DNA of 64,000 nucleotides from positions 62,001 to 126,000 of the forward strand of contig NZ_JAALCR010000021.1 of the NCBI RefSeq assembly GCF_011065895.1, read 5' to 3'. Numbering within the stretch: the first letter of the stretch is position 1; every line of letters starts with the position of its first letter. A model generated the notes under the pieces. The model saw nothing but the letters and a program-made list of their open reading frames with translations. It was not told where the DNA came from and did not search any database. This DNA comes from Paludisphaera rhizosphaerae. Lineage in GTDB: Bacteria; Planctomycetota; Planctomycetia; Isosphaerales; Isosphaeraceae. Made by a program: the position numbers and the translations under genes. This document shows, one piece after another, positions 1-64,000 of the stretch.

Positions 1-2
1 GG

Positions 3-386
3 GCCGAGAACGACAACGGCTTCCGGATCATCGGCACCGCCGGCACCCTCCAGTGGCGGCACACTCACTTCGCCCAGCTTGAACACTACGTCGCCGACAA
101 ACCGGTCTCGATCTACCGAGCGGGGATCGACTACGGCTACATGCCGGCCTCGATCAAGCCCTACCTGCGAATGCCCAGCGGCCACCCGGAGGGCTTCCAC
201 GAGGCCCTCGCCAACCTCCACCGAACGCTCGAATGGACGATCCGAGGCCGGCGCGGGGAGACCGTCCCGAAGCCCTTCGACCACCCCGGCATCGTCGACG
301 GCGTGGCCGTCATGGCGTTCCTGGAGACGGCCGTCGCCAGCGCTCGCCAGGACGGGGCCTGGGTCGAAATCCCCTTCCACGCTTGA
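3..386 (+). CDS. Gfo/Idh/MocA family oxidoreductase, C-terminal part (5' truncated by window)
   Basis: The reading frame is open from the first bases and ends at TGA 384-386, so this is the last 127 residues of a larger gene. The segment contains NGFRIIGTAGTLQWRHTHF and, near the end, GHPEGFHEALANLHRTLEW followed by DGVAVMAFLETAVASARQDGAWVEIP. That layout (late GHPEGF and a closing helix with a final W-V-I-P strand) is typical of the C-terminal domain of Gfo/Idh/MocA NAD(P)-dependent sugar or inositol dehydrogenases, which planctomycetes carry in many copies. The Rossmann domain lies outside the window, so substrate and cofactor cannot be judged. Confidence 0.75.
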   Translation, partial: AENDNGFRIIGTAGTLQWRHTHFAQLEHYVADKPVSIYRAGIDYGYMPASIKPYLRMPSGHPEGFHEALANLHRTLEWTIRGRRGETVPKPFDHPGIVDGVAVMAFLETAVASARQDGAWVEIPFHA

Positions 387-406
387 CGAGCGAGCGAGGT
401 CCGACC

Positions 407-877
407 GTGAAGGAAACGCTTGTCCGCTTCAGCGTGGCCATCGGCGGCGAGTTGCTCCGGCTGTTCGACGACTACCGCGAGCGCCACCGATACCCCAACC
501 GCTCCGAGGCCGTCCGCGGCCTGATGCGCTCCGCGCTGATCGACGAGGCCGTCTGCGACGAGGAGACCGACGCCATGGGCGTCGTGACCCTCATCTACGA
601 CCACCACTCCTCGCGAATCTCCAAGCGGCTGACCGACATCCAGCACGAGCACCTGGAGATGGTCGTCACAACCACCCACGTCCACCTGGACGCCGCCCGC
701 TGCCTGGAGGTGATCCTCCTGCGCGGCAAGGCCGCCGCCGTCCGCAACCTCTCCGACGACCTCATCGGCACCAAGGGCGTCGAGACCGGCCGCCTCGTCC
801 TCGCCGCCGCCTCCGCCGTCGTCGACGGACAGGGGCACGCCCACGGGCATGGGCATGCTCATCCGCATCCTCATTGA
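407..877 (+). CDS. nikR: NikR-type nickel-responsive ribbon-helix-helix regulator with His-rich tail
   Basis: A 156-residue protein starting at GTG 407, 20 bases after the previous stop. Residues 4-45 form a ribbon-helix-helix DNA-binding domain (VRFSVAIGGELLRLFDDY, then NRSEAVRGLMRSAL). The rest is an ACT-like nickel-binding domain. The high-affinity nickel ligands of E. coli NikR are all present: H80 and H82 in IQHEHLE, H91 and H93 in HVHL, and C99. The last 14 residues are a run of alternating His with Gly, Ala or Pro that the E. coli protein lacks and that probably binds extra metal. NikR usually represses nickel uptake genes; no transporter, urease or hydrogenase lies next to it, so its targets are unknown. 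Confidence 0.88.
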   Translation: MKETLVRFSVAIGGELLRLFDDYRERHRYPNRSEAVRGLMRSALIDEAVCDEETDAMGVVTLIYDHHSSRISKRLTDIQHEHLEMVVTTTHVHLDAARCLEVILLRGKAAAVRNLSDDLIGTKGVETGRLVLAAASAVVDGQGHAHGHGHAHPHPH

Positions 878-891
878 GGCTCGAGTTCTTG

Positions 892-1695
892 ATGCCTGAA
901 GAAGAGTCGACCGAGGCACCAAGGCTTCACGCGAAGCTATTCCCGTCGGAGCCGATCATCGGCGGCCCGTTTCTGAATGCCTTCCACAAGGTCTTGAAGG
1001 CGACCTTGCCGGAATGGACCTCTCGCCTGACTGTCCGCGAGGGCGGCGTCGATCGTTGCGTAGTCGGGCCCGACGACGATCTCGCCGCGGCCATCCCGAT
1101 CGTGCCGAGGATCTCGCCGAGGGGCAGGCAAGGTGCCCACCTTTACGGAGCCTATCGGGGCCTTAGCTTCCTCCTGATTTCCTCGCCCGACAGCCTGCCG
1201 CCCAGCCATAACGTGATCAACATCTGCTCGGACGGCCGTCCCGAGATCGAAGGACGGTCTACCCACGAGTGGATCCGAACTTTCTTCGAAGCCGTCGTCG
1301 CCGCGATTCCGATCCGGTACGGCCTCGCCTGCGACGGCGAGGAATTTAGCGCGCAGAACAGCATCGCCGACGAATGGAGCGTGGAATTGGTCGGCCGGGA
1401 CATGACGAAGTCGCTTCCGGGGCTGTACTGGCTCAACTACTTCGGCGAGCCCTACGTCGACTTCATCGGCGAGACTCGCCTGACGACCGCACCTGGCCCG
1501 ATCGTCCGCAAGGTCGACCACGGCGTGTTCATCGAACTCGCCGAATCCCCCTGGGACTGGCGATCCCCGGCGTACCAGTCGCTCCGGGAGGATGTTCTGA
1601 GCCATCTCGGCCCCGAATACTTTTACTCCCTCCAGAACCCCGACCGCCCCACGATCGCCCCGACCTTCACCAGGAGCCAGTCGGCGTTGCCTTGA
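892..1695 (+). CDS. Hypothetical protein, possibly immunity-protein-like
   Basis: A 267-residue soluble protein with no signal peptide or membrane segment. It starts at ATG 892, 15 bases after nikR. Features seen are a charged N-terminus, a hydrophobic centre (GAYRGLSFLLISS) and a C-terminal block with LPGLYWLNYFG, then VDHGVFIELAESPWDW. The Leu-Pro-Gly-aromatic-Trp-Leu-Asn-Tyr-Phe-Gly pattern followed by a 'G-V-hydrophobic' strand recalls DUF3396/Imm52-type immunity proteins, but this is an impression only. There is no adjacent toxin gene in the window. The reading frame is intact and its codon bias matches the neighbours, so it is probably a real gene. Confidence 0.6.
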   Translation: MPEEESTEAPRLHAKLFPSEPIIGGPFLNAFHKVLKATLPEWTSRLTVREGGVDRCVVGPDDDLAAAIPIVPRISPRGRQGAHLYGAYRGLSFLLISSPDSLPPSHNVINICSDGRPEIEGRSTHEWIRTFFEAVVAAIPIRYGLACDGEEFSAQNSIADEWSVELVGRDMTKSLPGLYWLNYFGEPYVDFIGETRLTTAPGPIVRKVDHGVFIELAESPWDWRSPAYQSLREDVLSHLGPEYFYSLQNPDRPTIAPTFTRSQSALP

Positions 1696-1867
1696 ATCCA
1701 ACAAGCGACCGGTACAACTCTTCAGCGCCGACAATCCTTTTCCCCACCTGACCGCACACCCGCGAGCATTTCGACGTACAGACTCTTGGATTCGGCCGTC
1801 GATCCTTCACATCTCACGACAGATCAGTCGGATCTCGCTTCGATCGTACAACTTGCGAGGACACGTT

Positions 1868-3541
1868 ATGGGCCTCACGTCTCAAGCGGCTTCTTCCATG
1901 CGCCGATGCTTCCGTCCCGGCCTCTTCGTCGCGGCGTTCGTGAGCATCCCGGTAGGATGCGGTCAGGGCGAGCAGGCGGGGGAAAAAGCAGCCGCCCTGG
2001 CCGAACCGGCAGCCGCCCCCACTGGGCACATGGTTTCCCAGGATGCTTTCATCGCGCCAGATCCAGCGCCCCAGAGTTCCTTTAAGGCAGCAGCCAAGGT
2101 TGAGCCTGTCGTCAACGCCGAGAGCTACGCGAAGATCGTCGACAACGGATTCCTTCGCGCCGATCAGCAGCCGCTCTCCACGTTCTCGATCGACGTGGAC
2201 ACCGCATCTTACGCCAACGTGCGCCGCTTCCTGACCCAGGGGATGAGGCCGCCGAAGGACGCCGTGCGGATCGAGGAGTTGATCAACTACTTCCCCTACA
2301 ACTATCCTCCGCCGAGCGGGGACAACGCCTTCGCGGCTAACGTCGAATTCACCGGGTGCCCCTGGAACGCCGACCATCGCCTCGCGCGGATCGGGCTGAA
2401 GGGCAAGGAGATCAAATCCGAGAAGCGTCCGCTCGCGAACCTCGTCTTCCTGCTGGACGTCTCGGGCTCGATGAACAGCCCTAAGAAGCTGCCGCTCTTG
2501 AAGTCGGCCCTGAGCATGCTCGTCGAGCAACTCGGCGAGAACGACCGGGTGGCCGTCGTCGTCTATGCCGGCGCCGAGGGCCTCGCGCTGCCGTCGACCT
2601 CGTGCGAGAATAAGCAGGCGATCCTCTCGGCGCTCGAGGGCCTGGCGGCCGGCGGATCGACCAACGGCGGTGCGGGGATCGTCCTGGCGTACGAAACGGC
2701 CGTCCGCAACTTTATCCCGGGCGGCACGAACCGCGTGATCCTCTGCACCGACGGCGACTTCAACGTCGGCGTCACCAGCCGTGAGGCGCTGACGAGCCTC
2801 ATCCGGGAGAAGGCCCGCAGCAAGGTCTTCCTCAGCGTCCTCGGCTTCGGCGACGGGAACCTCAAGGACGCGACGATGGAGCAACTCGCCGACCTGGGCA
2901 ACGGCAATTACGGCTACATCGACTCCCTGGCCGAGGCGAAAAAAGTGCTCGTCGAGCAGATGAGCGGCACCCTCGTCACGATCGCCAAGGACGTCAAGAT
3001 CCAGGTCGAATTCAACCCCTCGAAGGTCGGCTCGTATCGCCTGATCGGCTACGAGAACCGCGTCATGGCCGCCGAGGACTTCAACAACGACGCCAAGGAC
3101 GCCGGCGAGATCGGCGCAGGCCACACGGTCACGGCCCTCTACGAAATCGTCCCGCCCGGCGCGCCCGTCGATCCGAGCGTCGACCCGCTCAAGTACGCGA
3201 AGCCCGACGTATCGGCCGTCTCGCTCGGATCGCCGGAGACGCTCACGGTGAAGGTCCGCTTCAAGGCCCCTGAGGGGGACGAGAGCAAGAAGATCGAGCA
3301 AGGGTTCGTCGACGAGGGGCGCGGTCTCCCCGAGGCTTCGGCCGACTTCCGATTCGCCGCCGCCGTGGCCTCGTTCGGGATGTTGCTCCGCGACTCGCCC
3401 CACAAGGGGGCCGCCACCTTCGGCAAGGTCGCGGAGTTGGCGGAGACGGGGCTGGGGGACGACCCCTCGGGATATCGCAGGGAATTCCTCGGCCTGGTTC
3501 GGACAGCGTCCGACCACCCCGATCGATCCGGGCCGCACTGA
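1868..3541 (+). CDS. YfbK-like von Willebrand factor A domain lipoprotein
   Basis: A 557-residue protein. The chosen start is ATG 1868; an in-frame TTG at 1853 is less likely. The N-terminus has a hydrophobic stretch ending in a lipobox-like VGCGQ, so it is probably a lipoprotein. Residues around 95-190 match the YfbK-type N-terminal domain (PLSTFSIDVDTASYANVRRFL, RIEELINYFPY). The VWA domain follows with an intact MIDAS motif, DVSGSMN, at about residues 196-202. The end (LPEASADFRFAAAVASFGMLLRDS) is the DUF3520 domain. Such proteins bind divalent metal and protein ligands in the periplasm; the ligand is unknown. It is transcribed in the same direction as dnaE, which starts 109 bases later. 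Confidence 0.85.
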   Translation: MGLTSQAASSMRRCFRPGLFVAAFVSIPVGCGQGEQAGEKAAALAEPAAAPTGHMVSQDAFIAPDPAPQSSFKAAAKVEPVVNAESYAKIVDNGFLRADQQPLSTFSIDVDTASYANVRRFLTQGMRPPKDAVRIEELINYFPYNYPPPSGDNAFAANVEFTGCPWNADHRLARIGLKGKEIKSEKRPLANLVFLLDVSGSMNSPKKLPLLKSALSMLVEQLGENDRVAVVVYAGAEGLALPSTSCENKQAILSALEGLAAGGSTNGGAGIVLAYETAVRNFIPGGTNRVILCTDGDFNVGVTSREALTSLIREKARSKVFLSVLGFGDGNLKDATMEQLADLGNGNYGYIDSLAEAKKVLVEQMSGTLVTIAKDVKIQVEFNPSKVGSYRLIGYENRVMAAEDFNNDAKDAGEIGAGHTVTALYEIVPPGAPVDPSVDPLKYAKPDVSAVSLGSPETLTVKVRFKAPEGDESKKIEQGFVDEGRGLPEASADFRFAAAVASFGMLLRDSPHKGAATFGKVAELAETGLGDDPSGYRREFLGLVRTASDHPDRSGPH

Positions 3542-3650
3542 GGCATCCCCGCGCCGAAGGGTTCGACCCGCCGGGACTCGCGTGGTATACTGAACGTGGA
3601 CGCCCGTGCACGCGCAACCGGCGTCATCGCTGCCACGGGAGCAATCGGGA

Positions 3651-6600
3651 ATGTCGAGCCGACCGTTCTGCCATCTTCACTGCCACAGCCACTACAGCCT
3701 GCTCGACGGGGCCAACAAGCTCCCCGACCTGGTGAAGCATGTGAAGTCGAGCGGCATGTCGGCGGTTGCGGTGACGGACCACGGCAACCTCTTCGGCGCA
3801 GTGGAGTTTCTCCGCGAGGCCAAGTACGCGGGCGTGAAGCCGATCGTCGGCATCGAGGCCTACGTCGCGCCGGGCAAGCGGACGGACCGTTCGAACAGCG
3901 GCTCGGGCGAGGAGAAGTTCGCCTACCACCTGACGCTGCTGGCGAAGAACGGCACGGGCTTTCGCAACCTGCTGCGGCTGTCGTCGCGGTCGTACCAGGA
4001 GGGCTACTACTACAAGCCCCGCATCGACAAGGAGTTGCTGGCCCGCTACAGCGACGGGCTGATCTGCCTGTCGGGCTGCGTGGGGTCGGAGTTCTCCCAG
4101 CACCTGCTGCACGACCGCTTCGAGCAAGCCGAAAAGCTGGCGATCTGGTATCAGCAGACCTTCGGCGAGGGGAACTTCTACGTCGAGATCCAGGACAACG
4201 GCCTTCAAATCCAGCGCGACGCCCGCGAGCGCCAGGTCGACCTCGCCCGCAGGCTGGGCCTGCCGATCGTCGCCACCAGCGACGCCCACTACCTGAAGCA
4301 GGAAGACCACCTCTCGCACGACGTCCTGCTCTGCATCAACACCGGCAAGACGATCGACCAGCCGCTGGACAAGCCGCGGTTCGTGGACGACTCCGGCAAC
4401 AAGATCTCCGACCAGTTCCACGTCCGCACGCCCGACGAGATGTACGCGGCCGCCAAGGGGTATGAAGAGGCCCTGAAGCAGTCCACGCTCATCGCCGAGA
4501 TGGTCGAGGACAACTACGCCAGCGCCGAGCTGGGCAAGCGGCAGTTCCCCTCGTTCCAGCCTCCGGACGAGAAAACCCCCGAGCAGTATCTTCGCGACCT
4601 GTGCGATCAAGGACTCCGCGAGCGATACCCATCTCCCACCCCGCCGGAGGTCCTGGAGCGGCTCGACCACGAGCTGGCTACGATCAACCGGATGGGCTTC
4701 GCCTCGTACTTCCTGATCGTCTGGGACTTCGTCCGCTACGCCCGCGAGAACAACATCCCGGCGTTGGCGAGAGGCTCGGCGTGCGGGGCGCTCGTGGCGT
4801 ACGCGCTGCGGCTCAGCGACGTCTGCCCGCTCAAGTACGACCTCCTGTTCGAGCGGTTCCTGGACCCAAACCGGTCGGAAGCGCCTGATATCGACATCGA
4901 CCTCTGCCAGGAACGGCGGTACGAGGTCATCGAGTACGTCCGGCGCAAGTACGGCGACGCCAACGTCGCGCAAATCGGCACGTTCGGCACGATGAAGGCC
5001 AAGGCCGCCATCAAGGACGTCGGCCGGGCGATGAACATGCCGCTGTCGCGGGTCGAGGAGATCAACAAGCTGATCCCGACCCGCCTGAACATCACCCTCG
5101 ACGAGGCCATCGCCGAGGAGCCGATGCTCCGCAAGCTCAGCGAGTCCGACCCGGAGGTCGAGAAGCTCCTGAATTTCGCCCGCCGGCTGGAGGGCTCGGC
5201 GCGCAACGCCAGCACGCACGCCGCCGGCGTGGTGATCGCCGACCAGGCGCTGGAGAGCCTCGTCCCGCTGCAGGTGATCCGCCGCGGCGACAAGGAGGAG
5301 GTCGTCTGCACCCAGTGGGACATGGGCGACGTCGAGAAGGCCGGCCTTCTCAAGATGGACTTCCTCGGCCTCCGCAACCTGACCACGCTCCAGGCGGCCG
5401 TGAAGCTCATCACCGAGCGCCACCCCGAGGACAACCTGGACCTCGGCAAACTCCCGCTCGACGACCCCGAGGCCTTCGCGCTGCTCCAGCGCGGCGAGAC
5501 CAAGGGCGTGTTCCAGCTCGAATCGGCGGGCATCCGCGACCTGCTGGTGAAGATGAAGCCCGACCGCTTCGCGGACATCATCGCCACCAACGCGCTCTAT
5601 CGTCCCGGCCCGCTCAACGGCGGTATGGTCGACGAGTACGTCGACGTCAAGAACAAGCGGAAGGAAGCCTCCTATCTGCATCCCGTGCTGCGGGAAGTCC
5701 TGGAAGAGACCTACGGGGTCATGGTCTACCAGGAACAGGTCATGCGGATCCTCAACCGCCTGGGGGACATCGAGCTCTCCAAGGCGTACGCCTGCATCAA
5801 GGCCATCTCCAAGAAGAAGATGGAGACCATCGCCGAGGGCCGCGACCAGTTCATCAAGGGCGCCATCGCCAAGGGGCTGGAGAAGGACAAGGCTGCGGGC
5901 ATCTTCGAGCTGATCGTCTTCTTCGGCGGCTACGGCTTCAACAAGTCGCACTCCACGGCCTACGCACTGGTGGCCTACCAGACGGCCTACCTCAAGTCGC
6001 ACTACCCCACGGAGTACATGGCGGCCGTCCTCTCGTCCGAGATGGGGGGCGCCGAGCGCGATAAGTTCTTCGTTGAACATATCGATGACTGCCGCCGCAT
6101 GAACATCGAGGTCCTGCCGCCCAACGTCAACCAGGGCGAGGCCACGTTCACCGTCCACACCGAGGGGAAGATCGAGTTCGGCCTGGAGGCCATCAAGGGC
6201 GTCGGCGCCAAGGCCGTCGAGGCGATCATCAAGGCCCGCGCCAAGGACGGGCCGTTCAAGAGCCTGGAAGACTTCTTCGAGCGGATCTCCAACCGTGACG
6301 TCTCCGCCGCCGCCGCCGAGACCCTCATCCGCGCCGGGGCGTTCGACTTCCTGGGCGCCCGGCGGTCGCAGTTGCTGGCCATCCTCCCCCGCGCCATGCA
6401 GGGGGGCCAGTCCAAGCAGGAGGACCGCAAGCGCGGCCAGCGCGGGCTGTTCGACGACGACGACACGGCCCCGGCCTCGAACGGCCCGGTCGCGTCCAAC
6501 CTGCCGGACGTCCCCGAGCTGCCGGACGTCGAGCGGCTCCTGGGCGAGAAGAAAGCCCTGGGCTTCTACATGTCCAGCCACCCGCTCTCCCGCTACGCCG

Positions 6601-7367
6601 ACAAGCTGGAGGCCCTGGCGACCCACCGCGCGGCGGACATCGCGGCGGCGGCTGCGAAGCTCAAGGAGTCTTCCGGCGGCTCGTCGGGCGGGGGCGGCGG
6701 TCGGGGCGGGTTCCGCGGCGGCGGCGGCGGCGGCGGCAACCGGATGGAGGTGATCCTGGGCGGGCTGGTGACGAACGTGCAGGTCCGCAACGTTCAGAAG
6801 AGCCGGTCCGGGCTCACTCGCATGGCCAAATTCACCTTTGAAGACCTGAGCGGCTCCACGCCGGCCATGCTCTGGCCGGAGGAGTTCGCCAAGATGGGCG
6901 ACGTCATCAAGGACGACGCCATCGGCTTCATCAAGGGGACCATCGACCTCAGCCGGGAGCCCGCCGAGATCGTCGTCAGCCGATTCATCCCGATCGAGAA
7001 CGCCGACGCCGAGCTGTCCAAGGGGGTTGTCGTCACGCTCCGCAAGGGGGTCCAGCAGCAGGAGGACCTGGAACGGCTGCTGCGGATCGTCCGCGTCCGC
7101 CCGGGGAACCTGGACCTCTACCTGGAGATCTTTGGCATCGAGAACGTCCGCCGCGTGATCTACCGCGCGGGGGCGTCGATGAAGGTCAAGTACGACGACC
7201 GGATGGTCTCCGAGATGGGCTCGGTCGTCGGCCCGGCGAACGTCCGCCTGCTGGGCGCCCGCGGCGCCACCGCCCGCGCCGAGGTCCTCACCGCGTCCGC
7301 GCCCTCGCCCGCCGTCGGCCGCGACGAGCCGATGGAAGACGGGATGGAATCCGGGGACGACGATTGA
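3651..7367 (+). CDS. dnaE: DNA polymerase III subunit alpha
   Basis: A 1238-residue replicative polymerase. The N-terminal PHP domain begins at once (HLHCHSHYSLLDGA, then VTDHGNLFG). The palm follows with catalytic aspartates in PDIDIDLC at about residue 412. Next come the fingers (TFGTMKAKAAIKDVGR), the finger/thumb signature GYGFNKSHSTAYALVAYQTAYLK, a helix-hairpin-helix (GLEAIKGVGAKAVEAI, about residue 843), and an OB domain (about 1031 onward) with VTNVQVRNVQKSRSG. Between HhH and OB there is an unusual glycine-rich linker of about 25 residues. ATG 3651 is chosen because it directly precedes the PHP motif and has GGGAG upstream; a GTG at 3606 would add 15 unconserved residues. Its length is close to E. 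coli DnaE (1160). Confidence 0.97.
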   Translation: MSSRPFCHLHCHSHYSLLDGANKLPDLVKHVKSSGMSAVAVTDHGNLFGAVEFLREAKYAGVKPIVGIEAYVAPGKRTDRSNSGSGEEKFAYHLTLLAKNGTGFRNLLRLSSRSYQEGYYYKPRIDKELLARYSDGLICLSGCVGSEFSQHLLHDRFEQAEKLAIWYQQTFGEGNFYVEIQDNGLQIQRDARERQVDLARRLGLPIVATSDAHYLKQEDHLSHDVLLCINTGKTIDQPLDKPRFVDDSGNKISDQFHVRTPDEMYAAAKGYEEALKQSTLIAEMVEDNYASAELGKRQFPSFQPPDEKTPEQYLRDLCDQGLRERYPSPTPPEVLERLDHELATINRMGFASYFLIVWDFVRYARENNIPALARGSACGALVAYALRLSDVCPLKYDLLFERFLDPNRSEAPDIDIDLCQERRYEVIEYVRRKYGDANVAQIGTFGTMKAKAAIKDVGRAMNMPLSRVEEINKLIPTRLNITLDEAIAEEPMLRKLSESDPEVEKLLNFARRLEGSARNASTHAAGVVIADQALESLVPLQVIRRGDKEEVVCTQWDMGDVEKAGLLKMDFLGLRNLTTLQAAVKLITERHPEDNLDLGKLPLDDPEAFALLQRGETKGVFQLESAGIRDLLVKMKPDRFADIIATNALYRPGPLNGGMVDEYVDVKNKRKEASYLHPVLREVLEETYGVMVYQEQVMRILNRLGDIELSKAYACIKAISKKKMETIAEGRDQFIKGAIAKGLEKDKAAGIFELIVFFGGYGFNKSHSTAYALVAYQTAYLKSHYPTEYMAAVLSSEMGGAERDKFFVEHIDDCRRMNIEVLPPNVNQGEATFTVHTEGKIEFGLEAIKGVGAKAVEAIIKARAKDGPFKSLEDFFERISNRDVSAAAAETLIRAGAFDFLGARRSQLLAILPRAMQGGQSKQEDRKRGQRGLFDDDDTAPASNGPVASNLPDVPELPDVERLLGEKKALGFYMSSHPLSRYADKLEALATHRAADIAAAAAKLKESSGGSSGGGGGRGGFRGGGGGGGNRMEVILGGLVTNVQVRNVQKSRSGLTRMAKFTFEDLSGSTPAMLWPEEFAKMGDVIKDDAIGFIKGTIDLSREPAEIVVSRFIPIENADAELSKGVVVTLRKGVQQQEDLERLLRIVRVRPGNLDLYLEIFGIENVRRVIYRAGASMKVKYDDRMVSEMGSVVGPANVRLLGARGATARAEVLTASAPSPAVGRDEPMEDGMESGDDD

Positions 7368-7399
7368 GCTTCTCGCGTGCGAAGGCTCTTATTTCTGTC

Positions 7400-7788
7400 C
7401 CCTCTCCCACCGGGAGTGGGTGGCCCGAAGGGCAATACTGTTCGGCACGACTTGCATATAAGCCATCGGAGGCGATTGCCTCCCTTCTCCTCTGGTGGGA
7501 GAAGGTGCCCCGTAGGGGCGGATGAGGGGGGTCATAACCGTCGGCGGACGTTGGGATCCCCCTCATCCGGCCTTCGGCCACCTTCTCCCACCAGGGGAGA
7601 AGGGAGGTTTCCATCGCTTCTTCTGAAGCTCAATTCCCGTGCCGAACAGTATTGGCCCGAAGGGCCGGGTGAGGGTCGTCGGACTGTAGGCATAGCCTGA
7701 TATCATGGCTGGCCGCGTCCAGCAGGCCCTCCGCGCTCCCACAACCCTCACCCGCCGCTGCGCGGCACCCTCTCCCGGTGGGAGAGGG
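7400..7788. repeat. 157-bp palindromic REP-like element, copy 1, split by an insertion
   Basis: The left part (7400-7432) begins CCCTCTCCCACCGGGAG and the right part (7665-7788) ends with the inverted form GGGAGAGGG. Between them lies a separate insertion plus a target duplication. Joining the two parts gives 157 bp, the same length as the uninterrupted copy at 20288-20444 and one base from the copy at 12690-12847. All three share the core around GGACTGTAGGCATAGC. Each end can fold into a hairpin and the two ends can pair with each other. It lies between the convergent dnaE and histidine kinase genes. Confidence 0.8.
7433..7654. mobile_element. 222-bp inverted-repeat (MITE-like) insertion inside the 157-bp repeat
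   Basis: The element starts with CAATACTGTTCGGCACG (7433-7449) and ends with its exact reverse complement (7638-7654). It is flanked by a 10-bp direct repeat, GCCCGAAGGG (7423-7432 and 7655-7664), consistent with a target-site duplication. Removing it with one duplicate restores a normal 157-bp repeat. It encodes no protein. Inside, 7478-7535 and 7553-7610 form a second long inverted repeat (arms beginning CCTCCCTTCTCC and ending GGAGAAGGGAGG), so the transcript would fold into one large hairpin. It must have been moved by a transposase elsewhere; no such gene is in the window. Confidence 0.72.
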
Positions 7789-7792
7789 GACT

Positions 7793-9508
7793 TCAATCGC
7801 CGCCTGGCTCGTCTTCGTCCATCGGCAAATCCTCATCCTTCGGCTCCGGGCGGCGGAGGGCGGGGAGTTCGATGGTGAAGGTGGAGCCTCGGCCCAGCTG
7901 GGACGTCACCTGGATCGTCCCGCCGTGCTCGCGGACGATCTTCTGCGAGACCGGCAGGCCCAGGCCGGTCCCGCGCGAGCCCTTGCTGCTGGCGAAGATC
8001 TGGAAGATGCCCGCGATATCGTCCTCGGCGATCCCCTTGCCGTTGTCCTGCACGCGGATGCGGACCACGCCCGTGTCGGCGGCGTTCTCGATCGAGACGG
8101 CCACTCGGGGCTGGTTCGCTCCTTCGGCGGCGTCGATCGCGTTGGTCACCACGTTCAGCACGGCGCGGTGGATGCCGTCCGGGTCGACCCAGATCTTGGG
8201 GAGAGCCTCGCAGGGGGCCCAGTCGAGCTTCACCTCGAACTCCGCGGCGCGTGACTGCATCAGCTCCACGACGTCGCCGACGGTCTCGTTCAGGTCGGTC
8301 GGCTCCAGGGCGGGCTCGCGGTCCTTGCTGAACGAGAGCATGTCCATGACGAGGTTGTAGATCTTCGTTTGGTTCTTCTCGACGATCGTCCAGCCCCGGC
8401 GCACGATCGACTCGTCCTTCTCGTTGAGGCCCAGGTCGATCAGGTAGCTCCCCCCGCGCACGCCTTGAAGGATGTTCTTGATGTGGTGCGAGAGCGTGGC
8501 GATCGTTTGTCCGACGGCGGCCAGGCGTTCGGCCTGGATCTTGTCGTTGTAGAAGGTGGTGTTCTCGATGGCCAGCCCGGCCTGGTGGCCGATGGCGACC
8601 ATCAGCATCAGGTGGTCCTGCGAGAACTTCCCGCGACGCCCCGGCTTGCCCACGGGGATGAGGGCGGAGCCGTCGGACTGGATGTCGGCGTAGAGGACGC
8701 CCAGCGTGGTGTGGCGGCCCTGGACGGGGACGCAGATGGCCTCCCGGATGCGGAAGTCCATGATCGATTCGGCCGGGCCGAACCGCTTGTCGCCGGGGGC
8801 GTCGGACGTGATGACCCCCTGCCCTTGCTCCAGCACGTAGTCGGTGATCGTGCTGGAGATCGTCATCCGCTCCTCGGCGTCGGCCGGGATCCGCCAGCGG
8901 ACGGCCTTGGGGACGAGCGCTCCGGATTCATCACGCAGCAGGATCGCGCCCCGGTCGGCGCCGATCGACTCGAAGACCAGCTCCAGCACCTGCGGCAGCA
9001 GCGAGTCCACGTCCAGGATATTGCTGACGGCCTGCGTGGCTCGGTACATCACCGAGAGGTTCATCAGCCGCTCGCGGAGCCATCCCGCAGCGCCGTCGGG
9101 CTGCTGAAGGACCCGCGAACCCTCGTCGGAGGGGATGCTGCGGAGGATGGCCGAGCGGTCCTCCGGGCTGCTCTTGCTCAGCAGGTCGACCCGCGTCGTC
9201 AGGTCGCGCCGGCTGTCGAGCACGCCCTCATTGTAGAGCATGACCGTCTGGCCGAGCTGCAGCCGGTCCCCGGAGCGCAGGGGGGCCTGATCGACCAGGT
9301 GGCCGTTGATGAACGTGCCGTTGGCCGACCCCAGGTCGACGATCCGGAAGACGTCGTCCTCCAGCCGGATCTCCGCGTGCCGGCGCGAGACCTCGGTGTC
9401 GTGCAGGCGGATCGGGTTCGAGGCGTCCCGGCCCAGCCCCACGGCGCTGGACTGGAACTCGAACCGCTTGCCCTGATCGGCCCCCTGGATGACGAACAAG
9501 GAGGCCAC
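7793..9508 (-). CDS. FHA-GAF sensor histidine kinase
   Basis: A 571-residue cytoplasmic kinase without membrane segments. The order is: FHA domain (about residues 1-95, with GRDASNPIRL, SRRHAEI and GSANGTFINGH, which normally bind phosphothreonine); GAF domain (about 160-310); a dimerisation/phosphoacceptor helix with LSHHIKNILQG; and an HATPase domain with N box NVVTNAIDAAE, G1 DNGKGIAEDD and G2 GTGLGLPVSQKIV. GTG 9508 is chosen because GAGGAG lies ten bases upstream; the TTG at 9517 is only one base from that site. No response regulator is adjacent, so it is an orphan kinase. It may link Ser/Thr kinase signalling to a two-component pathway (inference). Confidence 0.9.
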   Translation of the reverse strand: MASLFVIQGADQGKRFEFQSSAVGLGRDASNPIRLHDTEVSRRHAEIRLEDDVFRIVDLGSANGTFINGHLVDQAPLRSGDRLQLGQTVMLYNEGVLDSRRDLTTRVDLLSKSSPEDRSAILRSIPSDEGSRVLQQPDGAAGWLRERLMNLSVMYRATQAVSNILDVDSLLPQVLELVFESIGADRGAILLRDESGALVPKAVRWRIPADAEERMTISSTITDYVLEQGQGVITSDAPGDKRFGPAESIMDFRIREAICVPVQGRHTTLGVLYADIQSDGSALIPVGKPGRRGKFSQDHLMLMVAIGHQAGLAIENTTFYNDKIQAERLAAVGQTIATLSHHIKNILQGVRGGSYLIDLGLNEKDESIVRRGWTIVEKNQTKIYNLVMDMLSFSKDREPALEPTDLNETVGDVVELMQSRAAEFEVKLDWAPCEALPKIWVDPDGIHRAVLNVVTNAIDAAEGANQPRVAVSIENAADTGVVRIRVQDNGKGIAEDDIAGIFQIFASSKGSRGTGLGLPVSQKIVREHGGTIQVTSQLGRGSTFTIELPALRRPEPKDEDLPMDEDEPGGD

Positions 9509-9651
9509 GGGGTTCAAGCTCCTCGGCTGGGCGTGGAAGAGGAAGAGGCGGACGGACGGCGATCTCAGAAAGACACCCCGTCACCGTAACCCATGCCTCC
9601 GAGCCCGTCAACCGCCGGCGCGAGCGTCACTCATCCAGGACCATAACGACC

Positions 9652-9690
9652 TTCCCTCCTCGCGGGGGAGGGCGGCCGCTCAGGAGTTGC
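9652..9690. repeat. REP-like palindromic fragment
   Basis: CCTTCCCTCCTCGCGGGGGAGGG resembles one end of the palindromic repeats at 18688 and 20232. It sits between the divergent kinase promoter region and the end of the PEP-CTERM gene. The rest of 9509-9764 shows no gene. Confidence 0.4.
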
Positions 9691-9764
9691 CAGTTGTCCG
9701 TTGTCAGGAACAATCGTGGGTTGTTCTGGCTAAGAACTGAGAACCGGCAACTGAGAACTCCCTG

Positions 9765-10316
9765 TCAGTCGTCCCGACGCCTCATTAACCGACGCCCTCG
9801 CAGCCCGGCCGCCCCGATGACCGCGATCGACGCCGAGACCCACGCCGAGGGCTCCGGCACCGGCGCGGCAACCACGTTAACCGTGTAGTTCGCGCTGATC
9901 GTCACTCTGTCGCCGGCGGCGGTGGTCACGCCGACATCGAAGGTCGCCGGAGCACCATTGATGTTCACGCTATACAGGCCCACCGCGGACGTTGGGTCGA
10001 TCGTCACCGTGAACAAGGCGCCCGTGTACGTTCCCCCGCTCGGGAGCGTGAAGAAGATGGGACTCGCCTCCAGGCGCGTCGAGGTCCCGGCCAGATAGGG
10101 GAAATAGACCCCCGTACTGGCGAGGCTGGCGCCCGGGTCCAGGTGCAACGTGCCCGTGAACGTGTAGGAAAACGAGTCGGAGGCCAGGGTGACCGTCGGG
10201 TTTGGGACGTCCAGCGTGACGGTGCTCGCCGCGTCGGCTGGGGCGGCGAGGCCGCCGATGAGCAGGGTGGCGGCGAGGGCGGCCGCGATTCGGGACTTGA
10301 GGCGCATCGGCTTCAT
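9765..10316 (-). CDS. PEP-CTERM sorting domain protein (paralogue 1)
   Basis: A 183-residue exported protein. The N-terminus is a signal peptide (SRIAAALAATLLIGGLAAPADA, cleavage probably after ADA). The middle is a Ser/Thr/Gly-rich beta-sheet region of about 120 residues. The C-terminus is a PEP-CTERM signal: VPEPSAW, a hydrophobic helix, then RGRRLMRRR. Such tails are processed by an exosortase and link proteins to the surface or exopolysaccharide. ATG 10316 is preceded by CAGGAG; an ATG at 10307 is an alternative. It is clearly related to the next gene on the same strand (10613-11176), so the pair arose by tandem duplication. Function unknown. Confidence 0.85.
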   Translation of the reverse strand: MKPMRLKSRIAAALAATLLIGGLAAPADAASTVTLDVPNPTVTLASDSFSYTFTGTLHLDPGASLASTGVYFPYLAGTSTRLEASPIFFTLPSGGTYTGALFTVTIDPTSAVGLYSVNINGAPATFDVGVTTAAGDRVTISANYTVNVVAAPVPEPSAWVSASIAVIGAAGLRGRRLMRRRDD

Positions 10317-10528
10317 CGCTCCTGAGGGTTCCGCGCGATTCGACTTCGAAATCGAACAACCCCCAGAGATATAACCGATCTCCCAGGCCTTTTTAAGGTC
10401 ATATCCAAATGTTGACAATAATCACCGCGTCCCGTGCTAACGCTTCGGGGGGTGAGGAGGATGATCTCGAAGCGGGGGCGGGGCCGGGCCTCGTCGCCGA
10501 TCGCACGCCACCGGCATACATCCCGAAG

Positions 10529-10588
10529 GCTGGGTCGAGACCCAGCTTGGAAAAGGCGACGTTCGCGCGTGCTGGGTCCGGCCCCAGC
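10529..10588. repeat. Two GCTGGG-type palindromes
   Basis: GCTGGGTC-GA-GACCCAGC (10529-10546) is a perfect hairpin. A second, looser copy (GCTGGG...CCCAGC, 10571-10588) follows. Both lie between the two PEP-CTERM genes and could end or attenuate transcription of the upstream paralogue, or be another dispersed repeat type. The remainder of 10317-10612 has no gene. Confidence 0.5.
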
Positions 10589-10612
10589 CTACCAGCTTAT
10601 CGGTCAGGCTGA

Positions 10613-11176
10613 TCAGTTGCGGAGGAGCCGACGCCCTCGCAACCCGGCCGCCGCGACGACCGCCATCGACGCCGAGACCCACGCTGAAGGTTCGGGGACG
10701 GCATCCAGTGCGCCCGGACCTGACCCCGAGGCCGAGACCAGCAGCGAGTAGTTCACGTAAATGACCTTGCTGTCGCCGGTCGTGAAGTTGCTTTCCATGA
10801 TCTGGAAGGTGGGCGCAGCGGTGCCCGAGGAGTTCTTGTCGTAGAGCCCCGCCAGCGTGGTGGGGTTGATCGTCACGCTGAAGAGGACGCCGGCGTAGGT
10901 TCCGCCGGTTGGATTCAGCGGCAGGCTGGCGACAGTGCCGATCAGGCCGACCTTAGGCCCGGCGTAAGGGTTATACAGACCGAAGCCAGCCAGACTGTAC
11001 CCCTCGTCGAGCGTGAACGTCCCCGTGAACTCATATTGATACGACGACGACCCCAGAACCGTCGTCCCGTTCGGCTGGTCCAGCGTCAGGCTGAAGCCCG
11101 CACGCGCCGTCCCCGAGCCGGCGGCCGCGAGCGCGACGGCCGCCAGGGCGACGCCTAGTCGCAATCCCAAACGCAT
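10613..11176 (-). CDS. PEP-CTERM sorting domain protein (paralogue 2)
   Basis: A 187-residue exported protein with a signal peptide (RLGLRLGVALAAVALAAAG, cleavage near ARA), a beta-rich body and the tail VPEPSAWVSASMAVVAAAGL followed by RGRRLLRN. The tail is almost identical to that of the neighbour at 9765-10316, and the bodies align through the motifs SxSYxxxFTGTxxLDxGxSLA and GGTYxGxLFxVTIxPTxxxGLY. ATG 11176 has GGGAGGA seven bases upstream. Transcription runs from here toward paralogue 1, so the two may share a transcript. The ligand or role is unknown. Confidence 0.85.
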   Translation of the reverse strand: MRLGLRLGVALAAVALAAAGSGTARAGFSLTLDQPNGTTVLGSSSYQYEFTGTFTLDEGYSLAGFGLYNPYAGPKVGLIGTVASLPLNPTGGTYAGVLFSVTINPTTLAGLYDKNSSGTAAPTFQIMESNFTTGDSKVIYVNYSLLVSASGSGPGALDAVPEPSAWVSASMAVVAAAGLRGRRLLRN

Positions 11177-11400
11177 CAGCAAGTCCTCCCGGGTGTTCGA
11201 GTGCGCGCCGTCGTCCCGCCGCCGCAGGGGATCGACCCCGCGGCGACCCGCCAAAGTTAACCGGCCCCCAGGCGCTCTTCAACCAAAATCAGGCCAGCCG
11301 ATTCAGATATCCGAATCTGTTTGAATGGTTGAAAGCGAGCATGAGCCGACGCCGTCTCGCGAGCGAGAAGGGGCGGAGCGGGGCGGTCGACGGGCGACTT

Positions 11401-12516
11401 TCAGGCCTGGGGCGTGAAGAGAATGATCTCCACGCGGCGGGAGGGGGCGGGCTCGGCCGCAGCGGCGACGGTCGTCGGGGAGTGGCCGCCGAAGCCGACG
11501 GCGGCGACCTTGCGACTGCGGAACCAGCCGGCGGAGGCCAGGCTGTGGGCGTCGATCAAGTATTTGCGGACGGCGTCGGCCTGTTCCTGGGTGAGGACGT
11601 CGGCCTTGTCGGGATCGTCGGACGGGTCGGTGAAGGCGGCGACGACGACCTCGGCCTGCTTGCGCCCGGTCGCCTGCGACCAGCGGGCCACCTCGTCCAG
11701 CCGGGTCTTTCCCAGAGGGGTCAGGAGCGCACCGCCGGGCTCGAACAGGTCGGACGCGGGCAGCATGCGACTCTCCTTGCGCGAGCCCGGGCGATAGAGC
11801 ACGCGGTCGCGCTCATAATACGAGCGGGCGTCGAAGTACCGTGAGATCGGCCAGGTCTGCTTCACGGCCAGCATGTTCTCATCCAGATCGGCGACGGCCT
11901 TCTCTCCCTTGTGGGTCAGAGCGATCAGGTCGTTGTAAACGGCGTCGTCCTTGATCAGTTTGCCCAGGCTCCCCTTCCCCTCGCGGACCTCCGCCGAGAG
12001 TGCGGCGAGGTGTTCCAGCCCCTGGCGGGCCTGTTCGGCGGTGGCGTCGAACCGGCGCAGGGATTCGCCGGCCTTCGCCATGAGGTCGGCGAGGTCGGCG
12101 GGAGGCTCCGATCGGATCAGCGACCCCTCGGCGGCGGGGGGGGCGTCCGGGAGGCCGGGCTTCAGGTCGACGACGCGGGCCCCGATCATCCCCTCCAGAG
12201 CGATTCGGGCCGTCGTATCCTCGCGGACAAGCCGGTGCAGGTTCTCGTCGATCCGGAGCACGAGTTCGACGGGGTCCCCCGGCCGGGCCGGCGGCACAAC
12301 CTTCTCCACGAGCCCGGCGTCGATGCCCTGGAACCTGACGCGATGCCCGGGCTCCACGCCGACGACGCTGTCGAACTGGGCGCGAACGTGGAACGTCGGC
12401 TGCACCTGCCAACGACGATGCGCCACCTGGAACAGCCCGAACCCAGCGACTGCCAGCACGACCGCCGCAAACCCGACGTTCGCCAGCAGCCGCCACCGCC
12501 CCATGCTCGCCCTCAT
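11401..12516 (-). CDS. MCE (MlaD-like) domain protein with C-terminal OmpA-like domain
   Basis: A 371-residue protein. One N-terminal membrane helix (about residues 8-28) anchors it in the inner membrane. An MCE domain follows (about 38-118: VRAQFDSVVGVEPGHRVRFQGIDAG, then ALEGMIGARVVDL), the family that forms lipid-conducting rings such as MlaD. Residues 130-200 are helical, with GKGSLGKLIKDDAVYNDL typical of MCE tails. The final 110 residues look OmpA-like (LTPLGKTRLDEVARW, VVVAAFTDPSDD, ADAVRKYLI, ending RRVEIILF) and would bind peptidoglycan. The combination suggests a lipid-transfer protein fixed to the cell wall. No MlaE/MlaF permease or ATPase is adjacent. ATG 12516 is chosen, with GGGGAG upstream. 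Confidence 0.82.
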   Translation of the reverse strand: MRASMGRWRLLANVGFAAVVLAVAGFGLFQVAHRRWQVQPTFHVRAQFDSVVGVEPGHRVRFQGIDAGLVEKVVPPARPGDPVELVLRIDENLHRLVREDTTARIALEGMIGARVVDLKPGLPDAPPAAEGSLIRSEPPADLADLMAKAGESLRRFDATAEQARQGLEHLAALSAEVREGKGSLGKLIKDDAVYNDLIALTHKGEKAVADLDENMLAVKQTWPISRYFDARSYYERDRVLYRPGSRKESRMLPASDLFEPGGALLTPLGKTRLDEVARWSQATGRKQAEVVVAAFTDPSDDPDKADVLTQEQADAVRKYLIDAHSLASAGWFRSRKVAAVGFGGHSPTTVAAAAEPAPSRRVEIILFTPQA

Positions 12517-12689
12517 CTTCGGCCGCTCCCCGTTGAAGGTCCCGTCATTAACGGACAGAAGAGAAGATGCTCCTCGTTCCAACCCTCGACAAGTTGTTCG
12601 TCGGATTGCGGCGGAAATCTCCAGGCGGTTGGAAAGTTTGGGGCTCGCGATCTCAGCGTCGCGAACCTTGGCGGCTCGATTCGGATGCT

Positions 12690-12847
12690 CCCTCTCCCGC
12701 CGGGAGACGGCAGCCGCGCTGCGGCGGGTAAAGGTTGTGGGATTTCGGAGGGCGTGCCGGACGCAGCCGGCCACGAAGTCAGGCTATGCCTACAGTCCGA
12801 CGACCCTCACCCGGCCCTCTGAGCTACCTTCTCCCGGCGGGAGAGGG
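12690..12847 (-). repeat. 157-bp-class palindromic REP-like element, copy 2 (inverted)
   Basis: It begins CCCTCTCCCGCCGGGAG and ends GGCGGGAGAGGG. Its core, read on the minus strand, contains GTCGTCGGACTGTAGGCATA as in copy 1, so it is inserted in the opposite orientation. Length 158 bp. It lies between the MCE-OmpA gene start and the end of the 12904 gene. The rest of 12517-12903 has no gene. Confidence 0.8.
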
Positions 12848-12903
12848 GACCTGGATCCGCTCCGTCGTTTGGACTTGTTGCGGCTCGCCAAACAACATCA
12901 GCC

Positions 12904-13518
12904 TTAAGGCAGCGGCGCGGCGGCGGGATAGCCGTTCATGGGGGCGTAGCCGTGCCAGTACTGCGAGTAATAGTTGCTGCCGTAGGGGCCCATGCCGTAG
13001 GCCTGGCCGTACGTCTGGTAGCGGGCGAAGGGGGAGTACGTCGGCACGCCGGCCGGGAGTTGGTTCAGGTCGGTCAGACTCCCCCGGGGGAGTTCGCGGC
13101 TGAACGGCGCGGGGGCCTGCTCGTAGCCTCGGGCGTAGGTCCGCTGGGGCTTCTTGTTGCGGGCCGCTCGCCTGGCTGAGGCTGGTTCAACAGTCTTGCC
13201 GGCCGGCTTGTCGGCCCCGTCCTCGTCGGCCTTGGCGTTGGCGTCGGCCTGGGCCTTCTGGACCGGGTGGACGCCCTCGTGGGCGGCGTTGGCGGCGTCG
13301 ATCGTCGCGGCCTCAACGGGGGTCTCCGCCACGATCGGCGGGATCACCGGAGCCGAGAAAAAGGTGCCGAATCGCGATTCGATCACCCCCGGGAACGGAT
13401 AGTACAACGTCGGCGCCTGCACGTACTCGCCGCCGAACCCGCCGTACTCCTGCGCCCAGGCCGAGGAGGCCGGAACCGTTATCAACAACGCCGCCGCGCC
13501 GATCAGTTGCCGCCTCAT
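12904..13518 (-). CDS. Secreted hypothetical protein, Tyr/Gly/Ala-rich
   Basis: A 204-residue protein starting ATG 13518 with AGGAGAGG upstream. Residues 1-22 are a signal peptide (MRRQLIGAAALLITVPASSAWA, then QEY). The mature part has a tyrosine-rich start (YGGFGGEYVQAPTLYYPFPG), an Ala/Lys/Asp-rich central linker, and a C-terminal YQTYGQAYGMGPYGSNYYSQYWHGYAP block. No enzyme motif is seen. It resembles the many low-complexity periplasmic or envelope proteins of Isosphaeraceae; function unknown. Confidence 0.7.
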   Translation of the reverse strand: MRRQLIGAAALLITVPASSAWAQEYGGFGGEYVQAPTLYYPFPGVIESRFGTFFSAPVIPPIVAETPVEAATIDAANAAHEGVHPVQKAQADANAKADEDGADKPAGKTVEPASARRAARNKKPQRTYARGYEQAPAPFSRELPRGSLTDLNQLPAGVPTYSPFARYQTYGQAYGMGPYGSNYYSQYWHGYAPMNGYPAAAPLP

Positions 13519-13619
13519 CGTGGTCCTCTCCTGGTGTGTTGAAACCTTCTCTATCTTAGTGTGCCGCCTGGGAGGGCGTGTCGAAAAAAAATCATCCGGA
13601 ATTTCTCAAGTCGAATTTT

Positions 13620-13638
13620 TTGGTTGACCTAAAACCAA
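13620..13638. promoter_or_regulatory. TTGGTT-N7-AACCAA dyad upstream of the Nramp gene
   Basis: Six-base perfect inverted arms (TTGGTT 13620-13625, AACCAA 13633-13638) lie in the only AT-rich stretch before the metal transporter gene, about 120 bases from its start. Position and AT-rich setting suggest a metal-dependent repressor site (DtxR/MntR type would be the obvious guess), but no regulator has been identified. Confidence 0.4.
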
Positions 13639-13664
13639 CTTTAGCCCATTGTGGTTCCATCAAG

Positions 13665-13683
13665 AAGTGGGCAATGCCCACTT
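13665..13683. promoter_or_regulatory. 19-bp palindrome AAGTGGGCA-A-TGCCCACTT
   Basis: Nine-base perfect arms around one central base. It sits about 75 bases before the Nramp-UspA start. It could be an operator or a copy of the GTGGGCA/TGCCCAC repeat class seen in several bacterial genomes. Its single-base centre makes an RNA hairpin poor, so a DNA-binding site is more likely than a terminator. Confidence 0.45.
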
Positions 13684-13758
13684 ACAGACGTCTTATGATT
13701 CCAGCCAGGGACGTAAGGCAAAGCCGGCGCCACGAGCGCCCGGGAAGCGAGGGCGTGA

Positions 13759-15705
13759 ATGGCCGTGGTGGAGGACGTGGGTTCGGAACGGCGGTCGCTG
13801 GAGGAGGTTCACGGCTCGGTCGAGGTTCCGACGGACCCGGGGCGGCTGGGCCGCTTTCGTCGGCTCTTCACGTTCCTGGGGCCGGCGTACCTGGTAAGCG
13901 TCGGCTACATGGACCCAGGCAACTGGGCCACCGACCTCGAAGGCGGGGCCCGGTTCGGCTACGCCTTGCTCTGGGTCCTCTTGATGTCGAACGTGATGGC
14001 GCTGCTCTTGCAAACGCTGGCCGCTCGACTGGGCGTCGTGACCCGCCGCGACCTGGCTCAGGCCTGCCGCGAGGAATACTCGCCGAAGGTCAACGCCGTC
14101 CTCTGGGTGCTCGCCGAGATCGCCATCGCGGCCACCGACCTGGCCGAAATCCTCGGGACGATCATCGCCCTGAAGCTGATGTTCGACCTCCCCATGCTGC
14201 TGGGGTGCATCGTCACGGCGTTCGACACCTTCCTCCTCCTGTACCTCCAGCGCTGGGGAATGCGCAAGATGGAGGCTGTGATCCTCGCCCTGGTGGCGAC
14301 GATCGGGGCCTGCTTCCTGATCCAGGTCTTCATGGCGAGGCCCGACATGGCCGGGATGGTCGCCGGGCTGAGGCCGTCGCTGCCGCCAGGCTCATTGGTG
14401 GTGGCGATCGGCATCCTGGGGGCGACCGTCATGCCCCACAACCTGTATCTGCACTCGGCCCTGGTACAGACGCGGAAGATCGGCACGGACTCGCTCAGCA
14501 AGGCGTCTGCCTGCAAATTCTACCTGATCGACTCAACCGTCGCGCTTAACGCGGCCTTCTTCGTCAACGCGGCCATCCTGGTCCTGAGCGCGGCGGTCTT
14601 CCACGCCAACGGCCGCGAGGTGGCGGCGATTGAGGAGGCCTACCACCTACTCCCCAGCTTCCTCGGGGGCGCTGCGCCGATCCTCTTCGGCGTGGCTCTG
14701 TTGTGCGCCGGGCAAAGCTCGACGCTGACGGGGACGCTGGCTGGGCAGATCGTGATGGAGGGCTACCTCCACCTGCGGATCGCTCCGTGGCTGCGTCGAC
14801 TGATCACGCGGCTGATCGCGCTGATCCCCGCCGTGGTGGTGATCGCCCTGGCCGGCGAGCGGGCGACGCAGTCCCTGCTGGTTCTCAGTCAGGTGATCCT
14901 CAGCCTGCAACTCTCATTCGCGGTGATCCCGCTGATCCACTTCACGTCCAACCGCCGCAATATGGGGGCGTTCGCGACCCCCTGGTGGGGGCAGATCCTC
15001 GCCTGGTTGGTCGCCGCGGTGATTGTGGGCCTGAACGGGTACCTCGTCTTCGACCAGGTCGGCGAGTGGGTGTCGGCGGCGGCGGAGTCCGGGATTCGAC
15101 TGGGTCCAGTCCCGCTGGCCTGGCTGGTAGCCGTCGGGCTCTGGTCGCTGGTCGGCGGGGTGGCGGGCCTGCTGGGCTGGGTGCTGGTGAAGCCGATCGT
15201 GAAGCCGTCGCCCGGATGGTCGCCCCCCTCGCGGACTGAGATGGACTGGACCGAGGCCCTGCGTCCCCGTCCGCTGGCGACGATCGGCGTGGCCCTGGAG
15301 CATACCTCGGCCGACGTGGAGATCCTCAACCGGGCCCTGGGCCTGGCGCAGTCGCAGACGGACCGGCCGGAGCTGGTGCTGCTCCACGTGGTCGATTCGC
15401 CGGTGTCGGCCCTGCACGGCGACATGACGGCCGACCTGGAGACCGACGCCGACTCCGACTACCTGGACAGCCTCGTGGCGACGCTCCGCCAAAAGGGCTA
15501 CCGGGCCGTCCCCGCCCTGCTCCACGGCCCCGACCCGGCTCGCATCCTGATCGACCACCTCCGCGAGAAGCCCGTGGACATCCTGGTGGTGGGCTCGCAC
15601 GGCCACGGCTGGCTGCGCGACATGGTCTACGGCCAGACCGTGGACCGCGTCCGCCACGGGCTGGAAATCCCCATGATGATCGCCCGTCCGACGACGGACG
15701 CCTGA
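13759..15705 (+). CDS. Nramp-family divalent metal transporter fused to UspA domain
   Basis: A 648-residue protein. The first about 480 residues are an Nramp (MntH-like) transporter with around eleven membrane helices. Both metal-site motifs are intact: DPGN in GYMDPGNWATD and MPHN in TVMPHNLYLHSALVQ. After a short linker, residues about 500-648 form a UspA domain (PLATIGVALEHTSADVEILNRAL, LVLLHVVDSP, ILVVGSHGHGWLRDMVYG) with the GSHGHG-type nucleotide loop. The family imports Mn2+ or Fe2+ with protons across the inner membrane. The UspA part may sense nucleotide and tune transport (inference). Two dyads upstream (13620-13638, 13665-13683) may be regulatory. Confidence 0.92.
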   Translation: MAVVEDVGSERRSLEEVHGSVEVPTDPGRLGRFRRLFTFLGPAYLVSVGYMDPGNWATDLEGGARFGYALLWVLLMSNVMALLLQTLAARLGVVTRRDLAQACREEYSPKVNAVLWVLAEIAIAATDLAEILGTIIALKLMFDLPMLLGCIVTAFDTFLLLYLQRWGMRKMEAVILALVATIGACFLIQVFMARPDMAGMVAGLRPSLPPGSLVVAIGILGATVMPHNLYLHSALVQTRKIGTDSLSKASACKFYLIDSTVALNAAFFVNAAILVLSAAVFHANGREVAAIEEAYHLLPSFLGGAAPILFGVALLCAGQSSTLTGTLAGQIVMEGYLHLRIAPWLRRLITRLIALIPAVVVIALAGERATQSLLVLSQVILSLQLSFAVIPLIHFTSNRRNMGAFATPWWGQILAWLVAAVIVGLNGYLVFDQVGEWVSAAAESGIRLGPVPLAWLVAVGLWSLVGGVAGLLGWVLVKPIVKPSPGWSPPSRTEMDWTEALRPRPLATIGVALEHTSADVEILNRALGLAQSQTDRPELVLLHVVDSPVSALHGDMTADLETDADSDYLDSLVATLRQKGYRAVPALLHGPDPARILIDHLREKPVDILVVGSHGHGWLRDMVYGQTVDRVRHGLEIPMMIARPTTDA

Positions 15706-15800
15706 TCGCCTGTCGACCGGGCGTCCGGGGTTTTCGGGGTGAATCGGGCGGAATCATTGGGCTTGACCCGCCGTTCCGGCCGATCCTGTAAGCGAACAAG

Positions 15801-15902
15801 AAGCCCGGCGGCCGTGACGCGAGCCATCGCGAAGCGGTCGTCGAGAGCCGGTCGCCCCGCGGTTCGCCCGCGTCATCGCATCCGGTCGCCGGGCTCTTTC
15901 TT
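15801..15902 (+). terminator. Long stem terminator after the Nramp gene
   Basis: AGCCCGGCGGCCG (15802-15814) pairs with CGGTCGCCGGGCT (15883-15895), with one G-T wobble, and is extended inward by TGACGCG pairing with CGCGTCA. The right arm is followed by CTTTCTTAA, so the transcript would end in a U-rich tail. The rest of 15706-15994 holds no gene. Confidence 0.6.
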
Positions 15903-15994
15903 AAGACGACTCCCCGCGGCGGCACGCCCCCCTTCACCGAACGAAGGGGCCAGGAAAGGCGAGCCGGCCGAGAACGCCAAGGAGGGTGGAAGCT

Positions 15995-16438
15995 ATGGGG
16001 TTGCCCGGCATGAGTTCGCCGCGAGGAGCCACGCGCCGACGGGCGGCGCTCTGGTCGGCGCTGGCGATGGGCTTCGTGTTGCCGTCGGTGGGCTGCCAGG
16101 TTGAATACGCCGGCATGACCCTCCCCTCTGGCAAGTACATGCACGACGACGTTCAGTACTTCCCCCGAGGACCTGAGTTCCCCTGGGCCAACACCCAGGC
16201 CGCCACTCAGCGGGCTCGGATGCGGGCCATGGGGATGGACGTCCCCAACAACATCCAACCGATCACCGATCAGCGGCCCGGAGCGGGCATGCCGACGGGC
16301 GCCCAGAACACGTTCGGCAACCCGACCGACGTGAACGTCAGCCCGATGAGCGAACTCCCCGCGCCTCCGGCCCCCGGCATCGCCCCGGCCGCCCCCGAAG
16401 CGGGCGTCCCGGCCCCGCCGCCGCCAGGGAACCCCTGA
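15995..16438 (+). CDS. Small proline-rich lipoprotein, hypothetical
   Basis: A 147-residue protein with a perfect Shine-Dalgarno AAGGAGGG (15979-15986) before ATG 15995. The N-terminus carries basic residues, a hydrophobic helix (ALWSALAMGFVLPSVGC) and a lipobox-like SVGC at about residue 31. The mature part has MTLPSGKYMHDDVQYFPRGPEFPWANTQAATQRA, a sequence style common in Isosphaeraceae lipoproteins. It ends in a Pro/Ala-rich tail. No known domain. A strong terminator follows, so it is a single-gene unit. Confidence 0.72.
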   Translation: MGLPGMSSPRGATRRRAALWSALAMGFVLPSVGCQVEYAGMTLPSGKYMHDDVQYFPRGPEFPWANTQAATQRARMRAMGMDVPNNIQPITDQRPGAGMPTGAQNTFGNPTDVNVSPMSELPAPPAPGIAPAAPEAGVPAPPPPGNP

Positions 16439-16469
16439 CACGACCGCCTCAAAACGGTCGCCCGCATGT

Positions 16470-16539
16470 GGGCGACGCCTCCTGACGACTCCGGCACCCA
16501 GTCCGGCAGTCTGAAAGAGGCGTCGCCCTTCATTTTTTT
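16470..16539 (+). terminator. Rho-independent terminator after the lipoprotein gene
   Basis: GGGCGACGCCTC (16470-16481) pairs with GAGGCGTCGCCC (16517-16528), with further pairing inside the loop (GACTCCGG with CCGG-C-AGTC). Seven T residues follow at 16533-16539. This is the clearest intrinsic terminator in the window. Confidence 0.85.
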
Positions 16540-16764
16540 GCGCTCAAGTCTCCGGCCGAGTCGCTCCCAACTGAGACGCAAAACAGAATCGATTTCGCAC
16601 GACCATCCCGTTGATTCGGACCACACCGACAAAACCGTAACTTCTTGATCCGTCAGTGACCTTGGTTTTTTTTCGACGCAACACCTCCGGCCCCCTCTGG
16701 TGTTGAATAGGATGTCGATAGGGAATCTCGCCGATCGTCGTCCTGGACCGGGGAGTCGACTGCT

Positions 16765-18669
16765 ATGCAAGCAGGCATGACAGAGCGTCGTCGAGGGATC
16801 GGGTGGGTGGCGTGGGCCGCGGCCGGGTGCCTTGGGCTCTCGCCGATCGCGATCGCCGACGAGCCGGCGAAGGAGAAGCCGGCGACGAAGCCCGCCGCCA
16901 CGGCCGAGATGGCCGCCGACGACGCCTCCGCCCGCGAGATCGCCCAGGCGATCCAGGAGCTGCGCGCCGCGGCCGCGAGAAAGGCCGCCCGCAACCCCAA
17001 GGCCCCGGCCGAGCTGCCGAAGCGTCCCGAACGCAAGGTCGTCGCGCCGACGATCACCTCGGCAAAGATCGACGAGCTGGTCGCCGCCCGGCTGACGAAG
17101 GCGACCCCGAGCGTCGCCCCGGCCCCCCCGACCAACGACGTTGAGTTCGTCCGCCGCGCCTACCTGGACGTCACCGGCGTCCCGCCGACGCCCGCCCAGG
17201 TCCGCGAGTTCGTTGAGGCACGCGGCTCCGACAAACGGGCCCGGCTGATCGACGAACTGCTCAAGACGCCCGACTACGGCCGCAACTGGTCGCGATACTG
17301 GCGCGAGGTGATCCAGTTCCGCGCCTCGAACGCGTCCCTTCAGCAGGTCCGATTCGACCTGCTGGAAGACTGGCTGGCCGGCGAGTTCGAGAAGAACCGT
17401 CCCTGGGACGAGATCGTCACCGACCTGATCACGACCACCGGCCCCACCGATGAGAAGGGCGCCGCCAACTTCACGGCCGCCCACGCCGCCTCCCCCGTGC
17501 AACTGGCCGGCGAGGCCTCGCGGATCTTCCTGGGCGTCCAGATCCAGTGCGCCGAGTGCCACAACCACAAGACCGATTCGTGGAAGCGCGAGCAGTTCCA
17601 TGAGCTGGCCGCGTTCTTCGCCGGCGGCCGGGTCCAGCGGACCGAGAAGCCCATGCCCGGCGTGAAGGCCCGGTTCGCCGTCATGGAGCAGCCCCGCGCC
17701 CGCTACGCCATGCCCGACCTGGCCGAGCCGACCAAGACGATCCCGGTGAAGCCCAAGTTCTTCCTGGCCTCGTCCACGTCCCCGTCGGAGTCGATCGCCG
17801 ACGGCTTCACCCCGGCTCAGCTCCGCTCGCTGGCGGCCTCGTACATCACGGGTCAGGACAACCCCTGGTTCGCCCGCGCCTACGTGAACCGGATCTGGAC
17901 GGTCCTGATGGGCGAAGGCTTCTATGAAGCCATCGACGATATCGGCCCCGAGCGCGAGGTCAAAGGTGAGGAGATCCTCTTCCCCCTGGCCGACCAGTGG
18001 CGAGAAGGGGGCTACGACGTCCGCTGGCTCTTCCAGACGATCCTGAACACCAAGGCCTACCAGCGGAAATCGAAGGCGGCCAGCCAGTCGCAACTCGCCG
18101 CCGTCTGCCCCAGCCGGCTCCGCGCCGACCAGATCTTCGAGGCCCTCGCCGTCGCCCTGGATCTCTCCGCCATCGGCGGTCCGGACGGCTCGCCGAGGAA
18201 GGCCGACGGCTCGCTGCTCAAGCCGACGCAGACGTCCAACGGCGCGAAGCCTCAGGCCTCCAAGAAGGCCGTCGAGGCCGCCGGGTTGGCCGGCGGGGTC
18301 GACAAGCGGAAGGTCGGCCCGGGGGGTCTCCGCCAGCCGTTCGACAAGCTCTTCGGCGTCGACCCATCGGCGATGCCGGATGAGGTTCTGGGGACCATCC
18401 CACAGGCCCTCTTCCTGATGAACGGCCCGATAGTCCACAACCGGACCCAGGCCCGCCCCGGCACGCCGCTGGGAGCGATCCTCGCCCGCTCGACGAACGA
18501 CCGCCAGGTCCTCAACCAGCTCTACATGCTGGTCCTGTCGCGGCTGCCCAATCCGCAGGAGGTCGAGACCTGCGTCCAGTACATCACCAAGTCCGGCAAC
18601 CGCAACGAGGCTTTCGAGGACGTTTACTGGAGCCTCGTGAACTCGACCGAGTTCCTGTCTCGGCGGTGA
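16765..18669 (+). CDS. DUF1549/DUF1553 domain protein (planctomycete cytochrome-associated)
   Basis: A 634-residue exported protein with a signal sequence (WVAWAAAGCLGLSPIAIADE). After a Lys/Pro/Ala linker, the DUF1549 region has FVRRAYLDVTGVPPTPAQV, LLKTPDYGRNWSRYWREVI and a CxxCH-type motif, CAECHNH, at residue 262. The DUF1553 part follows (NPWFARAYVNRIWTVLMGEGFYE, then TKAYQRKS, LPNPQEVETCVQYI). It lacks the N-terminal PSCyt1 cytochrome domain found in the related gene at 44882. The family is abundant in planctomycetes, and its biochemical role is not established. The DUF1501 gene that normally pairs with it starts 237 bases downstream on the same strand. Confidence 0.9.
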   Translation: MQAGMTERRRGIGWVAWAAAGCLGLSPIAIADEPAKEKPATKPAATAEMAADDASAREIAQAIQELRAAAARKAARNPKAPAELPKRPERKVVAPTITSAKIDELVAARLTKATPSVAPAPPTNDVEFVRRAYLDVTGVPPTPAQVREFVEARGSDKRARLIDELLKTPDYGRNWSRYWREVIQFRASNASLQQVRFDLLEDWLAGEFEKNRPWDEIVTDLITTTGPTDEKGAANFTAAHAASPVQLAGEASRIFLGVQIQCAECHNHKTDSWKREQFHELAAFFAGGRVQRTEKPMPGVKARFAVMEQPRARYAMPDLAEPTKTIPVKPKFFLASSTSPSESIADGFTPAQLRSLAASYITGQDNPWFARAYVNRIWTVLMGEGFYEAIDDIGPEREVKGEEILFPLADQWREGGYDVRWLFQTILNTKAYQRKSKAASQSQLAAVCPSRLRADQIFEALAVALDLSAIGGPDGSPRKADGSLLKPTQTSNGAKPQASKKAVEAAGLAGGVDKRKVGPGGLRQPFDKLFGVDPSAMPDEVLGTIPQALFLMNGPIVHNRTQARPGTPLGAILARSTNDRQVLNQLYMLVLSRLPNPQEVETCVQYITKSGNRNEAFEDVYWSLVNSTEFLSRR

Positions 18670-18687
18670 GTTCGATTCCGATCCGAC

Positions 18688-18840
18688 GTCTTCCCCCCTC
18701 GCGGGGGAAGACAGACCGCGAAGCGGTCAGATGAGGGGGACGACCGCCATCGGACGCGCATCCGACGGCCGGTCTTCAAGGCCACGCCGATCCCCCCTCA
18801 TCCGGCCCTGCGGGCCACCCTCCCCCGCGAGGGGGGAAGG
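18688..18840. repeat. Palindromic REP-like element, second family
   Basis: It opens with a 10-bp hairpin (GTCTTCCCCC 18688-18697, GGGGGAAGAC 18703-18712) and closes with CCTCCCCCGCGAGGGGGGAAG. In between are GATGAGGGGG and its inverted match CCCCCTCATC, so the ends pair over about 150 bp. It sits between the DUF1549/1553 and DUF1501 genes, and the rest of 18670-18906 has no gene. Confidence 0.7.
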
Positions 18841-18906
18841 CCCCACGAGACCGTCCCTGTCCCATCAACCGGTCCCACACGCCCGATCCATACGGAGCGC
18901 CTTCCC

Positions 18907-20214
18907 ATGCTGACCGAATCGAGCATCGTCCAGGTGGCCATGGATCACCGGGGAGTGGTCGGCCGCCGCGGTTTCCTGAAGAGTTTGGGCCTTGGCGCCG
19001 CCGGGCTGTTGGGGGGAGGCGTCGCCCCGCTGGGCCTCGGCGACCTGATGAGCCTGCGGGCCGACGAGCTTCGCAAGCGGGACACCGCCTGCATCCTGCT
19101 CTGGATGGCTGGCGGTCCGAGCCAGATGGAAACCTTCGACCCCAAGCCGGGGACCGCCAACGGCGGCGAGACCAAGACGATTGAGACCGCCGTCCCGGGA
19201 ATCCACATCGCCCAGGGCTGGGAGAAGCTCGCCGGCTCGATGAACGACATCGCGCTGATCCGCTCCATGACCAACAAGGAGGGGAACCACCAGCGAGCCG
19301 ACTACCACCTCCACACCGGCTACATCCCCACCGCGACGATCCGACACCCGAACATCGGCAGCATCGCCGCCGCTGAACTGGGGGACCCATCCTTCGACCT
19401 GCCGCACATGGTCGCCATCGGCGGCGCAACGACCGGCGCGGGCTTCCTCGGCGCGGCGTACGAGCCGTTCCTCATCCCCAACGTCCAGCGCCCTCCCGAC
19501 AACGTCGCCGCCAAGGTGGACACCGGCCGCTTCGAGCGCCGGCTGGGCCTCTTGAATCGCCTGGAGAAGGTCGGCTTCGAACAGGCTGGGGGCTCTGACC
19601 GCGTCCGCGACCACCGCGCGCTGTACAGCCAGACCTCGAAGATGGTCCTCTCGCCCCGGATGAAGGCGTTCGACCTGGAGCAAGAGCCCTCGCCGGTCCG
19701 CGACGCCTACGGCCGGACGCCGTTCGGCCAGGGCTGCCTGCTGGCCCGCCGACTGGTCGAGGCCGGCGTCACGTTCGTCGAGGTCCGCCTCGGCGGCTGG
19801 GACACCCACAACCAGAACAACGAACGCGTCGCCAACCTCGCCGGCCAGGTCGCCCCGGGCTTCTCCGCCCTGCTCAACGACCTCAAGGAGCGGGGCCGTC
19901 TCGACCGCACCTTGATCGTCTGGATGGGCGAGTTCGGCCGCACCCCGAAGATCAACAATACGGCCGGCCGCGACCACTTCCCCAGGGTCTTCAACGTCGC
20001 CCTGGCCGGCGGCGGGATCAAGGGGGGCCAGGTCGTCGGAGCCTCCAGCGCCGATGGCACCGAGGTCAAGGACCGTCCCGTCGCGGTCACCGACCTTATG
20101 GCGACCATCTGCAAGTCCCTCAAGATCGACGCCACCAAGGAAAACCAGACCGCCATCGGCCGTCCGATCCGGATCGTCGACGGCGGCAAGCCGGTCACGG
20201 AACTCTTCGGCTGA
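18907..20214 (+). CDS. DUF1501 domain protein, Tat-exported
   Basis: A 435-residue protein. A twin-arginine signal lies at residues about 19-40 (GRRGFLKSLGLGAAGLLGGG). The body matches DUF1501, a sulfatase/phosphatase-like fold: LLWMAGGPSQMETFDPKPG, NDIALIRSMTNKEGNHQRADYHLHTGY, VTFVEVRLGGWDTHNQN, WMGEFGRTPKINNTAGRDHFP and a closing DLMATICKSL. ATG 18907 is used. In planctomycetes this family nearly always follows a DUF1549/1553 gene, as here, which points to a joint periplasmic function that has not been determined. Confidence 0.92.
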   Translation: MLTESSIVQVAMDHRGVVGRRGFLKSLGLGAAGLLGGGVAPLGLGDLMSLRADELRKRDTACILLWMAGGPSQMETFDPKPGTANGGETKTIETAVPGIHIAQGWEKLAGSMNDIALIRSMTNKEGNHQRADYHLHTGYIPTATIRHPNIGSIAAAELGDPSFDLPHMVAIGGATTGAGFLGAAYEPFLIPNVQRPPDNVAAKVDTGRFERRLGLLNRLEKVGFEQAGGSDRVRDHRALYSQTSKMVLSPRMKAFDLEQEPSPVRDAYGRTPFGQGCLLARRLVEAGVTFVEVRLGGWDTHNQNNERVANLAGQVAPGFSALLNDLKERGRLDRTLIVWMGEFGRTPKINNTAGRDHFPRVFNVALAGGGIKGGQVVGASSADGTEVKDRPVAVTDLMATICKSLKIDATKENQTAIGRPIRIVDGGKPVTELFG

Positions 20215-20231
20215 CAGCGCACGCCTCTGAA

Positions 20232-20256
20232 GTCTTCCCCCCTTGCGGGGGAAGAC
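20232..20256 (+). terminator. REP-type hairpin after DUF1501 gene
   Basis: GTCTTCCCCC and GGGGGAAGAC (10-bp arms, loop CTTGC) start 18 bases after the stop codon. The sequence is the left end of the repeat type at 18688. It probably doubles as a transcription stop, although no T run follows. Confidence 0.5.
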
Positions 20257-20287
20257 GTCCCGCTCCGCAGGAGTCCCGCCCATCGTC

Positions 20288-20444
20288 CCCTCTCCCGCCG
20301 GGAGAGGGTGGCCCGAAGGGCCGGGTGAGGGTCATCGGACCTGTAAGCATAGCGGGGGTTTGCGGCCTTCTGAACCGACACGCCCTCTGAAATCCGACAA
20401 CCCTCACCCGCCGCTGCGCGGCACCCTCTCCCGCCGGGAGAGGG
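20288..20444 (+). repeat. 157-bp palindromic REP-like element, copy 3 (intact)
   Basis: It runs from CCCTCTCCCGCCGGGAGAGG to the inverted GCCGGGAGAGGG. Inside the left end are GGCCCGAAGGGCC and GGGTGAGGGTCATCGGACC, and before the right end AACCCTCACCCGCCGCTGCG. This copy shows the unbroken GGCCCGAAGGGCCGGG junction that is split in copy 1. It lies between two convergent genes. Confidence 0.82.
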
Positions 20445-20503
20445 GATCTAGTTCATCGCTGTAGCGTCCGGCCGTCGGCTCGTGATCCCGGCCGGGTCCC
20501 TCA

Positions 20504-23500
20504 TCACTTCGGAGCCGTCGCCGGCTTCACTTCCTTGAGCGACTCCAGATAGGCGATCAGGTCGGCGAAGTCGCCGGGGCTGATGCCTTCCACCAGCCCG
20601 GGGGGCATGATCGAGACGTCGCCGCGCTTGCGGTCCTCGATCTTGTCGGCCGGGATGCGGATGGTTTTTGCATCGGCGTCCTGAATCTCCAGGGCCTCGG
20701 GCGTCTCGCTCTTGAGGACGCCGGTGACGACGCGGCCGTCTTCCAGCGCCAGAACGACGGGCTCGAATCCGCTGGAGATCTTGGCCGAGGGAAGCAGCAC
20801 CGAAGTGATGATCTCGTCGCGGGGGTACTTGGCGCCGACGCTCGACAGCTCGGGGCCGACCGTCGCCCCGCCGGGCGCGACCGCGTGGCACTTCACGCAG
20901 GCCGGCCCCTTGAGGTCGTGGAAGAGCGCCTTGCCGTGATTCACGTCGCCGCCCCCCTTCGCCGCGCGGGCTCGGTAGGCCTCGGGATCGAAGGCGACCG
21001 TCGTGGGAGCCTTCAGGAAGGCGTAGTCCAGCGCCCCCGAGATCGCGACCGAGAAATCCCACGGGCCCGAGTTGTTCCCACAGCGGACGACGACCCGATT
21101 CACGCCCTGGCGCAGTGGCGCATCGAAGTGGTCGGCCTCGGGCCTGAAGCCGCGGCTCTTGTCGAAATCATAAGCCTTCTCGCCGTTGACCCAGACCGCC
21201 AACGTGTCGTCCGAGCCCACTGAGAACGTGGCGACGCGATCGGAGGGGCTTTGAACCTCGGCCACGCCGAAGACCGCCTGCTTGTCGCCTGAACCGTAGA
21301 GCCGGGCCAGGTTGATCCGGCCGCGACGGTCGCGGGCGTCGGTCTCTCGCCAGCGGACCTTCTTGCCGTCAAAGCCTTCCATCTCTCCCTGGGTCTCGAC
21401 AGTCCCGGTGAGCGGGAACGGCGGCTGGGCCGCCTTCTCGAACGGGCCGATGAGCTTCCACGTGCGGATCGGCTCCAGCAGACCAAAGGCAGTGCGAAGG
21501 TCGGGGACGGCGCCGGCCGGAAGTTCGCGGCGCCCCGCTAGCTGGTCGAGCTGCGGAACGGACTCGTTCTTGAGCTGCGCGAGCGCCTCGGCGGCCTTCT
21601 TCCGGAGCGTGGGATTCTTGACCGCGAGCGCCTCGATGAAGACGGGCATCGCCTCTTTCACGGGCGCCTCGGCGAGGGCCTCCGTCGCCTCGGTCCGCAG
21701 CTCGTCACGACGTGCAGCGGCGATCAACGTGGCCGAATCCTCCAGCGTGCCGAGGGCTTCCACGGTCTTCTTGCGCACCGACAGATCGGCGTCGTCGATC
21801 TTCGCTCGGAGCGCCTTCAGGGCCGAATCGGAGCGGCCGTTGCGACGAGCGGCCAGAACGGAGCCCAAAGCGCCGACGGCGGCCTCGCGGACGGAGGCCG
21901 CGGGGTTTTCCAACGTCTTGACCAGAGCCGCCACGGCGGCGTCGGCCTGGAATCGACCGAGGGCGGCGACCACGCTCTTGCGCCGGTCGTCGTTCAGCGA
22001 GGGGTCGTCCAGGACTGCGAGCAGTACGTCGGTCGCCTCGCGCCCGCCGATCGCTTCCACGGCTTGAAGGGCGGCGTCGCGGACGACGGCCGGCCCCTTG
22101 GAGTCGCGGACCGACGCAGCCAGCGCCGGCAAGGCCTCGCGATCGCGCAGACCGCCCAATGCGCCGGCGAACGCGGCGCGGGCTTCGGCGTCGGTCTCGG
22201 CGGCGAACCGGGCACGCACGAGGGACTTCGACGCCTGGTCGTCGACCTCGGCGACAGCCCCGGCCGCGGCGATCCGCACGGCGGACGCGGGGTCTTCCAG
22301 CCGGCCGCGGAGGGCCTCCAGCACCATCGGCGTCCCCTCCCAATCGACGGTCTTCGCCGGCGGCTTGCCCTTGGCGGGCTGAGTCCCCCACCACTTGCCG
22401 TCCCAGGGCGGAGCTTCACGAGCCACCGACGCCAGCCGAACCACCGCCCGCGCGCGTTCGGCCGGCTCGCCGCCGCCACCGGCGAACGCCGTCAGCACCT
22501 TGACGGCCTCCTTCGAATAGGCTCCCTCCAGCGTCAGCAAGATCCCAGCGCGGACCTTCGGGTCGGTCGATGCGAGGCCGGCCGCGACCTTGTCCCAGTC
22601 GCCGATCCGGGCCATCGCCTTGCGAGCGGAGAAAGCGAGATAGACGTCCGGATCGGCGACGGCCGGGATGAGCGCCGCGACCCCCGAAGGGTCGGCGATA
22701 CGGCCCAGGGCGATCATCGATTGGAGCCGGACGGCGGGCTCGGCGTCGGCCAGCGCAGCGATGAGGGCGTCTGTCGCGAACGGCCCGAATTCGAGGCCCA
22801 GCGCACGAGCGGCCTGGGAGCGGACGTCGGCCGAGGGGTCCTTCAACGCCTTCGTCAGAGGCTCCGCACCCTTCGGCGACCGAGCCGCGATCCCGGCAAC
22901 CGTCCATACGAGGTGACGGCGGGCCGTCTCGGGCGTCTGCGGGTTAGCGAGAGCGGTCGTCGTCACGTCGTAAGCCGCATCGCCGCGACGAATCAGCTCG
23001 CGCTGGGCGCGGATGCGCTCGGTGCGGGCGGGGTGGTCGAGAGCCGCGATGAGCGTAGGGGCGTCGTCGCTGTCGGCCCCTCTCGGCTTGCGAGCGATCG
23101 GCTCGCCGGCGTAGGTCACGGCGTAGACGCGGCCGAGTTGCTCCTTCTTCTCGCCCCAGCCGCCCATCGACCAATCGGCGACGTACATCGTCTGGCCGTC
23201 GTGCGAGAGGGCCAGGTCGATCGGGCGAAAGTTCTCGACGTCCCCCGGCTGGACGAAGTCGACCACGTCCGCGACCTCGAAGGTCGCTCCCTTGGGCTTG
23301 AACCGGAAAGCCCGGACGGCCCGCTTGCCCCACTCGGCCCAGAAGGCGCGGCCGCGGAAGTCCTCGGGCCAGGCGTCCTCTTCATAGACGACCCCGCCGC
23401 ACGGGGAGCCGCCGCCGTACTCGGCCATGTGGGGGAGGATCTTGTCCTTGCGGTCGTGGTAGTCGTACGGATAACCGAAATAGCCGCCGTCGATGTGATG

Positions 23501-24253
23501 GACCACCCGCGTCCACCAACCGAGGCCGTCGTCGGTGTTGTCATAGGTGAAGAGCTGGTCGCGGGCGTCGAGGTTCGGTTCCAGGTGGTTGCGCGTCCCG
23601 GACGAATAGACCTCCAACTCCGTGCCGTCGGGCCGGCAGCGAATCACGCCGCCCCCCTTGAGCTGGACCGTCCGGCCGTCGGGCCCCGTCGCCTTCGGCA
23701 CGCCCTTGTCGCCGACCGATATATACAGATGACCGTCCATGCCGATCTGGATGCCCGAAACGATGTGATCGTTGAGCATGTTGGGCACGCCCGGGCCGAC
23801 GCCCATGTCGGTGAAGATTTCCCGACGCTCGTCGGCCTTGCCGTCGCCGTTGGTGTCGCGGAGGACGGTCAGGTTGGGCATGTTCATGACGTACAACGAA
23901 CCGTCGCGCCAGAGCATGCCGAAGATCGCGTTCAGCCCCTCGGCGAAGACGGTGGGCTCGTCATGCCCCGGCCGAAACAGGAGGATGCGGTCGATCGGCT
24001 TGTTCGCCGGCCCGATCTGGTCCATCGGATCCTCGCCGACGAACAGCGAGCCGTCCGGAGCCGTCGCGAGCTGGCACGGATACGAGACCGCCGGCACCGC
24101 CGCCACCAGCCGAATTTTGAACCCCTCGGGCACCTTGGGCATCTCGCCGCGTACCGCGGCGACGCACCAGACTCCCGCCAAAGCGAGTGTGATCACGAAA
24201 CGTGGTAAGGAACGGCGTGCGGAGGAGGTCCGCGAGGCGGGTGCCTGGGGCAT
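20504..24253 (-). CDS. PVC-type beta-propeller / HEAT-repeat / cytochrome c protein
   Basis: A 1249-residue exported protein. After a signal peptide (FVITLALAGVWCVAAVRG) comes an NHL-like beta-propeller of the PVC membrane-bound dehydrogenase type (MPKVPEGFKIRLVAAVPAV, LFVGEDPMDQIG, MYVADWSMGGWGEKKEQLGRVYAV). Residues about 430-860 are HEAT repeats (DVRSQAARALGLEFG, SVREAAVGALGSV). Then a carbohydrate-binding-like beta domain and a C-terminal class I cytochrome c with CVKCH at about residues 1119-1123 and a distal Met in IMPPGL. The start ATG 24253 has GAAGAGGA upstream. The family is typical of Planctomycetes and Verrucomicrobia and is thought to oxidise sugars or similar substrates in the periplasm; the substrate is unknown. 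Confidence 0.92.
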   Translation of the reverse strand: MPQAPASRTSSARRSLPRFVITLALAGVWCVAAVRGEMPKVPEGFKIRLVAAVPAVSYPCQLATAPDGSLFVGEDPMDQIGPANKPIDRILLFRPGHDEPTVFAEGLNAIFGMLWRDGSLYVMNMPNLTVLRDTNGDGKADERREIFTDMGVGPGVPNMLNDHIVSGIQIGMDGHLYISVGDKGVPKATGPDGRTVQLKGGGVIRCRPDGTELEVYSSGTRNHLEPNLDARDQLFTYDNTDDGLGWWTRVVHHIDGGYFGYPYDYHDRKDKILPHMAEYGGGSPCGGVVYEEDAWPEDFRGRAFWAEWGKRAVRAFRFKPKGATFEVADVVDFVQPGDVENFRPIDLALSHDGQTMYVADWSMGGWGEKKEQLGRVYAVTYAGEPIARKPRGADSDDAPTLIAALDHPARTERIRAQRELIRRGDAAYDVTTTALANPQTPETARRHLVWTVAGIAARSPKGAEPLTKALKDPSADVRSQAARALGLEFGPFATDALIAALADAEPAVRLQSMIALGRIADPSGVAALIPAVADPDVYLAFSARKAMARIGDWDKVAAGLASTDPKVRAGILLTLEGAYSKEAVKVLTAFAGGGGEPAERARAVVRLASVAREAPPWDGKWWGTQPAKGKPPAKTVDWEGTPMVLEALRGRLEDPASAVRIAAAGAVAEVDDQASKSLVRARFAAETDAEARAAFAGALGGLRDREALPALAASVRDSKGPAVVRDAALQAVEAIGGREATDVLLAVLDDPSLNDDRRKSVVAALGRFQADAAVAALVKTLENPAASVREAAVGALGSVLAARRNGRSDSALKALRAKIDDADLSVRKKTVEALGTLEDSATLIAAARRDELRTEATEALAEAPVKEAMPVFIEALAVKNPTLRKKAAEALAQLKNESVPQLDQLAGRRELPAGAVPDLRTAFGLLEPIRTWKLIGPFEKAAQPPFPLTGTVETQGEMEGFDGKKVRWRETDARDRRGRINLARLYGSGDKQAVFGVAEVQSPSDRVATFSVGSDDTLAVWVNGEKAYDFDKSRGFRPEADHFDAPLRQGVNRVVVRCGNNSGPWDFSVAISGALDYAFLKAPTTVAFDPEAYRARAAKGGGDVNHGKALFHDLKGPACVKCHAVAPGGATVGPELSSVGAKYPRDEIITSVLLPSAKISSGFEPVVLALEDGRVVTGVLKSETPEALEIQDADAKTIRIPADKIEDRKRGDVSIMPPGLVEGISPGDFADLIAYLESLKEVKPATAPK

Positions 24254-24448
24254 GGAGAGTAATTCCTCTTCAGGCAGCAGTGGCGCGATCGACAAGGAGT
24301 GGCGGCGATTGTACAACCCTTGCTCAACGACCCGCAACCTTGCGACCAACGATGGCGTCCCTTCTCGCCAACGTATAAACTGCTACAAAACCGCCATATT
24401 CGGTCTCACCGGCGGATCTCGGGATTGGTCCAATCGGAAACGGCGTCC

Positions 24449-27400
24449 ATGGCGAATCTGAAGCTCGTCATCGAGGTATGCGACCAATCCGTTGGAGGGA
24501 CGGGACAGTGGTGGAGCGGAACGGACCGGATCGGCGAACCCATTCGGTTCTCTGCATTGGACGCCCAGCGTCAGGCCGAGATGGGCCGACGCTTCCTGGA
24601 GCTGTTCGAGTCCGGGACCGCGTCAGGTCGCGGCGTGCGTCCTTTGGTTGAGCCGGAACTCCTCGCCGCAATGGGACGCCTGCTGTCCGAAACCTGGTTC
24701 CGGCCGGTGTGGGACGGCGTCAAGAGTCGGATCGCATCGACAACGAATCAGTTGATGATCCAGAGCTCCCATTCCGACGTCCTGAACCTTCCCTGGGAGC
24801 TGGTGGAGCTTGAGACGGGTGCGTCGATCGGCTGCGATCCGAGTTGGTCGCTCTATCGGTCTCCGTTGAACGCGCCTTCCCCGACCGGAGGGCCGCTCCG
24901 TGCGGGCCCGCTCCGGGTCCTCTTCCTGGCCTCGGCACCCGTGGATCAGGGGCAGCTCGACTACGACCGCGAAGAAGACGCCATCCTTCGGGCGACGTCC
25001 CGGCGCAAGGACGTGAGTCTCTACATCGCCGAGATGGGGAGCTTCGAGGCCCTCCGCGACCTCGTGGCCGAACACCGGCCGCACGTCGTCCACCTGTTGG
25101 GTCATGGGACGCTCGGAGAGAACGGCGTGGGCTCGTTCGCGTTCGAGGACGAGCGGGGACGTACCGACCTTCGGGGGGCCGACAGGATTGTCGCGGACGT
25201 GTTTCGGGGCGGTCGACACGGGGTCCGTTGCGTCTTCTTTAACGGCTGCCAGACCTCGCAGGCGGCGACCGCAGGCCTCTGCCAATCGCTGGTCAAGGCG
25301 GGGGTACCGCTCGCGGTTGGTTGGTCGGCCAGCGTGGCCGACGATCGCGCCCTTCGATTCGCCGAGGAGTTCTACCGGAGCATCGGCCTTCGCGAGCCTG
25401 TCCCGATCGCCGTCGCCCGGGCCCGCGAGACGATCCGACGCGCCGGCCGCGTGGGGCAACAGGGTTCGGAACTTCAGGACGCGACGTTCGCCCTGCCCCA
25501 GGTTTACGCCTCGCTCCCGGACGGTTTGCTGTTCGATGCCTCCCTGCCGCCGGAACCCGACGCCCCGCCGCGGACGACCTACATGGTCATCGGCAACGGC
25601 ATCAAGGGCCTGAGAGAGGGCTTCGTCGGTCGTCGACGCGAACAACAGAGGCTGGTTCCCGCGATTCGCGACGGCGAAATTACGTTCGCCGTCCTGACGG
25701 GACTCGGCGACGCCGGGAAGAGCACGCTCGCGACCCGCGCCGCGAATCGCCTCAAATCGGCCGGCTTCGAGATCGTCCCGATTCGCGCGGTGAAACACAA
25801 GGACGGCCCCGAGGCGGCCGGCCGCGAATTGATGAGCAGCCTCAAGGACGGGTTGGGCGTTGCGTTCATCCGGGCCGGCCGCGAAGACCTCCGAGGCCAG
25901 ATCACAAACGGCCAGATCACCGAGCCGGTGCGACTCGACCTGGCGGTTCGAGGATTGAACGAGGTGCGGGCGCTCCTGGTCGTCGACAACTTCGAGGACG
26001 TCCTCGATCCGGAGACACGTCGCATCGCCGATGCTACCCTGGCCGAATTTTACTGCAAACTGGCGTACAACCTGGTGGGCGAGTCCCGAGCGATCGTGAC
26101 CTGTCGCTATCTCCCAGAGCAGACCCCGATCGATCAGCCGACCGTCGACCATTTGCCACTTCCCGATTTCACGGAGTCGGATTACCTCAAATTCCTCCGC
26201 AGAGACCCCGTGGTCGCTGACCGAATCGCCTGCGGCGATCTTAAGCCTCTCCTCCTCCATCAACTCCACGCCGTTTTCGGCGGCACTCCCGGCTTCTTGG
26301 TGACGATCCGCAAGATCCTTCGAACGGCCGACGCCGACGAGCTGCGCGACGAGCTGGACGAGCTGGGAGACCCCGCCGGAGTCCTGGCCGGGGCCCGCGA
26401 AGCCTATTACGAGAACCTCGTCGCCGTTCGCCTTTACACAGCCCTCCATCCCGACGCCCGCTCGCTCGTCAGCCGGCTGGCGGTCAGCGAGCTTCCCCTC
26501 CCTCCCGTCGCCGTTGCCCAACTCACCGATCTCGAGGACGACGTCATCGAACCACACCTGGAGTCCGGCGTCGCCTTCGGCCTGCTGCAGCGTTTCGACG
26601 ACCCCGTCCATCCCCCGCTCTATCACCCCCCCGGACTTCTCCGGCCCTGGCTCACGGACGCGAGCCGGCTCTCCGACGAGGTCGCTCGCGACATCGACCG
26701 TCGTCTGGCCGCCTTCTGGAAGGAGTATTGCGAAAACGACCGGGAGAACGAATATCGCGTGTCCATCGAGTCCGAACTCCTGGCCTGCCGACGCCACGCC
26801 GACCGCGGCGGCGATCGAACGACCTTTCGATGGGCGACGCTTCGTCTTAGTCACAATATGGAAAAGCGATCCGACTGGCTCGCCGCACACGCGTTACTCC
26901 AGGAGATCCCTCTTCAGGAACAGGAGACCGGGGTTCTCCTTGATCTAGCCAGGGTGGAAGCCAAAATTGGAGCTTTGAAGTCGGCCAGAGAACGGCTGGA
27001 AAACTCGCTGGCAATTAACTCGACAGACCGAGCCAGCGAGGCCGCCGCATTGCACAGCCTCGCCACGATCGACCTAAACGAGGGCTCGTACGCGGCGGCC
27101 CGCGAGAAGTTCGCCCGCTCCCTCGAGATCCGGCAGGCGGTCGGCGACCGCGCCGGCGAGGCCGCCGTATGGTACGACCTCGCCTCTCTCGACCTTGAGG
27201 AGGGCTCGTACGCGGCGGCCCGCGAGAAGTTCGCCCGCTCCCTCGCCATCGAGCAGGCCGTCGGCGACCGCGCCGGCGAGAGCGCCGCGTGGCGTCAACT
27301 CGCCAGGATCGACCTTGAGGAGGGCTCGTACGCGGCGGCCCGCGAGAAGTTCGCCCGCTCCCTCGCCATCGAGCAGGCCGTCGGCGATCTCGCCGGCGAG

Positions 27401-27796
27401 TCCGGATCGTGGCACGGCCTCGCCAGGATCGACCTTGAGGAGGGCTCGTACGCGGCGGCCCGCGAGAAGTTCGCCCGCTCCCTCGAGATCCGGCAGGCGG
27501 TCGGCGACCGCGCCGGCGAGGCCGCCACCTTCGCCCAGTTGGGCGTCATCGCATTTTCGCTGCGAAGACTGGAAGTCGCGGCGGAGCTGACAGCCATCGC
27601 CCTGTGGCTCCTCGAGACTGTTGGTCATTCCGATCGGGCGATCACTCGCCGGAATCTCGACTACACGTGCCGCATCCTGGGTTATGACCAGGCGCAGTAC
27701 GATGCTTTGCTGGAATCGGCCGGCGAGGAGTACCGCAAGGATCGCGGAGCCGGCCTGATCGCACGAGCGTTCGAGGGTGATCCGGACGATGCTTGA
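24449..27796 (+). CDS. CHAT protease - STAND-like NTPase - TPR protein
   Basis: A 1115-residue soluble protein. Residues about 1-370 are a CHAT caspase-like domain with catalytic His219 in HLLGHG and Cys267 in FNGCQT, and the supporting GVPLAVGWSASVADDRA. Residues about 400-720 form a STAND/NB-ARC-like NTPase: Walker A GLGDAGKST with Lys424, and Walker B LLVVDNFED with Asp513, preceded by GFVGRRREQQRLV. The C-terminus holds TPRs, including four 40-residue units (about 871-1030). The design is a sensor (TPR), switch (NTPase) and effector protease (CHAT), as in bacterial conflict and caspase-like death systems. ATG 24449 is chosen, where conserved sequence begins; its ribosome site is weak. It converges on the 27849/28118 genes. 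Confidence 0.9.
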   Translation: MANLKLVIEVCDQSVGGTGQWWSGTDRIGEPIRFSALDAQRQAEMGRRFLELFESGTASGRGVRPLVEPELLAAMGRLLSETWFRPVWDGVKSRIASTTNQLMIQSSHSDVLNLPWELVELETGASIGCDPSWSLYRSPLNAPSPTGGPLRAGPLRVLFLASAPVDQGQLDYDREEDAILRATSRRKDVSLYIAEMGSFEALRDLVAEHRPHVVHLLGHGTLGENGVGSFAFEDERGRTDLRGADRIVADVFRGGRHGVRCVFFNGCQTSQAATAGLCQSLVKAGVPLAVGWSASVADDRALRFAEEFYRSIGLREPVPIAVARARETIRRAGRVGQQGSELQDATFALPQVYASLPDGLLFDASLPPEPDAPPRTTYMVIGNGIKGLREGFVGRRREQQRLVPAIRDGEITFAVLTGLGDAGKSTLATRAANRLKSAGFEIVPIRAVKHKDGPEAAGRELMSSLKDGLGVAFIRAGREDLRGQITNGQITEPVRLDLAVRGLNEVRALLVVDNFEDVLDPETRRIADATLAEFYCKLAYNLVGESRAIVTCRYLPEQTPIDQPTVDHLPLPDFTESDYLKFLRRDPVVADRIACGDLKPLLLHQLHAVFGGTPGFLVTIRKILRTADADELRDELDELGDPAGVLAGAREAYYENLVAVRLYTALHPDARSLVSRLAVSELPLPPVAVAQLTDLEDDVIEPHLESGVAFGLLQRFDDPVHPPLYHPPGLLRPWLTDASRLSDEVARDIDRRLAAFWKEYCENDRENEYRVSIESELLACRRHADRGGDRTTFRWATLRLSHNMEKRSDWLAAHALLQEIPLQEQETGVLLDLARVEAKIGALKSARERLENSLAINSTDRASEAAALHSLATIDLNEGSYAAAREKFARSLEIRQAVGDRAGEAAVWYDLASLDLEEGSYAAAREKFARSLAIEQAVGDRAGESAAWRQLARIDLEEGSYAAAREKFARSLAIEQAVGDLAGESGSWHGLARIDLEEGSYAAAREKFARSLEIRQAVGDRAGEAATFAQLGVIAFSLRRLEVAAELTAIALWLLETVGHSDRAITRRNLDYTCRILGYDQAQYDALLESAGEEYRKDRGAGLIARAFEGDPDDA
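27061..27540 (+). repeat. Four 120-bp tandem repeats encoding TPR units
   Basis: The segment AGGGCTCGTACGCGGCGGCC recurs at exact 120-bp spacing (27081, 27201, 27321 and 27441), and the following about 60 bases are also nearly identical. Each unit encodes one 40-residue TPR (EGSYAAAREKFARSL...). Identity at silent positions points to recent copying or gene conversion. Confidence 0.92.
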
Positions 27797-27848
27797 TGAG
27801 CCTCGACGAGTTCGAGTCATCGCCTCGGCCTTCACCGCCTGGGCCTCG

Positions 27849-28073
27849 TCACTCTTTTCGGATGGCTCCGACAACTTCGACGCGGATGGGGACGCCGTCG
27901 ATCGAGCGGGGAAGGTCGACGTCGGGAGGAGGAGGAGACTGGAGGTTGATCTTGAGGCCGAAGCCACCGTCGACACGCTGGATGCCGACGCCGACGACCT
28001 GAGTGCGAGCGGCGAAGAGGATCCGGGCGCGATCCTTGACGGCTCGGGCTTGCTCCAGGGTGACATCGGCCAT
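27849..28073 (-). CDS. Small protein resembling a trypsin-like protease prodomain
   Basis: A 74-residue protein starting at ATG 28073 with GGTGGAGG upstream, 44 bases after the stop of the trypsin-like gene on the same strand. The sequence is a helix (TLEQARAVKDRARILF), then VVGVGIQRVDGGFGLKINLQ, and a closing SIDGVPIRVEVVGAIRKE. This 'GVG...G..LK...GVP..V..VG' pattern matches the N-terminal region of the neighbouring protease (TIALGVAPKNDKGQFVLAVRI ... VDVQYIGVPVK, residues 46-98). It may be a detached prodomain that chaperones or inhibits the protease (inference). Confidence 0.72.
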   Translation of the reverse strand: MADVTLEQARAVKDRARILFAARTQVVGVGIQRVDGGFGLKINLQSPPPPDVDLPRSIDGVPIRVEVVGAIRKE

Positions 28074-28117
28074 GAGAAGGGACCTCCACCCCTGGATTAT
28101 AGGCTTCCGACCGACGT

Positions 28118-29122
28118 TCAACCAAGAAAGAGATCGACCTTCAGCTCGTCGAGCACGGTTCGGAGCGGGTTTGCGTAGGTCAACCCCTTGCCGTTGGAAC
28201 CGCCCAGATCGCCGCCGGCGAACAGCAGAGCCACCGCGCGGCGGTCGGCGCCGACGATCAGCGAACCGCTGTCGCCCCCCCGGCTGAACGGCTCGTCCCC
28301 TTCTCCCTCGATCTCGATCTGATCGTTGAAGGTGAGCAGGCCGAGATCGTATCGAATGACCACGTCGTCAACCTCGAAAGCCGTGACGCGGCCCCGGGTC
28401 AGGCCGGTCGTTCGACCGATCTTGGCCACGGCGTCGCCGTCCATGAGCGCGGCGTCACCCAGGCCGGCGAGCTTGCCCAGTCCGGTCAGCGTCCGAGCGT
28501 CATATTCGATCTTCTCCGCGATCGTGGCGACGGCGGCGTCGACGAGATTGGTCCCCTCACGCTTGAGGCGGATGAAGCGGAGCAATTCGCCGACCTTGGA
28601 ATCCGGCAGGCTCCCGCCGTCGTACTTGCCCGGCTGGAGGATCGCGTCCCCCTTTTTCGCCTTGTTCTCATTCGCAAGAACGTGGTTGTTGGAAAGTATG
28701 AGCACTTCCCCGTCCGCCCGAGCTTGAACGAACGCCCCGAGGGTACCCGCGGTGACCTTGATGTGGCCGATCGAACAGCCGATCTTCAACGGTCGAACGG
28801 GTTTCCGCCCCCAGGGAACCGCGGCCCGCTTGACGGGAACGCCGATGTACTGGACGTCGACCTCGCCCTTCGCTCGTTTGCGAATCGCCGCAACCTCACG
28901 GCTGTTCTCCAACCCCCGGTTCTGGATGCGGACGGCCAGGACGAACTGACCCTTGTCATTCTTCGGTGCGACGCCCAGGGCGATCGTCGGCGGCGCGGCC
29001 GGAGCATCGGCCGCCGGCCCGACTTGCATCCCCAGAGCCCGCACCTCGGCCGACTCGTTCATCGGCCCGATCACCGAGGCCTTGATGTCCGCCTTCAGGC
29101 TGCGAACCGATCCGAGTTCCAT
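28118..29122 (-). CDS. Trypsin-like serine protease with N-terminal prodomain-like region
   Basis: A 334-residue protein starting at ATG 29122 with AGGAGAGG upstream. There is no signal peptide, so it should be cytoplasmic. Residues 1-110 form a prodomain-like part. The protease domain (about 112-334) has the complete catalytic triad: His147 in LSNNHVLA, Asp195 in NLVDAAVA and Ser285 in RGGDSGS. It includes IGRTTGLTRGRV, typical of bacterial trypsin-like proteases. It is followed by the 74-residue prodomain-like gene and faces the CHAT-NTPase gene across a 52-base gap. A cytoplasmic trypsin beside a CHAT-STAND protein fits the conflict-system pattern. Confidence 0.9.
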   Translation of the reverse strand: MELGSVRSLKADIKASVIGPMNESAEVRALGMQVGPAADAPAAPPTIALGVAPKNDKGQFVLAVRIQNRGLENSREVAAIRKRAKGEVDVQYIGVPVKRAAVPWGRKPVRPLKIGCSIGHIKVTAGTLGAFVQARADGEVLILSNNHVLANENKAKKGDAILQPGKYDGGSLPDSKVGELLRFIRLKREGTNLVDAAVATIAEKIEYDARTLTGLGKLAGLGDAALMDGDAVAKIGRTTGLTRGRVTAFEVDDVVIRYDLGLLTFNDQIEIEGEGDEPFSRGGDSGSLIVGADRRAVALLFAGGDLGGSNGKGLTYANPLRTVLDELKVDLFLG

Positions 29123-29255
29123 CTTGAACCTCTCCTGCGACCGACAAGCCGCAACATCGCGTCACACCGCAGGGGTATCATAACTCACGTTCGGCGGCCG
29201 ATCATCGGGATCAAATCCGCAAATCCTGCGTGCCGTCTGCCGAGGAGGCTTGCGC

Positions 29256-30113
29256 ATGTCGGCGGAGAACTACGACCGCTTCCGGGTCGAGACCATACCG
29301 AGAGGCGAGGTCGACCTGGCCCTGGAAGCCGCGGCGGCTGAGGGCTGGAATCCTGGGCTGCACGACGCTGATTGTTTCTGGGCGATCGACCCGTCGGGCT
29401 TCTTCATGGGGGTTCTGGATGGTCGCGTCGTCGGCCGTGCGTCGGCCGTGGCGTATGACGACCACTTCGGGTTCTTCGGCCTCTTCATCGTCGAGCCCGA
29501 ACTCAGGGGACGCGGCTGCGGGAGTGCTATCACCGAGGCCGCCCTGCGTTACAACGGCACACGCAACCTGGGGCTCGACGGCGTCGTGGCGATGGAGGCG
29601 AAATACGCCGCCCGCGGCTTTCGGGCGGTGCATCGGAGCATTCGCCACGCCTTCACTCCCAGACGCGCCGTGGAACCCCGCGCGGGGATCGTTTCCGCCG
29701 CCGGGGTCCCGTTCGAGGCCCTGGTCGACTACGACGCCCGCCACTTCCCCGCTCGACGGCCGGGCTTCCTCGCGCGCTGGATCTCCCAGCCGGATGCCAC
29801 GGCCCTGGCGTTCGTCGAGGGCGGCTCGATCGGAGGCTTCGGCGTGATCCGAGCCTGTCGGAAGGGTCGCAAGATCGGCCCCCTCTTCGCCGAGGACGAC
29901 CAAGTTGCGGAGGCGCTTTTCCAGGCCCTGTGCAACGCGGGAATCGGCGAATCGGTGTACCTGGACGTTCCCGAACCGAACGCCGCCGCGATGGCGCTCG
30001 CCCACCGTCACGGGATGACGCCCGAGTTTGAGTGCATTCGCATGTACCTGCGCGGCGATCCCGGCCTGCCGCTCGATCGCATCTACGGCGTCACTGCCTT
30101 CGAGGTCGGCTGA
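29256..30113 (+). CDS. GNAT family N-acetyltransferase, two-domain (YitH/HolE type)
   Basis: A 285-residue enzyme starting at ATG 29256 with GAGGAGG seven bases upstream. The first GNAT domain (about 1-140) has GFFGLFIVEPELRGRGCGSAI, where RGRGCG is the acetyl-CoA pyrophosphate loop. The second half (about 150-285) is an Acetyltransf_18-like GNAT fold ending in CIRMYLRGDPGLPLDRIYGVTAFEVG, a typical end for this family. The substrate is unknown. The next acetyltransferase gene starts one base after this stop, so they form one transcription unit. Confidence 0.87.
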   Translation: MSAENYDRFRVETIPRGEVDLALEAAAAEGWNPGLHDADCFWAIDPSGFFMGVLDGRVVGRASAVAYDDHFGFFGLFIVEPELRGRGCGSAITEAALRYNGTRNLGLDGVVAMEAKYAARGFRAVHRSIRHAFTPRRAVEPRAGIVSAAGVPFEALVDYDARHFPARRPGFLARWISQPDATALAFVEGGSIGGFGVIRACRKGRKIGPLFAEDDQVAEALFQALCNAGIGESVYLDVPEPNAAAMALAHRHGMTPEFECIRMYLRGDPGLPLDRIYGVTAFEVG

Positions 30114-30114
30114 G

Positions 30115-30801
30115 ATGCTCGACAACCCCATCTGGGCCTCGCTGACGACTCGACAGTCCCACCTCGGTTGGGGAAACGACCTCGCTCGTCGCTACCCCGC
30201 CGAGACGGCCCCCTTCCTGGGCGTCCGAGACGCCGCTCCCGAAGCCTCGGCCGCGATCGCCGAATTGGCGGACTTCGGCGAGATCTTCTATCTCGTCGGC
30301 GTCGCGCCCGAGGCTCCCGTGGGATGGTCGATCACGCCGCTTCCCCCCATCGCGCAGATGGTCTTCGACGGCAGCACGCCTCCAGCCGCCAGCGATGAGG
30401 GCGTCTTCCGACTCGGTCCGGCCGACGTTTCGGAGATGCTCGCCCTGATGGGGGCCGTCTATCCGGGATACTTCCGGCCGAGAACGCCCGAGATGGGACT
30501 CTATCTCGGGATTCGCGACGAGGGTCGGCTCGTCGCCATGGCCGGCCAGCGGATGTGCCTGGAAGGCTTCCGCGAGATCAGCGGCGTGGCGACGCTCCCC
30601 GAGTTCCGGGGGCGAGGCCATGCTCGCCGCCTCGTCTCCCTGCTCGTCGGCGAGATCCTCCGCGAAGGGCTCACGCCTTTCCTCCACGTCGACGCCGACA
30701 ACGAGACCGCCAAGGCCGCCTACGAGAAGTCGGGCTTCGCCGAGCGACGCGACGTGGCCCTGTTCAAGGCGCTTCGTGAAGCACCCGAGCCGCTCGGTTA
30801 A
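30115..30801 (+). CDS. GNAT family N-acetyltransferase
   Basis: A 228-residue enzyme; its ATG is one base after the previous stop (TGA-G-ATG), so translation is probably coupled. The N-terminal about 100 residues are a helper domain (WLITPLPPIAQMVF-like segment). The GNAT core follows with EISGVATLPEFRGRGHARRLVSLL, whose RGRGHA loop binds acetyl-CoA, and a typical end, LHVDADNETAKAAYEKSGFAERR. It resembles FR47/YncA-like enzymes. The TAA stop overlaps the stop codon of the convergent 30798-31349 gene. Confidence 0.87.
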   Translation: MLDNPIWASLTTRQSHLGWGNDLARRYPAETAPFLGVRDAAPEASAAIAELADFGEIFYLVGVAPEAPVGWSITPLPPIAQMVFDGSTPPAASDEGVFRLGPADVSEMLALMGAVYPGYFRPRTPEMGLYLGIRDEGRLVAMAGQRMCLEGFREISGVATLPEFRGRGHARRLVSLLVGEILREGLTPFLHVDADNETAKAAYEKSGFAERRDVALFKALREAPEPLG

Positions 30802-31349
30802 TCCGCGAGAACCTCCCCGAACGCCAGCCGGAGGCCGTGGGCCACCACCAACGCCGAGGCCGCGCAGCCGGTCAGAATGACGAACCGCCCCAACCCGGGT
30901 CGCTTGCGCTCCACGACCTCGCCGACCGTCACCACGAAGGCGACGACCGAGAACTTGAAGATCGCCATCCCCGCGATGTTCCAGCGGATGAAGATCAGCC
31001 GGGCGATCGGGTTCGACTCGTAGAACTTCGGATGCGTCCGCAGCAGATGATGCGTCGTCAGCAGGTCGGCCAGGCTGAGAGCCAGCAGCGCGACGATCTC
31101 CGCCGCCAGCACCGTGTCGCGACGCGCCGACTCGTGGAAGAACCGTGACGCGAAGTCGCGAATCGCACGGCGCGGCTGGGGCGTTGGGGGATCGGCGGGC
31201 TCGCGCGCGGGCGTGGGCGGCTCCTCGACCAGAGCGTACGTCCCCCGCTCCGGCGACTGCAGCGCGGCCCCGCAGTGCGGGCACCTCCCCTGCTCGGCCC
31301 GTTCGATCGCCAGCCCGCACCAGGGGCAATGGACTCCATCTGCATTCAT
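30798..31349 (-). CDS. Zinc-ribbon DUF5658-like membrane protein
   Basis: A 183-residue protein. It opens with a double zinc ribbon (CPWCGLAIERAEQGRCPHCG), then a Pro-rich linker, then three to four membrane helices. The first helix region, LLALSLADLLTTHHLLRTHPKFYESNPIARLIF, is the DUF5658 signature. ATG 31349 is chosen because GTGAGG lies eight bases upstream; ATG 31355 is an alternative. Its stop codon overlaps tail-to-tail with that of the GNAT gene. Function unknown. Confidence 0.75.
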   Translation of the reverse strand: MNADGVHCPWCGLAIERAEQGRCPHCGAALQSPERGTYALVEEPPTPAREPADPPTPQPRRAIRDFASRFFHESARRDTVLAAEIVALLALSLADLLTTHHLLRTHPKFYESNPIARLIFIRWNIAGMAIFKFSVVAFVVTVGEVVERKRPGLGRFVILTGCAASALVVAHGLRLAFGEVLAD

Positions 31350-31428
31350 CGCCATCGCCTCACCCCTCCGACCGCTCATCAGACCACGCGCTCGCCGAGG
31401 TCGTCCAGTGGATTCTCCACGCCGACGC

Positions 31429-31457
31429 TTGACGCGATATTAATTGACGCGTAAACT
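31429..31457 (+). promoter_or_regulatory. Sigma70-type promoter of the MarR-pirin-DoxX cluster
   Basis: TTGACG (31429-31434) is followed after 17 bases by TAAACT (31452-31457). A second TTGACGCG lies at 31444-31451, 15 bases after the first, inside the spacer. The direct repeat and the surrounding AT-rich dyad (TTAATT...TAATT) overlap the promoter and are a plausible binding site for the MarR protein encoded just downstream. Confidence 0.6.
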
Positions 31458-31501
31458 AATTGCAGATCAACAAACGGCAGATCGACGAAGGGAGGCCGGA
31501 C

Positions 31502-31978
31502 GTGGCCAGCGGCGACCTGGAACGAAGAATTGGGAAGCGAAAGCCGTTCGGCACTCGAGAGGAAGCCGCGCTGCTGAACCTGGTCCGCACGGCGGATCGG
31601 GTTCAGTCGACGGTCTCCCGGCTGCTCAAGGAGCACGGCCTGACGCCCGCCCAGTACAACGTGCTGCGGATCCTCCGCGGCCTGGCGGCGCCCACGCCGA
31701 TCCTGGAGATCGCCGAGCGGATGCTCACGGAAACTCCCGGGATCACCGGGCTGATCGACCGCCTGGAGAAGCTGGAATTCGTCAAGCGAAAGCGATGCGA
31801 GGAGGACCGCAGGGTCATCTACGTCGTCCTCGACGCGAAGGCCGAGACGGTCCTCGGCGGGCTCGACGCTCCCATGAAGGAGTTGCAGGCTCGCATCTTC
31901 AAGGGCCTCACTCAGGCCGAACTCACAACGCTGACGAGCCTGCTCGACCGCGTCCGCGAACCGCTCGAAGGGCCGTAG
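31502..31978 (+). CDS. MarR family transcriptional regulator
   Basis: A 158-residue winged-helix repressor. GTG 31502 is chosen for its GGGAGG six bases upstream; a TTG at 31460 has no ribosome site. The helix-turn-helix is LTPAQYNVLRILRGL ... EIAERMLTETPGITGLIDRLEKLEFV, and the wing is KRCEEDRRVIYVVL. The protein leads a same-strand run with a pirin (73 bases downstream) and a DoxX gene. In many bacteria this arrangement responds to oxidants, quinones or phenolics, with MarR repressing its own operon; that is likely here but not shown. Confidence 0.9.
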   Translation: MASGDLERRIGKRKPFGTREEAALLNLVRTADRVQSTVSRLLKEHGLTPAQYNVLRILRGLAAPTPILEIAERMLTETPGITGLIDRLEKLEFVKRKRCEEDRRVIYVVLDAKAETVLGGLDAPMKELQARIFKGLTQAELTTLTSLLDRVREPLEGP

Positions 31979-32051
31979 ACCGGCTCCGCCCGCGAAAGCA
32001 TCCCGAGTGGTTCGAGTCGACGAGCACGAGTTCCCAAACGGAGATCCAACG

Positions 32052-32750
32052 ATGATTACCGTCCGCAAGGCCGCCGAGCGCGGCGGCGCCGATCACGGCT
32101 GGCTTCAAACAGCCCACACGTTTTCGTTCAGTAATTATTACGATCCAGCGCACATGGGATTCCGATCCCTGCGCGTGATCAACGAGGACGTCGTCCAGCC
32201 GGCTCACGGGTTCGGTGAGCACGGACACCGGGACATGGAAATCGTCACCTACGTCCTGTCCGGCGAACTGGGCCACCGCGACAGCATGGACCACGCTTCG
32301 GTCCTGCGGCCCGGAGAGTTCCAGCGGATGACGGCGGGCCGAGGGATACGCCACAGCGAGATGAACGCGTCGGACGAACAGCCGGTGCATTTCTATCAGA
32401 TCTGGCTGCTCCCCGAACGCCCGGGGCTCGACCCCAGCTACGAACAGAAGGCGTTCCCCGAGTCGGAACGCCGGGACGCCTGGCAGGTCGTCGCTTCGCC
32501 GGACGGCCGAGACGGCTCGCTGAGAATCCATCAAGACGCGTCGATCCACCTTGCGACGCTCGACGCCGGCGCCGAGTTGACCCGAACGCTCGCCCCCGGC
32601 CGCCACGCGTGGCTCCAGGTCCTCAAGGGCTCCGTCGAGTTGAACGGACGAGCCCTGGAAACCAGCGACGGCGCGGCGGTCAGCGAGGAATCGTCGCTCT
32701 CGATCAAGGCCGGCGCCCCCGCCGAGGTCATGCTCTTCGACCTGGCGTGA
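32052..32750 (+). CDS. Pirin family protein (YhhW-like)
   Basis: A 232-residue bicupin starting at ATG 32052 with GGAG upstream. The N-terminal cupin carries the metal ligands: HGFGEHGHRDMEIVTYV gives the two histidines of the His-x-His site, and IRHSEMN the later His and Glu. FSNYYDPAHMGFRSLRVINED and TAGRGIRHSEMNAS are pirin signatures. E. coli YhhW has quercetin 2,3-dioxygenase activity; other pirins act as redox-sensitive iron proteins. Its place behind a MarR gene suggests an oxidative or aromatic-stress role. Confidence 0.92.
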   Translation: MITVRKAAERGGADHGWLQTAHTFSFSNYYDPAHMGFRSLRVINEDVVQPAHGFGEHGHRDMEIVTYVLSGELGHRDSMDHASVLRPGEFQRMTAGRGIRHSEMNASDEQPVHFYQIWLLPERPGLDPSYEQKAFPESERRDAWQVVASPDGRDGSLRIHQDASIHLATLDAGAELTRTLAPGRHAWLQVLKGSVELNGRALETSDGAAVSEESSLSIKAGAPAEVMLFDLA

Positions 32751-32839
32751 CCACGGGCATTCGCCCCGTCCCACCGCCCTCGCGGTGGGACGGGGAACAT
32801 TTCAGAATTCACACGGTTCTCAATCCAACGGAGGTTCTC

Positions 32840-33289
32840 ATGGTTCCGGCATTGCAGGTTCTTGTCAGCGTGGTCGGGCGTGTGGCGCTCTCGGCGATCT
32901 TCCTTCTCAGTGCGGTCGGCAACAAGATCCCGAATTTCAACGGCATCGCGGAGCTGTTGGGGTCGAAGGGGATGCCCGCGCCGAAGTTCATGCTGCTGGG
33001 GGCCATCGCGTTCCTGGTGGCCGGCAGCCTGTCAGTCATCCTCGGTTACAAGACCCGGCTGGGAGCGCTTCTGCTGTTCATCTTCCTGCTGCCCACGACG
33101 TACCTGTTCCACGACTTCTGGAACCTCTCCGGGCACGAGGCGATGGAGCAGAACATCCAGTTCATGAAGAACGTGTCCATGGCCGGCGCGATGCTCTTCC
33201 TGGTCGCCAACGGCGGAGGCGCCTGGAGCCTGGACGCCCGCCGCAGGCCCTCGGTGCGGACGATGACGCTCGAGGAAGCCGCCGCCTGA
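32840..33289 (+). CDS. DoxX family membrane protein
   Basis: A 149-residue protein with four membrane helices, starting at ATG 32840 with GGAGG five bases upstream. It shows VGRVALSAIFLLSAVGNKIPNF, GAIAFLVAGSLSVILGYKTRLGALLLFIFLLPTTYLFHDFW and a final helix MAGAMLFLVANGGGAWSLD, as in DoxX/YphA-type proteins. Members associate with redox enzymes or the respiratory chain. Last gene of the MarR-pirin-DoxX run. Confidence 0.9.
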   Translation: MVPALQVLVSVVGRVALSAIFLLSAVGNKIPNFNGIAELLGSKGMPAPKFMLLGAIAFLVAGSLSVILGYKTRLGALLLFIFLLPTTYLFHDFWNLSGHEAMEQNIQFMKNVSMAGAMLFLVANGGGAWSLDARRRPSVRTMTLEEAAA

Positions 33290-33313
33290 GCGTTCCCGGC
33301 GACGGCCCCTCGG

Positions 33314-33961
33314 TCACTTGCCGCGGAGTGGGTCGTCGACCCCCGTCAGTCCAACCTGACCACTAATGATCACCCCCAGGTTCCCGGAGCCGCCGCCGCG
33401 ACGGCCTCGGGTGCTGGGGGTGTAGATCAGTTGCAGCGTGCCGGAGCCGTCGCTGCTGCTGTACTGTGCGGCGCTGTCCTTGTTGAGCGTCCAGGTGAAC
33501 TCCGTGGGACGGCCCGCCTTGTCGACCTTGCCAGGAATCGAATGCAGGTCGAGGACCATCTGCGAGCCGCTCTGGATGGCGCTCTTCGGAAGGATCAGCA
33601 CTCGTCCGACGACCGACTTGGTGGTGTCGGTCGGGACGTAGTACCCGACCTGGATGTTGCCGTGCAGGAACATCGAACTCATGCCGCCGCCGTTCATGTA
33701 GAGCATCGTCGAGAAGCCGTCGAGGCGGGCCGGCGAGGTAAGGTAGCCCCCCTGAAAGCGGGCCGAGAATTTCTGATAGCGGAGGGGGTAGACGGAGACG
33801 TCGACTTCAGACGCGGCGTCGGAGGTCGTGGTCGGCGTGAAGCTGAGCGCGGCGTTGCCCACGGCGTTGACCGCGAGCGCCAGGCGAGCCTCGAGGCCTT
33901 CGCATCGAGGGGAGAATCGCGGCAGACGGCGACGGTCGAGCGAAGGCCTGGGGCGTTCCAT
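33314..33961 (-). CDS. Hypothetical surface protein with LEPR-XLL-like N-terminus
   Basis: A 215-residue protein. Instead of a classical signal peptide it begins with a basic stretch and RFSPRCEGLEARLAL, which resembles the LEPR-XLL motif of planctomycete exported proteins; the 58120-60624 protein has a related ELERRQLLAA. The remainder is beta-rich with repeated YxPT and SGSG segments and ends in VIISGQVGLTGVDDPLRGK. No known domain. ATG 33961 gives the motif near the N-terminus. It lies just downstream of the TolC gene on the same strand and may be co-transcribed. Confidence 0.62.
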   Translation of the reverse strand: MERPRPSLDRRRLPRFSPRCEGLEARLALAVNAVGNAALSFTPTTTSDAASEVDVSVYPLRYQKFSARFQGGYLTSPARLDGFSTMLYMNGGGMSSMFLHGNIQVGYYVPTDTTKSVVGRVLILPKSAIQSGSQMVLDLHSIPGKVDKAGRPTEFTWTLNKDSAAQYSSSDGSGTLQLIYTPSTRGRRGGGSGNLGVIISGQVGLTGVDDPLRGK

Positions 33962-34007
33962 CGGCGGACGTACTCCGTGCGGGGTCTGGATCAGTCCTGG
34001 ATCTTGG

Positions 34008-35615
34008 TCAGGGGAGGACTCGCGCGCCGACGGCCGTGTCGAGGTCGAGGACCGCTCGGCGATGGCGGACGATGGAGTCGCGATAGTCTCGAACGCGTTC
34101 GTTGAAATCGCGCTGGGCGTCCAGGAACTCAACGATGTTCGATTCCCCCCCCTGCCAGCGGCGGTAGGCGGCGTCGCGGACGCGTCGAGACGAGGGGAGG
34201 ATACGGGTTTCGGCCTCGATCATCGCCAGCCGGCTCAGCTCGAACTCGTTGACGGCGTCGACGATCTCGTCCTGAACCACGCGCTCCATTTTGGCCGCCT
34301 CAAGGTGGGTCTGATCGACGTTGAGTTTGGCGCGGGCGATGTTCCCCTGGTTGCGGTTGTAGATGGGCATCGGCGCCGTCAAACCGACGGCCCACGACAT
34401 GGCGCTCTTCACGCCGCTGGGCCGGTTGTCCTGCAGCGTGTACGGCTGGTACAGCAGGAAGAAGTCCGAGAGCCGCTCCCGCTGGGCCAGGCGGACGTCG
34501 GCGTGGGCTCGCTGAAGGCCCAGACGCATGGCGATCAGGTCCGGGCGACGCTCCATCCCCATCGCGATCAACTCGTCCTGCGACATCGGGAGCGGACGAT
34601 CGTCGCGAAGCTTGTCCTTGATTCGAAGGGTCGGTGCCTGATCGCGCGGCACGTCCAGCAACTGCGCGAGCTGGCGGGTCGTACGAGCGAGCGACTGGGT
34701 GGCCTCGCGGATCTGGACCTGAGCCATTTCGTGCTGGGCGCGAAGCGCGAAGACAGGGTCCTCGGCGATCTGCTTCTTCTCGTAGAGGTCCTCGTTGATC
34801 TTCAGAAGCTGACCGATCCCCTGAAGGTACTTTCGGCTGTATTCCAGGGTGAGGTCCGCGGCGGCGACGTCGACGAACGCCGTGAAGAGGTTGTCGACCT
34901 GAAGCCGGATGGCGTCCTGGAACTGGGCCTCGACGGCGCGTTGGGCTGCTCGGGCCACCTCCTTGCGCACCTTCCGCTTGCCGTTGGCGTCAATCGGGTG
35001 GGTGATGTTGACGTCGTACTGCGTCTGTCCGCCAGGCCGGGACGATGAATAGTGCCCGTACGGGACGAGCTGGGCGTCGGCGTAGAAGATGGGGTTCGCC
35101 CAGAGGCCGGCGGTGAGAACGTCGGCCTCGGCCATCGGGATCTCGTACTTCATCGCCAGCAGCGTGAGATTCCGCTGCAGCAACGTCTGGATCGTGTCGT
35201 CCAGCGTAAGGCCGTTCTCATCGCCGATGACGACGTCGGAGCCCGGCAGGTCCAGGGCCCCATACGCCGGCACCGACGCTTCAGGAAGGGCGCGAACTCG
35301 GAAGTCCGGTCCCCCTTCCTGACGGCCTCGCGCCGACCGGGGGTTTCCCGAATCCAGCGGCGCTCGTGTCACCGACGGGCCAGCGCGGCCGCCCACGACC
35401 GGTTCTGGAGCCTCCCCGAAGGGGGAGATCCCCGACGCTCCTGGCGCCGGACCGAGCAAGCTTCTGCCCTGGGACGTCCCGGGAGGATCGGGGACGTCGA
35501 ACTGCGCGTTCTGGCCGAGGCATGTCGAAGCCATCGTCAGGCCTAACGCCGCGAGCGTCAGAACACGGACGACGGCGACCCGAGCGGGGCGGTGATTGAG
35601 GAATCCCTGGCTCAT
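34008..35615 (-). CDS. TolC family outer membrane efflux protein
   Basis: A 535-residue protein with a signal peptide (VLTLAALGLTMASTCLG) and a low-complexity linker of about 100 residues before the conserved part. The body has the two-fold TolC pattern: LTLDDTIQTLLQRNLTLLAMKYEIPMAEADVLTAGLWANP, then long helices, ELIAMGMERRPDLIAMRLGLQRAHADVRLA in the second repeat, and a final EFLDAQRDFNERVRDYRDSIVRHRRAVLDLDTAVG. TolC trimers form the outer membrane exit duct of export pumps. No inner membrane pump or adaptor is adjacent. ATG 35615 has AAGGAG upstream. Confidence 0.92.
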   Translation of the reverse strand: MSQGFLNHRPARVAVVRVLTLAALGLTMASTCLGQNAQFDVPDPPGTSQGRSLLGPAPGASGISPFGEAPEPVVGGRAGPSVTRAPLDSGNPRSARGRQEGGPDFRVRALPEASVPAYGALDLPGSDVVIGDENGLTLDDTIQTLLQRNLTLLAMKYEIPMAEADVLTAGLWANPIFYADAQLVPYGHYSSSRPGGQTQYDVNITHPIDANGKRKVRKEVARAAQRAVEAQFQDAIRLQVDNLFTAFVDVAAADLTLEYSRKYLQGIGQLLKINEDLYEKKQIAEDPVFALRAQHEMAQVQIREATQSLARTTRQLAQLLDVPRDQAPTLRIKDKLRDDRPLPMSQDELIAMGMERRPDLIAMRLGLQRAHADVRLAQRERLSDFFLLYQPYTLQDNRPSGVKSAMSWAVGLTAPMPIYNRNQGNIARAKLNVDQTHLEAAKMERVVQDEIVDAVNEFELSRLAMIEAETRILPSSRRVRDAAYRRWQGGESNIVEFLDAQRDFNERVRDYRDSIVRHRRAVLDLDTAVGARVLP

Positions 35616-35803
35616 CCTGAACGAACTCCTTGGACGGCTCCGCCGCCCACCGCATCACAGCGGATCTCCAACAGCCCGATCGGCTGCGGCACGTCGTTTC
35701 GGTTCGTTCCAGGTATCGGCCCGTCCCGGCTACCGGTTTAACGGCTTTCTCTCGGATCCGGATCTTACGCATGCAAGCTAGAACCAGCAAATCCCCCAAT
35801 TCC

Positions 35804-36652
35804 TCAGAACTTGCCCCCTCGCCCGCGACGAAGGCCAACCACTCCAAGGGCCCCGATACCGAGCATGACCCAGGTCGACGGTTCGGGAACGGCGGGGGCG
35901 TCCATCGTCGTCAGGTTGTCGATCGCGGCGTAGGTCGGAACGATCGGCCCATACGCGTTGGCCACATTGGTGGAGAAGACGAAGTTGAGGCTTCGCGACG
36001 CCCCCAGCGATGTCAGGTCGATCGTCTGCCAGGCGGTGAGGATCGCCAGCGACGTCCCGTATCGGGCCAGGTCGATCGAGACGCTCCCCAGGAGCGAGCC
36101 CGTCGCGCCGGCCGCCGAATAGCCCTGGATGGTGAGGGTCAGGTAGTCCCCCTCAGCGAACTTGGTATCGAAGCCGTTGATCCCCTGGGTGACAGCGTTG
36201 TAGACGTACTCGACGTTGGTCACGTCGAGCGACTTGATGTAGCGGCCGGCGGCGAGATCCACATAACCGAGGCTGTCGTAGATCGGATTCGGCGACGTGT
36301 ATGAGGTGACGACGGCGTAAGTGTTTCCCGCAGTGGTTTGCGCGACCGCGGAGAACTGGCCGAAGTAGGCCCCTGCCGAAGCCGTGGTCTGATTTGAGAA
36401 CGCCCAACCGCTCCAGTACGTGCCGTAGGTCGGGTCGGACGCGTAGACGTTGTTATAGAAATTGCCGTCGACGGTGTACCCGGCCGCCCCACCCATCGGC
36501 GAGGGGAGACTGGCGCTGTTGATGACGAAGCTCTCGGCGGAGCCGATCGGGACGTTCGAGTAGGTGGAGACGATGTCTCCGGCGCGGACGGCCGGGGCCG
36601 CGAGGACCAGGACGAGTATCAGCAGACGAGTCGAGGCGGGCGCGAGACGCAT
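35804..36652 (-). CDS. DUF4465 domain PEP-CTERM protein under a cobalamin riboswitch
   Basis: A 282-residue exported protein with a signal peptide (LLILVLVLAAPAVRA). The body matches DUF4465: YWSGWAFSNQTT, GNTYAVVTSY, LDVTNVEYVYNAV, FAEGDYLTLTIQGY, LTAWQTIDLTSLGASRSLNFVFST and a late PTYAAIDNL. The tail is a PEP-CTERM signal (VPEPSTWVMLGIGALGVVGL, then RRGRGG) for exosortase processing. ATG 36652 has CCAGGAG upstream. A cobalamin riboswitch lies about 145 bases before the start, so the gene should be repressed when B12 is abundant. Surface display plus B12 control suggests capture of cobalamin or related corrinoids (inference). Confidence 0.87.
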   Translation of the reverse strand: MRLAPASTRLLILVLVLAAPAVRAGDIVSTYSNVPIGSAESFVINSASLPSPMGGAAGYTVDGNFYNNVYASDPTYGTYWSGWAFSNQTTASAGAYFGQFSAVAQTTAGNTYAVVTSYTSPNPIYDSLGYVDLAAGRYIKSLDVTNVEYVYNAVTQGINGFDTKFAEGDYLTLTIQGYSAAGATGSLLGSVSIDLARYGTSLAILTAWQTIDLTSLGASRSLNFVFSTNVANAYGPIVPTYAAIDNLTTMDAPAVPEPSTWVMLGIGALGVVGLRRGRGGKF

Positions 36653-36659
36653 GGGTGGG

Positions 36660-36690
36660 ACTCCTGGAGACGAGGCGCGCGGAGCGAGCC
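36660..36690 (-). promoter_or_regulatory. GC-rich hairpin next to the DUF4465 ribosome site
   Basis: On the transcript, GCGCGGGCTCGCTCCGCGC folds into a hairpin just before CCAGGAG and the start codon. It is placed so that the riboswitch could control translation through it. A further hairpin, GGATGCT...AGCATCC, lies between it and the riboswitch. Confidence 0.4.
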
Positions 36691-36796
36691 CGCGCGGGGA
36701 TGGGGGTCGTCAGTTTCCGGTGAGTCGCTGTGAGCAGATCGCCTGCGTTCGCGCTCGCCCGGATGCTCGCGGCCGAAGCATCCCAAGCAAAAGAAT

Positions 36797-36940
36797 CTCG
36801 ACGGGCAGGTCTTCTGGCTCACGGCCTCGCATCGAGCGGCCTTCCCACCTTGCGGCAGTGGCTCTGCGGCTCGTGCTTGCGACCGTTTACAGCGGCGGCC
36901 CCGCGCCGGAATTTCACCGGCTTCCCTATTCTTCCCATTG
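36797..36940 (-). ncRNA. Cobalamin (B12) riboswitch
   Basis: Read on the minus strand, the sequence shows the conserved core in order: GGGAAGCCGGTGAAATTCC, GGCCGCCGCTGTAAAC (the CCGC-CTGT element), GAGCCACTGCCGC, AAGGTGGGAAGGCC, and the highly conserved GAGCCAGAAGACCTGCC near the 3' end. Those elements are diagnostic of the adenosylcobalamin riboswitch family. It lies in the 5' leader of the DUF4465 PEP-CTERM gene, about 145 bases upstream of its ATG. No other B12 gene is nearby. Confidence 0.95.
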
Positions 36941-36960
36941 ATCAGAGTCGAACTCGCCGA

Positions 36961-37864
36961 CTCCTGGGACGCCCGTCGAGGCGATCGATTAGAACACCGT
37001 CGCGAGCGGGGAGTCAAGCGACCGCGCGCCAGGGACGACTTGCGTCCCACGACATGAACCACGCAACCACTTAATTCGATTCCCGGTCACCCGACCAAGG
37101 AAGGCGGGTTTGACGAGTGAGATTCCTGGCAGCCAGGACAAAGAAGGCACTTTGTGAGTAAGTTCATTCGTAGAGGGAACCAGCGCACGCGGACTCTTTG
37201 ACATCTCGGTTGGATCGTGAGAAGGGCCGATCGCGAGGCCGCCACTGCCGCCTCGGCGAGCCCGCCGACACAGCATTCATCCACGCAGTTAATCACCGAC
37301 CTGATGTTCTCGGCCGACTGAGTTGGTTGGGGCGATCTGCGTTTTGGATGCTCGTCACACGGCACCACCGAAGAAAGGGGGACCTGGGGGTCACAACCGC
37401 ACATGCATGCATTTCGATTGATATTGGTAGCGTTGAGCGAGAAGTGCTCAGGATTTCCAGCGATTGCGCGCAAACGAAGCCGTTGGGTTTTCAGACGCAA
37501 CAACGGTAGCTGTATTGATTTGCAATCAGGACCGGGTTGTGCTTCGAGCGCAAACGAACCCATCGTCGGGGGCCTCGACGATCACGCTTCAGGAAGCATG
37601 ACAGGGGCGAGGCCGCTGTCTGGGACCCGCCGCGGTCCCTGGTCGGCGGCCACGTTGAAGAGCGAACAAGGAGTGGTGTCCGGGAATCTCATCCGCCACC
37701 CAGAGTCTCGCGCGGCCGGACTCTCGGCCGCGAGACGATTGGACTTGAGCCCTTTTTCGAGGTCTGCTAGGTTTCGCCTCGATTGATCGCGGCCGGCGCG
37801 TCGGCGTCGCCGTTCGGTCGGCTCGCCGTCGGATCCGCCCCAATCGGCAAGGAGGCCTCGTGGC
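36961..37864. other. About 900 bases without a recognisable gene
   Basis: The base composition is less GC-rich than around it. Several open frames exist on both strands, but their translations are rich in Cys, Arg and Ser without domain-like patterns, and none has a convincing ribosome site. A hairpin (GTCTCGCG... with CGGCCGCGAGAC) lies near 37705-37737. The region probably holds the upstream promoters of the riboswitch transcript and of the 37865 gene, and may include decayed sequence. Confidence 0.4.
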
Positions 37865-39181
37865 ATGGATCGCCGCACCGCGCTGAAGCTGACGTCGCTG
37901 CTAGGCGGCCTCGTCCCATCGAAGCTCCTCGCCCAGGAAGGGACCAAGGCCGCCCGCTCGCGGCCCAAGGAAGACGTCGGATTTCGCCCCGCGGGTTCGA
38001 CCGCGAAGGCGGCTGAGTCCGAGGCCGATCCCCAACCGGCCCGTGAATCCGCCATGGACCCGGACGCCCAACCGCCGGCGGGGTTCGTCAACGAACCTGG
38101 GTTCCAGTGGCGGCGCTTCCCGATCGGCCGTTACACCCAGGCGGCCGCCGACCAAAAGACCCCGCAGAAGGCCATTATCGACTGGGTCTTCCGCCGCACG
38201 GGAACGGCCGACTGGCACGGCGACAAGACGGCCGTACTGACCGCCAGCAAGACCGAATTGCGGGCGTACAACAGCCCCGAGGTCCTCGACCAGGTGGAGT
38301 CGGTCGTCGAGCGCTTCACCGACTCGATGGAGGACGTCCTCTCGCTGCATATCCAGGTCGTCGCGGCCGTCGACACCCGTTGGCGGCACACCGTCTACTG
38401 GCGGCTCAAGCCGGTCGGCGGCGGCCCTCAGGGCCAGCAAATCTGGACGCTCCGACTGGACGACGCGGCTCTGGTGCTCGCTCAGATGCAGAACCAGCAG
38501 GGGTTCCGACGGCTCGTCGATCAGACCGTGGAGGTCGTCAACGGCCAGACCCTCACCGTGCGGACATTCGAGCCCCGAACCTACTCCGGCGGCATCCAGC
38601 GCGAGAGCGCCGCGGGGACCGGCTATCAGCCCCGCGCCGACAAGCTGGAAGAATCGATCATCCTGCGGCTCTCCCCCTTGCTCTCTTACGAAGGGGATTC
38701 CGTGGATGCGGCGGCCGAGCTTTCGGTCAACTCGGTCCAGGCGTTCCAGCGGACCAAGATCATCGCCCCCCGCGAGGTCGGCCCCAGCGAGATGTCCATC
38801 GACGTCCCCATCGCCTACCAGACGCGGCTCGACCAGACGATCAAGGGGTGGCCGCTGGGCCAGACGCTTCTGATCAGCGGCGGGATCCACCCGGGTGTAA
38901 TCGACAAGAAGGGAGGATGGCTGGGGACCCCGCTGGGAGCCCCCACCAGCACGGAAGTCCTCGTCTTCCTGGACATCGAGGTCGCCAGCCGGGCTCGAGG
39001 CCGAGACGGCGGGGCCGAGATCGCCCGCAAGCCGGAAGACGCTAGCCGCGAAGGCACCCGCTCCTCGGCCGCCATCGAGGAAGCCGAACCCGAACCGGAG
39101 CCCGAACCGTCGCGAACGCGAGCCCGCAAACCGGGTGGGCGAGCCGTCCGCGGCCCCGACATCGACTCGGAGGACCCTTGA
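37865..39181 (+). CDS. Exported hypothetical protein, secretin-like repeats possible
   Basis: A 438-residue protein starting at ATG 37865. Its N-terminus, [24 protein letters not shown], looks like a short Tat-type signal. After a charged linker the body has alternating strands: [58 protein letters not shown], and a late [15 protein letters not shown] ... [12 protein letters not shown]. The 'vleqVe.vv.rf..s..v.l.iqvvav' and 'G.tlliSGgi' patterns recall secretin (GspD/PilQ) modules, but a full secretin barrel is not obvious. The C-terminus is Glu/Pro-rich then basic. Function unknown. Confidence 0.62.
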
Positions 39182-39356
39182 TCGCCGGGGGCCCGATTCT
39201 CAGCCTCACTTGAGTGAGTTCCAAGCCCAGCGTATCATGGCGCGCTGGATGATCATCCGACGAATGATCCGCGGCGGAGGCCCCTCACGGGCCGGCGGGA
39301 GGCGAGGATCGCCCCTGACTCGTCCGCGGCGGCATCGACATCAGGAGGTTCGCATC

Positions 39357-40253
39357 GTGACGCTCGATACCGCTTCCGTCTCGTCCCGCGCCCACGTCAG
39401 CCAGCTTCAGGCCGGCGAGGCGAACGCCCCCGTCGGCCCCAGCTTCCCGATCGACGACGAGCGTCGGGAGTGGCTGCTGAACAACCTCGGCGAGGCCACC
39501 TGCCGCAAAATCGGCGTCTACCGCATCCCTCCCGATTTCGTCCTCTCCGTCGTCATCCCCGTCTACAACGAACGCAAAACCATCCACGAAATCCTCCGCC
39601 GCGTCCGCGCCGTTCCCATCCGCAAGCAGATCATCCTCGTCGACGACTGCTCCAAGGACGGCACCGCCGACATCCTCCGCGATCTCGCCAAAACCGACGA
39701 CGACCTCACCGTCGCCTTCCACGAGGTCAACCAGGGCAAAGGCGCCGCCCTCCGAACCGGCTTCAAACACGCCACCGGCGACGTCGTCATCGTCCAGGAC
39801 GCCGACCTCGAATACGAACCCGAGCAGTTCCCCGAACTCCTCCAGCCCATCCTCGAAGGCAAGGCCGACGTCGTCTTCGGCTCCCGGTTCGTCGGCGAAA
39901 CCCACCGCGTCCTCTACTTCTGGCACTCCGTCGGCAACCGCGTCCTGACCATCCTCTCCAACATGTTCACCAACCTGAACCTCACCGACATGGAGGTCTG
40001 CTACAAGCTCTTCAAACGCGAAATCATCCAGAGCATCCCCCTGAAGAGCAACCGCTTCGGCTTCGAGCCCGAAGTCACCGCCAAGGTCGCCCGCTACCAA
40101 ATCAAAGACGAAAACGGCGGCACCCGCGCCTGCCGAATCTACGAAATCCCCGTCTCCTACCACGGCCGTACCTACCGCGAAGGCAAGAAAATCGGCGTCA
40201 AAGACGGCTTCCAGGCCCTCTACTGCATCGTCCGGTTCGCCTTCGGAGACTAA
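39357..40253 (+). CDS. GT2 family glycosyltransferase (DPM1/polyprenyl-phosphate type), copy 1
   Basis: A 298-residue enzyme starting at GTG 39357 with AGGAGG eight bases upstream. The nucleotide-sugar site is clear: [39 protein letters not shown], and the DxD-like metal motif in [38 protein letters not shown] and [22 protein letters not shown] match dolichol/polyprenyl-phosphate mannosyl- or glucosyltransferases. Codon choice (many AAA and GAA, C-ending) differs from the AAG/GAG-rich neighbours, hinting at transfer. Bases 39452-40255 are repeated, apparently without change, at 41399-42202. Confidence 0.9.
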
Positions 40254-40255
40254 AC
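39452..40255 (+). repeat. 804-bp direct duplication, copy 1
   Basis: The sequence from CGACGACGAGCGTCGGGAG to GGAGACTAAAC is repeated at 41399-42202 in the same orientation, offset by 1947 bases. Translations are identical in all frames compared. No terminal inverted repeats or target duplications are visible at the borders. Confidence 0.93.
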
Positions 40256-40276
40256 CAGCACCCGAGCGAGGCCCGC

Positions 40277-41095
40277 ATGACCACGACCGGACGACTCCTG
40301 GCGGCGGCCCTCCTCACGCTGCTGGCCTCTCCCGATTCGCGAGGCCAACAGCCACCCAAGGAGCCGCCCGCCGAGTCGAAACCCGATCAGGCGAAGGCTC
40401 GACGACCGGTCCGCTCCAGCCGCCCCGGCATGTACAAGGGGCGGCGGATCGCCGACGTCATGTCATGGCAGGGCGCTGAGTGGCTCTTCCGCGAGACTCG
40501 CGTGGAAGAGGAACAGCCCGAGGCCATGCTCGACGCCCTGAAGATCGAGCCCGGAATGACCGTCGCCGACGTCGGGGCCGGTGCGGGCTATCACACAGTC
40601 CGCCTCGCCCGTCGCGTGGGTGAGAAGGGCTTGGTGCTGGCGACCGACGTCCAGCGCGAGATGATCGACATGCTCAAGGACAACGTGCGCGACGCCGGCG
40701 CACGCAACGTCCGCCCCCTGCTCTGCACCCAGCGCGACACCAAGCTCCCCGCCGGCGAGGTCGACCTCATTCTGATGGTCGACGTCTACCACGAGTGCAC
40801 CAACCCCGAGACCCTCCTCGACGGCCTGCTCGCCGCGCTCAAGCCGGGGGGCCGTCTGGTCCTCGTCGAGTTCCGCGGCGAGGACCCCCAGGTGCCGATC
40901 AAGCCCGAGCACAAGATGACCCTGGAACAGGCGCGTCTCGAAGTCGAGCCTCGCGGGTTCGCCTTCAAGACCTCGCACGAGTTCCTGCCCTGGCAACACG
41001 TCATCGTGTTCGAGAAACCCCTCACTTCGGACGCTCCTGCCAGACCGACCCCTCCTCAGCCAAGCGGATCGCCCGGCGGTGATCCCAAGCCTTGA
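40277..41095 (+). CDS. Exported SAM-dependent methyltransferase-like protein
   Basis: A 272-residue protein starting at ATG 40277, 23 bases after the glycosyltransferase stop. The N-terminus is a signal peptide (RLLAAALLTLLASPDSRG, then QQPP). The rest is a class I methyltransferase fold: motif I VADVGAGAGYHTVRLAR, motif II LATDVQREMIDML, motif IV VDLILMVDVYHE, then LKPGGRLVLVEFRGEDP and a final HEFLPWQHVIVFEK. A methyltransferase with an export signal is odd, because SAM is cytoplasmic; the family recurs in planctomycetes and its substrate is unknown. The C-terminal 25 residues are Pro/Ser-rich. Confidence 0.82.
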   Translation: MTTTGRLLAAALLTLLASPDSRGQQPPKEPPAESKPDQAKARRPVRSSRPGMYKGRRIADVMSWQGAEWLFRETRVEEEQPEAMLDALKIEPGMTVADVGAGAGYHTVRLARRVGEKGLVLATDVQREMIDMLKDNVRDAGARNVRPLLCTQRDTKLPAGEVDLILMVDVYHECTNPETLLDGLLAALKPGGRLVLVEFRGEDPQVPIKPEHKMTLEQARLEVEPRGFAFKTSHEFLPWQHVIVFEKPLTSDAPARPTPPQPSGSPGGDPKP

Positions 41096-41309
41096 AGTCG
41101 GCCGACCGCACGGCCCCAGCCTCCACTCCTCGATCCCGGCACACCCGACGCCATCGCGTGAAAACCGCCGGTTTTGATCTCTCTCGGTCGCAACCACGAC
41201 CTACGGTTTTCCTGGAGACCAATTCACGTCCACGCCATCCGGCCGCTCTGGAGATGGACCTGCCGCCGTGGCGAGGATGTGATTCATAGTCACCTGGAGA
41301 TCGCCCATC

Positions 41310-42200
41310 GTGCCGCCAGCGTCAAGTTCGCCGAAATCGTCCTGTTCGCCAAAGTCCCATTTCGGCTGTATTCCCGAAGCCGAGAAATTGGCAAGAGGCG
41401 ACGACGAGCGTCGGGAGTGGCTGCTGAACAACCTCGGCGAGGCCACCTGCCGCAAAATCGGCGTCTACCGCATCCCTCCCGATTTCGTCCTCTCCGTCGT
41501 CATCCCCGTCTACAACGAACGCAAAACCATCCACGAAATCCTCCGCCGCGTCCGCGCCGTTCCCATCCGCAAGCAGATCATCCTCGTCGACGACTGCTCC
41601 AAGGACGGCACCGCCGACATCCTCCGCGATCTCGCCAAAACCGACGACGACCTCACCGTCGCCTTCCACGAGGTCAACCAGGGCAAAGGCGCCGCCCTCC
41701 GAACCGGCTTCAAACACGCCACCGGCGACGTCGTCATCGTCCAGGACGCCGACCTCGAATACGAACCCGAGCAGTTCCCCGAACTCCTCCAGCCCATCCT
41801 CGAAGGCAAGGCCGACGTCGTCTTCGGCTCCCGGTTCGTCGGCGAAACCCACCGCGTCCTCTACTTCTGGCACTCCGTCGGCAACCGCGTCCTGACCATC
41901 CTCTCCAACATGTTCACCAACCTGAACCTCACCGACATGGAGGTCTGCTACAAGCTCTTCAAACGCGAAATCATCCAGAGCATCCCCCTGAAGAGCAACC
42001 GCTTCGGCTTCGAGCCCGAAGTCACCGCCAAGGTCGCCCGCTACCAAATCAAAGACGAAAACGGCGGCACCCGCGCCTGCCGAATCTACGAAATCCCCGT
42101 CTCCTACCACGGCCGTACCTACCGCGAAGGCAAGAAAATCGGCGTCAAAGACGGCTTCCAGGCCCTCTACTGCATCGTCCGGTTCGCCTTCGGAGACTAA
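41310..42200 (+). CDS. GT2 family glycosyltransferase, copy 2 with replaced N-terminus
   Basis: A 296-residue frame whose last 267 residues equal copy 1 (39357-40253), including the DDCSKDG and DADLEYEPE motifs. The first about 30 residues are unrelated and low in hydrophobic pattern; they come from unique sequence before the duplication border at 41399. GTG 41310 has GGAG about ten bases upstream, but this site may be chance. All conserved catalytic elements are inside the shared part, so the copy could be active if translated; it could also be a silent duplicate lacking the native promoter. Confidence 0.72.
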
Positions 42201-42202
42201 AC
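41399..42202 (+). repeat. 804-bp direct duplication, copy 2
   Basis: Second copy of 39452-40255. It lacks the upstream about 95 bases of the original gene, so the native start codon was not copied. The absence of visible substitutions implies a recent event or ongoing gene conversion. Assembly error is the alternative, but the unique flanks differ at both borders. Confidence 0.93.
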
Positions 42203-42432
42203 AGCAACGCATCGATCGCTCGGTCTGATCGCCCCGTCAACAGGCCGACGCCGAAGTCGGCAAGGCTCCTGCCCCATCGCGGTGGTTCCGTCGTTGAGGA
42301 CCCATCGGCGTCGCCCGCAGCAGGGAAGATGATCGCCCGGATCAAGAGGCCGATTCATCACAAGGATGAGGACCAACGAATCTCGTCCCCGTCTTCGCCC
42401 GCTTCCCTGAATCGCATCCCGGAGCCCGGCCC

Positions 42433-43860
42433 ATGTGGATCTTCCATCACAACTGGACTCTACCCATCGCTGTAATCGCGTTGCCATTCTTGCTGACGAA
42501 GCGTCGCTGGGTTGGCGCCGAGCGAGCGCTCTTCGCAGCGGCCGTCGCAACCCTGATTGTACGGCTGGCCGCGCAGCACCTCGGAGGCGGCTTCTCGGCG
42601 GACTTCCACCACTTCCATGAGTCCGGTCGGCTGGCGACAGCCGGGGAGAACCCTTACCCCCCTCGCGAGACTCCCACGCTCAATCCGCCGACGTTCCTTC
42701 CCCTGGCCAAGGTCATCGCCCTCATTCCAGACGAAACCGCTGCCCCGTGGTGGGGGCTGGGAATCGTGATCTGCTCAGCCGCTTGCACCTGGGCGGCGTG
42801 GAAAGCGCTGCAGTCGGCAAGCAACGAGGCTCACCAAGACGCAGAGCCCTTTCCCTGGGGTCTCGCCGCGCTCGTCCTACTCTCGCCGCCCGTTAACACC
42901 GCCGTCGCGCTGGGGCAGATCAGCGCCCTTGTCGGTCTCGCGATCTTTGGAGGGATCTGGCTTCAGAACAGCGGCCGGCCCGTCCTCGGAGGGCTCTTGC
43001 TCGCGACGGCCACATTCAAGCCGGGCACGCTCATCCCTGCGTTGACGCTGCTCCTCAACCGTAGAGGCGTCCGGACGTTCATTGGACTGGCCGCGGGCGT
43101 CCTTGTTCTGATGCTCCTCGCCGCTCCACCCTCCCGCTGGGTCTTCCTCTGCCGCGAGGAACTCGTCAGGATCGCCGAGTGCGAGCAACCGGGGCGGGTC
43201 AACGATATCGACTACACCACCGGCCGCGATTTCAACGAGATCCTCAGCGCGGGCCGGATCATCCAGGGCCTAGGCGTCCACGACCTTCAAACCCGCAACC
43301 GGGTCGAGCGAGCTGTCGTCCTGGCGCTGACGCTGGCCCTCGCCGGGGCCGCTTTCTCGGCAAAACTCCGCCCGCCCGCCGCGATCGCGACCGCTGCCAG
43401 CCTGGGGTGCCTGTTCCTCTACCATCGACTCTACGACTGCATCATCCTGGCTGCTCCCCTGTACTACTGTTCGACGAAATCGCTCCAATCGTCAGGCGCT
43501 CGAAAAATCGCCTTCACGGCCGGGGTCATGGCTATCCTGTGGGTCCTTTATCTCCCCGGGGGGCGCATGTTGGGCTCACTGGCCCGATGGTCGACCGATG
43601 CGGGGACCGCCGGCAGGCTCGTTCAGGCGGTCGTCCTCCCCGTGGCAGCCTGGCTCCTCGTCTTCATCATCGTGCTGATCGTCGCCGATGAATTCGTGCA
43701 CGGGTCGGCCCCCCGAACGGTCCGGTTCAGGCGGATGGCTGGTGCAAGGCATCCGAATTCCGTCCGTGCGATTCGATCCGACTCCCGTCAGCCCGACGCT
43801 CCAGAACGGCTGGCGACCGCGACCCGAAAGACGGAGAAGTCCGAATCGGCCGAGGGGTGA
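42433..43860 (+). CDS. DUF2029/GT87-like membrane glycosyltransferase
   Basis: A 475-residue protein with about ten membrane helices. A GT87-type pattern is present: a first-loop acidic motif (GGGFSADFHHFHESG), then GENPYPPRETPTLNPPTFLPL, and LLSPPVNTAVALGQISALVGLAIFGGIWL with GGLLLATATFKPGTLIPALTLL, the family's typical 'gQ.n.l..ll......KP' core. Such enzymes use polyprenyl-phosphate sugars outside the membrane, which fits the neighbouring GT2 genes that would make those donors. The C-terminus is a basic cytoplasmic tail. ATG 42433 is chosen. Confidence 0.83.
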   Translation: MWIFHHNWTLPIAVIALPFLLTKRRWVGAERALFAAAVATLIVRLAAQHLGGGFSADFHHFHESGRLATAGENPYPPRETPTLNPPTFLPLAKVIALIPDETAAPWWGLGIVICSAACTWAAWKALQSASNEAHQDAEPFPWGLAALVLLSPPVNTAVALGQISALVGLAIFGGIWLQNSGRPVLGGLLLATATFKPGTLIPALTLLLNRRGVRTFIGLAAGVLVLMLLAAPPSRWVFLCREELVRIAECEQPGRVNDIDYTTGRDFNEILSAGRIIQGLGVHDLQTRNRVERAVVLALTLALAGAAFSAKLRPPAAIATAASLGCLFLYHRLYDCIILAAPLYYCSTKSLQSSGARKIAFTAGVMAILWVLYLPGGRMLGSLARWSTDAGTAGRLVQAVVLPVAAWLLVFIIVLIVADEFVHGSAPRTVRFRRMAGARHPNSVRAIRSDSRQPDAPERLATATRKTEKSESAEG

Positions 43861-43900
43861 AACGGCGGCGCATTCGAGTGCGTTCAGGACAGGACCGGGA

Positions 43901-44617
43901 TCACGCCACGTCGTCGTTGCGGCTGCGACGACCGCCGAGCGCCCCGGTGCGGATCAGGAAGTATAGCAACTGCGAGACGCCCGTCAGCGTCGCCGCGACG
44001 TACGTCAACGCCGCGGCGTTGAGAACTTTCCCGACCACGACGTCCTCCTGCGCCGAGACCAGGCCGGATTCCTGGAGCATCGCCCGCGCCCGCCGGCTCG
44101 CGTTGAACTCCACGGGGAGATTCACCACCTGAAAGAGGACGGCCAGCGAGAAGAGGCCGATGGCCAAATACATCAACGCCGGCCATTGCAACGCCACACC
44201 GCCGATCAGCAGGAGGGTCGAGGCGTTCGAGCCCAGGCCCGCCAAAGGGACCATCAAGTTGCGAACCACAAGCAGCGGGTAGTGCGTCGCATCCTGAATC
44301 GCGTGGCCCGCCTCGTGCGCGGCCACGCCGACGGCCGCCAGCGAGTCCTCCTGAAAGTTCCCCGCCGAGAGCCGCAGCACCTTGTGCGAAGGGTCGTAGT
44401 GGTCGGTCAATTGCCCGGCCACCGGCTCGATCGGCACGCCCGAAACGCCCCCCTCCTGCATCACGATCTGCGCCGCCTGCGCCCCGGTCACTCCGGAATG
44501 GGCCCGGTACCGCGACCCCTCCCGGTAGGCCGACATGATCCGAGCCTGGGCCCAGCCAGCCAACGCAAGTGCGGGAGTCACCAGCAACAGATACAAAGGG
44601 TCGGCGCCGAAGAACAT
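43901..44617 (-). CDS. YugP-type neutral zinc metallopeptidase
   Basis: A 238-residue membrane protease. An N-terminal helix (PLYLLLVTPALALAGWAQARI) is followed by GVTGAQAAQIVMQEGG, LTDHYDPSHKVLRLSAGNF and the zinc-binding HEAGH at residues 101-105 (VAAHEAGHAIQDA). Two or three further helices follow. The pattern and length match B. subtilis YugP (225 residues). The substrate is unknown. ATG 44617 is preferred; a GTG at 44668 would add 17 residues not seen in the family. Confidence 0.92.
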   Translation of the reverse strand: MFFGADPLYLLLVTPALALAGWAQARIMSAYREGSRYRAHSGVTGAQAAQIVMQEGGVSGVPIEPVAGQLTDHYDPSHKVLRLSAGNFQEDSLAAVGVAAHEAGHAIQDATHYPLLVVRNLMVPLAGLGSNASTLLLIGGVALQWPALMYLAIGLFSLAVLFQVVNLPVEFNASRRARAMLQESGLVSAQEDVVVGKVLNAAALTYVAATLTGVSQLLYFLIRTGALGGRRSRNDDVA

Positions 44618-44881
44618 TGGCCTGGCCTCGTGCGAGTTCGGAGGGAGCTGCGTCGACGCAAGCTCCACCGCAATTCCATTAGCAAATCACAAGCCGGAAG
44701 CCGCCGCAATCGACCTCCCGCGGCGTGCCGGATCAAAGCCTACGCGATTTCGGCCCCATCACCGACCACCGGCTGCCACTGGCGGAAAACCGGGGGCGGA
44801 CATTAGAGTATCCAGGGCCGCTGTTGCACCTTTGTGCAACACCCGGCGATCGCCGCCGCGTTGACCATTGGGAAGACGAGT

Positions 44882-47587
44882 ATGGTCCGTTCCCCTCGAT
44901 CGCCGGCCCTGATCCTGTTGCTCGTAGGACTCGTCCGAGTTTCTGGGGTCGAGGCGGCCTCGGATCCCATCGACTACACAGGCCAGGTCAAGCCGATCCT
45001 CAAGGCCCGTTGCTACAGCTGCCACGGCTCATTGAAACGAGAGGCGAGACTTCGACTCGATACGGGCGAGGCGATTCGTCGAGGAGGAGACGGCGGTCCC
45101 GCCGTCGAGCCGGGCCATGCCGGCGAAAGCCAGCTCATCGATCGGGTGGTCGAGGCCGATCCCGCGCAGCGAATGCCCCCCGAAGGTGCTCCGCTGACCC
45201 CGGACCAGATCGAGATCCTGCGCGCCTGGGTCGACCAGGGAGCCGGTTCGCCGAATGACGAGAGGCCGGAGGTTGATCCCAAGAAGCACTGGGCGTTCTT
45301 ACCCCCGGTGCGCCCCTCGGTTCCCTCGATTCCGAATGCCTCCTCGGTGCGAAACCCGATCGACGGCTTCCTGGCGAAGGATCAGGAGCGGCGCGGTGTA
45401 ACGCCGATCGGGCCTGCCGAGCCGCACGTGCTGCTGCGACGGCTGTATCTCGATCTGACGGGTCTGCCCCCAACCCGAGCGCAGTTGCAAGAGTATCTCT
45501 CCGATCCGTCGCAAGAGCGTTACGAGCGTGTGGTGGACCGTCTCCTGGCCAGTCCGCAGTACGGCGAGCGTTGGGCGCGGCACTGGATGGACGTCTGGCG
45601 CTACAGCGACTGGTACGGCCGCCGAGCCGTCCCCGACGTCCTGAACAGCTACGCCATGATCTGGCGATGGCGGGACTGGATCGTCGGTTCGCTCAACGAG
45701 GACAAGGGCTACGACCAGATGGTCGTGGAGATGCTCGCGGCCGATGAGGTCGCGCCGACGCGTCCGGCCGATCTTGCGGCCACCGGCTTCCTCGTTCGGA
45801 ATTTCTACCGGTGGAACTACAACTCCTGGATGAAGGACACCGTCGAGCACACCGGCAAGGCGTTCCTCGCCCTCACGTTCAATTGCGCCCATTGCCACGA
45901 CCACAAATACGACCCGATCCGGCAGGAGGATTACTTCGCCCTCCGCGCCGTCTTCGAGCCGATGGAACTGCGGCACGACCGCCTGCCGGGAGAGCCCGAC
46001 CCAGGCCCGTATCCCAAGTACGACTACGGAAAGGCCTACCCCCCGATCAAGTCAGGGATGGTTCGGGTGTTCGACGAGAAGCTCGACGCCCAGACGTTCC
46101 TCTACACCCGGGGCGAGTCGCGGAACATCGTCCCCAACCGTCCGCCCGTCCCTCCAGGGATGCCCTCGTTCCTGGGCGGGAAACCGTACCAGGTCGTCCC
46201 GGTGGAACTCCCCGCGCAAGCGGCCTACCCGGCGCTTCAGGCTTTCGTTCGAGGTGAAGAGACGGACGGGCTGGCGACCGCTCTCGCCAAGGCTGAGAAA
46301 AACCTCGGGACCGTCCGGGAGCAGACCGGGAAGCCGGAATCGTGGTATCGCGCTGCCGAGATGGAGCGGGACGACGCCCTGGCCCAGGCGGCTTCGCTCC
46401 GCGCGAGGATCGCCGCGGACGACGCACGTCACGGCCTCGCTTCAGGGGATGTCGAGGCGCTCTCCCGCGAAGCCTCGCGCGCCGAACGTCTGGCTGCGAA
46501 GACACGAGCCGAGACCGCGTTGGCGAAGGCGGAGTTGGCCGTGGCCGAGGCGAAACCACCCGCGGAGCAGGAGAAAGCGAAAAAGCTGAGGGAGAAGGCT
46601 CTCAAGTCTTTGGAGACGGCGCGAGTCGAAGCGGAGAAGGAGTCCGCGGACTACACGCCGATCGGCCCGAGCTATCCGAAGCGCAGTACGGGCAGGCGAA
46701 CCGCGCTGGCGCGCTGGATCGTCGATCGTGGGAACCCTCTGGCCGCGAGGGTCGCGGTCAACCACATCTGGAGATGGCACTTCGGAACGCCGCTCGTCGC
46801 CACAACCTCGGATTTCGGCCGCAACGGAACGGCCCCGACGCATCCCGAATTGCTCGATTGGCTCGCCGTGGAATTGATGGAGCCCTCTTCGCCCGGCACG
46901 CCGCCCTGGTCGATGAAGGCGCTCCACCGGTTGATCGTGACGAGCGCCGCCTATCGATCCGCATCGCACAGCAAAGACCCCGACAGCCGTAACCTCGCCG
47001 GCGATCCGGAGAATCACTCGCTCTGGCGATTCCCCACATCGCGTTTGGAGGCCGAGGAGGTGCGCGACGCCGTTCTCCAGGCCGCCGGCGGGCTCGATAC
47101 GGCGATGGGAGGCCCGGACATCGACCTCGCCCAGGGGATGACGTCTCGAAGGCGAACCCTGTACTTTACCCACCACGCCGAGGCTCGGATGACGTTCCTC
47201 GAACTCTTCGACGCCCCCGACGCCTGCGACGCCTACCGCCGGACGACATCCGTCGCGCCGCAGCAGGCTCTCGCTCTGGTCAACAACAAGCTGCTCCTCG
47301 ATCTGAGTCGTGAATTGGCCGATCGACTCTGGGCTGAATCAGCCACACGCGGCGAACCGGAACGCGGCCAGGCGTTCGTGGCAGCCGCGTTCGAGCAATT
47401 GCTGACGCGTCCCCCTTCGTCGCGAGAGCTGGAATTGTCCGCGACGTTCCTCGACCGGCAAACCACCCTGCTCCGAGCTGAGCATCCCTCGACCGAAGCC
47501 GGCGCAGCCGAGGACGCGGCCTCTCGCGCCCGACGAGACCTCATCCACGCCCTGTTCAGTCACAACGACTTCATCACCGTCCACTGA
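44882..47587 (+). CDS. PSCyt1-DUF1549-DUF1553 planctomycete cytochrome protein
   Basis: A 901-residue exported protein with a signal peptide (SPALILLLVGLVRVSGVEA). An N-terminal PSCyt1 cytochrome domain has the haem motif CYSCH (residues 44-48) and a likely Met ligand in AQRMPPEG. The DUF1549 domain follows (LLRRLYLDLTGLPPTRAQLQEYL, YGERWARHWMDVWRYSD) with a second CxxCH, CAHCHDHKYDPI, at residue 335. A charged coiled coil (about 470-580) separates it from DUF1553 (RRTALARWIVDRGNPLAARVAVNHIWRWHFG, TSRRRTLYFTHH, SVAPQQALALVNNKL). The paired DUF1501 gene starts 31 bases downstream. A joint redox or degradation role in the periplasm is likely but unproven. Confidence 0.94.
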   Translation: MVRSPRSPALILLLVGLVRVSGVEAASDPIDYTGQVKPILKARCYSCHGSLKREARLRLDTGEAIRRGGDGGPAVEPGHAGESQLIDRVVEADPAQRMPPEGAPLTPDQIEILRAWVDQGAGSPNDERPEVDPKKHWAFLPPVRPSVPSIPNASSVRNPIDGFLAKDQERRGVTPIGPAEPHVLLRRLYLDLTGLPPTRAQLQEYLSDPSQERYERVVDRLLASPQYGERWARHWMDVWRYSDWYGRRAVPDVLNSYAMIWRWRDWIVGSLNEDKGYDQMVVEMLAADEVAPTRPADLAATGFLVRNFYRWNYNSWMKDTVEHTGKAFLALTFNCAHCHDHKYDPIRQEDYFALRAVFEPMELRHDRLPGEPDPGPYPKYDYGKAYPPIKSGMVRVFDEKLDAQTFLYTRGESRNIVPNRPPVPPGMPSFLGGKPYQVVPVELPAQAAYPALQAFVRGEETDGLATALAKAEKNLGTVREQTGKPESWYRAAEMERDDALAQAASLRARIAADDARHGLASGDVEALSREASRAERLAAKTRAETALAKAELAVAEAKPPAEQEKAKKLREKALKSLETARVEAEKESADYTPIGPSYPKRSTGRRTALARWIVDRGNPLAARVAVNHIWRWHFGTPLVATTSDFGRNGTAPTHPELLDWLAVELMEPSSPGTPPWSMKALHRLIVTSAAYRSASHSKDPDSRNLAGDPENHSLWRFPTSRLEAEEVRDAVLQAAGGLDTAMGGPDIDLAQGMTSRRRTLYFTHHAEARMTFLELFDAPDACDAYRRTTSVAPQQALALVNNKLLLDLSRELADRLWAESATRGEPERGQAFVAAAFEQLLTRPPSSRELELSATFLDRQTTLLRAEHPSTEAGAAEDAASRARRDLIHALFSHNDFITVH

Positions 47588-47617
47588 TCCGACACCAGCA
47601 CAGCGGGAGGCACCCCC

Positions 47618-49111
47618 TTGAGAGGCCGAAGACCCTCGAACAGCGGCCCCCCGTGCGGCCGGATCCGCCGACGAACCTTCCTGTCCGACGTCGGCCTCGG
47701 CTTCACTGGCCTGGCTCTCGGGGCCATGATGCAGCGAGAGGGCTTGGCTCGCTCAGAGCACGAGGGTGCCGGAGCGGTCGTCGGGCCGCACTTCGCCCCC
47801 CGGGCCTCCAGCGTCATCTGGATCTTTCTTTCGGGGGGCGTCAGCCACCTGGAGACCTGGGATCCCAAACCGCTGCTGAACCGATACGCCGGAAAAACTT
47901 ACGACGACACGGGCATGCCCAGCCCGTTCAAGTCCCCCCTGTTCCGCGAACGCTCCCGGGCCGTCGTCGGCGAGGACCGGACGCATTCGCAGATCTTTCC
48001 GCTCCAGGTCGGCTTCAAGAAGTACGGCGAGGCGGGCGTGGAGGTCAGCGACTGGTGGCCGCAACTGGCGACCTGCGTCGACGACATCGCCTTCGTGCGC
48101 TCGATGTACACGACCGACAACGACCACGCCGCCGAATTCCAGATGCACCACGGCCGCCACAAGCTCGACGAAAAGCAGCCCGTGCTGGGGTCGTGGATCC
48201 ATTACGGCCTGGGGACTCTGAACGAGAACCTGCCGCAGTTCGTCTTCCTCGGTCAGTACAAGGATCCACGCGTCCGGGAGAACTTCTCCGCCGATTACCT
48301 GGGCCCGCAACACTCCGGCGTCGAGTTGTCGCTCGATCCCAAGAACCCGCTCGCCTTCGGCCGACGGCTCGACTCGGTTTCCGTGGAGGAGCAGGCCGCT
48401 GAGTTCTCCTTCATCCGAGACCTGAACGGACTCGCCGCCGTCGAGTACCCCGAGGACGACGCGCTCCGCGCCCGGGTTCGGGCTTACGAGCTTGCGTTCC
48501 GGATGCAGCGCTCGGTCCCCGAGGCCATGAGCCTCGATGAGGAAAGCCCCGAGACTCAGAGGTTGTACGGGATCGACGAGGAGAGTACGGCGATCTACGG
48601 CCGTCGCCTGCTCGCCGCTCGCCGCCTGGCCGAGCGAGGCGTTCGATTCACGCTGGTCTATCTGAGCGACTACGGAGAGTGGGACTCGCACAACCAACTC
48701 AAGGACCTTCACGCCCGCTCGTGCGCCCGGGTCGACCGACCAATCGCGGGCCTCCTCAAGGACCTCAAGCGCCGAGGGTTGACCGACGACGTAACCGTCG
48801 TCTGCTGCACCGAGTTCGGCAGGACTCCCGGTTTGGAAGTCCGCAACGGGGTCGTCGCCGGCGCCACGGGGCGCGATCACCATCCTCACGCCTTCACGGT
48901 CTGGTTCGCGGGAGCCGGAATCCGGGGCGGGACCGTTCACGGGGCGACCGACGAGTTAGGGTTCCACGCCGTTGAGTCTCCCCACTACGTGACAGACATC
49001 CACGCAACAACCCTTCACCTCCTGGGCCTCGACCCTCGCCGACTCGACGTCCCCGGCCGCAAGCGGCTTGAGATCGACTACGGACGCCCCATCCAGGAAA
49101 TCCTCTCCTGA
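47618..49111 (+). CDS. DUF1501 domain protein, Tat-exported
   Basis: A 497-residue protein. The start is TTG 47618, supported by GGGAGG seven bases upstream (47605-47610) and by the twin-arginine signal directly after it (RIRRRTFLSDVGLGFTGLALG). DUF1501 motifs are VIWIFLSGGVSHLETWDPKP, IAFVRSMYTTDNDHAAEFQMHHGR, GVRFTLVYLSDYGEWDSHNQL, VVCCTEFGRTPG and GRDHHPHAFTVWFAGAGIRGG. It is the longer DUF1501 form that keeps the His-rich metal-site-like segments. It forms an operon with the upstream DUF1549/1553 gene. Confidence 0.93.
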   Translation: MRGRRPSNSGPPCGRIRRRTFLSDVGLGFTGLALGAMMQREGLARSEHEGAGAVVGPHFAPRASSVIWIFLSGGVSHLETWDPKPLLNRYAGKTYDDTGMPSPFKSPLFRERSRAVVGEDRTHSQIFPLQVGFKKYGEAGVEVSDWWPQLATCVDDIAFVRSMYTTDNDHAAEFQMHHGRHKLDEKQPVLGSWIHYGLGTLNENLPQFVFLGQYKDPRVRENFSADYLGPQHSGVELSLDPKNPLAFGRRLDSVSVEEQAAEFSFIRDLNGLAAVEYPEDDALRARVRAYELAFRMQRSVPEAMSLDEESPETQRLYGIDEESTAIYGRRLLAARRLAERGVRFTLVYLSDYGEWDSHNQLKDLHARSCARVDRPIAGLLKDLKRRGLTDDVTVVCCTEFGRTPGLEVRNGVVAGATGRDHHPHAFTVWFAGAGIRGGTVHGATDELGFHAVESPHYVTDIHATTLHLLGLDPRRLDVPGRKRLEIDYGRPIQEILS

Positions 49112-49440
49112 ACGGTATCGATTGAGAGGCCGCGAACGATCGCCCCGCCAGGCCCGATCCATCCCGGCGCTGATTGCGGTCATGTCGGCCGGGACAGACC
49201 GAGCGGTTTTTCCGAAAGCCCGGGCCGGGACGTGCCGATGTTAGGGGATGTATCGGGAGGGCCCGGCGCGGGGCGTTGATCACCGCGCCGAACCGTCCGA
49301 GGGGCCGGAGGCCCCTGGGCTGGACTGGTCAGCCGTCTCAAGGAAGGCCGCCCCGGTTTCGACCGCCACGTTCGGATGCCGCCGCGCCTGTCGAGGACAG
49401 CGGCGGCCGACGCGGCCTCATAAGGGAAAGGAGTTCCCGC
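49112..49440. other. About 330 bases without a gene
   Basis: No credible coding frame. A strong ribosome site (AAAGGAG) stands at its end for the 49441 gene. No clear promoter box or terminator was identified. Confidence 0.4.
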
Positions 49441-50328
49441 ATGCGTTCCCCCTCACGGTTGGTCCCGGGCCTGCTCGGACTGGCTCTGGCCGCGCCGGTC
49501 GCCGGCGTCTCCGCTCAGGAATACTATCAGCCCCAGGCCGGCAAGCCGGCCCCGATCCTGCTGGAGCAGGGTCAGGCCCCCGCTCAGGCGGCTTCGGCTC
49601 GGCCGGTCGCCGCCGCGGCCCCCAAGCACGAGCATAAAGGTCTGCTCGGCCGGATGAACTGCACCGAATGCCAGCGTCAGCGGGCCATGGAGCGAGACGG
49701 CATCAAGGTGCCGCCCCCGCCGGCCATGCCTGCCGCCGTCGCGGCCCATCAGCACAGCCACGGCCACGTCCACGCCCAGCCCGCCCCGGCGGCCGCTGCC
49801 CCGGGTTCGACCGGCTGCGTCGCCTGTGAGGCCGACGCCGCCGCGATGGGCGGGACCATCGTTCCCGGCTCGATCGTCGTGACCGATTCGGCCGCGATGC
49901 CTCCGGGCCGTGCGGTCGTCGGCGGAACGGCCGTCGCCTCGGAGTTCCCCACGGGCCGAGCGGTCGTCGGCGGCGCCGAGCCGACCCCGGTCGGCATGGC
50001 TCGGGCCAGCCAGGGGAATTTCACCCCGGTCGCCGGCGCCCTCGCCGCCAACCGCGGTGCCCAGGGCGCTCCCCGAGACCCGTCGGTCATGCCGTCCAGC
50101 ATGATCCCGCCGGCGCAGACGGCCGTCGGAGCCGACTCCGGCGTTCCTCGGCCCCACATCATCAAGCACGCGCTTGACCTGCCCGATCTCGGCGGGATCC
50201 GGCGCAGCGTCCGCCAGAACCGCGAGCGGGCCTCCCGCGAGTCCCACGCCTCGATCTCGTACGACGCGCCCAACGGCAAGGTCGACGAGCTGCCGGCCTC
50301 GATGGTCTACGGCAAGGGCGGCCGCTGA
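49441..50328 (+). CDS. Secreted Ala/Pro/Gly-rich protein with CxxC and His clusters
   Basis: A 295-residue protein starting at ATG 49441 with AAAGGAG upstream. The signal peptide is RLVPGLLGLALAAPVAGVSA, then QEYYQPQ. Notable parts are MNCTECQRQRA and TGCVACEADAA (two CxxC pairs), a His-rich AHQHSHGHVHAQP, and two PGRAVVGG/TGRAVVGG repeats. The C-terminus (PHIIKHALDLPDLGGIRRSVRQNRERASRE) is helical. Cys and His clusters suggest metal binding, but no family is recognised. It heads three consecutive small secreted genes of similar style. Confidence 0.7.
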   Translation: MRSPSRLVPGLLGLALAAPVAGVSAQEYYQPQAGKPAPILLEQGQAPAQAASARPVAAAAPKHEHKGLLGRMNCTECQRQRAMERDGIKVPPPPAMPAAVAAHQHSHGHVHAQPAPAAAAPGSTGCVACEADAAAMGGTIVPGSIVVTDSAAMPPGRAVVGGTAVASEFPTGRAVVGGAEPTPVGMARASQGNFTPVAGALAANRGAQGAPRDPSVMPSSMIPPAQTAVGADSGVPRPHIIKHALDLPDLGGIRRSVRQNRERASRESHASISYDAPNGKVDELPASMVYGKGGR

Positions 50329-50599
50329 GGCCTGTCCTTCCTCGGCGAATGCCGACGAAAATTCCGAATGGTCCGCTCCCTCGGTCTGTAACGGGGGAGG
50401 CGGGCCGTTCGGCCGTTTCGAACGTGGGTTTCGATCGAGCCTGGGCCGCCCGCAGGCCGATTCCCTTGTGGCAAGGCCAGAGATGGCCAAGAAGATCGGC
50501 GGCAAAGCCCCGCGCAGGACGCCGGGGCGCCACGATCCTCAGCCCGCTTGCTTCCGGACGATTCAGGAGGATTCATGCGACATAGGTAAGGGATTGACC

Positions 50600-51568
50600 A
50601 TGCGTTGCTTCGGAAAACGGCGAGGTTCTTGGATCGGCCTGGGTCTCGCGGCGGTGCTCGGGATGAGCCTGGCCGCGTCCGTCAGGGCGGATCTGTTCCA
50701 TTCCACGCTCCCCAAGGAAGTCCCGGCGTACGACTTCAACACGGGCGGCGAATACTTCGCTCCCCCGGTTCCCTACGGCCACTACGCCAAAGACCCCCAC
50801 GGCGACGCCGCCAAGGCCCTGGGGTACGTCACCGGCCCGATCCACGGGCTGAAGGGCAAGTTCATGGGCCTGGGCCACGGCGCTGGCTGCGGTCACGGCG
50901 ACGGCTGCGGGCATGGGCTGGGTCACGGCCTGGGTTCGGGCTGCGGCCTGGGTCACGGGCTCGGGTCGAAGTGCGGCCTCTGCTCGGGCCTCGGCGGCTG
51001 CAAGCACGGCGGACCGGGCATCGGCTCCGGCCTGGCGGGCCTCTGCGGCTCCGGCGACGGTTGCGGCCTGGGCGCGAAGGTCAAGAACTTCGGCCCCTGC
51101 CATCCGACCGGAGTCGTGGCGACGTCTCAGTCGGCCCCCTCGCCTCAGGTGATCGTTGATCCTTGCGGCGTGAAGGGATGCGGGATGGGCGGTCTGCACA
51201 ACCACCTGTCCGGGCTCGCGGGCAAGCTGAAGTGCAAGCTCTGCGGCGGCGGTGGCTGCGGCGGCTGCGGCGGGGCCGGCTTCGGCGACCCCTGCTCTTC
51301 CTGCCACGGTTCCGGCTGCGGCCTCTGCGGCGGCTGCGGACTGCTCTCCAAGCTGAAGAAGTGCATGCACTGCGGCGGCGCGGGCTGCAAGCACTGCCTC
51401 GGCCTGCTCAAGGGCAAGCTCGCCGGCCTGTTCGGCCCCAAGTTCGAGTACTTCGTCGGCGCCGGCGGTCCTGTGCCGCTGACCCCCGGCTACGTCCCCT
51501 ATATCGTCACGACCCGTTCGCCTCGCGATTTCTTCGCCTTCCCGCCCCGCAACCCGGACGGATTCTGA
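50600..51568 (+). CDS. Secreted Gly/Cys/His-rich protein
   Basis: A 322-residue protein starting at ATG 50600. After a signal peptide (SWIGLGLAAVLGMSLAASVRA) come PYGHYAKDPHGDAAKALGYVTGPIHG and a long region of GLGHG/GCGHG repeats, then CxxC-type clusters (CKLCGGGGCGGCGG, CSSCHGSGCGLCGGCG, CMHCGGAGCKHC). The cysteine clusters resemble a DnaJ-type zinc-finger composition but without its spacing. The end, YVPYIVTTRSPRDFFAFPPRNP, is shared in style with other Isosphaeraceae proteins. Metal binding or disulfide cross-linked envelope material are the likely options. Confidence 0.7.
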   Translation: MRCFGKRRGSWIGLGLAAVLGMSLAASVRADLFHSTLPKEVPAYDFNTGGEYFAPPVPYGHYAKDPHGDAAKALGYVTGPIHGLKGKFMGLGHGAGCGHGDGCGHGLGHGLGSGCGLGHGLGSKCGLCSGLGGCKHGGPGIGSGLAGLCGSGDGCGLGAKVKNFGPCHPTGVVATSQSAPSPQVIVDPCGVKGCGMGGLHNHLSGLAGKLKCKLCGGGGCGGCGGAGFGDPCSSCHGSGCGLCGGCGLLSKLKKCMHCGGAGCKHCLGLLKGKLAGLFGPKFEYFVGAGGPVPLTPGYVPYIVTTRSPRDFFAFPPRNPDGF

Positions 51569-51600
51569 CCGATCATCTGAATCAGGAACCGTGACGGCTG

Positions 51601-51631
51601 AAGGCCCGACGCGCGACCCGCGTCGGGCCTT
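51601..51631 (+). terminator. Hairpin terminator, 13-bp stem
   Basis: AAGGCCCGACGCG and CGCGTCGGGCCTT form a perfect 13-bp stem with the loop CGACC, 33 bases after the stop of the Cys-rich gene. No T run follows. Confidence 0.7.
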
Positions 51632-51696
51632 CGTCGTCGCCGGCCTGTCCGGGCCGGTTCATCGGACGTCAACTCATCAGGATGGAGAGGAACGCC

Positions 51697-52233
51697 ATGC
51701 CCCGTCCCGAAACTCGACGCGCCCGCCTGGCGGGCCTCGTCGTTCTCGCCCTGGTTGCGGGCCTCGCCCAGGGCGTCGCCCGAGCCCAGGCCCCCCCGCC
51801 CCGGGTCCCCGAACTGAGCGAGCGCAGCGGCCTCGTCATGCGGTTCGCCGACATCCCCGGCAGCTTGCCGCCGGACAAGTATCGCGACAACTTCTACGCG
51901 TCCCGATACGCCGACCACGGCACGGTCAACCAGGCGCACCTGCGGATCAACCCCAAGACTCAGGGGCTTTACGGCCTGGGATGGAAGGGAGCCGACACCG
52001 AGAGCGTCTACCCCTTCTTCTACGGCAACCCCGGATCGTCGACCGTGAACGAGTACAGCAAGCCCTGGCACCCCTCGCTTCGACTCTTCCAGTCGATGGC
52101 CCATCCGTTCAAGCCAGTCGGGATGTACTACTCCAACGGCAGCTACGTGCCGATTTACGACGTCGACCCCGTGGTCCCCGGCCCCGGCCCGTATCCTTAC
52201 CCGTTCTTCTTCAACTGGAACAAGGGGGGCTGA
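51697..52233 (+). CDS. Secreted hypothetical protein
   Basis: A 178-residue protein. ATG 51697 is preferred to ATG 51682 because GGAGAGGA lies just before it. The signal peptide is ARLAGLVVLALVAGLAQGVARAQA. The mature part has VMRFADIPGSLPPDKYRDNFYASRYADHGTVNQAHLRINPKTQGLYGLGWKGADTESVYPFFYGNPG, then a Tyr/Pro-rich end (YDVDPVVPGPGPYPYPFFFNW). No known family. Third of the run of small secreted genes, and closed by a terminator. Confidence 0.7.
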   Translation: MPRPETRRARLAGLVVLALVAGLAQGVARAQAPPPRVPELSERSGLVMRFADIPGSLPPDKYRDNFYASRYADHGTVNQAHLRINPKTQGLYGLGWKGADTESVYPFFYGNPGSSTVNEYSKPWHPSLRLFQSMAHPFKPVGMYYSNGSYVPIYDVDPVVPGPGPYPYPFFFNWNKGG

Positions 52234-52257
52234 TCCCCCGTCCACGCGAAGACCGCC

Positions 52258-52289
52258 AAGGCCGGCCGACTTCTCGTCGAGCCGGCCTT
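52258..52289 (+). terminator. Hairpin terminator after the 51697 gene
   Basis: AAGGCCGGC (52258-52266) pairs with GCCGGCCTT (52281-52289), giving a perfect 9-bp stem and a 14-base loop. No T run follows. Confidence 0.6.
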
Positions 52290-52395
52290 GTTCGCGCGCT
52301 CACGCACACTTGGTTTGCCTATCTTATCCAAACCGGCGAACCGAAAGTCCTTCCAGATGAGGACTTGGGGGGCGGAGCAGGATGCGAGGGGATTC

Positions 52396-52422
52396 TTGAC
52401 AGGCGGACGACGATGATATAAG
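52396..52422 (+). promoter_or_regulatory. Promoter upstream of tex
   Basis: A perfect TTGACA (52396-52401) and TATAAG (52417-52422) are separated by 15 bases. The near-palindrome CTTGTTACAAG (52432-52442) lies just downstream. The tex start codon is about 155 bases further on. Apart from this and the terminator, 52234-52576 holds nothing recognisable. Confidence 0.5.
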
Positions 52423-52576
52423 TTGTCCAAACTTGTTACAAGGCAAGGCGTCTTCGTGCGCTCGGACCGAACCGCGAGCCGTCTGTCTCCTCCGATCATG
52501 GGCGACGCCCTCGGCCCCGCCGGCCGGTCTCGCCCCCATCGCCGTCGACACACCATTGGTGCAGAGTAGGGGCTCC

Positions 52577-55500
52577 ATGGACAACCCGATTCAGGTCGAC
52601 CTGGGCCGAATCGCGCAAGACCTGCAGATCCGGCGCGTCCAGGTGGAGAGCGTCGTCCAGTTGCTGGACGAGGGCAACACCGTCCCCTTCATCACGCGCT
52701 ACCGGAAAGAGCGGACCGGCAACCTCAATGAGGTCGTGATCCGCGAGATTCAGGTTCGGGTGCAGCGGCTGCGCGACCTCGCCGAACGCAAGGAGACGAT
52801 TCTCAAGGCGATCGAGAAACAGGGCAAGCTCACGCCCGAGCTGGAAGCCGCCATCCGATCGGCCGAGAATCTGAAGCGCCTGGAAGACCTGTACCTCCCC
52901 TTCAAGGCCAAGAAGCGGACCAAGGCGTCCGAGGCCCGCGAGAAGGGGCTCGAACCGCTGGCCGCTCGGATCTGGAACCGAGACGAGACTCTCACCGACC
53001 TGCACGCCGCCGCCGCCGAGTTCGTCGACGCCGAGAAGGGGTTGGAGTCCTCCGAGAAGGTTCTTGAAGGCGTCCGCTACATCCTGGCCGAGGCCGTCAG
53101 CGAGATGGCCGCCGTTCGCGAGGCCGTCCGACGGGCCGTCTGGAAGACCGGCAAGCTCGTCACGACCAAGGGGGAAGTCCCCGAGGGCCAGGGCCTGGAA
53201 TACCGCGACTACTTCGACTACAGCGAGCCTGTTTCTCAGGTTCCTCCCCACCGCGTTCTGGCGATCAATCGCGGGGACAAGGAAGGGCCGCTCAAGGTCA
53301 AGCTGGAAGTCTCCCGCCCCGACCTGGAGGCCGCCTTCTTCGGTCAGCTTCCGCTTGAGGGCCACCCTCAGGCCGAGAGCTTCCGCGCCGCCGCCGTCGA
53401 CGCCCTGGAACGGCTCATCCTGCCGAGTATGGAGCGTGAGGTCCGTCACGACCTGACCGAGACGGCCGAGAAGCACGCCGTCGACGTCTTCGCCCGGAAC
53501 CTCCGCAGCCTGCTCCTCCAGCCGCCGATCCCGAAGCAGGTGGTGCTGGCCATCGATCCGGGCCTCCGCTCCGGCTGCAAATTGGCGGTTCTCGACCCCA
53601 ACGGCAACCTTCTGGAGCAAGGGATCGTCTATCCCCACGCCCCCCAGGGCCGGCGGTCGGAAGCCAAGGTGGCCATCAAGGATCTCGTCGGCAAATACCA
53701 CGTGAACGTCGTCGCCATCGGCAACGGCACCGCCTGCCGCGAGACCGAGGAGCTGGTGGCCGAGATCATCGCCGAGGGCCACGAGTTCAGCACCAATCCG
53801 GAGGCTCGCGCCGCAGCCGAAGCCGCCGCGGCCGCAGCAGCGGCCTCGGCGTCCACTGCCATCGCTGAGCCCCCGGTCGACGCCTCCGAGACCGAAGAGG
53901 TCGCGGAATCAGACGAGGCCGTCGAGCCGTCGGCCGTCGAGCCAGCCGAAGTCGTCCCCGAAACGACGGCTCCCGAGCCGGTCGCGCCCGAGCCGGTCGC
54001 CGTCGTCGAACACTCCGCCCATCCTGTCGCCGAAGCCGAACCCGGCCCCTACGTCGTCCCCGACGGTCCCGAAGAGGACGACGACGCTCCGGCCGTGCCC
54101 AGCGAAGAGGACTTGCCGCCGATCTCGGGCGGCGCCCCCGAATCGACCACTCCCGACACCGAGCCGGGCGAGGCCGTCCAGAACGGTTCAGACGGCGCTC
54201 AGGCACAGCCCGCGGCCGCTGAGACGCCGGTCGAGACGCCCGCCGCTGAGGCCCAGGTCGTCGTTGAGACTCCCGTCGAGCATCAGGCCGTTCCTGTCCC
54301 GGCCGCCGAGGGGGGAGAGTCGCCGACGCCTCCTATCAAGCGCGAAGGCGGCCAGAGCCGTCGCTCCAAGGGACGCGGCTCGCGGAACCGCAATACCCCG
54401 CCCCCGCCGCAGGCCCCGCCGGCTCCCCACGAGGCCGACGCCCTGGTGGCTCAACTGGCCTACGTGATCGTCAACGAGGCCGGAGCCAGCGTCTACTCGG
54501 CCAGCCCGATCGGCCGCGAGGAACTCCCTGAGTTCGACGCCACGCTCCGGAGCGCCATCTCGATCGGGCGGCGGCTTCAGGATCCGCTCTCCGAGCTGGT
54601 CAAGATCGAGCCGCAGAACATCGGCGTCGGTCTCTACCAGCACGACGTCAGCCCGAAGCAGCTGAAGGACTCGCTCGACGCGGTCATCGCCAGTTGCGTC
54701 AACTTCGTGGGCGTCGACCTGAACACGGCGAGCGTCCCCCTGCTCCGCTACGTTTCGGGTCTCAACCAGCTCACCGCCCGCCGGATCGCCGATCGTCGCA
54801 AAGAGAAGGGCCCGTTCACCAACCGGGATGAGTTGATCGAGGTCGAGGGAGTCGGCCCGGCGACCTTCACCCAGGCCGCCGGCTTCCTCAAGATCGGCGA
54901 CGGTCCGCACCCGCTCGACCGAACCTGGATCCACCCCGAGAGCTACGTGGCCGCCGCCAAGCTCCTGGAGAAGTACGAGTACGCCCCGGACGTCGTCCGC
55001 GACAAGGAGAAGCTTCCCGAGCTTCGCGCCAAGCTCGCCGAGGTCGACGTCCCCGCGCTGGCCAAGGAACTGGAGGTCGGCGAGCCGACCCTCAAGGACA
55101 TCATCGAGGCCCTCGGCCGCCCCGAACGCGATCCTCGCGACGACCTCCCCAAGCCGATCTTCAAGAAGGGGATCCTCAAGCTGGAGGATCTCACGGCGGG
55201 GATGGAGTTGAAGGGAACGGTCCTGAACGTCGTCGACTTCGGCGCGTTCGTGGACATCGGCCTGAAGGACTCCGGGCTGGTTCACATCAGCCAGCTCGCC
55301 AACCGCTTCATCAAGAGCCCGCACGACGTGGTGAGCGTCGGCGACGTCGTGACCGTCTGGGTCATGTCGGTCGACCAGGACCGCAAGCGGGTCTCGCTGA
55401 CGATGGTCAAGCCGGGCACCGAACGCCACCGAGGCGGCGGCGGCCCCGGAGGCGGCGGCGGTCGTCGCGAAGGTCAACCGCAGGGCCAGGGGCAAGGGCA

Positions 55501-55996
55501 GGAAGGCCAGGGCCGTCGCGGCCGCGGCCCCCGTCCAGGCCCGTCGAGCCTCACCAATCCGCCCGTCGGCGCGGCGCCAATCGACGCCCGTCCCGAAGGG
55601 GGCGAGCGCGAGCCGGCTCCGCGACGGTTCGGCGGCGGTCCCGGCCAGGGTCAGGGCCAGGGACGTCCCGGCGGCGGTCCGGGTGGATTCCGCGGAGGCC
55701 CCGGACAGGGTCGCGGCGGTCCCAGGGGAGCGGGCGGAGGGTTCGGCCGCGAAGGGGGTCGATTCGGCGGGCCACGGTCTGAGCCGCGGCCCGACTACAC
55801 GCCTCCGCGGCCTTCCAAGCCCGCCCCGCCTCCGCCCCCGCTCTCCAAGGACGCCCTCACGGGGAACGTTCCCCTCCGCACCTTCGGCCAGCTCAAGCAA
55901 CTCTGGCAAGCCCGCGAGGATGACGTTCCCAAGCCCGAAGGGTCGGACGCCCCTCCCGCGTCGGACGCGCCGAAGCCGGAGTCGGAGAGTCAGTAA
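52577..55996 (+). CDS. tex: Tex-family S1 RNA-binding transcription accessory protein with large insertion
   Basis: A 1139-residue protein; bacterial Tex is usually about 770. The Tex N-terminal domain starts at once (LDEGNTVPFITRYRKERTGNLNEVVI). The YqgF-like domain has LAIDPGLRSGCKLAVLD and IGNGTACRETE. It is then interrupted (about residues 405-618) by some 200 Ala/Glu/Pro/Val-rich residues ending in a basic RRSKGRGSRNRN stretch, before resuming with LAYVIVNEAGASVYSASPIGREELPE. Helix-hairpin-helix motifs follow (LNTASVPLLRYVSGLNQLTARRI, VEGVGPATF), then an S1 domain (about 871-945: GTVLNVVDFGAFVDIGLKDSGLVHISQL). The last about 180 residues are an RGG/Gln/Pro-rich tail. ATG 52577 is chosen. 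Confidence 0.93.
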   Translation: MDNPIQVDLGRIAQDLQIRRVQVESVVQLLDEGNTVPFITRYRKERTGNLNEVVIREIQVRVQRLRDLAERKETILKAIEKQGKLTPELEAAIRSAENLKRLEDLYLPFKAKKRTKASEAREKGLEPLAARIWNRDETLTDLHAAAAEFVDAEKGLESSEKVLEGVRYILAEAVSEMAAVREAVRRAVWKTGKLVTTKGEVPEGQGLEYRDYFDYSEPVSQVPPHRVLAINRGDKEGPLKVKLEVSRPDLEAAFFGQLPLEGHPQAESFRAAAVDALERLILPSMEREVRHDLTETAEKHAVDVFARNLRSLLLQPPIPKQVVLAIDPGLRSGCKLAVLDPNGNLLEQGIVYPHAPQGRRSEAKVAIKDLVGKYHVNVVAIGNGTACRETEELVAEIIAEGHEFSTNPEARAAAEAAAAAAAASASTAIAEPPVDASETEEVAESDEAVEPSAVEPAEVVPETTAPEPVAPEPVAVVEHSAHPVAEAEPGPYVVPDGPEEDDDAPAVPSEEDLPPISGGAPESTTPDTEPGEAVQNGSDGAQAQPAAAETPVETPAAEAQVVVETPVEHQAVPVPAAEGGESPTPPIKREGGQSRRSKGRGSRNRNTPPPPQAPPAPHEADALVAQLAYVIVNEAGASVYSASPIGREELPEFDATLRSAISIGRRLQDPLSELVKIEPQNIGVGLYQHDVSPKQLKDSLDAVIASCVNFVGVDLNTASVPLLRYVSGLNQLTARRIADRRKEKGPFTNRDELIEVEGVGPATFTQAAGFLKIGDGPHPLDRTWIHPESYVAAAKLLEKYEYAPDVVRDKEKLPELRAKLAEVDVPALAKELEVGEPTLKDIIEALGRPERDPRDDLPKPIFKKGILKLEDLTAGMELKGTVLNVVDFGAFVDIGLKDSGLVHISQLANRFIKSPHDVVSVGDVVTVWVMSVDQDRKRVSLTMVKPGTERHRGGGGPGGGGGRREGQPQGQGQGQEGQGRRGRGPRPGPSSLTNPPVGAAPIDARPEGGEREPAPRRFGGGPGQGQGQGRPGGGPGGFRGGPGQGRGGPRGAGGGFGREGGRFGGPRSEPRPDYTPPRPSKPAPPPPPLSKDALTGNVPLRTFGQLKQLWQAREDDVPKPEGSDAPPASDAPKPESESQ

Positions 55997-56057
55997 ACGG
56001 ATCAAGGATCACGGCCCCGGATGACGCCGGGGAACGCGACGGATCGACGAGGCAAGC

Positions 56058-56097
56058 CCGAAGGCCGCTCCTCCTTGCTCGACGGAGCGGCCTTCGG
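56058..56097 (+). terminator. Terminator after tex
   Basis: CCGAAGGCCGCTC (56058-56070) and GAGCGGCCTTCGG (56085-56097) form a 13-bp perfect stem with a 14-base loop. No T run follows, as in the other GC-rich terminators here. Confidence 0.65.
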
Positions 56098-56123
56098 TCG
56101 GCCTCAATCAACACGGATAGCCG

Positions 56124-57341
56124 ATGGGTAAATTCGCCTGGCGCAACCTGCTGACACGTCCCATGCGGACGATCCTGGCCCTGATCGGTCTCTCGATCCC
56201 GATTCTGGGCGTCCTGGGCCTCTTCAGCCTCTCGGACGGCCTGAGGAACATGGTCAGCGACACCCTCAGCCAGATCGAGGGGGTCATCGTCCTCCGGCAG
56301 AACACGCCGACACCCGTCGCCAGCACCCTCTCGACCGAGGTCGTCGACAAGATCCGGACCATCCCGGGCGTCCGCAACGTGGCGCCCGAGGCCTGGGGCA
56401 TCGCTCCTGACGTCGAGGGGCAGTCGATGCTCATGAGGAGCGTCGGCAACATGATGTCCAAGGGGTCGAAGTCGATCTTCGACCAGCCGGTCATCTCGGG
56501 ACAGGACATCCCCGCCCACAAGAATCTCAAGAGCGCCGTGTTCCCGAAGTCGGTCAAGGAACGGGGCGAAGGCCGGTTCCTCGACGAAGGGGACATGGGC
56601 AAGCCGAACGTCGTCATCAGCCGGAAGATCGCCAGGGACTTCCCGAAACAGAACGGCGAGCCCAGGAAGGTCGGCGACCACATCGAGGTCGGCGGCCAGG
56701 ACTGCACGATCATCGGCCTGTACGACACCGGCTCGATGCTCCTGGACGTGGTCATCGTCATGGACATCGGCATGGCCCGGAAGCTCCTGAAGATGCCCAA
56801 GGAGACGGTCTCCAGCATCTACGTCGAGGCCGACACCCCTCCCGGCTACGAGGCCGTCTGCAAGGCCATCGAGACGGCCGAGCCCGGCGTCAGCGCCCGG
56901 AGCATGAACGAGGTGCAAGCGAACTTCGGCATGCTGATGGGACACATCGATCGGCTCCTGATGCTCGTCGTCAGCCTGGCGCTGCTGGTCGGGATCGTGG
57001 GGATCGTCAACACCATGCTCATGAGCACCACGGAGCGGTTCGTGGAGTTCGGCGTGCTGCGGACCAACGGCTGGTCGCAGGGGAACGTCCTGGGTCTGGT
57101 CACGCTGGAGAGCGCCTTCCTGGGGCTGATGGCCGGAGTCCTGGGCTGCGTGCTGGCCTGGCTGGGGACGACAGTCGCTAACCAGTTCCTCGACGGCGGC
57201 ATCCACCTGGGCGTCTCGCCCAGGTCGCTGCTGATCGGCCTGGGTCTATCGATCGCCACGGGGGTCCTGGGCGGCCTCTACCCGGCCTGGCGTGCGGCGC
57301 GAATGGTCCCGATGGAGGCCATCCGGCTGGGCTCGCACTGA
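56124..57341 (+). CDS. ABC transporter permease, FtsX/MacB type
   Basis: A 405-residue protein with the MacB/LolC arrangement: one N-terminal membrane helix (MRTILALIGLSIPILGVLGLFSL), a periplasmic MacB_PCD domain (about 45-265), and three C-terminal helices of the FtsX domain (LLMLVVSLALLVGIVGIVNTMLMSTTERFVEFGVLRTNGWS, LVTLESAFLGLMAGVLGCVLAWL, LLIGLGLSIATGVLGGLYPAWRAARMVPMEAIR). Such permeases move lipoproteins, peptides or drive envelope processes rather than small-solute import. The partner ATPase starts 26 bases downstream. Confidence 0.92.
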   Translation: MGKFAWRNLLTRPMRTILALIGLSIPILGVLGLFSLSDGLRNMVSDTLSQIEGVIVLRQNTPTPVASTLSTEVVDKIRTIPGVRNVAPEAWGIAPDVEGQSMLMRSVGNMMSKGSKSIFDQPVISGQDIPAHKNLKSAVFPKSVKERGEGRFLDEGDMGKPNVVISRKIARDFPKQNGEPRKVGDHIEVGGQDCTIIGLYDTGSMLLDVVIVMDIGMARKLLKMPKETVSSIYVEADTPPGYEAVCKAIETAEPGVSARSMNEVQANFGMLMGHIDRLLMLVVSLALLVGIVGIVNTMLMSTTERFVEFGVLRTNGWSQGNVLGLVTLESAFLGLMAGVLGCVLAWLGTTVANQFLDGGIHLGVSPRSLLIGLGLSIATGVLGGLYPAWRAARMVPMEAIRLGSH

Positions 57342-57367
57342 GTGACGCCCTCGGGGGATGATTCCTG

Positions 57368-58090
57368 ATGATCGACGTGGTGGACGTCTGGAAGTCGTAC
57401 AAGAGCGGGACGCGGACTGTGGACGCGCTCCGCGGCGTGTCCTGCCATATCGAGAAGGGCCGCTTCGCGTTCATCGTCGGCCCCAGCGGCTCAGGCAAGA
57501 GCACCCTGCTCTACACCCTGGGCGCCGTCGACAGGCCGACCAAGGGGAGCATCGTCGTCGAGGGGAGCGACCTGACGACGATGTCCGAACCCGAGCAGAA
57601 CGACTACCGCCGCGAGAAGGTCGGCTTCATCTTCCAGTCGTTCAACCTGATCAGCAACCTCTCGGCGATCGAGAACGTCCTGATCCCGTTCATGCCTCGC
57701 GGCGTCACGCCTGAGCAGCGAGCGAAAGCCGTCGACCTGCTGACCCGCGTCGGCCTGGGCGACCGCCTGGACCACCGCCCTTACCAACTCTCCGGCGGCG
57801 AGCAGCAACGCGTGGCCATCGCCCGGGCGCTGGTGAAAGACCCGATCCTCGTCCTCGCCGACGAGCCCACCGGCGAACTCGACAGCAGGACCGGCGACGA
57901 GATCTACCGGATCCTCCGCGCCCTCCAGGAATCGTTGCAGACCACCCTGGTCGTCGTCACCCACGACCGTCGCTTCATCACCCCGGCCGACCTCGTCCTG
58001 GAGATCCAGGACGGCGTCCTCGCCGACGACGTCGATGAAGTTCAGGGGCTGGCTTCGGGCGTGGGGGCGGCGTCGCATCCCACGCCCTAG
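57368..58090 (+). CDS. ABC transporter ATP-binding protein, LolD/MacB type
   Basis: A 240-residue ATPase with Walker [10 protein letters not shown] (38-46), Q-loop [20 protein letters not shown], signature [15 protein letters not shown], Walker [14 protein letters not shown] and the switch His in VVVTHDRRF. The sequence style ([21 protein letters not shown]) is that of the LolD/MacB/FtsE group, which pairs with FtsX-type permeases such as the gene just upstream. Together they form an export or mechanotransmission ABC unit; no periplasmic adaptor gene is adjacent, so the cargo is unknown. Confidence 0.95.
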
Positions 58091-58119
58091 AATTGCACGA
58101 GCCACCGAGACGTGCACGC

Positions 58120-60624
58120 TCAGGCGATGAGCTGTTTGGGATCGACCGCCGCGATCAATTCCAGCGTCCCGTCAAGTCGCCGGCGCCAAACGCCAGAGAC
58201 GCCGAGATCGAGATAGAGCGATCCATCTCGTGCTCCCAAGATCTGCTCGGCATCGGCGGCGCTGATCTTGTTCATCGCGCCCCCCTTCCAACTCCATAGA
58301 CCGAACGTTCCGAAGTCGGCGTAGAGCGATCCACCGGCGAAGGCCATCGACTGCGGATCGGCACCGTTGATTTGAGCGAAGCCGTTCATCCATCGCCACA
58401 GGCCGAACCGACCGAAATCGACGAACGCCGAACCGTCGGCAGCGGCGAGGATCGACTCGGGGTTCGCGGCATTGACCAGCCGCAGGCCGCTTCCATCCCG
58501 TCGCCAGAAACCGAAACGGCCGAAGTCGACGTACAGCACGCCGTCGGGAGTCGCAGCCAGCCCCTCGGGATCGGCCGCATTGATTCGGACGAGCCCGGCT
58601 CCATCTCGACGCCACAAACCGAATCGACCAAAGTCGATGTAGAGCGTTCCGTCGGCTGTCGCCGCAAAGCCCTCCGGATCGGCGGCGTTGATCAGTTGGA
58701 GACTCCCGGAATTCCATCGCCACAGGCCGAATCGACCGAAGTCGATATAAAGCGAGCCATCAGGGGCGGCGAGGAGATTCTCAGGGTTCGCGGCGCTCAC
58801 CAGAGTATACCCACCGGTCCCACCGGCCCACGTCCAGAGGCCGCGGCCGCCGAAATCGACGAAGATGCGGCCGGAGTTCGAAGTTACGGTTTTCTCTGGC
58901 TTCCAGTGATTGAGCTGAACCAGCCCCTGATCCGGGGTCCAACCCCACAGGCCCTGGTCTCCCCTGTCGAGATAGAGGGACTGCAGCCTTGTGACGTTCG
59001 TGCCGGACGGATCGTCGAGGATGTGAACGTGTTCGACCGCTGGATCGCTGAGGACAGCCCCAGCAGCGTTCCAGAGGGCCACGAAAAACGACTCGGTCGG
59101 CTCGGTCAGACTATCCAGCACAATTGGTATCGTGATGACCGCGGAGGCCTGCCCCGGGGCAAACGTCAAGACGCCCGAGATGGGCTTGTAGTCCAACCCG
59201 GCCCTGGCCGTAACGCCATAACTCTCATCGCTGGTGGCGTACTGGACGCTCGCGGTGTGCGAGAGATCGCCCTGACGGGTCACGACAAGCTTCGCCAGGC
59301 CGTCTCCCTCGTTAACATCGGCGTAGTCCGACGTGAAGCCGATGACCGCCGCCTGCCCAAAGGCCTGGGCGAAGATCTCCTCCGACATCGCAAGATCCTG
59401 GCGTCCACTCCAGGAGAAGAGGAACCCTCCCTCGGGCGTCAACGTCAGCGCGGGGTCGTCCATGTAATAGGCAGTGGCGTCGGTCATGACGACCGGCCCG
59501 CGGACCTGCGTTCCGGATGCGTCGAACAGCCGGTACGAGGCGACGTCGTCGCCGAACGCGACGGCCTGAACGGTCACGACCAGCATACCGCCGTCGGAAG
59601 TCGCCTGGGCCGACGCCACGCCCGAGCCGAGGTCCAGGTCCGGGCCCACGGCTTCACCCGACGCATTGTATCGGCGACCCATCCTGGCAAGGATCGATCC
59701 GGCCTGCTCGTTCCAGGTCAGAAGAAATCCACCGTCCGACAGAGCCGTCAATTGCGAGCCGAATTGGGTCGCCCGGATCTGATCGCTCGAATCGATGACC
59801 GATCCAATCAAGACATCGTCCCCTACCGACTGACCCGAGAGATCGATCCGTCTCATCCATGCCTGTCCGTCGATATGCCATTCCTGTTGAGAGGTCAGGT
59901 GCCATCGTTCCTCCGTCCAGGCCAGCACCAGATCGTCACCCGATGTCGAAATCGCGGGCGTTGTATAGTACGAGCTGAATTGCCACCCATCCGAAACCAA
60001 CGCCCCCAGATCGATCTCCGCCGTCAGGGAGTTGGCGGCGTCGAAGTGCAACAGCGCGTGATGCGGGACGCCCGAGAGGTCGTAGACGTTGTTGGCCAAC
60101 ACGACGAAACCGCCGTCCGACAGCACCTGGAAACCGAAGGGCTGATCCGCGACGACATCGAGAACTCCCAACGAGACGTTGCCCCCGATCGCGTTTCCCG
60201 AGGCGTCGTATCGTTGGATGTAGAACGGATCTAGCCCCGGGAACTGCTGTTCCTCTCGCCAGATCACGACGAGGTTGCCCTGGGCGTCCGAGCCGATCGC
60301 CGGTGCATTCTGGTCGCCGGCGGTCCGGGTGTTGACGCGAAACTGGTTGCCGATCGGCGTTCCGTTGGGACCGATCCGGCGGGCGTAGATCCCCGTCCCG
60401 GACCCATCCTGTCCCCCGTCGAGCCAGACGATCGTCGTGACCCCGTTGGGCGACACGGCCGAGGTTGATTTCCCCTGATCGAAGTCGACCACCTGATTCA
60501 CGCGGAAAGGCGAGGCGCTCGGCGTGTAGTAGGCGGCGAGGAGTTGGCGTCGTTCGAGCTCGACGTCTTCGATACGAAGGCGCGTCGTGCGTCGGCCAAC
60601 GCCGCGCGAGTGTAACCGCCACAT
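58120..60624 (-). CDS. Large surface protein: LEPR-XLL-like signal, Calx-beta domain, tandem DFGxFGLW repeats
   Basis: An 834-residue protein starting at ATG 60624 with GGAGGG upstream. The N-terminus (TTRLRIEDVELERRQLLAAYY) is LEPR-XLL-like. Residues about 30-425 are beta-propeller-like strands (VTTIVWLDGGQDGSGTGIYARRI, GGFLLTWNEQAG, GGFLFSWSGRQD). A Calx-beta domain follows (about 430-540: VNEGDGLAKLVVTRQGDLSHTASVQYATSD, ITIPIVLDSLTEPTESFFV), which normally binds calcium. The end (about 560-834) is seven or more repeats of about 38 residues with LYIDFGRFGLWRWNSGSLQLINAADPEG. An adhesive or matrix role is likely. It converges on the ABC ATPase gene. Confidence 0.82.
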   Translation of the reverse strand: MWRLHSRGVGRRTTRLRIEDVELERRQLLAAYYTPSASPFRVNQVVDFDQGKSTSAVSPNGVTTIVWLDGGQDGSGTGIYARRIGPNGTPIGNQFRVNTRTAGDQNAPAIGSDAQGNLVVIWREEQQFPGLDPFYIQRYDASGNAIGGNVSLGVLDVVADQPFGFQVLSDGGFVVLANNVYDLSGVPHHALLHFDAANSLTAEIDLGALVSDGWQFSSYYTTPAISTSGDDLVLAWTEERWHLTSQQEWHIDGQAWMRRIDLSGQSVGDDVLIGSVIDSSDQIRATQFGSQLTALSDGGFLLTWNEQAGSILARMGRRYNASGEAVGPDLDLGSGVASAQATSDGGMLVVTVQAVAFGDDVASYRLFDASGTQVRGPVVMTDATAYYMDDPALTLTPEGGFLFSWSGRQDLAMSEEIFAQAFGQAAVIGFTSDYADVNEGDGLAKLVVTRQGDLSHTASVQYATSDESYGVTARAGLDYKPISGVLTFAPGQASAVITIPIVLDSLTEPTESFFVALWNAAGAVLSDPAVEHVHILDDPSGTNVTRLQSLYLDRGDQGLWGWTPDQGLVQLNHWKPEKTVTSNSGRIFVDFGGRGLWTWAGGTGGYTLVSAANPENLLAAPDGSLYIDFGRFGLWRWNSGSLQLINAADPEGFAATADGTLYIDFGRFGLWRRDGAGLVRINAADPEGLAATPDGVLYVDFGRFGFWRRDGSGLRLVNAANPESILAAADGSAFVDFGRFGLWRWMNGFAQINGADPQSMAFAGGSLYADFGTFGLWSWKGGAMNKISAADAEQILGARDGSLYLDLGVSGVWRRRLDGTLELIAAVDPKQLIA

Positions 60625-60906
60625 GGTTGTGCCCTCCAATCGCCAGGGTCGCGACGCAAGGGCGAAGGCCAGCGTCGTCGAACCCGGGACATTGACTCGG
60701 GGCAACTCACCGATGTCGGAGGGGGGGGTGGGCGGAGGTTCGTGAGGCGTCCGTCGACTCAACGCAGCGATCATCGATGCGCAGCCATGTTTAAACTACA
60801 TGCCCCGCGCGAATGCGGCAATGAGTGCGTGGCTTTAATTGGGCTTGCGATGGATTCAGGAAAGCCATCGATGTTCCGCCGACGAGTCAGTCGAGAAGGT
60901 GGGGCA

Positions 60907-61890
60907 TCAGACTCGGAGAACGACCTTGCCGAAGACCTCGTTCGACGCCACTCGCTCGTGGGCCTTGCGAACGTCTTCGAGGGGGAAGGTTGAATCAAGC
61001 ACCGGCTTCACCAGGCCGCGTTCGAGCCACGGGACGACCTGAGCGGCGAACTTGCGCGCGGCCTCGATTTTCTCCTCCAGCGGTCGGGCGCGGAGGGTGG
61101 TGCCGATGATCGTGGCCCGGCGAGCCAGCAGCGCGTTGAGGTCGATCTCCCCCTTAGCGCCGGTGAGCAGGCCAACCTCGACGATCCGGCCCCGTTTGGC
61201 GATCGCCTTGAGGTTCTCGCCCAGCGCCTTCGCACCCAGGAGGTCCAGGATCACGGCGACGCCCGCGCCGTGGGTGGCCTTCAGGACGGCCTCGGCGAAC
61301 TCGCCGGAGGGGTTGACGATGGGGACATCTAGGCCCAGATCCTTCGCCCGGTCGAGCTTGTCGGCCGTTCGGGAGGTTCCCAGGACGGTGCAGCCCATCG
61401 CGTGGGCGATCTGGACGGCGGCGGTGCCAACGCCGCTGCCTGCCGCGTGGATGAGCACGCTCTCGCCGGAGGCGAGGCCGCCCAGGGTCGTCAGGGCGTC
61501 GTGGGCCGTCATGAACGCTTCGGGGACCGCGCCGGCGGCCTCGAAATCGAGGGCGTCGGGGATCTTCGCGAGCGTCCGAGGGTGGGTCGTCAGGTACTCA
61601 GCCTGAGCCCCGCCGGCCACGATGCCAAAGACTCGGTCGCCGACCTGAATCGGCTCATGAACGTCAGGACCAAGGGCCTCGACGACTCCGGCGAACTCCA
61701 GGCCGGGGATGTCGGCGGGAACGCCGGGAGGCGCTGGATAGACGCCTCGCGCCTGGAGAAGGTCCGCCCGATTGAGCGCCGCGGCGTGGACGCGGACGAG
61801 GACGGACTCGCCGCGAGGCTCGGGACGGGGGACGTCGGCGATCTCCAGGACCTCCGGCCCCCCCTTCCCCTTGATGACGACGGCTTTCAT
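60907..61890 (-). CDS. NAD(P)H quinone oxidoreductase, PIG3 family
   Basis: A 327-residue zinc-independent medium-chain dehydrogenase. It begins MKAVVIKGKGGPEVLEIADVP and shows the PIG3 signature ALNRADLLQARGVYPAPPGVPADIPGLEFAGVVEALG. The cofactor loop is LIHAAGSGVGTAAVQIAHAMG, and the catalytic-domain end is LDSTFPLEDVRKAHERVASNEVFGKVVLRV. Structural-zinc cysteines are absent, as expected. It reduces quinones or enone compounds with NADPH. The gene follows fabF by 13 bases on the same strand and may be co-transcribed with the fatty acid genes. Confidence 0.92.
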   Translation of the reverse strand: MKAVVIKGKGGPEVLEIADVPRPEPRGESVLVRVHAAALNRADLLQARGVYPAPPGVPADIPGLEFAGVVEALGPDVHEPIQVGDRVFGIVAGGAQAEYLTTHPRTLAKIPDALDFEAAGAVPEAFMTAHDALTTLGGLASGESVLIHAAGSGVGTAAVQIAHAMGCTVLGTSRTADKLDRAKDLGLDVPIVNPSGEFAEAVLKATHGAGVAVILDLLGAKALGENLKAIAKRGRIVEVGLLTGAKGEIDLNALLARRATIIGTTLRARPLEEKIEAARKFAAQVVPWLERGLVKPVLDSTFPLEDVRKAHERVASNEVFGKVVLRV

Positions 61891-61903
61891 GGCCGTGCCC
61901 TCT

Positions 61904-63157
<1,254 letters not shown>

Positions 63158-63261
63158 TGATCGTCTCGCTTCGCGGAATGCCCGGGGGAACCGGGGTCGA
63201 ATCAGGTCGGGCGGGACCTCGGACCGCGCGTTCGGGTCGTCGCGCGGGCCGCGGCCTGAGG

Positions 63262-63501
63262 TCACTTGGCGTGCGCGTGCTGCTCGATGTAGTCGATGGC
63301 CTGGCCGACCGTCTGGATCTTCTCGGCCTCGTCATCGGGGATGGTGATGTCGAACTCTTCCTCGAACTCCATGACGAGCTCGACGGTGTCGAGCGAGTCG
63401 GCGCCGAGGTCGTTGACGAACGACGTCTCCTTGCTGACCTGTTCCTTCGACACGCCCATCTGCTCGCTGACGATCTCGATCACGCGCTCTTCCACGGACA
63501 C
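63262..63501 (-). CDS. acpP: Acyl carrier protein
   Basis: A 79-residue acidic protein. GTG 63501 is chosen because AGGAGG lies seven bases upstream; the second GTG at 63495 is an alternative. The 4'-phosphopantetheine attachment site is Ser36 in [20 protein letters not shown]. It ends [23 protein letters not shown]; the final His-Ala-His-Ala-Lys tail goes beyond E. coli AcpP. It carries growing acyl chains for fabF and the fabG encoded further upstream. Confidence 0.97.
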
Positions 63502-63957
63502 GGGCGGACCTCCTGGTTGGGGACGATTCGAGTATTCGAGCCTGCTCGACCATCGCCCGAGCCGGGGCGCAAGCCATGGGTGACGCAGGGGTTCAGGGTT
63601 AAGGGGTACGATCGCGGGATCTCCCGCGGCCCCGAATTCGGGGCGGGTGGGCGGGATCGGTTCCGGTTCCGCCGGCAATCGGGTCAAGGCCCCATCCGGC
63701 GGAGTCAGCCGTCGAGGACGGCAAGCGGTTCCTCCCTGGGTCGGTTCGCACGGGCCGCTCCGCCGTCGGGGCGGAGCGCAACGGCCGCGCTCCAGATCCG
63801 TCGATCGATCGAGTCAAAATAGCATGGCGAGGGGGCCTTGTCCATCCGACCGACCGCGTGATCGCGGGATCCCGCGCCGGCCGCACGACCCCTACCAGGC
63901 TAACCAACCGGATCGGCTCTCGGCCACGGATTCTGGAGCGAATTCTTGCCAGGGGGG
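63502..63957. other. 456-base gap between fabG and acpP with two GATCGCGGGATC palindromes
   Basis: No coding frame is convincing. CGCGGGATCCCGCG (63863-63876) is a perfect 14-bp palindrome. CGCGGGA-TC-TCCCGCG (63613-63628) repeats the same GATCGCGGGATC core about 250 bases closer to acpP. They may be operators for the fatty acid genes (inference). Confidence 0.4.
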
Positions 63958-64000
63958 TCAGACGGTCATGCCGCCGTCGACGGCGATCACCTGACCCGTC
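63958..64000 (-). CDS. fabG: 3-oxoacyl-[ACP] reductase, C-terminal end (5' part outside window)
   Basis: On the minus strand the frame reads TGQVIAVDGGMTV followed by TGA (63958-63960). That is the conserved end of FabG and related short-chain dehydrogenases, and its position before acpP and fabF matches the standard fab cluster. Only the last 13 residues are visible. Confidence 0.85.
   Translation of the reverse strand, partial: TGQVIAVDGGMTV

Follow-up and report, generated by a model that had tools for sequence, protein, structure and literature searches.

The stretch of DNA analyzed here (the window) comprises 64,000 nucleotides of the genome of Paludisphaera rhizosphaerae, a planctomycete of the order Isosphaerales (contig NZ_JAALCR010000021.1). 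Its minus strand carries a gene for a predicted exported protein with a DUF4465 domain and a PEP-CTERM tail, preceded by a cobalamin riboswitch and followed by a TolC-family gene (Table 1). A previous reading of this DNA from its letters alone had placed a B12 riboswitch in the leader of the DUF4465 gene, and a covariance-model search of the whole window (Rfam cmscan) bore this out: the match to RF00174 scored 107.9 bits against a gathering score of 31.5 (E value, 4.7e-26), covered model positions 1 to 189 of 189, and was the sole Rfam match in the window at gathering score. The element itself thus stood, but the end given for it earlier did not, as the aptamer reaches 36991, about 50 nt farther. 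A riboswitch on the wrong strand was ruled out, the RF00174 match lying on the minus strand like the DUF4465 gene.

Table 1. Features of the riboswitch-DUF4465 locus (window coordinates)
Feature	Position	Strand	Basis
Exported DUF4465 (BtuJ-family) gene with PEP-CTERM tail, 282 aa, ATG start	35804..36652	minus	ORF, Pfam
Probable signal peptide, about residues 1-24	36581..36652	minus	Hydrophobic N-terminus, boundary by eye
DUF4465 domain PF14717, residues 76-247	35912..36427	minus	Pfam, 105.7 bits (cutoff, 25)
PEP-CTERM sorting signal, residues 254-276	35825..35893	minus	PF07589, 26.4 bits (cutoff, 20.7)
Cobalamin riboswitch aptamer RF00174, full length	36787..36991	minus	Rfam cmscan
Leader from aptamer to start codon, putative expression platform	36653..36786	minus	Conservation, fold
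TolC-family outer membrane protein (OEP), unit membership uncertain	34008..35615	minus	PF02321, 125.3 bits
Conserved 19-nt element, candidate OEP control site	35701..35719	minus	Conserved in same-genus copies

The riboswitch lies 134 nt from the ATG of the DUF4465 gene, and a GGAG is found 8 nt upstream of this start codon. Among five same-genus copies the leader has a mean column identity of 86%, and a GGGATG strand within it has two possible partners, one in an invariant hairpin and a second that is likewise invariant; in 4 of the 5 leaders a GACTC could also pair with the ribosome-binding GGAGTC, forming a possible anti-Shine-Dalgarno helix. These alternative pairings make it plausible that the riboswitch acts on translation of the DUF4465 gene. 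Despite the conservation, covariation in the consensus fold is nearly nil (2 of 37 pairs), and the folding z-score is -1.91. Neither an intrinsic terminator nor a sigma-70-type promoter was found between 35550 and 37250, by a weak scan in which shuffled sequences gave 1.0 and 0.2.

Downstream, the OEP start codon lies 188 nt past the DUF4465 stop, and the 19-nt element in this gap occurs nowhere else in the window when as many as 3 mismatches are allowed. Of six genomes from the genus, five have an OEP gene after the riboswitch and DUF4465 gene, in the same orientation; this adjacency is seen only within the genus. The TolC-family neighbor described previously is present on the same strand, and the conserved element tells somewhat against the suggestion that it shares the transcript. 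Elsewhere in the window, two copies of one gene part (39452-40253 and 41399-42200; spacing, 1947) share at least 300 identical nucleotides, and their translations agree by eye to the gene end. We take the duplicated genes to be glycosyltransferase-like and the gene between the copies to be methyltransferase-like.

A divergent PEP-CTERM member of the BtuJ family

All three parts that the sequence-only reading had assigned to the protein were recovered. The PF14717 match spans profile positions 3 to 176 of 176, the tail matches TIGR02595 (24.4 bits; cutoff, 16) in addition to PF07589 and combines a PEP motif, a hydrophobic stretch, and a basic end with scores above cutoff, and the signal peptide is judged from the strongly hydrophobic N-terminus alone. 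An AlphaFold2 model of the protein (three rows) had a mean pLDDT of 42.9 and was discarded, so that the structural argument made here is one of sequence profiles only. A profile of the 38 DUF4465 proteins of the order, the window's included, matched the B12-complex structures 9HMU (E value, 9.8e-52), 9FCT (1.3e-39), and 9I2L (4.9e-20), and the window protein alone matched 9HMU with an E value of 1.5e-12. At conserved columns it retains Tyr149, Tyr241, and Pro239; the column of Tyr149 holds tyrosine in 37 of the 38 proteins and that of Tyr241 in 29 of 38, and we read these two residues as lying in the predicted DE and HI loops, where they would correspond to Y146 and Y245 of BtuJ1.

The window protein is nevertheless the lowest scoring of the complete DUF4465 proteins of the order set (107 bits), compared with about 194 to 195 bits for the genome's second copy (C3), and its HI loop reads IVPTYAA against a consensus of NTPAYFA and NTPGYF in the C3 copy. 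Its five nearest same-genus relatives share 39 to 57% identity with it, and 3 of the 5 (G029, G030, and G031) lack the HI-loop tyrosine. By these sequence comparisons the window gene represents, together with its closest relatives in the genus, a divergent DUF4465 paralog, and the changed HI loop together with the tyrosine loss in three relatives suggests that this paralog may have an altered affinity or ligand. At the loci of the three relatives without the tyrosine (L055, L057, and L059), the riboswitch is retained.

The published work on DUF4465 features the motif IPR013424, which we take to be PEP-CTERM, and the genus Mucisphaera, presumably a planctomycete. The available text of one study reports that eight divergent DUF4465 proteins, including one of Mucisphaera, bind B12, with members of identity down to 16% still binding, and describes 9HMU as a B12-bound DUF4465 structure and 9FCT and 9I2L as further B12 complexes; a term search of the same text returned no mention of PEP-CTERM or exosortase (PMC13398666). 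The consulted sections of a family survey, in which BtuJ1 and BtuJ2 are the names of the Bacteroides thetaiotaomicron members, place IPR013424 at the C terminus of 88 of 824 family members, class these as carrying an extracellular targeting motif, and propose an extracellular role; they also report a periplasmic signal on 21% of the DUF4465 proteins surveyed and describe the B. thetaiotaomicron proteins as lipoproteins present in vesicles (PMC12751083).

Because DUF4465 is a published B12-binding family, the exosortase-anchored corrinoid-capturing protein envisaged in the sequence-only reading is strongly supported by analogy, with the profile matches to B12-complex structures, the riboswitch linkage, and the presence of exosortases all pointing in this direction. 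The suggestion that DUF4465 genes occur near B12-controlled loci in Bacteroidetes was also sound, as the B. thetaiotaomicron genes lie in cobalamin-riboswitch loci and the DUF4465-B12 link is published. Published accounts cover both B12 binding by DUF4465 proteins (PMC13398666, PMC12751083) and the C-terminal sorting motif on members of the family (PMC12751083), so neither B12 binding by DUF4465 nor the combination of domain and tail is new. The window protein is a further member of the group of 88, and it shares with BtuJ1, BtuJ2, and D5EK51 of Coraliomargarita the Pfam domain, predicted export, and the conserved loop tyrosines (PMC12751083, PMC13398666). It differs from BtuJ1 and BtuJ2 in that those are lipoproteins encoded in loci with BtuB and BtuG, whereas here we find a PEP-CTERM anchor and no TonB-dependent receptor in the genome. 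Relative to the survey, the riboswitch linkage in planctomycetes, the setting without TonB receptors, and the coregulated partners described below do not appear in its consulted sections (PMC12751083).

Linkage of riboswitch and DUF4465 across the phylum

A survey of riboswitch-DUF4465-PEP-CTERM linkage in planctomycetes had been suggested with the sequence-only reading, and we carried it out in 45 genomes of Isosphaerales, which belong to a single family, and in a wider sample of the phylum. The searches of the 45 genomes scored only part of the loose first-look candidates (44 of some 670 riboswitch candidates in the P. rhizosphaerae genome, under stricter filters, and 54 of 95 for the A2 family described below), and the resulting counts are therefore lower bounds. 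We recovered at least 39 DUF4465 matches in 29 of the 45 genomes and at least 92 cobalamin riboswitches in 41 of them. A riboswitch lies upstream, on the same strand and within 3 kb, of 36 of the 39 DUF4465 matches; random placement would give 0.017, which rules out chance linkage. Of the three exceptions, two are near contig ends (G044 and G035) and one is partial (G037). In the rest of the phylum DUF4465 is rare, with 11 loci in 10 of the 391 other genomes sampled (392 including P. rhizosphaerae), and here too a same-strand upstream riboswitch is present at 10 of the 11 loci, the eleventh match starting 128 bases from the contig start. At an E value of 0.01 or lower (Pfam), PEP-CTERM signals were detected in 34 of 38 DUF4465 proteins of the order, some below the curated cutoff, and in 8 of 11 outside it, three of the eight below that cutoff.

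Exosortases, TonB receptors, and B12 synthesis

Exosortase matches are present in all 45 genomes of the order, and P. rhizosphaerae has three (best E value, 2.5e-62). The tail of the window protein, with its scores above cutoff, and these exosortase matches resemble the known exosortase/PEP-CTERM system (TIGR02595, PF07589, and PF09721), the difference being that the cargo here is a probable vitamin trap whose sorting is predicted. The plug domain of TonB-dependent receptors was found in 0 of the 45 genomes and the barrel in 1, a genome of 85% completeness with a short match on a single contig, in searches for which the controls (Escherichia coli, Caulobacter, and Bacteroides) were all positive for both domains; in P. 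rhizosphaerae itself neither plug nor barrel was found. As a single marker for de novo B12 synthesis, rather than a reconstruction of the pathway, we used CbiC, which is present in 10 of the 45 genomes. The P. rhizosphaerae genome has no detected CbiC match and four matches to B12-binding domains. DUF4465 occurs in 27 of 35 CbiC-negative genomes versus 2 of 10 CbiC-positive genomes (Fisher P value, 0.0017, uncorrected for kinship), and the available text of PMC8941943 describes the same inverse relation to B12 synthesis for btuH in gut Bacteroidetes.

Other members of the riboswitch regulon

The P. rhizosphaerae genome has at least five cobalamin riboswitches. Besides that of the window gene, one (at C3) precedes the second DUF4465-PEP-CTERM gene, whose tail scores 19.6 bits, just under the cutoff, and one (at C4) heads a BtuCDF-like operon of FecCD, ABC_tran, and Peripla_BP_2 genes, with below-cutoff matches to the NCBIfam models for BtuC and BtuF. 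A second riboswitch target at C4 is a PEP-CTERM protein with no Pfam domain in its body (L050, 8343-9167), here termed A2, and the riboswitch at C6 precedes a prepilin-like DUF1559 gene with an N_methyl segment (L051, 9198-10163; 154 bits). The genome therefore resembles a Bacteroides-type B12 locus (BtuB, BtuG, and lipoproteins) in having a riboswitch-controlled BtuCDF-like importer and differs from it in that no TonB-dependent receptor was found in the whole genome to go with the binding protein.

To describe the regulon across the order, we tallied genes on the same strand up to 4.5 kb downstream of the 92 riboswitches, with family profiles built from our own seeds and weak matches dropped (A2 and ABC below 150 bits, BtuF below 120, and others below 60). 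DUF4465 is linked to 35 of the riboswitches, A2 to 15, and DUF1559 to 43, with 68 having at least one of the three. The tally also includes the names CobN, MetE, RNR, DUF6580, and diphthamide-like, which we assigned from sequence appearance. Only 7 of the 45 genomes had a FecCD (btuC-like) gene linked to a riboswitch, so the importer lies mostly outside the observed regulon.

All 15 near-full-length A2 matches reported in the 45 genomes are riboswitch linked, in a search whose profile was itself built from riboswitch-linked rows. A 14-row A2 profile matched residues 373 to 473 of the BtuG1 structure 8BLW (E value, 2e-5; 27 bits over 101 residues), and the C terminus of BtuG1 is described in the available text of PMC10404256 as a BtuH domain of roughly 250 residues. 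The match falls near the start of this H-domain, and A2 may therefore be a distant relative of BtuH. No BtuH2 structure was among the A2 profile matches even at an E value of 10, and we rejected A2 as a proven BtuH. The likeness to BtuH and the BtuG1 H-domain of B. thetaiotaomicron extends to fusion with another B12-related domain, while the differences are that the similarity is weak and partial and that A2 carries a PEP-CTERM tail rather than lipidation (PMC8941943 and PMC10404256, as far as their available text covers these proteins).

DUF4465 and A2 share one reading frame in three genomes (G001, G002, and G275). In L062 (5962-7623) and L063 (8705-10441) a single frame comprises a signal peptide, DUF4465, an internal PEP-CTERM segment, and a BtuH-like domain, and that of L062 adds a second PEP-CTERM-like tail after an apparent second signal peptide; the product may be a precursor of two proteins. 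In a distant planctomycete, a riboswitch is followed in a row by DUF4465, BtuH-like, prepilin-like, BtuF-like, BtuD-like, and BtuC-like genes (L163, 1571-7747).

DUF1559 genes downstream of riboswitches

DUF1559 is an abundant family, and its density was accordingly compared within the same loci: the 391 strand-kb that follow riboswitches hold 46 matches and the other 1,532 strand-kb hold 20, a density ratio of 8.8. Riboswitch-linked DUF1559 genes occur in 32 of 35 CbiC-negative genomes versus 3 of 10 CbiC-positive genomes (Fisher P value, 0.00025, uncorrected for kinship). A tree built from 60 DUF1559 rows placed 28 of the 46 linked rows in one group (support, 90/88), which included not one of the 14 unlinked rows. 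A further seven linked rows, all from genomes without DUF4465 and without CbiC, formed a second group (100/99), and the remaining 11 were placed elsewhere; relatives would cluster in any case, several long branches were flagged, and the bootstrap is unsettled. Outside the order, our own DUF1559 profile detected a prepilin-like gene beside 10 of the 11 DUF4465 loci, the four weakest having N_methyl without Pfam DUF1559. Two arrangements of paired riboswitches were also seen: in L078 of G038 the DUF1559 and DUF4465 genes are each preceded by a riboswitch of their own (8145-8365 and 9619-9820), and in L165 of G181 a divergent pair lies between the two genes (6096-6221 and 6426-6630).

Discussion

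Computation established the riboswitch, the DUF4465 domain and sorting tail of the protein, the presence of exosortase genes, the linkage throughout the lineage, the scarcity of TonB receptors, and the anti-CbiC trend. Together these lead us to consider it highly likely that the window gene encodes a BtuJ-type protein that binds cobamides, is exported and tethered on the outside of the cell by its PEP-CTERM tail, and is repressed by cobalamin, forming the capture arm of a B12-scavenging regulon. At low cobalamin the riboswitch would permit expression of the DUF4465 gene, and binding of cobalamin by the leader riboswitch would turn it off, so that the protein would be made only when cobalamin is low. 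The protein would then be exported, its tail processed by exosortase, and the tethered product would hold a cobamide at the surface before handing it to an inner-membrane importer. Binding of B12 by the window protein is expected by analogy with its characterized relatives, surface anchoring and B12 repression are what its tail and riboswitch predict, and the captured B12 would presumably cross the outer membrane to reach the importer.

Two other readings concern the protein itself. The divergence of the window copy raises the possibility that it has moved off cobalamin, toward another corrinoid or ligand or a role as a B12-regulated adhesin, leaving the C3 copy as the real B12 binder; its low domain score, its altered HI loop, and the loss of the tyrosine in three of its five nearest relatives favor this. 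We nonetheless consider it unlikely, since the window copy keeps Tyr149, Tyr241, and Pro239, the riboswitch is retained upstream of all five nearest relatives, and published members at 16% identity still bind B12 (PMC13398666, available text). Alternatively, the DUF4465 protein could be a periplasmic B12 chaperone, with the PEP-CTERM tail a mere processing signal, in line with the 21% of surveyed proteins that have a periplasmic signal. The same survey files IPR013424 members under an extracellular targeting motif and finds the B. thetaiotaomicron proteins to be vesicle lipoproteins (PMC12751083, consulted sections), and a BtuF-like gene in the P. rhizosphaerae genome already fills the periplasmic role, all of which makes a chaperone distinctly unlikely.

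A further reading joins the DUF4465 and TolC-family genes in one riboswitch transcript and makes the TolC-like channel the outer-membrane conduit for the cobamide. The neighborhood lends it something: besides the order of genes conserved in 5 of 6 genus genomes, 3 of the 6 have a related OEP (about 41 to 44% identity) after riboswitch-DUF1559, the 26 OEP domain matches in the P. rhizosphaerae genome in total make adjacency to DUF4465 uncommon, and the weak scan found no terminator-like site in the gap. When the order's remaining riboswitch loci were searched with a subfamily profile, however, none had an OEP within 4.5 kb, and the gene order may simply reflect inherited synteny. The genome also encodes two more OEPs of equal similarity, the conserved 19-nt element points to a separate OEP promoter, and the NCBIfam matches of the OEP, all far below cutoff, are to efflux and secretion outer-membrane models. 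We regard this reading as very improbable.

The characterized outer-membrane route for B12 is the TonB-dependent BtuB. With B12-regulated, probably surface-bound traps in the lineage, a BtuCDF-like importer in the P. rhizosphaerae genome, and no TonB-dependent receptor found, capture by a surface-tethered DUF4465 protein calls for another route across the outer membrane. One tentative and rather doubtful proposal is that the order takes up cobamides without TonB, with exosortase-anchored BtuJ-like traps, BtuH-like traps, or both handing B12 to a B12-repressed, prepilin-like DUF1559 protein; this would form or decorate a surface fiber or pseudopilus that takes the ligand across the outer membrane to the importer. 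DUF1559 is described as the paralog group with the most members in Planctopirus limnophila, its function being unknown (PMC10632474), and pili-like fibers at the crateriform structures of other planctomycetes are described as binding dextran (PMC5394234), both statements taken from portions of these papers; these fibers may be linked to DUF1559.

Where PEP-CTERM genes and cobalamin riboswitches were found treated together in the accessible literature, the riboswitches next to PEP-CTERM genes are of the c-di-GMP class, and those for cobalamin neighbor cobalamin synthesis genes. We found no published report joining exosortase, riboswitch, and B12, nor one joining DUF1559 and cobalamin, and the consulted main text of a genome comparison of the Isosphaeraceae mentions neither cobalamin nor TonB (PMC5352709). 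No report of the regulon described here was found in a search that mostly covered papers outside subscription. By the same search, the universal exosortase, the near-absence of TonB receptors, the infrequent co-occurrence of DUF4465 and CbiC, and riboswitch control of A2, DUF1559, and (in 7 genomes) btuC-like genes in this order were not found in print.

This lineage keeps B12-regulated, probably surface-bound traps, seemingly without the usual outer-membrane importer of B12. Its riboswitch regulon provides a short list of candidate parts, namely, DUF4465, the BtuH-like family, and DUF1559, and B12 control offers a handle on the roles of some branches of the DUF1559 family.
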